Below, piece after piece: positions 1-21,030 of a stretch of DNA of 21,030 nucleotides (the first letter of the stretch is position 1; each line of letters begins with the position of its first letter). The position numbers were made by a program, and so were the translations under genes. The DNA comes from a virus: the IMG/VR virus record IMGVR_UViG_3300043430_000015, positions 1-21,030 of that record, one strand, 5' to 3'. The notes beneath the pieces are model-generated. The model made no database searches and had not been told where the DNA came from. It saw only the letters and a program-made list of their open reading frames with translations.

Positions 1-3000
1 CAGGCCCACAGCATTGAAGTTGTGGGCAGCCATACGATAAGTGCCCGGTGCTTGAGTTGCTTGAGTGGTTTCCGACTCACCAACGATCACCGATACCCGA
101 GCCATGAATATACTCAGGGCGGTTTCCATGGCAGGCCCACGGACACCGAACACGATGGTGGAGATGGCACGGAAGAATTGCTGAGCCTTGTTCTTCAGGG
201 CAGCAAAACCTTTTTCCACCATAGGCACAGCAGCCATGGCTTTCTGGAAAGCAGGGTTGGTCATCCCCCATGCCACGAACTCTTGCAAGGTACTGACTGC
301 TTCGCTGTGCTCAGCTTCCAGTAGAGGCTTCAGCTCTTTACGTAGGGCTTCCAGATCAGCCACAGCAGCCAGTACTTCAGCACTACCATGACCTTTCTCA
401 GCTTGGTCAATGATCCAGGCCACCATGGCGTGCAGAATTTCATGCACGACCAGCTCAGTAGTCACCCCAGACCCACCCATGGAAGTGCCACGAATACCCA
501 AATGAGCTTTGCCATCAGCATCAACGTGATACCAACCATAGGCATCCTTGGCTTTCTCAGGAATCTGGGAATCCGAGGTGGCATAGACAATCGGTAGACC
601 TTGGAGCTGCTTGATGCCGCGCTTCAGGATTTCCCGGTACAGCTTACCCATGGTGTCACCGTCTTGAGGTGTACCAATGCTGTTGAACAGCTTGGCCGCT
701 ACTTCATTGGCGGTGATCCCCTCGGTTTGCAGCAGGGCATCCAGGTCGAAGTCAGTTACCTGAGTACTACGGGTTTTCTTAGCAGCAGTTTTTGCTGCTA
801 CGGGAACCTTCTTGGCAAAGACGATCTCGTCCAACTGGGCAGCAATTGCCAACAAAGCCGGGTCGATTTTCGGAGACAGAGCATCCCGTTTCTTGGCAGC
901 CAGATTGTTGAAGCTGTTGGGTACATCGAAGATACCAGCAGCGATGGTGTATTGATCCACCACAGCCAATTGGCTCAGACCATCCAAACGGTTGTAGTCC
1001 GCTTCATGGGCAAAACGGGCTGCACGCTGAACCAGAATCGTAAATGACACGGGGTCTTTACGGTCTTCTTTCTGGGAGTTGAGCAGTTCCCCTAGAGCTT
1101 CCTTACTGATGTCACCCGGATTCTGTTCGATGTAGGCCGCGAAGCCCTTCAGAGTACGCTCCAGCGATTCGTAACTTTCACGGGGCAGCGAGTGATTCAG
1201 CAGCATATCCATCACTTGCTGGTTCATGGCTTGGCCGGCAGCAGCCGCATCATGCAGAGCACTGAGTACAGCGTCATGCACCCCCATCAGATTCAAGGCA
1301 GCCAGTACTTCCACGATGGTGTTGCCATCGAGAGACTGCACACTGTTGGCCATAATGGATACGCCTGGGTTCGACTCCACACGCATTACAGGTTTGGATT
1401 TGTGGTTGGTTTTTTCACCGTTGACCACCCCTTTCACATCCGTGGTGTGGGTAGGGCTGTTAGAGGCTTTGCGGGCCGACTTGGACACGTAGATGCCAGC
1501 ATCCAATTGACCATCTCGCTTGGACAGAGCCGTGTTGATGCGCGGTTCCATGTCCTTGATAGCTTCCAGGGCCGGAGCTTTTTCAGCTGGAGTCAGTTCA
1601 CGCAGCGGTTGGCGTACTTTCTTTTTCTCGAATACCGGACGACCTTTTTTGTCTTTGCCGATCACTTTATCGGTATCAACAGTGATCCACTGGAAATCAA
1701 TTTCACCCCAGTCCATCAGCTGTTCAGTGAGGTCATCAAGAAGTTTGGTACGAACCATGTCGTACATAGTCCAGACACCGTTAGCCTGACGCACCATCTG
1801 CTTACGGGCGTCCATGTAGCCCTTAAAGTCTTCATTGATGGTGTCTTTAACAGCTTTGCCTATCGACTCTTTGAACTCTTCACGGAGATTACTCAGTGCT
1901 GCGGCTTCCATAGGTGTTTCCATAGCCTGTTCCAGTTCACCCGGGAACAGGTATTGAGACATCCCTGACATCTCCTTCAGGTCTTCTTGGTACTGTGCCC
2001 ACGCAGCAACACCAGTGAGTTTCTGAGCACCGTAGGCTTTACCTTCAGCGATCTGACCCATGGTCTTGTAGACGTTCTCGATGAACACATCGGTCATCTT
2101 TTCCACGGTGGTTTCCAGACCAGAACCGTAGATGAGGGTGGTCAATGGATTTTTGACCAGATCACGCCCAGCCTTAGAGATGCTGTTGTCTTCGTTCAAC
2201 GGCGAACCAAGAAGATTGAACAGGGCGTCCAGCGACTTCTGTTCAAAGCCGCGACTCAACAGACGCCCAATCAGACTCGAAGCAGTGCGTTCATACAGGT
2301 CGTAGTTACCCGGCTTCCATTGACCGAAGCTGCGCACTTGACTCACATGCGTGTAGAAGCCACCCATGGCGGCGAAGGTACTGTCCATCACACCCAGCAG
2401 CCACATACTCAGCATTGGGCCGTTGGTCTTACCATCCACTTCAGAAGTCACAATGGCTTTGAAGCTGGATTCCCCTGCTGCTTTAGCGTTCTCATACTGA
2501 GCCAGAGCAACCAATGCCTCGAAGCCGTGCAGCTTTGTCTTGGACTTCAAGACTGCATTGGCAATGGTTGCCTGTGCTTCTTTCGACAGCTTCTGCTGTT
2601 CAACAGGCAGAGCTACTACCGGGCGTAGGGCTGCTACAGCATCAACAATGTGTTTTGCTGTATCCAAGTCGTTGGTCATCTTGTCCCAGTTGGCCAGCGA
2701 TACATCATCCGACTGACTGTCGGTTTTGGCACCCAAAGCCTCCATCACACGCAGCTTGAAATTATCCAAGCTGGTTTGATTCTTGTTCGGGGCAGAGCCA
2801 TCAATCACCACCTCAGACTCCCAACCCACAGGGGATACGAGGAAACGTGCGATCTTACTGGTCTGCATGTTGGCCCATGAACCGGTGTAGCCGATACGGC
2901 TATTCTTCCACTGGTCAGGCAGGGAGAAGAAGTTACGGAATGGGGTGCCCAGGGCACTCAGGTGCATCCACAGGTCTTGCAGCTGTTCCAGTTCACGACG

Positions 3001-6000
3001 CAGGTTATCGTTCGCAGCCTGAGCAGACTCACGCAGCTCTGCGTGCATTACCAGTTTCTCGACATTCTCGATACCGGCAATGTCTTCAAGGAAGCCTTGT
3101 TCAGCACTAATCAGCATGGTCATGGCAGGACGGAACGACATCTGCCGACTGGCAAACTTAGACATTGCCCGCTTAACCGACTTGGAGACTTTCTGAAGAC
3201 CACCATTGGTGTCTTCTTGAGTCACTTTTGGTGGCTCAAGCAGGGGCATCTGTTGGGCACTTTCCATACCGAACAGGGTAGCCAGTACACCACCGGTACC
3301 TTTGGACACACTCTTGATGCGTTCCAGGGGTTCGATCAGCTTCTTACCATCACGAGGTACTGACACGAAGATGTCAGTACGGAACTTGTTGATGGTGTCA
3401 TCGCCAGCAGCCCCTTCATCTTCAGAGGCGTCTTCTTCATTGACAGAATCAGCTGGCTTGCCTGCATAGGTACCAATGTCTACTTCATTCAGTTGAAGGA
3501 GATTCAGCTCTACTAGCATGTTCAAGGCATGGGCACCCAGATGGGCACGTAGACGCTCCAACTCACCAACAGGGGTGTTTTCGTCTTTGATCTTGATGCC
3601 CAACGAATCAGTAATGAACTGCCCGAGTTTGTTCTCGATAGCAAAACGACGGGCCAGCATAGGGCGCAGTCGGTTACGCACATCACGTCCAACGTCAGTC
3701 TCTTTAGGGAGACCCAACATCATGGCGATTTCTTCGTTGGTACGGTACATCGGGGTATTTACTTCTTCTGCCAGCAGAGCAAAGGCACCAGCAGCCATAG
3801 CAGTCAGGAAGTTTGCATCGAACTTGCCGTCTTCATTACGGAAGAACTCCACGGGTTCACGGAAATACCAGTCCTTGTTAGGCAGCCCTTTCTTGTTCAG
3901 CGAAGGGGGAATCACCTTGTTGATGGTTTCCACGAACTTGTCATGGGCTTGAATGAACAGGGCCACCAATGGGGCTTGAGCTTCGGTCATACCATGGCTC
4001 AGGAACTCATCCATGAGGATGTCTCCCACTTTTACATGGGCCATGAAATTCGACACTGCCACCAACGGACGTGGGGTAGTGGAATGCAGGGATTGAGCCA
4101 CCTGTTTGAAGTAGGCAGATAGCAGATTCTTTTCACGGAAAAGATTAGCAGTAATGCGATCTACCACAGCTTCTTTGAACGCAGTCAACACACCTGCGGT
4201 TTGACCCAGGTAATCAGACTTGCGGGCCTCCGTCTTCGCTACACGGCCATCTACCCATGATTGAGTACGGCGGGCTGCCTCAGCTGCGTCTGCTTCTTCA
4301 GTTTGCTTTTGTTCAGCCGCTTTCAGGTCTGCTTCTGCCTTACTGACTTCTTCCTCGAAGTCGGCATCTTGGCTTGCCGGTGTCTCTTTCTGCTCCAGTG
4401 CCCCAATTTCTGGTGAGCTGTCAGACGTGGCATTCAGTTGGGGGGTGGATTCTTTATCGTTAAGCGGGGTCAGCAGTTCATCGGTAAGGTTCAAGGCTTC
4501 AATCAGTACGCTATTCGGTACGGCTTGGGAACCCAACACCTCGTTCAACAAACGCAGCAGTGTGTCTGCCAGTTCACGTAGTACGGAAGTGCCATTCTTT
4601 ACGGGGATGCGAGAAAAGACCACTTGTGCGCGTTTGTCCGTCAGCGCATAGGTCAAGAACTCATGCCGGGATTCCAACGAATTGTTTATCCGTTCCCGTA
4701 CATTAGCAGGCAAGGCTTTGCCCGCTTTGGTTTTCATCCAGTTGCGTACCTGCTGTTGCAGATGATCAACCTGAGCCTGAAGCTCTTTATTGGTTTCCAG
4801 CAGGTCATAGGTGAGGGCATGCACCATCTCATGGATCAGGGTGTCTACCACTTTAGAAGCTTTCAGCTGACGCCCTGCTGCCTGATGACGCAGGGCAGAT
4901 TCAGCGATGTTGATCTGAATAATTCGAGATTTCGGGTGATATAGGCCAGCTTCGGGGCGTTTGCTGTTCTTCTCAGGGGTGAAGAGTTGTACATCCGTAA
5001 TGGCCTGAATAATGGGATTACCCAGCAGACGCTCAAACAAGGCTACTGTAGACGCACGACCATTAGCACGCACCCAGTCTGTCAAATCTTTGGGTACCAC
5101 AGCATTTATAGAGTCCAACCGAGATGTCAGGTCTTGTAAGGCATCCACCTCTTTAGACTCTTCGGATACCGATTCAGCCTTCGGAGCACTTACCGGCTGT
5201 GCCGATGTTTCTTCATCCGACAGCTGAGTAACATCCTTCGGGGTTTGTACCGGGAGAGGCTTTGGTACTTTCTTCGTGGCAGAGGAGGCTTGAGCACGTA
5301 CAGGGCGAGCAATCTTCATAGCAGCAGACATTTCAGCTGCCGAGGCTTCTAGTGCTTTGACTTCCATTTCTACTGCGTTGAGCAGGTTGCCGGAGTTCCG
5401 TGCAGAGATGTTTACCCCACCCTTTTTACGCACGGCATCCCAGCTCATACCTTTCGGTGCAACAACCCATTTACCGGTGTTGTTGCCCACTGGCAGGAAC
5501 GAATAGGTCTTGGTACCGCCGGCTTTTTCGCTGGCATCAAAGGCACGAGAGAACAGGTTGAATTTGGCACGATGACCTTCAGTGAACCGGGTCAATTCAC
5601 TCAGAGCACGAGTAGCCTGTTCGGTGTTACCTGTTTTGTGCGCAGTATCGAAGTCCTTCTGGTAGTCGTTCAGGCCAAAGTTGCCATTACCCCCGGAGAA
5701 TACCTCCTTGCTTACACCTTCAACATCCTTCAAGGCATTGATAGCACGGCGGGCATCAGCAGCTCGGGTCAGGAAAGAGCGTTGTTCAGTACTCAACACA
5801 TTGGAAGTGTTGGAAGCCAAGGCTTCCAGCTGCTCAGGCGTAACTTTGCTGGAGCGATTCATGGCTAGAGTCATCACTTTGCTGGTGGACTCAGTGGCTT
5901 TTGCTACAACGGTTTCATCGGCTTCGGTGATGTCGGTATCTGCCTCGGCCACAGCTGCGTCGATGTCTTCTACAGTGGTCAGGCCACTGAGTTCATCACG

Positions 6001-7896
6001 CCAGCTTTTTACAGCTAGCTTCATGCTGGCAACCTGTTCCCGGGTTGCTTCAAAGTCCTGAACCAGTGCCTCTCGATCAGTCTCAGTGGCATCTTCAGGG
6101 AGGGCTTTGACTGCTTCTTCTTTGACAGTCAGTTGCTGTTCCATTACACCAACCAGACCTTCCCCGTACTGCACGTAATCTTCTGGATCAACGTCGTCTT
6201 CAGTGGTCTTGGTGTAGTGGTGCATGGCTGTGATAGCAGCCGTAGGGTTGAAGGTGTCGGCATTGAAGTCGATCAGCTTATCCACATCACCTGTGGTCTT
6301 GGCCTCTTCAAAAGCCGCTACCTTGGCTGCATCAGCATCCACAACACCTTTAGCCTTGTCTTTAAGGGAATCGGCCTGATTACCTAGGGCAGTTAATGCA
6401 CCACCAGAAACAATATCCCCGGTCTGTACCAGCGTTTCGATACCACCTTTCAATCCACCACCCACGATCCCACCAATACCTGCTGCCTTGGCAATGGTGT
6501 TGAAATCGAAATCAGTGTTCAGCTTGGAGAGGTTTTCTTCCACTGCAGTCTGATACCCCTCAGTTGGGGCTTCAGAAATAACACCGGAAGCTACTGCAGC
6601 AGGTACACGCCCAAGTTCTTTGGCAGCTGTTACCAGTTTCCCTGCTTTCACTTGGGTGAACGCATCCCCCATTACCTTACTGAGTGGCCCTTTTAAGGGA
6701 CTCAATGTCAGCATGTCGCCAACCTGTTCAGCAGCTGCGGCTGACAAACTCCAGCCAAGCATTTCAGTGGCTTCAGCTTGAGTAGGCAGCTTGCCTTCAT
6801 TCTTGGCTTGATATTCTTCCAACCCTTTACGGTAGATGTCTGCACCGTAGGCAAGGTTGGTTTGAGCCATCATCAACTGACCGGTTTTGCCTGCAGCACC
6901 CAAGGCCAGTTGGGGTACGTTCTCTGCAATGTATTCCAGTGCAGCGTCTGGGTTATCCAGTGCATTGGCACCAAAATCTTTAACCAGACCGGCAATGCCT
7001 TTACCCGTTTCGAGTAGGGCAGAACCAGTATCACCCTTATCCCATGCAGCACTTGCTGCGGTGAATGAAGCCTTATTGGCTTCCACCGAAGCATTCATAT
7101 CGGCGTTGAGGACATCACGTTTGAGCGGGTTTATCACCCCTTCAGTGATACCTTCGATGGATTTATCGACAGTGCCAGCGAACTTCAAAGCGTTTTTTGC
7201 CGCCTCGATACGTTCACGAGGAGAGAGTTCTTGTTCAATCAGACCCGCATCTTGATAGTCAGACGGGGCGAAGGCCAAAGCACCAGTAGGGTTCTGGGCA
7301 ACATTACGTTGCTCAGGCCGTACATCTAGTGCCTTTAGCTTTTCTGTATCGGGGGCTACCAGAGCTTTCTGCTGGTTACGTAATTCCAAACGACGTGCAG
7401 CAGCCTCAATTGGCCCCAGTTTCCCCGACATTACATCGAATTGTAGGGCTGTTTCAGCCGATTTCAGCCCCTCAACTTGAGACTTGTAGCCCTGTTCAAC
7501 ATCATACAAGGCCCGCATTTCATCACTGACACCACTCAGTTGTGCGTCAGCAAATGCAGTGGCCGGGGCACTTGCTACATCGCCAACAAGACGGGCACCA
7601 CCTGTCGCTATGGAAGCCCCTTCCTGTGTTCGACTGCCCCAAAACGTGTGCAGGTCATCGTCGCTTACAATTGCTTGTTCATTACGAGCATCTGCTGCGA
7701 GCTTTTCCTGCTCCAACAAGAATACAGCCCGATCATGATTTTTCCATGGATCAGGAACTGTGGCCCCACCCGACATCCCAGAACGCTCTGCAAGAAGTAT
7801 TTTTTTGGCAGCAGATTTAGCTTCCAACTTGTCTAACTTTTGCTCAGTACGATCAATAGGTGCATTGATACCAGGGAGTGTCGGTAAAAGGGCCAT
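1..7896 (-). CDS. Virion RNA polymerase (N4 gp50-like), giant, C-terminus beyond window
   Basis: The frame is open for 2632 codons from ATG at 7896 to the window edge. The start follows GAGG by 7 nt, 14 nt after the upstream gene. Single-subunit RNA polymerase motifs appear in order: SRIGY (R1667, matching T7 R425); motif A DGKTNG (D1821, matching D537); motif B R1911-xxx-K1915 ending Y1923-G1924 (T7 R627, K631, Y639); VQSLDG near 2186-2191 (T7 VHSQDG); motif C HDA (D2208, matching D812). The D1821-R1911 spacing equals T7's 90 residues. N4 vRNAP has about 3500 residues with its core at 998-2103; scaling puts this core near 1244-2363 (inference). Two HExxH zincin-like regions flank it (984-1084 and 2454-2546). 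The N-terminal region has alternating hydrophobic and charged helices and a glycine-rich stretch (473-485). Expected role: packaged in the capsid, injected with the DNA, and transcribing early genes. About 1000 further residues may lie outside the window. Confidence 0.93.
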   Translation of the reverse strand, partial: MALLPTLPGINAPIDRTEQKLDKLEAKSAAKKILLAERSGMSGGATVPDPWKNHDRAVFLLEQEKLAADARNEQAIVSDDDLHTFWGSRTQEGASIATGGARLVGDVASAPATAFADAQLSGVSDEMRALYDVEQGYKSQVEGLKSAETALQFDVMSGKLGPIEAAARRLELRNQQKALVAPDTEKLKALDVRPEQRNVAQNPTGALAFAPSDYQDAGLIEQELSPRERIEAAKNALKFAGTVDKSIEGITEGVINPLKRDVLNADMNASVEANKASFTAASAAWDKGDTGSALLETGKGIAGLVKDFGANALDNPDAALEYIAENVPQLALGAAGKTGQLMMAQTNLAYGADIYRKGLEEYQAKNEGKLPTQAEATEMLGWSLSAAAAEQVGDMLTLSPLKGPLSKVMGDAFTQVKAGKLVTAAKELGRVPAAVASGVISEAPTEGYQTAVEENLSKLNTDFDFNTIAKAAGIGGIVGGGLKGGIETLVQTGDIVSGGALTALGNQADSLKDKAKGVVDADAAKVAAFEEAKTTGDVDKLIDFNADTFNPTAAITAMHHYTKTTEDDVDPEDYVQYGEGLVGVMEQQLTVKEEAVKALPEDATETDREALVQDFEATREQVASMKLAVKSWRDELSGLTTVEDIDAAVAEADTDITEADETVVAKATESTSKVMTLAMNRSSKVTPEQLEALASNTSNVLSTEQRSFLTRAADARRAINALKDVEGVSKEVFSGGNGNFGLNDYQKDFDTAHKTGNTEQATRALSELTRFTEGHRAKFNLFSRAFDASEKAGGTKTYSFLPVGNNTGKWVVAPKGMSWDAVRKKGGVNISARNSGNLLNAVEMEVKALEASAAEMSAAMKIARPVRAQASSATKKVPKPLPVQTPKDVTQLSDEETSAQPVSAPKAESVSEESKEVDALQDLTSRLDSINAVVPKDLTDWVRANGRASTVALFERLLGNPIIQAITDVQLFTPEKNSKRPEAGLYHPKSRIIQINIAESALRHQAAGRQLKASKVVDTLIHEMVHALTYDLLETNKELQAQVDHLQQQVRNWMKTKAGKALPANVRERINNSLESRHEFLTYALTDKRAQVVFSRIPVKNGTSVLRELADTLLRLLNEVLGSQAVPNSVLIEALNLTDELLTPLNDKESTPQLNATSDSSPEIGALEQKETPASQDADFEEEVSKAEADLKAAEQKQTEEADAAEAARRTQSWVDGRVAKTEARKSDYLGQTAGVLTAFKEAVVDRITANLFREKNLLSAYFKQVAQSLHSTTPRPLVAVSNFMAHVKVGDILMDEFLSHGMTEAQAPLVALFIQAHDKFVETINKVIPPSLNKKGLPNKDWYFREPVEFFRNEDGKFDANFLTAMAAGAFALLAEEVNTPMYRTNEEIAMMLGLPKETDVGRDVRNRLRPMLARRFAIENKLGQFITDSLGIKIKDENTPVGELERLRAHLGAHALNMLVELNLLQLNEVDIGTYAGKPADSVNEEDASEDEGAAGDDTINKFRTDIFVSVPRDGKKLIEPLERIKSVSKGTGGVLATLFGMESAQQMPLLEPPKVTQEDTNGGLQKVSKSVKRAMSKFASRQMSFRPAMTMLISAEQGFLEDIAGIENVEKLVMHAELRESAQAANDNLRRELEQLQDLWMHLSALGTPFRNFFSLPDQWKNSRIGYTGSWANMQTSKIARFLVSPVGWESEVVIDGSAPNKNQTSLDNFKLRVMEALGAKTDSQSDDVSLANWDKMTNDLDTAKHIVDAVAALRPVVALPVEQQKLSKEAQATIANAVLKSKTKLHGFEALVALAQYENAKAAGESSFKAIVTSEVDGKTNGPMLSMWLLGVMDSTFAAMGGFYTHVSQVRSFGQWKPGNYDLYERTASSLIGRLLSRGFEQKSLDALFNLLGSPLNEDNSISKAGRDLVKNPLTTLIYGSGLETTVEKMTDVFIENVYKTMGQIAEGKAYGAQKLTGVAAWAQYQEDLKEMSGMSQYLFPGELEQAMETPMEAAALSNLREEFKESIGKAVKDTINEDFKGYMDARKQMVRQANGVWTMYDMVRTKLLDDLTEQLMDWGEIDFQWITVDTDKVIGKDKKGRPVFEKKKVRQPLRELTPAEKAPALEAIKDMEPRINTALSKRDGQLDAGIYVSKSARKASNSPTHTTDVKGVVNGEKTNHKSKPVMRVESNPGVSIMANSVQSLDGNTIVEVLAALNLMGVHDAVLSALHDAAAAGQAMNQQVMDMLLNHSLPRESYESLERTLKGFAAYIEQNPGDISKEALGELLNSQKEDRKDPVSFTILVQRAARFAHEADYNRLDGLSQLAVVDQYTIAAGIFDVPNSFNNLAAKKRDALSPKIDPALLAIAAQLDEIVFAKKVPVAAKTAAKKTRSTQVTDFDLDALLQTEGITANEVAAKLFNSIGTPQDGDTMGKLYREILKRGIKQLQGLPIVYATSDSQIPEKAKDAYGWYHVDADGKAHLGIRGTSMGGSGVTTELVVHEILHAMVAWIIDQAEKGHGSAEVLAAVADLEALRKELKPLLEAEHSEAVSTLQEFVAWGMTNPAFQKAMAAVPMVEKGFAALKNKAQQFFRAISTIVFGVRGPAMETALSIFMARVSVIVGESETTQATQAPGTYRMAAHNFNAVGL
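259..537 (-). other. Second zincin-like metallopeptidase domain of the vRNAP
   Basis: Residues about 2454-2546 of the giant protein lie just C-terminal to the predicted polymerase core. The pattern is GWYH at 2454-2457, a strand ending LGI, then VVHEILHAM with H2485, E2486 and H2489 as the zinc and catalytic residues. LQEFVAWGMTNP follows, with E2539 as candidate third ligand 50 residues after H2489. This is the layout of phage zincin-like domains (gluzincin type). The substrate is unknown. Confidence 0.72.
1237..2904 (-). other. Polymerase palm/fingers motifs within the vRNAP
   Basis: This is the part of the giant protein (residues about 1665-2220) holding the catalytic motifs. D1821 and D2208 are the predicted metal-binding aspartates, K1915 and Y1923 the fingers residues that contact the incoming nucleotide, and R1667 the DxxGR-type arginine. 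After motif C the second aspartate D2216 lies 8 residues on, as D820 does after D812 in T7. The A-to-C spacing of 387 residues is closer to N4 (392) than to T7 (275), which fits the N4 branch of the family. All key residues are present, so the enzyme should be active. Confidence 0.9.
4645..4947 (-). other. First zincin-like metallopeptidase domain of the vRNAP
   Basis: Residues about 984-1084 of the giant protein lie N-terminal to the polymerase core. The pattern is GLYHPKSRIIQINI from residue 984, then LIHEMVHALTYDLLE with H1022, E1023 and H1026, a helical stretch, and HEFLTYALTD with E1079 as candidate third ligand 53 residues after H1026. Order and spacing mirror the second domain (GWYH, HEILH, EFVAW), which suggests duplication or two related modules. 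Confidence 0.72.
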
Positions 7897-7910
7897 CAAA
7901 CATCCTCAAG

Positions 7911-9218
7911 TCATTTCAGATTCTTCAAGATATTACCCTGAATCATCTGCAATTGCTTCTCCATCCGTTTGGTTGCTGCTTTTGAGGATGCTGTATCAAC
8001 TTGTTTACGCAACTCGGTGTATGCAACGTAATCACTGAGAGCATTGGTCATTTTGGATTGAAACCCATTAAAGTCCATGGTGTCATCACCAAAAAGGGCC
8101 TCATCTACACCAGAACTTTTCAGTGCTTGTTCTACTACTGGACCAAGGTTAGTGATACCTGCAGCTTCCAAAGAGCCTTTATGTTTTTCTTTGAAAGTTT
8201 TCAGGTGAGTCTTGATCAGGTTGGAGGTTTCATCCTCTTCACCTTTAACCCGAGGAAAGATACTAGCAATGGCTTCGTCTTCAGTGACCTTAGTAGCTTT
8301 AGGGTCACTGTAACGATTCTTTGTGAGCTGTTCCTTTGCCAGCTCAGCAGATTTGGTCATAGCTATCAGCTCACTATCTGATGATAACAGTGCATCCTGC
8401 TCTGCAGTCAGGCCAGTGCGAGTTTGATAGGACTTCTGCAAGGCTTCTAAACCAGCATTGACCACATCATCACGAAGACCCTTTTCTTTGGCAGAAGTAA
8501 GGTAGGCTGAGCGCGCACTAGCGAAGTCAGCGGCACCATTCAGGGCCTGATCACCAAGGTCAATGGCCACACGACGTTGGGTAGTTTCAGCCCACTGATC
8601 CTCCCAATCCTTAGTTTCACGTTGATCACGCGCAATATCCAAACCCAGTTGACGCTGAGAGATGGCCAACTGGCTTTTAGTGTTGTCTTGGTTGAACTGA
8701 ACATCACCACGTTCTAATAGACGATTTGTGAAGGGGGACTCATCAGTGCCCAGTACCCGAGAGGCTTTCCAGTCAGCTGCTTCTTTCAGCTTACCTGCGG
8801 CCACGAGGTCATCAAACACTGCTGCATCCGGACGTGCATCACGGTTGATCTTGTCGTCACCGTACTGGTTCTGCGCAGCAATACGCTTCATCAGCACATC
8901 TGCTTGGGCAGCTTCTGCACCACGCACAGCATCACGGTCGATCTGACCACCGAACTGAGCCTTCAATGCTTGAAGCTGGCCAGCCTCTTGAGCAGCCGCC
9001 AACTCTTCAGGCGTCTTGTACTGAGCCAGACGATCAAGGAACTGGTCAGTGTTGACCTCTTTTTGAGTGTCCCAGTTCTGCTGGTTCACCTCATTACGAG
9101 AGTCGATGATTCCATTGAAGCCGGTGAAACCATCGTTCAGGGCACGGCGAGCCGACTCGAAGAGCACAGCAGCTCCACGAGTCGGATCACTTTCCACGTT
9201 ACGCCAAGTGATAGGCAT
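7911..9218 (-). CDS. Internal virion protein, 435 aa (N4 gp51-like by position)
   Basis: The protein starts MPITWRNV at ATG 9218, 3 nt after the stop of the preceding gene, with a G-rich ribosome-binding site (GTGGGGGG) about 8 nt upstream. It is mostly helical, rich in Ala, Glu, Lys and Gln, with no signal peptide or membrane segment, and no cysteine was noticed. The section around residues 45-130 has long amphipathic helices (QFLDRLAQYKTPEELAAAQE and following). There is no recognisable enzymatic motif. It sits directly before the virion polymerase gene, where N4 gp51 lies, so an internal or ejected structural role is inferred from context. It could instead act as a chaperone for packaging the polymerase. 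The gene is certain; the function is not. Confidence 0.85.
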   Translation of the reverse strand: MPITWRNVESDPTRGAAVLFESARRALNDGFTGFNGIIDSRNEVNQQNWDTQKEVNTDQFLDRLAQYKTPEELAAAQEAGQLQALKAQFGGQIDRDAVRGAEAAQADVLMKRIAAQNQYGDDKINRDARPDAAVFDDLVAAGKLKEAADWKASRVLGTDESPFTNRLLERGDVQFNQDNTKSQLAISQRQLGLDIARDQRETKDWEDQWAETTQRRVAIDLGDQALNGAADFASARSAYLTSAKEKGLRDDVVNAGLEALQKSYQTRTGLTAEQDALLSSDSELIAMTKSAELAKEQLTKNRYSDPKATKVTEDEAIASIFPRVKGEEDETSNLIKTHLKTFKEKHKGSLEAAGITNLGPVVEQALKSSGVDEALFGDDTMDFNGFQSKMTNALSDYVAYTELRKQVDTASSKAATKRMEKQLQMIQGNILKNLK

Positions 9219-9221
9219 GGG

Positions 9222-9680
9222 TTATACCCCCCACTTCTTCATGTATTCCGCTTCAGACTGATAAGCAGTTGGGTTGGACGCCACACGCGCAAGCTGTCGA
9301 TCAGACAACTGAGAGTTGATGTTTTTACGCTGTGCCTGATAGTTAATGTCGAACTGACGCTTCTGTTCCTTCAAGGCATCCTCAGCCAGCCCGAACTGCT
9401 TCATACCCATGTAGCTATTGCCCAGCCCCTGCAGACCTTGCATGGCCATACCACCCCAACCTTGGGTTTTGATCCCATTGGCGTCGGTCTTGTCTAGGAA
9501 GCCATCGAACAGACCACCAAACAACGAACCACCCTGAGTAGCTGGAAGGGTGTTAATAGGGGTACTACCACTGTTGTAGCTACCCCAATTATTCATCTTC
9601 ATCAGTTCTGGGTTTTGGGCCATGCCATTGGCACTGCCGCCCCCCAACCATGCAGGCAAGTTATTCATCCATTCCATCAT
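9222..9680 (-). CDS. Small internal virion protein, 152 aa (N4 gp52-like by position)
   Basis: The start chosen is ATG 9680 (MMEWMNNLPAWLGGG), preceded by GGAG at a spacing of 6 nt. The frame is open back to 9752, but that start has no such site and would overlap the upstream gene by 92 nt. With the chosen start the gene overlaps the end of the 753-residue gene by 20 nt, which suggests coupled translation. The N-terminal half is rich in Gly, Asn, Met and Ser. The C-terminal third is a charged helix (LKEQKRQFDINYQAQRKN) followed by NSQLSDRQLARVASNP and a YQSEAEYMKKWG tail, an arrangement I associate with small core proteins of N4-like and related podoviruses. Predicted role: minor internal component ejected with, or needed to load, the polymerase. 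Confidence 0.85.
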   Translation of the reverse strand: MMEWMNNLPAWLGGGSANGMAQNPELMKMNNWGSYNSGSTPINTLPATQGGSLFGGLFDGFLDKTDANGIKTQGWGGMAMQGLQGLGNSYMGMKQFGLAEDALKEQKRQFDINYQAQRKNINSQLSDRQLARVASNPTAYQSEAEYMKKWGV

Positions 9681-11922
9681 TCGTTTCTCCAAAGGTGTCG
9701 GATAATTTAGGTAGAGTAAGTGATATTTGGGTATAAGACGAAATTGCGTCAAACCCTAGTGTGCCCATATTGCCGGCATGAACAGATCGGTTGTAGAAAT
9801 CCTGAGGAGCCTCCCCTGGAGTGAATGTAGGCTCCCTGCCAATAAAAGCGAATGGGTCCAGAATATCCCCCATACCCATCAACTTCTGGGCATCTTCAAG
9901 GGCTGTCTGAGCTTCAGTAGCCATTAGCTTGAACTCAGCAAACTCACTGCTATAAGCAGAAGAGATACCTGCCTGATACCCAGCACTGGATGCGTCCATC
10001 AAACCGGTGGACATAGACATCAGTGAGTCTGCCCAAGTGGCTTCAGCAAAGTTGCCATACACCCCAACAGCCAGACCTACCAGGGCAACAAACATAGCGA
10101 ACTCTGGACCTGCCAACTTCACAAACAGCTTGAAGGTCAGTTGCAGTACCAGAGCTTGAACTACATAGGTCACTACAGCCCAAGCAATCGCTGCAGCAGT
10201 CATTGCTTCTAATGTTGCCCACAGCCCAGGTCCAGCAGACCCCCCCGAAAACACTGTGACCACGACGGCGATAGCAATCAGTACCCATTTGAACCAGGAC
10301 TGCTGATACCACTTGGTCGTTTCCACGATCATCGAGTTGAATACGAAGTGCAGCGACCGTAGGTATAGCTCCTCCTTCATACCCAATGCCATCGTGTCAG
10401 TGATGGCTTTATCTATTGGAATCAACAGGTTAGCTGAGCCTGTCTTAGCTACCGTGTTGTACTTGCCCTCCACGTTGTAAATCATGGTCAAGTCGTAGAC
10501 CCGGATTTCTTCATAGAAGGTTTCAGTGGTCTGACGTTGGTAGGAGTAGTACGGATTGGATACCGTCCGGAACTGCTTGGAACCAGTGGTGTAATCAGCG
10601 TACCGCAGGGTGGATGTTTCAGTGCCCTGCTCACTCTTACAGGTGCCCACAGCACCAATGCTACCGGCCACCCGACGACGACCAATCCCGTTGTATCGAA
10701 GGGTACACTTGAAGTCCAAGTCAGCAATTGAGATGGCCATGCCATCACGACGCACGATGCCTGCACTGTCTGAGTACACCGGTCCAAGCATGGTTTCAGG
10801 CTCTGGGCTGGCGTAATACATGGTGCTGAAGTAGTCGAAGAGGTAACGACTTTCTACCTGAGACTTACCCTCTGCAGGCACAGCCATCATCATGATGGCC
10901 TGTACGATGTCATCAATACCCTCGTTTGCATGGATGTCGTTGGCCAGGCTTTGGTAGTCCAGGCCCAGGTACTTGAGCATCTTGGTCGAAGTTACATAGG
11001 CAGGAGAGTACTCGTGCTCTGCACCAGTCATGTTCTTGCTTTGGCTTCGGAAGAACGTGAAAGGGAAGTAGCTACCCACCTTTTCGTATTCAACGTCATG
11101 GATGGCATCAACCTGCGAATGCAGGCCAGAACCATCAAGATAGGTCCAGTGCCCAACACGCATCACCCCACCTTTGAGATAACGGTACTGGACTTGGTAA
11201 TACTCAAGTTCCTGGTCATACGGAACCATGGATACAGGGAACGACTTGAATACCTGCTCACCTGAAGCAGTTTGGTAGGTGTAATGCACCTCAACAGAGT
11301 CCACTGAAGCGTTGGGATCAACGAAGTAATCCCCCGCCTTCACGTAGGTCCGGAGACTGAATACTTCCTGCCCCTCACGGTGATTGGCATACCGTGCCAA
11401 AGCAGGTTCACCCCACACATCGAATGCACCTGGTTCAGCTTCGTCAAAGGTGCTCTGTGCGTAGATCACAACAATGTCGTTGAGGTAGACCTTGGCACCT
11501 ACTTGAGCTGACAGGACCGGAATCTCATTGGTCCGGTAGTCGTATTCGTAGTCATCTGACAGCTTTTTCCAAGCTGTGTGGGTGTTGTTGATTGGTGCGT
11601 ACTTGAAGTAGTCGATCTCGATGTTCTGGCCAAGCTCCATCTCAATGGCCTGCTTAACCACATCTTCACCATTCGTCTTCATGTGAAACGAATGGTTGGG
11701 TAGACCATGGGTGTAGTGGTCGCGGGCATACGCAAACATACGATCTGCTTTAACGGCAGCACACCCTAGAAAACCTGTAACCAAAGAGTCGGCAATGGAA
11801 CCTTCCTCCAGACACGCAGTAATCACACTGGTCTTACTGGTGTAGGGCAGCATGTTGTCATTGACCAAGCGTGTCACCGTGGTGTCTACGGTCACTTTTT
11901 TCTTTGAGCTGAATAGCCCCAT
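9661..11922 (-). CDS. Large virion protein with C-terminal membrane-like segments, 753 aa (N4 gp53-like by position)
   Basis: The protein starts MGLFSSKKKV at ATG 11922, with AGGGG upstream, just after a terminator. Residues 1 to about 540 look globular, with many aromatic beta-type segments (for example YYQVQYRYLKGGVMRVGHW). Residues about 543-625 form a hydrophobic cluster of roughly three helices: WVLIAIAVVVTVF, then MTAAAIAWAVVTYVVQALVLQ, then FAMFVALVGLAVGVYG. An Ala/Ser/Glu-rich helical tail follows. There is no signal peptide. In a phage virion such a cluster suggests a protein that enters or crosses the host membrane during DNA ejection; this is inference. By order it corresponds to N4 gene 53. 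A tape-measure or channel role is possible. The last 20 nt overlap the next gene. Confidence 0.88.
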   Translation of the reverse strand: MGLFSSKKKVTVDTTVTRLVNDNMLPYTSKTSVITACLEEGSIADSLVTGFLGCAAVKADRMFAYARDHYTHGLPNHSFHMKTNGEDVVKQAIEMELGQNIEIDYFKYAPINNTHTAWKKLSDDYEYDYRTNEIPVLSAQVGAKVYLNDIVVIYAQSTFDEAEPGAFDVWGEPALARYANHREGQEVFSLRTYVKAGDYFVDPNASVDSVEVHYTYQTASGEQVFKSFPVSMVPYDQELEYYQVQYRYLKGGVMRVGHWTYLDGSGLHSQVDAIHDVEYEKVGSYFPFTFFRSQSKNMTGAEHEYSPAYVTSTKMLKYLGLDYQSLANDIHANEGIDDIVQAIMMMAVPAEGKSQVESRYLFDYFSTMYYASPEPETMLGPVYSDSAGIVRRDGMAISIADLDFKCTLRYNGIGRRRVAGSIGAVGTCKSEQGTETSTLRYADYTTGSKQFRTVSNPYYSYQRQTTETFYEEIRVYDLTMIYNVEGKYNTVAKTGSANLLIPIDKAITDTMALGMKEELYLRSLHFVFNSMIVETTKWYQQSWFKWVLIAIAVVVTVFSGGSAGPGLWATLEAMTAAAIAWAVVTYVVQALVLQLTFKLFVKLAGPEFAMFVALVGLAVGVYGNFAEATWADSLMSMSTGLMDASSAGYQAGISSAYSSEFAEFKLMATEAQTALEDAQKLMGMGDILDPFAFIGREPTFTPGEAPQDFYNRSVHAGNMGTLGFDAISSYTQISLTLPKLSDTFGETNDGMDE

Positions 11923-11940
11923 GGAGCACCCCTAAATAGC

Positions 11941-11961
11941 AAAAAGGAGGCCGAGGCCCCC
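11941..11961 (-). terminator. Rho-independent terminator after the coiled-coil gene
   Basis: Read on the minus strand, GGGGGCC pairs with GGCCTCC (one G-U pair) around a very short loop and is followed by TTTTT. It lies 20 nt after the stop of the 256-residue gene and just before the 753-residue gene, splitting the structural block. The plus strand also has a T-rich tail (TTGTTTT), so it may work in both directions. Confidence 0.7.
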
Positions 11962-11980
11962 TTGTTTTATTGCAGACCAG

Positions 11981-12751
11981 TTACGCTTTCACACCGTCCA
12001 TGAGCTTGGTCACTGCCCGCCCTACAACCACATCATGCAGCATGTTGGTTGCGTTGGCCTGAGTACCTTCGTCCGTGGTTCGACGGACGTTCCAGCTATC
12101 GACCAACAACTTGGCAGCCTTCTGCTCAGCATCACGCTGGAAGCCGTTGGTTTGGGCCAAGTAGAGGGCTTTCTGACGGCCAACCACACTGTCGTCGTCC
12201 GTACCCACACTGCTGGTCTGGGCCTGTTCGGTGACCTTCTTCTGAGCCAGAAGACTAGACTCAGCAACGGTCTTACCTTTCTGCTCCATCAACACATCAT
12301 ACTCAGCTGCCAGCTTGCACTGCTGCTTAAGCATGGTGTCGTTCTCAGTAACGGCATTCAGGTAGGTCTGACCCAACAACTTGGTCTCTGCCTGCATTTT
12401 GGCCTTCTGCTCATCGAGTAGTTTCCACTCGTTTTCAGCATTCAGCTTTTGTTGCTTAGCCAGTTCGATCTGAGCATGAACCAAAAGAACCTTGGCATTG
12501 GTCTCAGCAATCTGAGCCTGCATCAACTCATCTTCGAGAGCACTCTTCCGCTGTTCCAAAAGGAACTGCGCAGAGGTCTGCAGAATTTGGGTAAGCGAAC
12601 CCAGATAGACCTGAGAGTATTCCGTTCCCTTGATACGGTTCTGGGTATATTCCTGATCAAGATGGGCCTTAGCGGCACGCATCAGGGTATCAAAGAGACC
12701 ATCACCACCAATTGTGGCGGAAGTCAGGGCGGAAGTTGGAATCTCACTCAT
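11981..12751 (-). CDS. Coiled-coil virion protein, 256 aa (N4 gp54-like by position)
   Basis: The protein starts MSEIPTSAL at ATG 12751, where AGGTAGACC ends 2 nt before the start codon. Residues about 60-175 form an almost unbroken charged helix with heptad character ([37 protein letters not shown]), predicted as a long coiled coil. The ends are short and less regular. There is no membrane segment and no enzymatic motif. Size, composition and position (after the gp55-like gene and before the 753-residue protein) match N4 gp54, a virion component; the exact role is unknown. A tail-tube, internal-core or neck location is possible. A terminator follows directly, so expression of later genes may be reduced relative to this one. 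Confidence 0.85.
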
Positions 12752-12777
12752 TTGGTCTACCTGAGTTGCTTAGGGGT

Positions 12778-13386
12778 TTACTGGCCTTTGGCCATGGCCT
12801 GACGCTGAGCCAGTTCAGCCAGCTCTTTGTCGGTCAGCGGTTCGAGCACTTCAATGGCGAACTCACGGATGAGCTTGCCCTTACGCACCTTGTTGCCACG
12901 AGAGTCTTTATCGGACACGAAGATTTGGCACTTACGCTCTTTCAGCTGTTCGAGCAGGATGTGCTCAACATGCCAACCGTCTTCGACGTTGTAAGGCACA
13001 TAACGCTTGACGGTGCCGACAGCGTTGTTGGACACGGTGAAGATTTCGCCTTCCCACTCTTTCTTGAAGGGGTTCATGCAGGTGATGCGTACACGCACCA
13101 GCTTCAGCCCTTCACGCTTCAGGCGCACGCGCTTGGCAGCAGTGGATTCTTCAGCAGATTGAATGCTGGACTTTTCTTCAGATTTGCCAGCAGCTTCACC
13201 GGAAACGGGAGCAGGAGTAGCTTCTTCTGCCTGTTTGGCGGCGATCTTTTCACGCAGCTTTTCCGTGCCGATGTTCGGGTGATAGGTAACACCCAGCAGG
13301 TCTGCACGGGCTTTCAGGTTTTCCAGCTCGGCAGCAGCCAAATCAGCAGCTTCGTTCTGGTCGAGTTCTTGGGCTTCATCGCTCAT
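12778..13386 (-). CDS. Virion-region protein with HeH/SAP-like helix pair, 202 aa (N4 gp55-like by position)
   Basis: The protein starts MSDEAQELDQN at ATG 13386, with AGGA about 10 nt upstream. After an acidic leader, residues about 23-50 (LENLKARADLLGVTYHPNIG then EKLREKIAA) resemble the helix-extension-helix or SAP/LEM-like motif used for nucleic-acid or protein binding. A low-complexity Ala/Glu/Ser linker (52-82) follows. The rest, from about residue 83 (AKRVRLKREGLKLVRVRITC), is basic and beta-rich and may form one compact domain. It is the first gene after the capsid-gene terminator. Function is unknown; a DNA-contacting head or completion protein is a reasonable inference. The similarity to HeH/SAP is by eye only. 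Confidence 0.85.
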   Translation of the reverse strand: MSDEAQELDQNEAADLAAAELENLKARADLLGVTYHPNIGTEKLREKIAAKQAEEATPAPVSGEAAGKSEEKSSIQSAEESTAAKRVRLKREGLKLVRVRITCMNPFKKEWEGEIFTVSNNAVGTVKRYVPYNVEDGWHVEHILLEQLKERKCQIFVSDKDSRGNKVRKGKLIREFAIEVLEPLTDKELAELAQRQAMAKGQ

Positions 13387-13402
13387 GGGAAAGAGTTCCT
13401 AT

Positions 13403-13435
13403 TGGAGAGAAAAGAGAACCCGGTTGCCCGGGTTC
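13403..13435 (-). terminator. Rho-independent terminator after the major capsid gene
   Basis: On the minus strand GAACCCGG pairs perfectly with CCGGGTTC across a 4-nt loop (stems 13428-13435 and 13416-13423), followed by a T-rich tract (TCTTTTCTCTCC). It begins 15 nt after the capsid stop codon. It probably insulates very high capsid-gene expression from the genes that follow. Confidence 0.85.
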
Positions 13436-13449
13436 CCAGTACCGCTGCC

Positions 13450-14619
13450 TTAGAGGACGGCGGAGGTTTTGATCAGAGCGATACGCTCAGGACGCAGTAC
13501 CATGAAGCCGTAGTACCACTTGATCGACATGAAACCGGTCTCACCGTAAGGATCGTTACGGTCAGCAGTGGCTTCGCCCGGTGCTTTGTGGAAGATTTTG
13601 AACTTCACGGTTTTGCCATCAGTTTGGAAACCGATGGTAGTGAAGGACTGGTCACCCACGACCAGCATTGGGAACACGTCGAACTTGTTGGCGGTCTCGT
13701 AGTGAGTCGCAACAGCCGAGGCATCAGCACCAGCGCCTGCCCACTTCAGCATTTCCGGAACCACGATCACACGGAATGCGTCGATGGCACCGGCTTCACC
13801 GTTCAGGATGGTGCCAGCAGCAGCGTACTTCTCGACCGGAGTGAAAGCCGCTTCGTTGTGCAGGTCTTTCAGGCCCTTCAGGGTCGGCAGCAACTCGGAG
13901 CCGATGTACATCACACGGCAGGCCGGGATGACCTTGGTATCAACCATGCGGGTGCCGGTGATAATGGTGGTCTTCTTCGGGGTACGGTTGTTGTCGAGGT
14001 CGATACCCAGACGCATGATGTCGCCGTAGCTGACCACATCATCAGCGCCAACAGTGGCGTTGGAGGTAGCGTTACCAGCATAACGAATCACGCCAGCGGC
14101 GTTGATCAGGTCGATCTGCAGGGCGTCTTCGGTGATTTCGTTGGCACCGTTGATCATCTCGCGGTTGATGTGCTGCATCAGCTCAGCATCGGAGTCGAAG
14201 TCCATCGACTCTTGGGTGTATTCGTCGAAGAAGCCGAACTTCTCGAACGAACCTTCCAGCTCTTTACGCTTGAAGCCCACACGGTTTACGCGACCGCCAG
14301 TTTCGGACAGAACCGGCAGCTTGCCCGGAATGGTGCCGATGTCCTTGGACGAACCGTACAGGTTACCGTTGGCGATGGTGGCACCAGAAGCGTCGATACC
14401 TTGATCGTTGATGTTGGCATCGTCGAGCAGAGGGATGTAGTGGTACTTCTTGATGGTTTTGCCCATGTTCTTCGGCATGGTAGTAACGTCAGCCAGCTGG
14501 CTGAAATACTGTTCCTTGCGTGCTTCGATCAGCGCCTGCTTCTGGTAGAAGTGGGTCAGCTGCTGAGCACCCATGCTCGACGGAGTACCGCCTTTCGGAT
14601 CGTTGTATTTCATACCCAT
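13450..14619 (-). CDS. Major capsid protein, N4-gp56 family, 389 aa
   Basis: The start is ATG 14619 ([10 protein letters not shown]), with AGAGGA about 10 nt upstream; the second ATG at 14613 is less well spaced. Length is close to the ~400 residues of N4 gp56. Family features seen are the N-terminal helix with [19 protein letters not shown], the basic [14 protein letters not shown] stretch, the E-loop-like [16 protein letters not shown] region, the central [18 protein letters not shown] segment, and the C-terminal [20 protein letters not shown] ending. It forms the icosahedral shell (HK97 fold is expected for the family). It lies directly after the scaffold-like gene and is followed by a strong terminator, a common arrangement for a very highly expressed capsid gene. 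By eye it uses more C-ending codons (AAC, TTC, ATC, GGC) than its neighbours, consistent with high expression. Confidence 0.97.
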
Positions 14620-14637
14620 AATGGTGATTCCTCTTAC

Positions 14638-15801
14638 TTACATTTGTCGGGGATTGCCGATCTTGGCGAAGTCTTCATCAGACAGGGCCAAGGGGTTGAA
14701 GTCCGAGTCTTGCTTGACCGGGGCTGCTGCCTTCGGCGTGCTGGCAGCGAGCTTCTTGGCACGGAGAGCCGAATCGTCAGCTTTGAGCGTGGGGGTGATT
14801 GGTTCACGCTCCGCAGGTTTTTTCTCGCTCTTTGCAGTAGCGTTGAAAACACCACGGTTATGTAGAACTTCACCAACATGCCGATAGGCTTCGATGTCAG
14901 ACATACCGTTCAAGCGACCGAGCATCCGCTCACGTTCCACTTCAGTGTTGATCAGGTCGAAAACGCCACTCTGCATGTGGCCGTTGATGACTTCGATCAG
15001 TTGAGGTGTACCGGCAACGATCTGCTTACTTGGGCCATCCCACTTATTGCTTACAACATCGAGTGTCTTGCGGAACGTCGGAGTGTCCTGGATTTTATCC
15101 AGTACCGAGTCCAGCTCTAGCTCGCGGTCGTCAACAGTGTAAGTCTTCGGCTTGTATTCGCTATTACTTACATCCATTTCCAGTGGATCGAGTCCACTGT
15201 CTTTAATCAACTTCGAGATTGCGTCTGGATTCTTTTTATCCAAATCAATCAAGAAGCTCAACTTTTCTTCACTCAGGAGACCATTGTTCTCCAAGAGCTT
15301 GAGTAGTTTCAAGTTTGGCTTCAGTGCAGCCATCTTTTTGTTGTAGTTCGCCCCCATCTGCATGAGGGATACGGCTTCTTCAGCCGACTGAACTTGGATT
15401 TGTTTGCCGTTGGCATTGAATGGTGCGAGAACTTTCTCGAACTCTGCCTTGTAGTCCAGGGACTCTTTCGGCTTCTCATCCTTGTCCTTTGGCTCAGCAG
15501 CAGGCTCATCTTCCTTGACCGGCTTTTCGTCTTTAACGACAGGAGCAGGTTCGCCTTCTTGCTCATCTTCCTTGACTGCGGCTGGCTCGGCTTCACCTTC
15601 GGGTTCGGCCTCCTCGCCTGCCGGCTCGTCGCCACCCTCCGGTTCGCCTTCACCTGCCTTGTCAGCCGGGTCTTCTTCAACGACTGGAGCTTGAACCACC
15701 AGGGTAGATGGGTCGAAGTTCATGATGTCCTCATCGGACATCTCCAGCATGTTGTTCTCTTCGACCAGATCGTCGTCCTTATCGTGCTCGGCTTCACTCA
15801 T
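14638..15801 (-). CDS. Acidic scaffold-like head assembly protein, 387 aa (N4 gp57-like by position)
   Basis: The protein starts MSEAEHDKDDD at ATG 15801, overlapping the stop of the previous gene by 8 nt (ATGAGTGA), with GAGGG upstream. Residues about 1-115 are very acidic and low in complexity, rich in Glu, Pro, Ala and Asp. Residues about 118-310 are helical (EKVLAPFNANGKQIQVQSAE, then KLLKLLENNGLLSEEKLSFL). The C-terminus is basic then acidic and ends FNPLALSDEDFAKIGNPRQM. An acidic, helical protein encoded just before the capsid gene is the usual pattern for a scaffolding protein that guides procapsid assembly and later leaves. N4 gp57 is reported as virion-associated, so an internal head protein is the alternative. 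There is no protease motif. Confidence 0.85.
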   Translation of the reverse strand: MSEAEHDKDDDLVEENNMLEMSDEDIMNFDPSTLVVQAPVVEEDPADKAGEGEPEGGDEPAGEEAEPEGEAEPAAVKEDEQEGEPAPVVKDEKPVKEDEPAAEPKDKDEKPKESLDYKAEFEKVLAPFNANGKQIQVQSAEEAVSLMQMGANYNKKMAALKPNLKLLKLLENNGLLSEEKLSFLIDLDKKNPDAISKLIKDSGLDPLEMDVSNSEYKPKTYTVDDRELELDSVLDKIQDTPTFRKTLDVVSNKWDGPSKQIVAGTPQLIEVINGHMQSGVFDLINTEVERERMLGRLNGMSDIEAYRHVGEVLHNRGVFNATAKSEKKPAEREPITPTLKADDSALRAKKLAASTPKAAAPVKQDSDFNPLALSDEDFAKIGNPRQM

Positions 15802-16138
15802 CGTTCAGGCCCTCAGCACGGATGGCTTCAAGGGTTTCTTCGGAGTGAACGATGTCTTTACGACCAAGTTCAGCCTGACGAGCGATCTCGTGCAGGTAAC
15901 CCGAGAAAGCGCCGATGGCGTCGATGTCACGAACTACAGCAGCCTGTTTGGCTGGGGAGTCCATTGCAGGGGCAGCTTTGAGATGCACGAGGCGTACAGC
16001 CTCTTGCTCCAGATAACCTTTCAGGACGATGTTCTTGAAGTCGCGGTTATTGAACAAACGCTCCAGAGCATTACCCAGTTCCACGGCTTTCTTGGAGTGT
16101 TGGATGTTCTGTTCGAGCTGTTGGATTTCAGAAGTCAT
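15794..16138 (-). CDS. Small helical head-region protein, 114 aa (N4 gp58-like by position)
   Basis: The protein starts MTSEIQQLEQN at ATG 16138. There is no classic Shine-Dalgarno sequence; GGTAGACC ends 2 nt before the start, as in the coiled-coil gene at 12751. It is predicted all-helical, with LGNALERLFNNRDFKNIVLK followed by YLEQEAVRLVHLKAAPAMDS and a second helical half. The stop overlaps the next gene's start by 8 nt, suggesting translational coupling to the scaffold-like protein. There is no membrane segment or catalytic motif. This small protein between portal and scaffold corresponds in position to N4 gp58. Function is unknown; a portal or scaffold partner is inferred. Confidence 0.87.
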   Translation of the reverse strand: MTSEIQQLEQNIQHSKKAVELGNALERLFNNRDFKNIVLKGYLEQEAVRLVHLKAAPAMDSPAKQAAVVRDIDAIGAFSGYLHEIARQAELGRKDIVHSEETLEAIRAEGLNDE

Positions 16139-16180
16139 TGGGTCTACCAGTGCTAAGAAAGATGATAGGGTTGTTGGTGC

Positions 16181-16216
16181 AGGCAGTACGGTAATACAAA
16201 ACTACCTGTACTGCCT
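16181..16216. other. Long intergenic hairpin between portal and gp58-like genes
   Basis: AGGCAGTACGGTA (16181-16193) pairs with TACCTGTACTGCCT (16203-16216), giving 13 pairs with one single-base bulge around a 9-nt loop. Neither strand shows a T-run right after the stem, so a standard rho-independent terminator is unlikely. It occupies most of the 88-nt gap 16139-16226. An mRNA processing or stability element, or a weak terminator, is possible. Confidence 0.6.
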
Positions 16217-16226
16217 AATAATTCAA

Positions 16227-18344
16227 TCACTTAGTACCGGGCTTGGGTTCATTTTTGCGGAGCTTGTGTTCAAGAACCTTTGTTGCAGCTTGAGCGCGTG
16301 CCTGAGCACTTTGCTTCTCCAAGTCACGTTCTTGTTTTACACCAGACTCTTGTTCAACGAAGTTCAAGTCCTTCAGATCAGCGTCACTGCGCAGGTGTTC
16401 AGCCCGAGCATGTTCGGTGTCGATCTTCGCGGTATTGAGATCAATGAGTGTTTGCTTCTCAGCCAACTCAGCTTCCATTAGAGCAATCTGAAGTTCAGCC
16501 TGCTTCTGCTGCATAGGGTCAGGTTGAGGTTGATATTCCTCAATCTGCTTAGCCAGATCAGGCATCTTACGCAGACGTGCAATGTCAGCCAGAATTAAGC
16601 GACTCATAGCGGGGTCCATGTTGTTACCCATGGTCTGCAGCATGAATGCCAGTTCTTCAGCCTTGTTGTTATCTTCTTCAGCAGTGGAGATAGACAACTC
16701 AAGGTCAATGTTGCCGGCCAGATCATCCCGTCGAACAGGGACGAACTCCTCTTCAGTGATCCGAATGATCTCCTCTTCAGATAACCATGCTTGGTTCATC
16801 GAGATGATCTTGCGACCGATCTTGACGATGCCAGCTGACAGCCGGCGAAGGATGGCCAGCTCACGCTTGGAGGCAGCATCCAACGCACCTCGCACACCTG
16901 CAGCCACATCACCGAGAGATGCACCACTCACCCCCTGGCTGAAGGAACGAACCCCGGTCAGTGACTCAGCTTCCATGTTCTGCATCTGCAGCATGAACTG
17001 AGCAGAGGCTGGAATCTCAGGGTACTTGTGCATGTAGACGCCCATCTGCGGATCGACGTTGGCATTGAACTCATAGTCCTTGCCTTGCTCGAACTTACGC
17101 TTGTTGGCTACGTCCAGCATGTCCTTACGCATACCGGTCTGGCCGTTGGCCGACTTACCCATGATGTCGATCATGCCGCGAGTCACTGCACCGATGATCC
17201 GCTGGTTGTCTTCCAGCAGGGCACCATCTGGCTCACCGTGGGTGGCTTTCCGTACAGGTAGATAGGGTACAAGGATGAAGGGCAGTTTCTTGTCCGGATA
17301 TGGGTTCTCTTCCATCCGGATGAGTACGTCACCTACCCATGTGGCGACAATAGGACTAACAACACCAGAGTTATCAATATCACGAAATCCCCAATACTCA
17401 TGCACAACAAACTTCTTTCGTGGCTTGTCAGCGAAGTTGAAGTTCTTGGTGCCCGAGTCTGTGCTGTGGTCAGGTGTGCCGAGGATCGAATTGGTTTCAA
17501 GGTTGATGTGCTCCAAGTTGTGATACTTACCGTCACGCTTGAGTTCCGAGAGGGAAGACTCAAAGCTGTAGATCACAAACCCAGCCTTATCAATATCGCC
17601 CTTACAGGTAGGGTCGATAACTACATTTCGGAAGTCACAGACTTCCACTGTGGGCTTGTTCACGAGAACACGGGTACGTTTCTCCTTCTTGACGCCCTTG
17701 ATGCTGGCCTCAACAGGTCGTCCGTGTTCAAGGGTCATCTCATGCGCCTGCTGCATCTCAGGTGAGATGTTGGCTGCATACCCTTCAGGATCATTGGCTT
17801 TCAGCTGAGCCAGATGATTATGAGTGGGGGCCATATCATCGTTGAAGAAATACTCAACGTCCGGTACTTGGACGGAGTATTCCTCTTCTTGATAGTCCCA
17901 CCCAGTACGGAGAATCACCGTACCCTCATCCACAGCTGTACGCACGAACTCGTCGATCAAGGATACCTTGTCGATCTGCGTGTTGAACTGGTTGTTCAGA
18001 ACCAGACCATTTTGAAGAGCAGCCTTCTTGTCTTCCCATGTCACTGGCTTCACGTTGAAGAGGCGACTGGTACTTAGGAAAGGTTCGCTCAAAGCAGGGT
18101 ATCGCCACTCTGCTTGCTTACGGATGAGCTTCGGAACGATGGAAGAGTTGTTCTTACCCGCATTGACCTTGGCTTTGCCAGTGCCATGCAGGTTGTCCAA
18201 CCACTCTTCAATCTTGCCCACTTGCTCTGCATGATGAGATCGGGAGTCTTCCAGATCGAGTTTCAGGTCAGCTACAGTGGGTTCACTCTTCCAGTCCGTA
18301 AGTTTCTTCGGCTGGAAGTCCACCAACGGTGTGTTTTCGGACAT
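16227..18344 (-). CDS. Portal protein, N4 gp59-like, 705 aa
   Basis: The start chosen is ATG 18344 (MSENTPLVDFQPKKL), with GAGG 9 nt upstream. The frame opens further to TTG 18389 and ATG 18380, but neither has a ribosome-binding site. Length is near N4 gp59 (~760). Portal-type features, numbered from this start, are CDFRNVVIDPTCKGDIDKAG near 230, the LPFILVPYLPVRKATHGEPD and LLEDNQRIIGAVTRGMIDIM segments near 355-395, SASLGDVAAGVRGALDAASK-like crown/stem helices near 475-500, and a long charged C-terminal helix from about 585 that could form the barrel. It forms the dodecameric vertex ring through which DNA is packaged and ejected, and is the docking site of the terminase. It is divergent from the plus-strand dUTPase across a 65-nt gap. 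Confidence 0.95.
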   Translation of the reverse strand: MSENTPLVDFQPKKLTDWKSEPTVADLKLDLEDSRSHHAEQVGKIEEWLDNLHGTGKAKVNAGKNNSSIVPKLIRKQAEWRYPALSEPFLSTSRLFNVKPVTWEDKKAALQNGLVLNNQFNTQIDKVSLIDEFVRTAVDEGTVILRTGWDYQEEEYSVQVPDVEYFFNDDMAPTHNHLAQLKANDPEGYAANISPEMQQAHEMTLEHGRPVEASIKGVKKEKRTRVLVNKPTVEVCDFRNVVIDPTCKGDIDKAGFVIYSFESSLSELKRDGKYHNLEHINLETNSILGTPDHSTDSGTKNFNFADKPRKKFVVHEYWGFRDIDNSGVVSPIVATWVGDVLIRMEENPYPDKKLPFILVPYLPVRKATHGEPDGALLEDNQRIIGAVTRGMIDIMGKSANGQTGMRKDMLDVANKRKFEQGKDYEFNANVDPQMGVYMHKYPEIPASAQFMLQMQNMEAESLTGVRSFSQGVSGASLGDVAAGVRGALDAASKRELAILRRLSAGIVKIGRKIISMNQAWLSEEEIIRITEEEFVPVRRDDLAGNIDLELSISTAEEDNNKAEELAFMLQTMGNNMDPAMSRLILADIARLRKMPDLAKQIEEYQPQPDPMQQKQAELQIALMEAELAEKQTLIDLNTAKIDTEHARAEHLRSDADLKDLNFVEQESGVKQERDLEKQSAQARAQAATKVLEHKLRKNEPKPGTK

Positions 18345-18395
18345 ACTTTGTGGCCTCGGCCCCGGTTGACTGTGGGTCATCTTAAACAAATCAAC

Positions 18396-18400
18396 AGGAG
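18396..18400 (+). promoter_or_regulatory. Ribosome-binding site that fixes the TTG start of the dUTPase
   Basis: AGGAG lies 9 nt before TTG at 18410. No ATG or GTG in this frame is better placed, and starting later would cut into motif 1 of the enzyme. The 65-nt gap 18345-18409 must also hold the promoter for one or both divergent genes; no convincing -10/-35 pair was seen. Confidence 0.85.
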
Positions 18401-18409
18401 AACTTCTAA

Positions 18410-18841
18410 TTGAACATCAAACAACTCCATCAAAACTTCAAAATACCCACTCGTGGTACTGATTACGCAGGCGGCTACGACATCTACATGCCCGAGAAAG
18501 GGACGATGATGCCGGGAGCTACCTATGGTCAGATGGTTCCACTGGGCTTTTCAGCTGAAGTGCCGGTGGGTTATGTAGCCCTACTGCTACCTCGTTCTGG
18601 TGCAGGGGCCAAGCACGGAGTATCCCTGAACAACACGGTTGGTGTCATTGATGCTGACTACCGTGGTGAGTGGATGGCTTGCTTGCGTGTGAAGAACGGC
18701 CTACCACATCGTTGGGAAGCAGGTGACCGCCTACTGCAGTTCATTCTGGTTCCCGTCAATACGCCTGAGCTGGTTCTTGTTAAAGAACTGAGCAGCACTG
18801 AGCGTGGTGAAGGTGGATTTGGAAGCACGAACCAGAAGTGA
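18410..18841 (+). CDS. dut: Deoxyuridine 5'-triphosphate nucleotidohydrolase (trimeric dUTPase), 143 aa
   Basis: It hydrolyses dUTP to dUMP and pyrophosphate, keeping uracil out of phage DNA and feeding dTMP synthesis. All five motifs of the homotrimeric family are present: motif 1 TDYAGGYDI (17-25); motif 2 PRSGAGAKHG (61-70); motif 3 NTVGVIDADYRGEW (75-88, with catalytic-site D81 and Y84); motif 4 GDRLLQFILVPV (105-116); and the C-terminal P-loop-like motif 5 RGEGGFGST (132-140). Length is typical. Translation starts at TTG, a rare choice, supported by AGGAG at 9 nt. It is the only plus-strand gene in the window, lying between the portal and the gp67-like gene. Two hairpins and a terminator follow it, so it forms its own transcription unit. 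It was probably inserted as a metabolic cassette. The product should be active. Confidence 0.97.
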   Translation: MNIKQLHQNFKIPTRGTDYAGGYDIYMPEKGTMMPGATYGQMVPLGFSAEVPVGYVALLLPRSGAGAKHGVSLNNTVGVIDADYRGEWMACLRVKNGLPHRWEAGDRLLQFILVPVNTPELVLVKELSSTERGEGGFGSTNQK

Positions 18842-18846
18842 GATAA

Positions 18847-18879
18847 AGGGATCAGCTCCAATGCAGCGAGGTGATCCCT
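18847..18879 (+). other. Hairpin 1 of a tandem structured 3' region after dut
   Basis: AGGGATCAGCTC (18847-18858) pairs with GAGGTGATCCCT (18868-18879) with a single G-G mismatch, giving 11 pairs around a 9-nt loop. It starts 5 nt after the dut stop codon and has no T-run, so it is not a terminator by itself. It may protect the 3' end or be part of a small RNA. Confidence 0.65.
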
Positions 18880-18887
18880 GTCTCCGG

Positions 18888-18908
18888 GTCAGGCTACGGA
18901 TACCTGAC
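18888..18908 (+). other. Hairpin 2 of the tandem structured region
   Basis: GTCAGG (18888-18893) pairs with CCTGAC (18903-18908) around a 9-nt loop, the same loop size as hairpin 1. It sits between hairpin 1 and the terminator. Together they fill the 103-nt gap 18842-18944. Confidence 0.5.
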
Positions 18909-18910
18909 AC

Positions 18911-18946
18911 AGCCCCCATACGTTGAGAAACGCCGGGGGCTTTTTT
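18911..18946 (+). terminator. Rho-independent terminator of the dut transcription unit
   Basis: AGCCCCC (18911-18917) pairs with GGGGGCT (18935-18941). An inner stem CGTT/AACG is capped by a GAGA tetraloop, and a TTTTTT run follows (18941-18946). The T-run overlaps the stop codon of the opposite-strand gene at 18945, so this element blocks dut transcription from running antisense into the gp67-like and terminase genes. Confidence 0.92.
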
Positions 18947-19673
18947 ATACCCAGCCGTTACGTCGTAGACGACTGTTATCTTCTACTTCCGCATTCTCGT
19001 AGCCCTTGTCTCCAAGGCGCTCACACTCTGCCTCGAACTTGGCGTCGTAGTTGTTGCCTTCGTGAAATGCCGTGTTGCCACTCAATCCAGTAGGGTTGAA
19101 CAGACGACTGGCCACGAAATACAGCAACGCAGTCAGGTGGGTATCTGGCAACTCAACCACAACTTCCGACAGGTTGAAGTAGCCTGCTTCTTTGACCAGC
19201 AACGGGTGATTACCCCGGTACTCAATGGTCAACGCCTGCACCGGCAACAGGGTTGGCAAGATCAAGGTGTTGTAGCTCGGGGTACGCACCGTGCTATGTG
19301 CCTGATCAAACGCATCACCCAGTTGATTGAGCTGAAGCTCACAGCCTTTGGCATCAAAGACTTTTACAATCTTCAGCACTCGACCAATGAACGGGTCAGC
19401 TGCCGAGTCAATGAGGTACTTAGTTACCCCAGCAGACTCACGGTTACTGAGTGCGAACTTCACATCAAGCGTATAGCGTAGTTGTCCTTCCTGCATTTGC
19501 AGAACAACTTGCTCACGCCGCAGGGAGAAGCGCTTGTGCAACTCAGTCAGACCAAGGTTGACTGTGTTAAGTACACGCTCCCAGTTGGACTCATCAATAC
19601 CATTAGTACCTCCCAGACTAATCTGGGAGAGTTCACCTTGGGACAGCAGATCAAAAATCTGTTGAAGGTTCAT
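18945..19673 (-). CDS. Virion protein, probable tail/connector component, 242 aa (N4 gp67-like by position)
   Basis: The start chosen is ATG 19673 (MNLQQIFDLLSQGEL), with TGAGG 5 nt upstream; a TTG at 19676 in the same frame is too close to that site. The start follows the terminase stop (19681) by only 7 nt, so the two genes are co-transcribed and probably coupled. Features are an N-terminal helix, SNWERVLNTVNLGLTELHKR near 30-50, a beta-rich central part (VVLQMQEGQLRYTLDVKFAL; LTIEYRGNHPLLV), and a charged C-terminus with LFNPTGL near 190 and FEAECERLGDKG. This helix-then-beta plan recalls adaptor or tail-tube proteins at the portal. N4 gp67 (~30 kDa, virion protein) lies next to the terminase gene in the same way. 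The role is inferred from position and general fold, not from a diagnostic motif. Confidence 0.85.
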   Translation of the reverse strand: MNLQQIFDLLSQGELSQISLGGTNGIDESNWERVLNTVNLGLTELHKRFSLRREQVVLQMQEGQLRYTLDVKFALSNRESAGVTKYLIDSAADPFIGRVLKIVKVFDAKGCELQLNQLGDAFDQAHSTVRTPSYNTLILPTLLPVQALTIEYRGNHPLLVKEAGYFNLSEVVVELPDTHLTALLYFVASRLFNPTGLSGNTAFHEGNNYDAKFEAECERLGDKGYENAEVEDNSRLRRNGWV

Positions 19674-19680
19674 CAATACC

Positions 19681-21030
19681 TCACACTATGTAGGACGATA
19701 GCCGATCATTGTCAGCTTCTTCATCATCAGCTTCCCACATCCCATTGTCTGCTGAACGAAGCTGAGCTTCTTCAGAAGGTTTCCATGGATGAAGAGCGGC
19801 CAACATGGAGATGGTGTCAATGAAGTCATCATGTTTGGATTTGAATCCACCAGGGGTGGCCAACTCCAGTTCGTTCATCGCTTCTGCCAATGGTTCGCTG
19901 TTTTTCTTCTCGATAGGAAAGAACACCTTACGAGACTTGAACATCGGAACCATGGTGTTGAAGCGTACCAACTTGTTCGTGTTGGGACGAATCCCAGGCT
20001 TCATGTCGTTGCCTTCACTGGCCAACGGGAAGTAGATGTTGCGGTTTAGCATCTCCCCCTGAATCCACTGGATGAACCCGGCCTGCTGCCCAGTGACCTC
20101 GATACCTACCTGTTGAGGTCGGTACATCTGAGCCAGACGGAACAGATCGTTGATGTTCTTGTCCATCGTCTGACGCTTGCAGATGCCATCTACCCAGAGC
20201 CAGTCGCCTGCATTGTTGTATGCCCACACGCTGATCACGCTGAAGTCAGACTTCTGCTTCTCGCTGGTGGCAAAGTCAGTAGTGATGTAGAAGTTGAACC
20301 GCTGCTTGTTACGGATCACAGCGTCGATCTTGTACCACGCGATGTCATGGTCTTGGATCAACCGGTCTTCATCCGACATGATTCGTAGCATCAGCTCCTG
20401 GTTGAAGGTGTCCACCTTCCCCAGCTTCACAGCATCGTCGTACTGCTTCTTCACATACTCGTAGGTGAAACGGTCAGGCCAGCTGCCCTTGAACTCTTCC
20501 TTGGTGCAGGGGAACTGCTCACACACCGGGAACACGTTGACCGCCCAGGCCCCGGACTCCACCGCTTTGTACAAGGGGTCTTTTGCGTTAAACGGTGTAC
20601 CAGACCAGATGATCATGTTCTTGGTTGGGTGCAGGGCGTAGTTGACCGCCTTGTACACCGTGTCTTCCACAGCAGCCACTACCGTTGCCGACCGGGCATC
20701 TTCGTCCGAGATCAAGTCATCGAGCACTGCCAGTTGGGGCCGCTTACCCATCTCCTTGGCCCCCCGCACCCCGGTCTTGGCACCGTAGCCTTTGACAATG
20801 AACTTCTTGCCATCGACGTTATTGAACTCCCAGCGGATGTCAGTGAAGTGGATCACCGGCACGAACATCCGTAGGAAGTCGCTCTTATCCCAACGGTGCT
20901 CCAAGTTCTTGCGCATGTTCTTCACGCCGTTCTCGATGGAGTCCGACACGTACAGGGCCAAGTCCACTGTGCCCAGCCCCGGCAGTTCGCCGTATACCGC
21001 AATGAACAGGAACAGGTATTCACCCATCAC
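19681..21030 (-). CDS. terL: Terminase large subunit (N4 gp68-like), N-terminus beyond window
   Basis: This is the motor that pumps DNA into the procapsid through the portal and cuts it. The frame is open to the right window edge (GTG at 21030), so 449 residues are visible and the Walker A region lies outside. Numbering from the edge: Walker B is QLAVLDDLISDED (D104/D105); the coupling motif is IIWSGTPF (143-147); the RNase H-like nuclease has TTDFATSEKQKSD (D252), VGIEVTGQQAG (E311) and KHDDFIDTISML (D401/D402), the expected three acidic positions. The C-terminus is acidic and ends SSYIV. It is followed at 7 nt by the gp67-like gene. All visible catalytic residues are intact. Confidence 0.96.
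   Translation of the reverse strand: MMGEYLFLFIAVYGELPGLGTVDLALYVSDSIENGVKNMRKNLEHRWDKSDFLRMFVPVIHFTDIRWEFNNVDGKKFIVKGYGAKTGVRGAKEMGKRPQLAVLDDLISDEDARSATVVAAVEDTVYKAVNYALHPTKNMIIWSGTPFNAKDPLYKAVESGAWAVNVFPVCEQFPCTKEEFKGSWPDRFTYEYVKKQYDDAVKLGKVDTFNQELMLRIMSDEDRLIQDHDIAWYKIDAVIRNKQRFNFYITTDFATSEKQKSDFSVISVWAYNNAGDWLWVDGICKRQTMDKNINDLFRLAQMYRPQQVGIEVTGQQAGFIQWIQGEMLNRNIYFPLASEGNDMKPGIRPNTNKLVRFNTMVPMFKSRKVFFPIEKKNSEPLAEAMNELELATPGGFKSKHDDFIDTISMLAALHPWKPSEEAQLRSADNGMWEADDEEADNDRLSSYIV

What the first reader, a model, noticed from the sequence alone, without database searches (positions are those of the whole stretch)
259..4947. Virion RNA polymerase flanked by two putative metalloprotease domains
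Seen: in one frame, a zincin pattern (G984LYH, H1022EMVH, E1079 in EFLTY) precedes, and a second (G2454WYH, H2485EILH, E2539 in EFVAW) follows, the T7/N4-type polymerase motifs at 1667-2208. Spacings are similar (GxYH to HExxH 38 and 31 residues; second His to Glu 53 and 50). Known: N4 vRNAP is injected into the cell and its flanking domains have no clear assigned enzymatic function that I know of. Inference: the flanks are peptidase modules that could free the polymerase after entry, cut partner ejection proteins, or attack a host protein. A three-enzyme injected protein would be a distinct infection-start machine.
Basis: partly seen in the sequence, partly recalled or inferred. Interest (0 to 1): 0.88.

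Follow-up and report, generated by a model that had tools for sequence, protein, structure and literature searches.

The report
Phage polymerase carrying two protease domains
This N4-like phage packs a giant RNA polymerase that carries the zinc-protease domain known from nearly all its relatives plus an unusual second one on the other side of the polymerase; relatives show that this protease can move across the polymerase but was never lost outright in our survey, so it probably does an important job at the start of infection.

Summary
Confirmed: the minus-strand vRNAP gene of an N4-like phage (Schitoviridae) has two zincin domains flanking the polymerase, at exactly the residues given. Zincin-2 is not new. 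It is the "C1" domain of coliphage N4 vRNAP, recognised as a zincin in 2017 (PMC5512222) and solved by cryo-EM in 2025 (PMC12633501). Iyer et al. also proposed self-processing or host cleavage. Zincin-1 is an extra module in the NTD-polymerase linker, absent from 19 reference vRNAPs and from the closest relative (54% identical). It is homologous to C1; H, E, H and distal Glu are invariant in a 45-sequence alignment, and AlphaFold2 gives a zincin-like topology. Survey: of 133 non-redundant vRNAPs with complete N-termini, 125 have only C-side zincins, 6 have both (window included), and 2 unrelated lineages have only an N-side zincin with C1 cleanly deleted. None has zero. Zincins of several families entered the same linker. 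The module is therefore retained but movable, and it also sits in ejection proteins without polymerase, which favours a protease acting in trans after ejection over simple self-release. A degenerate zincin-like repeat follows C1 family-wide. Substrate unknown; no activity shown. New variant of a known kind.

The parts
1..7896 (-). virion RNA polymerase (vRNAP, N4 gp50-like) gene, first 2632 codons; truncated by the window edge (3750 aa in L021)
   Evidence: (phrog_2206 E 1.3e-235)
5197..7896 (-). N-terminal domain (residues 1 to about 900), ejection/membrane domain by homology to N4
   Evidence: alignment; function from PMC12633501
4441..5103 (-). zincin-1 (residues 932-1152), extra metallopeptidase domain inserted in the linker between NTD and polymerase
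4819..4833 (-). HEMVH, residues 1022-1026 (zinc ligands and general base)
   Evidence: invariant
4660..4662 (-). E1079, distal glutamate zinc ligand of zincin-1 (EFLTY)
   Evidence: invariant
997..4143 (-). T7/N4-type RNA polymerase domain (about residues 1252-2300); D1821 (motif A), R1911/K1915 (motif B), D2208 (motif C)
   Evidence: (PF21894)
1..663 (-). zincin-2 (residues from 2412), the C1 zincin domain of the N4 family; its last part runs off the window
430..444 (-). HEILH, residues 2485-2489
   Evidence: invariant
280..282 (-). E2539, distal glutamate zinc ligand of zincin-2 (EFVAW)
   Evidence: invariant
7911..9218 (-). gene directly upstream of vRNAP, in the position of N4 gp51 (ejection protein); phrog_6467
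   Evidence: position as in LIT1/N4
9222..9752 (-). N4 gp52-position protein (second ejection protein); phrog_2646; listed ORF overlaps the next gene

Best explanation
The gene makes a Schitoviridae virion RNA polymerase with two intact zincin (HExxH + distal Glu) metallopeptidase domains. Zincin-2 is the family's conserved C1 domain. Zincin-1 is a homologous domain in the flexible linker between the membrane/ejection NTD and the polymerase; it was most simply present in the common ancestor of this phage and L038 and later lost in L023. Proposed function: the zincin is a cargo protease delivered with the polymerase. After ejection and refolding at the inner membrane it cuts a substrate in trans, either a host protein or a co-ejected channel protein; because it acts in trans, its position in the chain is free to change. 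Shown computationally: domain identity, intact catalytic residues, movable position, presence in ejection proteins without a vRNAP polymerase. Inferred: proteolytic activity, timing and substrate class. Not known: the substrate. (Confidence in the anatomy alone is about 0.95; the figure below is for the mechanism.)
For: Catalysis is under selection: all 166 C-side zincin matches (E<1e-10) keep HExxH (the profile was seeded with HExxH copies), and the general-base Glu, which is not a zinc ligand, is invariant. All 10 N-side zincins keep HExxH plus a Glu-helix motif 42-79 residues on. Position is exchangeable: L038 and L103 lost C1 cleanly and both carry an N-side zincin; 2 of 8 N-side carriers lack C1 against 0 of 125 others, Fisher p=0.003. 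Reciprocal best match of window and L038 N-zincins (79 bits), while window C1 matches L023 C1 (280 bits), in a clade with support 1.0. The same domain is in internal virion/ejection proteins other than vRNAPs: PDB 9sfn (E 5e-26), PhiM1 tetrameric ejection protein 8vb2 (E 3e-13), 23sg gp10, and Xanthomonas/Pseudomonas internal virion proteins.
Against: No protease assay or cleaved substrate is known from the sources read. Movement of the domain also fits self-processing, because linkers lie on both sides of the polymerase and about 4 copies enter together. The C1-loss statistic rests on two cases and was noticed after the fact. The zincin might have different substrates in different phages.
Confidence: 0.45

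Rival explanations
1. Self-processing after entry: the zincins cut the two inter-domain linkers, releasing the polymerase from the membrane-bound NTD and from the autoinhibitory C-terminal domain.
For: Zincin-1 sits in the NTD-polymerase linker and zincin-2 just after the polymerase-CTD linker; the N4 CTD inhibits transcription and the linkers are flexible; proposed by Iyer et al. 2017.
Against: Purified full-length N4 vRNAP showed no degradation although C1 is intact; the N4 transcription machinery is reported as membrane-associated during infection (reference cited); the zincin also occurs in ejection proteins other than vRNAPs.
Confidence: 0.27
2. Virion maturation or packaging: the protease works inside the head, for example trimming internal proteins before release.
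For: The C-terminal region is required for encapsidation of N4 vRNAP, and a zincin-bearing phage P1 protein (DdrB) is processed before packaging (cited in PMC5512222).
Against: N4 vRNAP is packaged unprocessed; L038 and L103 lack C1 altogether, so C1 itself is presumably not needed for packaging.
Confidence: 0.12
3. Non-proteolytic role: C1 is kept as a zinc-stabilised clasp that holds the CTD on the polymerase.
For: In N4 a C1-polymerase salt bridge stabilises the tight complex; a second, degenerate zincin-like repeat follows C1, so non-catalytic use of the fold has precedent.
Against: Invariance of the general-base Glu is not explained by a clasp; the N-side zincins of L038 and L103 are of different families and could hardly make the same contact, yet coincide with C1 loss.
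Confidence: 0.09
4. The second zincin has no separate job: it is a redundant copy that persists until one copy is lost (compatible with any function above; its confidence is not exclusive of theirs).
For: Within one supported clade there are all three states: both (window), C1 only (L023), N only (L038).
Against: Both copies in the window keep every catalytic residue; zincin-1 and its L038 orthologue have only 26% identity and are still intact.
Confidence: 0.3

Closest known systems
Coliphage N4 vRNAP gp50 (PDB 9pnr, 9pnt, 11gp; PMC12633501)
   Same: NTD - polymerase - C1 zincin - C2 layout, catalytic motifs, neighbouring ejection-protein genes; C1 HELVH at 2228
   Different: N4 has a ~100-residue low-complexity linker where the window has zincin-1; about 17-20% identity overall
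Polyvalent-protein zincin-like MPTase domains (Iyer et al. 2017, PMC5512222)
   Same: HExxH plus distal Glu in a second helix, three strands flanked by helices; [quoted passage not shown]
   Different: The paper's text as read does not describe zincins on both sides of the polymerase, loss of C1, or the degenerate repeat; its supplementary architecture files could not be checked
L023 (IMGVR 3300016478_000127)
   Same: Closest relative, 54% identity over the whole protein (59% in the best segment), same C1
   Different: No N-side zincin
L038 (IMGVR 3300018411_000030)
   Same: Orthologous N-side zincin (HEVVH 1119, reciprocal best match)
   Different: C1 zincin deleted; short acidic linker in its place
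PhiM1 tetrameric ejection protein gp48 (8vb2) and internal virion protein 9sfn
   Same: Same zincin domain by profile (E 3e-13 and 5e-26)
   Different: Ejection/internal virion proteins of 1,263 and 1,337 aa, not vRNAPs
Selecase / minigluzincins
   Same: Top Foldseek matches of the zincin-1 model (prob up to 0.89, E 0.09)
   Different: Free-standing small enzymes; TM-scores low (0.25 by query)

Membership tests
Schitoviridae virion RNA polymerase (phrog_2206) | Homology over polymerase and C-terminal regions | tested here: met
   phrog_2206 E 1.3e-235 over 1154-2615; N4_RNAP_helical above cut-off
Schitoviridae virion RNA polymerase (phrog_2206) | Catalytic residues of motifs A, B, C | tested here: met
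   D1821, R1911, K1915, D2208 invariant in 19 sequences
Schitoviridae virion RNA polymerase (phrog_2206) | Gene order gp53-gp52-gp51-gp50 in the late operon | tested here: met
   searches compared with 13, 14, 31
Schitoviridae virion RNA polymerase (phrog_2206) | Packaged in the virion and ejected | not testable with these tools
   inferred from homology only
Polyvalent-protein zincin (gluzincin-like) MPTase | HExxH and distal Glu conserved | tested here: met
   invariant in both domains
Polyvalent-protein zincin (gluzincin-like) MPTase | Three-stranded sheet with N-terminal helix, HExxH helix and Glu helix | tested here: met
   AF2 zincin-1: strands 39-43, 55-58, 63-67; helices 84-106 and 148-157 (pLDDT 83.9, pTM 0.80). 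Zincin-2 likewise. Coordinates not available to measure ligand geometry
Polyvalent-protein zincin (gluzincin-like) MPTase | Zinc binding and proteolysis | not testable with these tools
   needs experiment
SprT-like (PF10263) | Curated Pfam cut-off 25.6 bits | tested here: inconclusive
   26.6 bits in P0001, 25.5 in the full protein, 20.1 for the isolated domain
SprT-like (PF10263) | Third zinc ligand is a His shortly after HExxH (my knowledge of Spartan) | tested here: not met
   no His between H1026 and residue 1042; the invariant ligand candidate is E1079
Minigluzincin/selecase | Fold match at confident level | tested here: inconclusive
   best matches, but E 0.09 at best

The most novel reading that the evidence does not exclude
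The zincin is an obligatory but position-independent protease of the Schitoviridae infection-start machine: it can be moved from one side of the polymerase to the other, replaced by an unrelated zincin, or doubled, but not lost; and the C-terminal domain of these polymerases contains a second, catalytically dead zincin-derived repeat that has not been recognised in the solved N4 structure.
Probability: 0.4. Interest if true: 0.68.

Novelty: new variant of a known kind. Interest (0 to 1): 0.55.

Why it matters
N4 vRNAP has been studied for 50 years as a polymerase. That its attached protease stays catalytically intact family-wide, and that deletion of it is accompanied by a zincin on the other side of the polymerase, says that an ejected proteolytic activity matters at the start of infection in a widespread podovirus family. 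It turns an open question (what does the zincin do?) into a one-residue experiment in N4, which has a solved structure. The window phage, with both copies, and L038, with the swapped copy, are natural domain-swap experiments. The dead zincin-like repeat would give the first homology for part of the N4 C2 domain, described as lacking structural homologues.

Tried and rejected
Chance motif: rejected. Zincin-1 as a general Schitoviridae feature: rejected; none of 19 references nor L023 has it. Zincin-1 as a recent copy of the window's own C1: rejected; its best match is the L038 N-zincin, not its own C1. Recent foreign insert: GC and GC3 of zincin-1 resemble the rest of the gene. Membership of SprT-like: not accepted (third ligand). 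Plasmid relatives: none. Close relatives of zincin-1 alone: phages only weak matches in Xanthomonas internal virion proteins; viral contigs only the same phage. Genome collection: only two N4-like contigs, in Larsenimonas and Vreelandella assemblies, each with a single C1-type HExxH. HExxH matches without zincin context (D505 1537, L096 1005, L043 955) are treated as chance, although L043 remains as 'two C-side' (5'-partial group) in the regex tally. A possible zincin-1 remnant in the L023 linker is too weak to use. First PDB search with the whole protein gave only coiled-coil noise. Foldseek gave no hit at E<0.001 for either model.
Full report
WHAT IS THERE. The window is a 21 kb fragment of an N4-like phage (virus record G000), late operon on the minus strand: terminase large subunit, portal, major head protein, gp53-, gp52- and gp51-position genes, then the giant virion RNA polymerase. 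The vRNAP gene runs from the ATG at 7896 to the window edge. A contig 99.93% identical over 13,661 bases completes it at 3,750 aa (L021/L022).

OBSERVATION. Two HExxH in such a protein occur in 0.2% of shuffles. Homology evidence is much stronger than the motif: Pfam SprT-like on zincin-1; PHROG's vRNAP profile matching zincin-1 at its own C1 positions; zincin-1 against zincin-2 E 5e-8; a profile from three N-side zincins finding C1 domains of other vRNAPs (best 2.9e-22). In 45 domains drawn from N-side zincins, C1 domains and unrelated phage proteins only H, E, H and the distal Glu are invariant. AlphaFold2 models (zincin-1 pLDDT 83.9, pTM 0.80; zincin-2 plus downstream 82.0, pTM 0.65) show helix, three strands, HExxH helix, Glu helix, the topology given for this group in PMC5512222. 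Foldseek is only suggestive: selecase minigluzincins for zincin-1, N4 vRNAP for zincin-2 (prob 0.99, E 2e-3).

WHAT IS KNOWN. Iyer et al. [quoted passage not shown] The 2025 N4 structure preprint defines C1 (2124-2375) with a conserved HExxH, shows that the C-terminal domain inhibits transcription, that the NTD inserts in membranes, that NTD and polymerase are joined by a ~100-residue linker, and reports no degradation of purified protein. So zincin-2 and the functional guesses are prior art.

WHAT IS NEW HERE. (1) Zincin-1 occupies the NTD-polymerase linker and is missing from 19 reference vRNAPs and from the closest relative L023 (whole-protein identity 54%).

(2) Survey of IMG/VR vRNAPs (160 non-redundant with polymerase and C2, 133 with complete N-terminus): 125 have only C-side HExxH, 6 have N-side and C1, 2 (L038, L103) have N-side only. 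In both, the polymerase end leads through a short linker straight into C2. The two lie in different clades; on the tree N-side presence needs 8 changes and C1 loss 2.

(3) Window and L038 N-zincins are reciprocal best matches (79 bits), whereas window C1 pairs with L023 C1 (280 bits). With window+L023 and then L038 forming supported clades (1.0), the simplest history is an ancestor with both, loss of the N copy in L023 and of C1 in L038. Two separate gains of related zincins at the same place are not excluded.

(4) Other N-side zincins fall into different groups (L093; L103/L121; L237/L241/L281; L160/L096) with weak Pfam links to M48, M90 and M60, yet all sit N-terminal to the polymerase and all keep HExxH plus a Glu-helix motif. 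Several are recognised by context rather than by significant profile hits, so their zincin identity is likely, not proven.

(5) About 110-150 residues after C1 the zincin profile matches again without HExxH (E down to 8e-7). Profile-profile comparison gives 95.7% probability (E 1e-8), against about 1% or less for five other vRNAP segments; the NTD-side segment, which includes the N-side zincins of a few sequences, gives 29%. C1 reads ETLVHELVHAAT where the repeat reads QEAFVFEQVEAT. The model shows a similar helix order but no strands there, so this is a degenerate zincin-derived repeat at best, in N4 about 2440-2613, inside the C2 domain described as lacking homologues. It lies outside the window.

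MECHANISM. Selection keeps catalysis: no C-side zincin match lacks HExxH (0 of 166; the profile was seeded with HExxH copies, so this is not fully independent), and the general base, not a zinc ligand, is invariant. Both vRNAPs without C1 carry an N-side zincin (Fisher p=0.003, post hoc, two cases). So some zincin appears to be required, but neither its place nor its family matters much. The same domain is in ejection/internal virion proteins that are not vRNAPs and in crAss-like phage proteins. Common to them is ejection or virion location, not the vRNAP polymerase. I therefore rate trans cleavage of a host or co-ejected protein after entry as most likely (0.45), self-processing of linkers second (0.27), with redundancy of the second copy an overlapping possibility. 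Catalytic activity, timing and substrate are inferred, not shown.

VERDICT. A real, correctly read feature; half of it is already in the literature, the other half is a new variant with informative relatives. Scores: interest 0.55, new variant of a known kind.

Noticed in passing
L021:13990-14330 (residues about 2740-2855); N4 gp50 about 2440-2613: Degenerate zincin-like repeat (no HExxH) directly after the C1 zincin in most Schitoviridae vRNAPs; profile-profile E 1e-8 against about 1% probability for control segments.
   Followed up: partly
window 18410-18841 (+): A dUTPase-like gene (phrog_135, E 4e-51) on the plus strand between portal and another virion gene, inside the minus-strand late operon.
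   Followed up: no
L165 and L166 (vRNAPs of 4753 and 4989 aa); L235 (4459 aa): Unusually large vRNAPs; L165/L166 carry an extra HEYAH motif between polymerase and C1.
   Followed up: no
L152 residues 1942 and 2177: Two tandem HExxH zincin matches on the C-side of the polymerase.
   Followed up: no
L008 (PQ898399.1, Enterobacter phage SonariX, 248,734 b): A 249 kb 'partial genome' record carries a cbunavirus-like vRNAP and neighbours at one end; possibly a mixed assembly.
   Followed up: no
L171: vRNAP-matching ORFs are split into several pieces; frameshift, insertion or assembly error not resolved.
   Followed up: no
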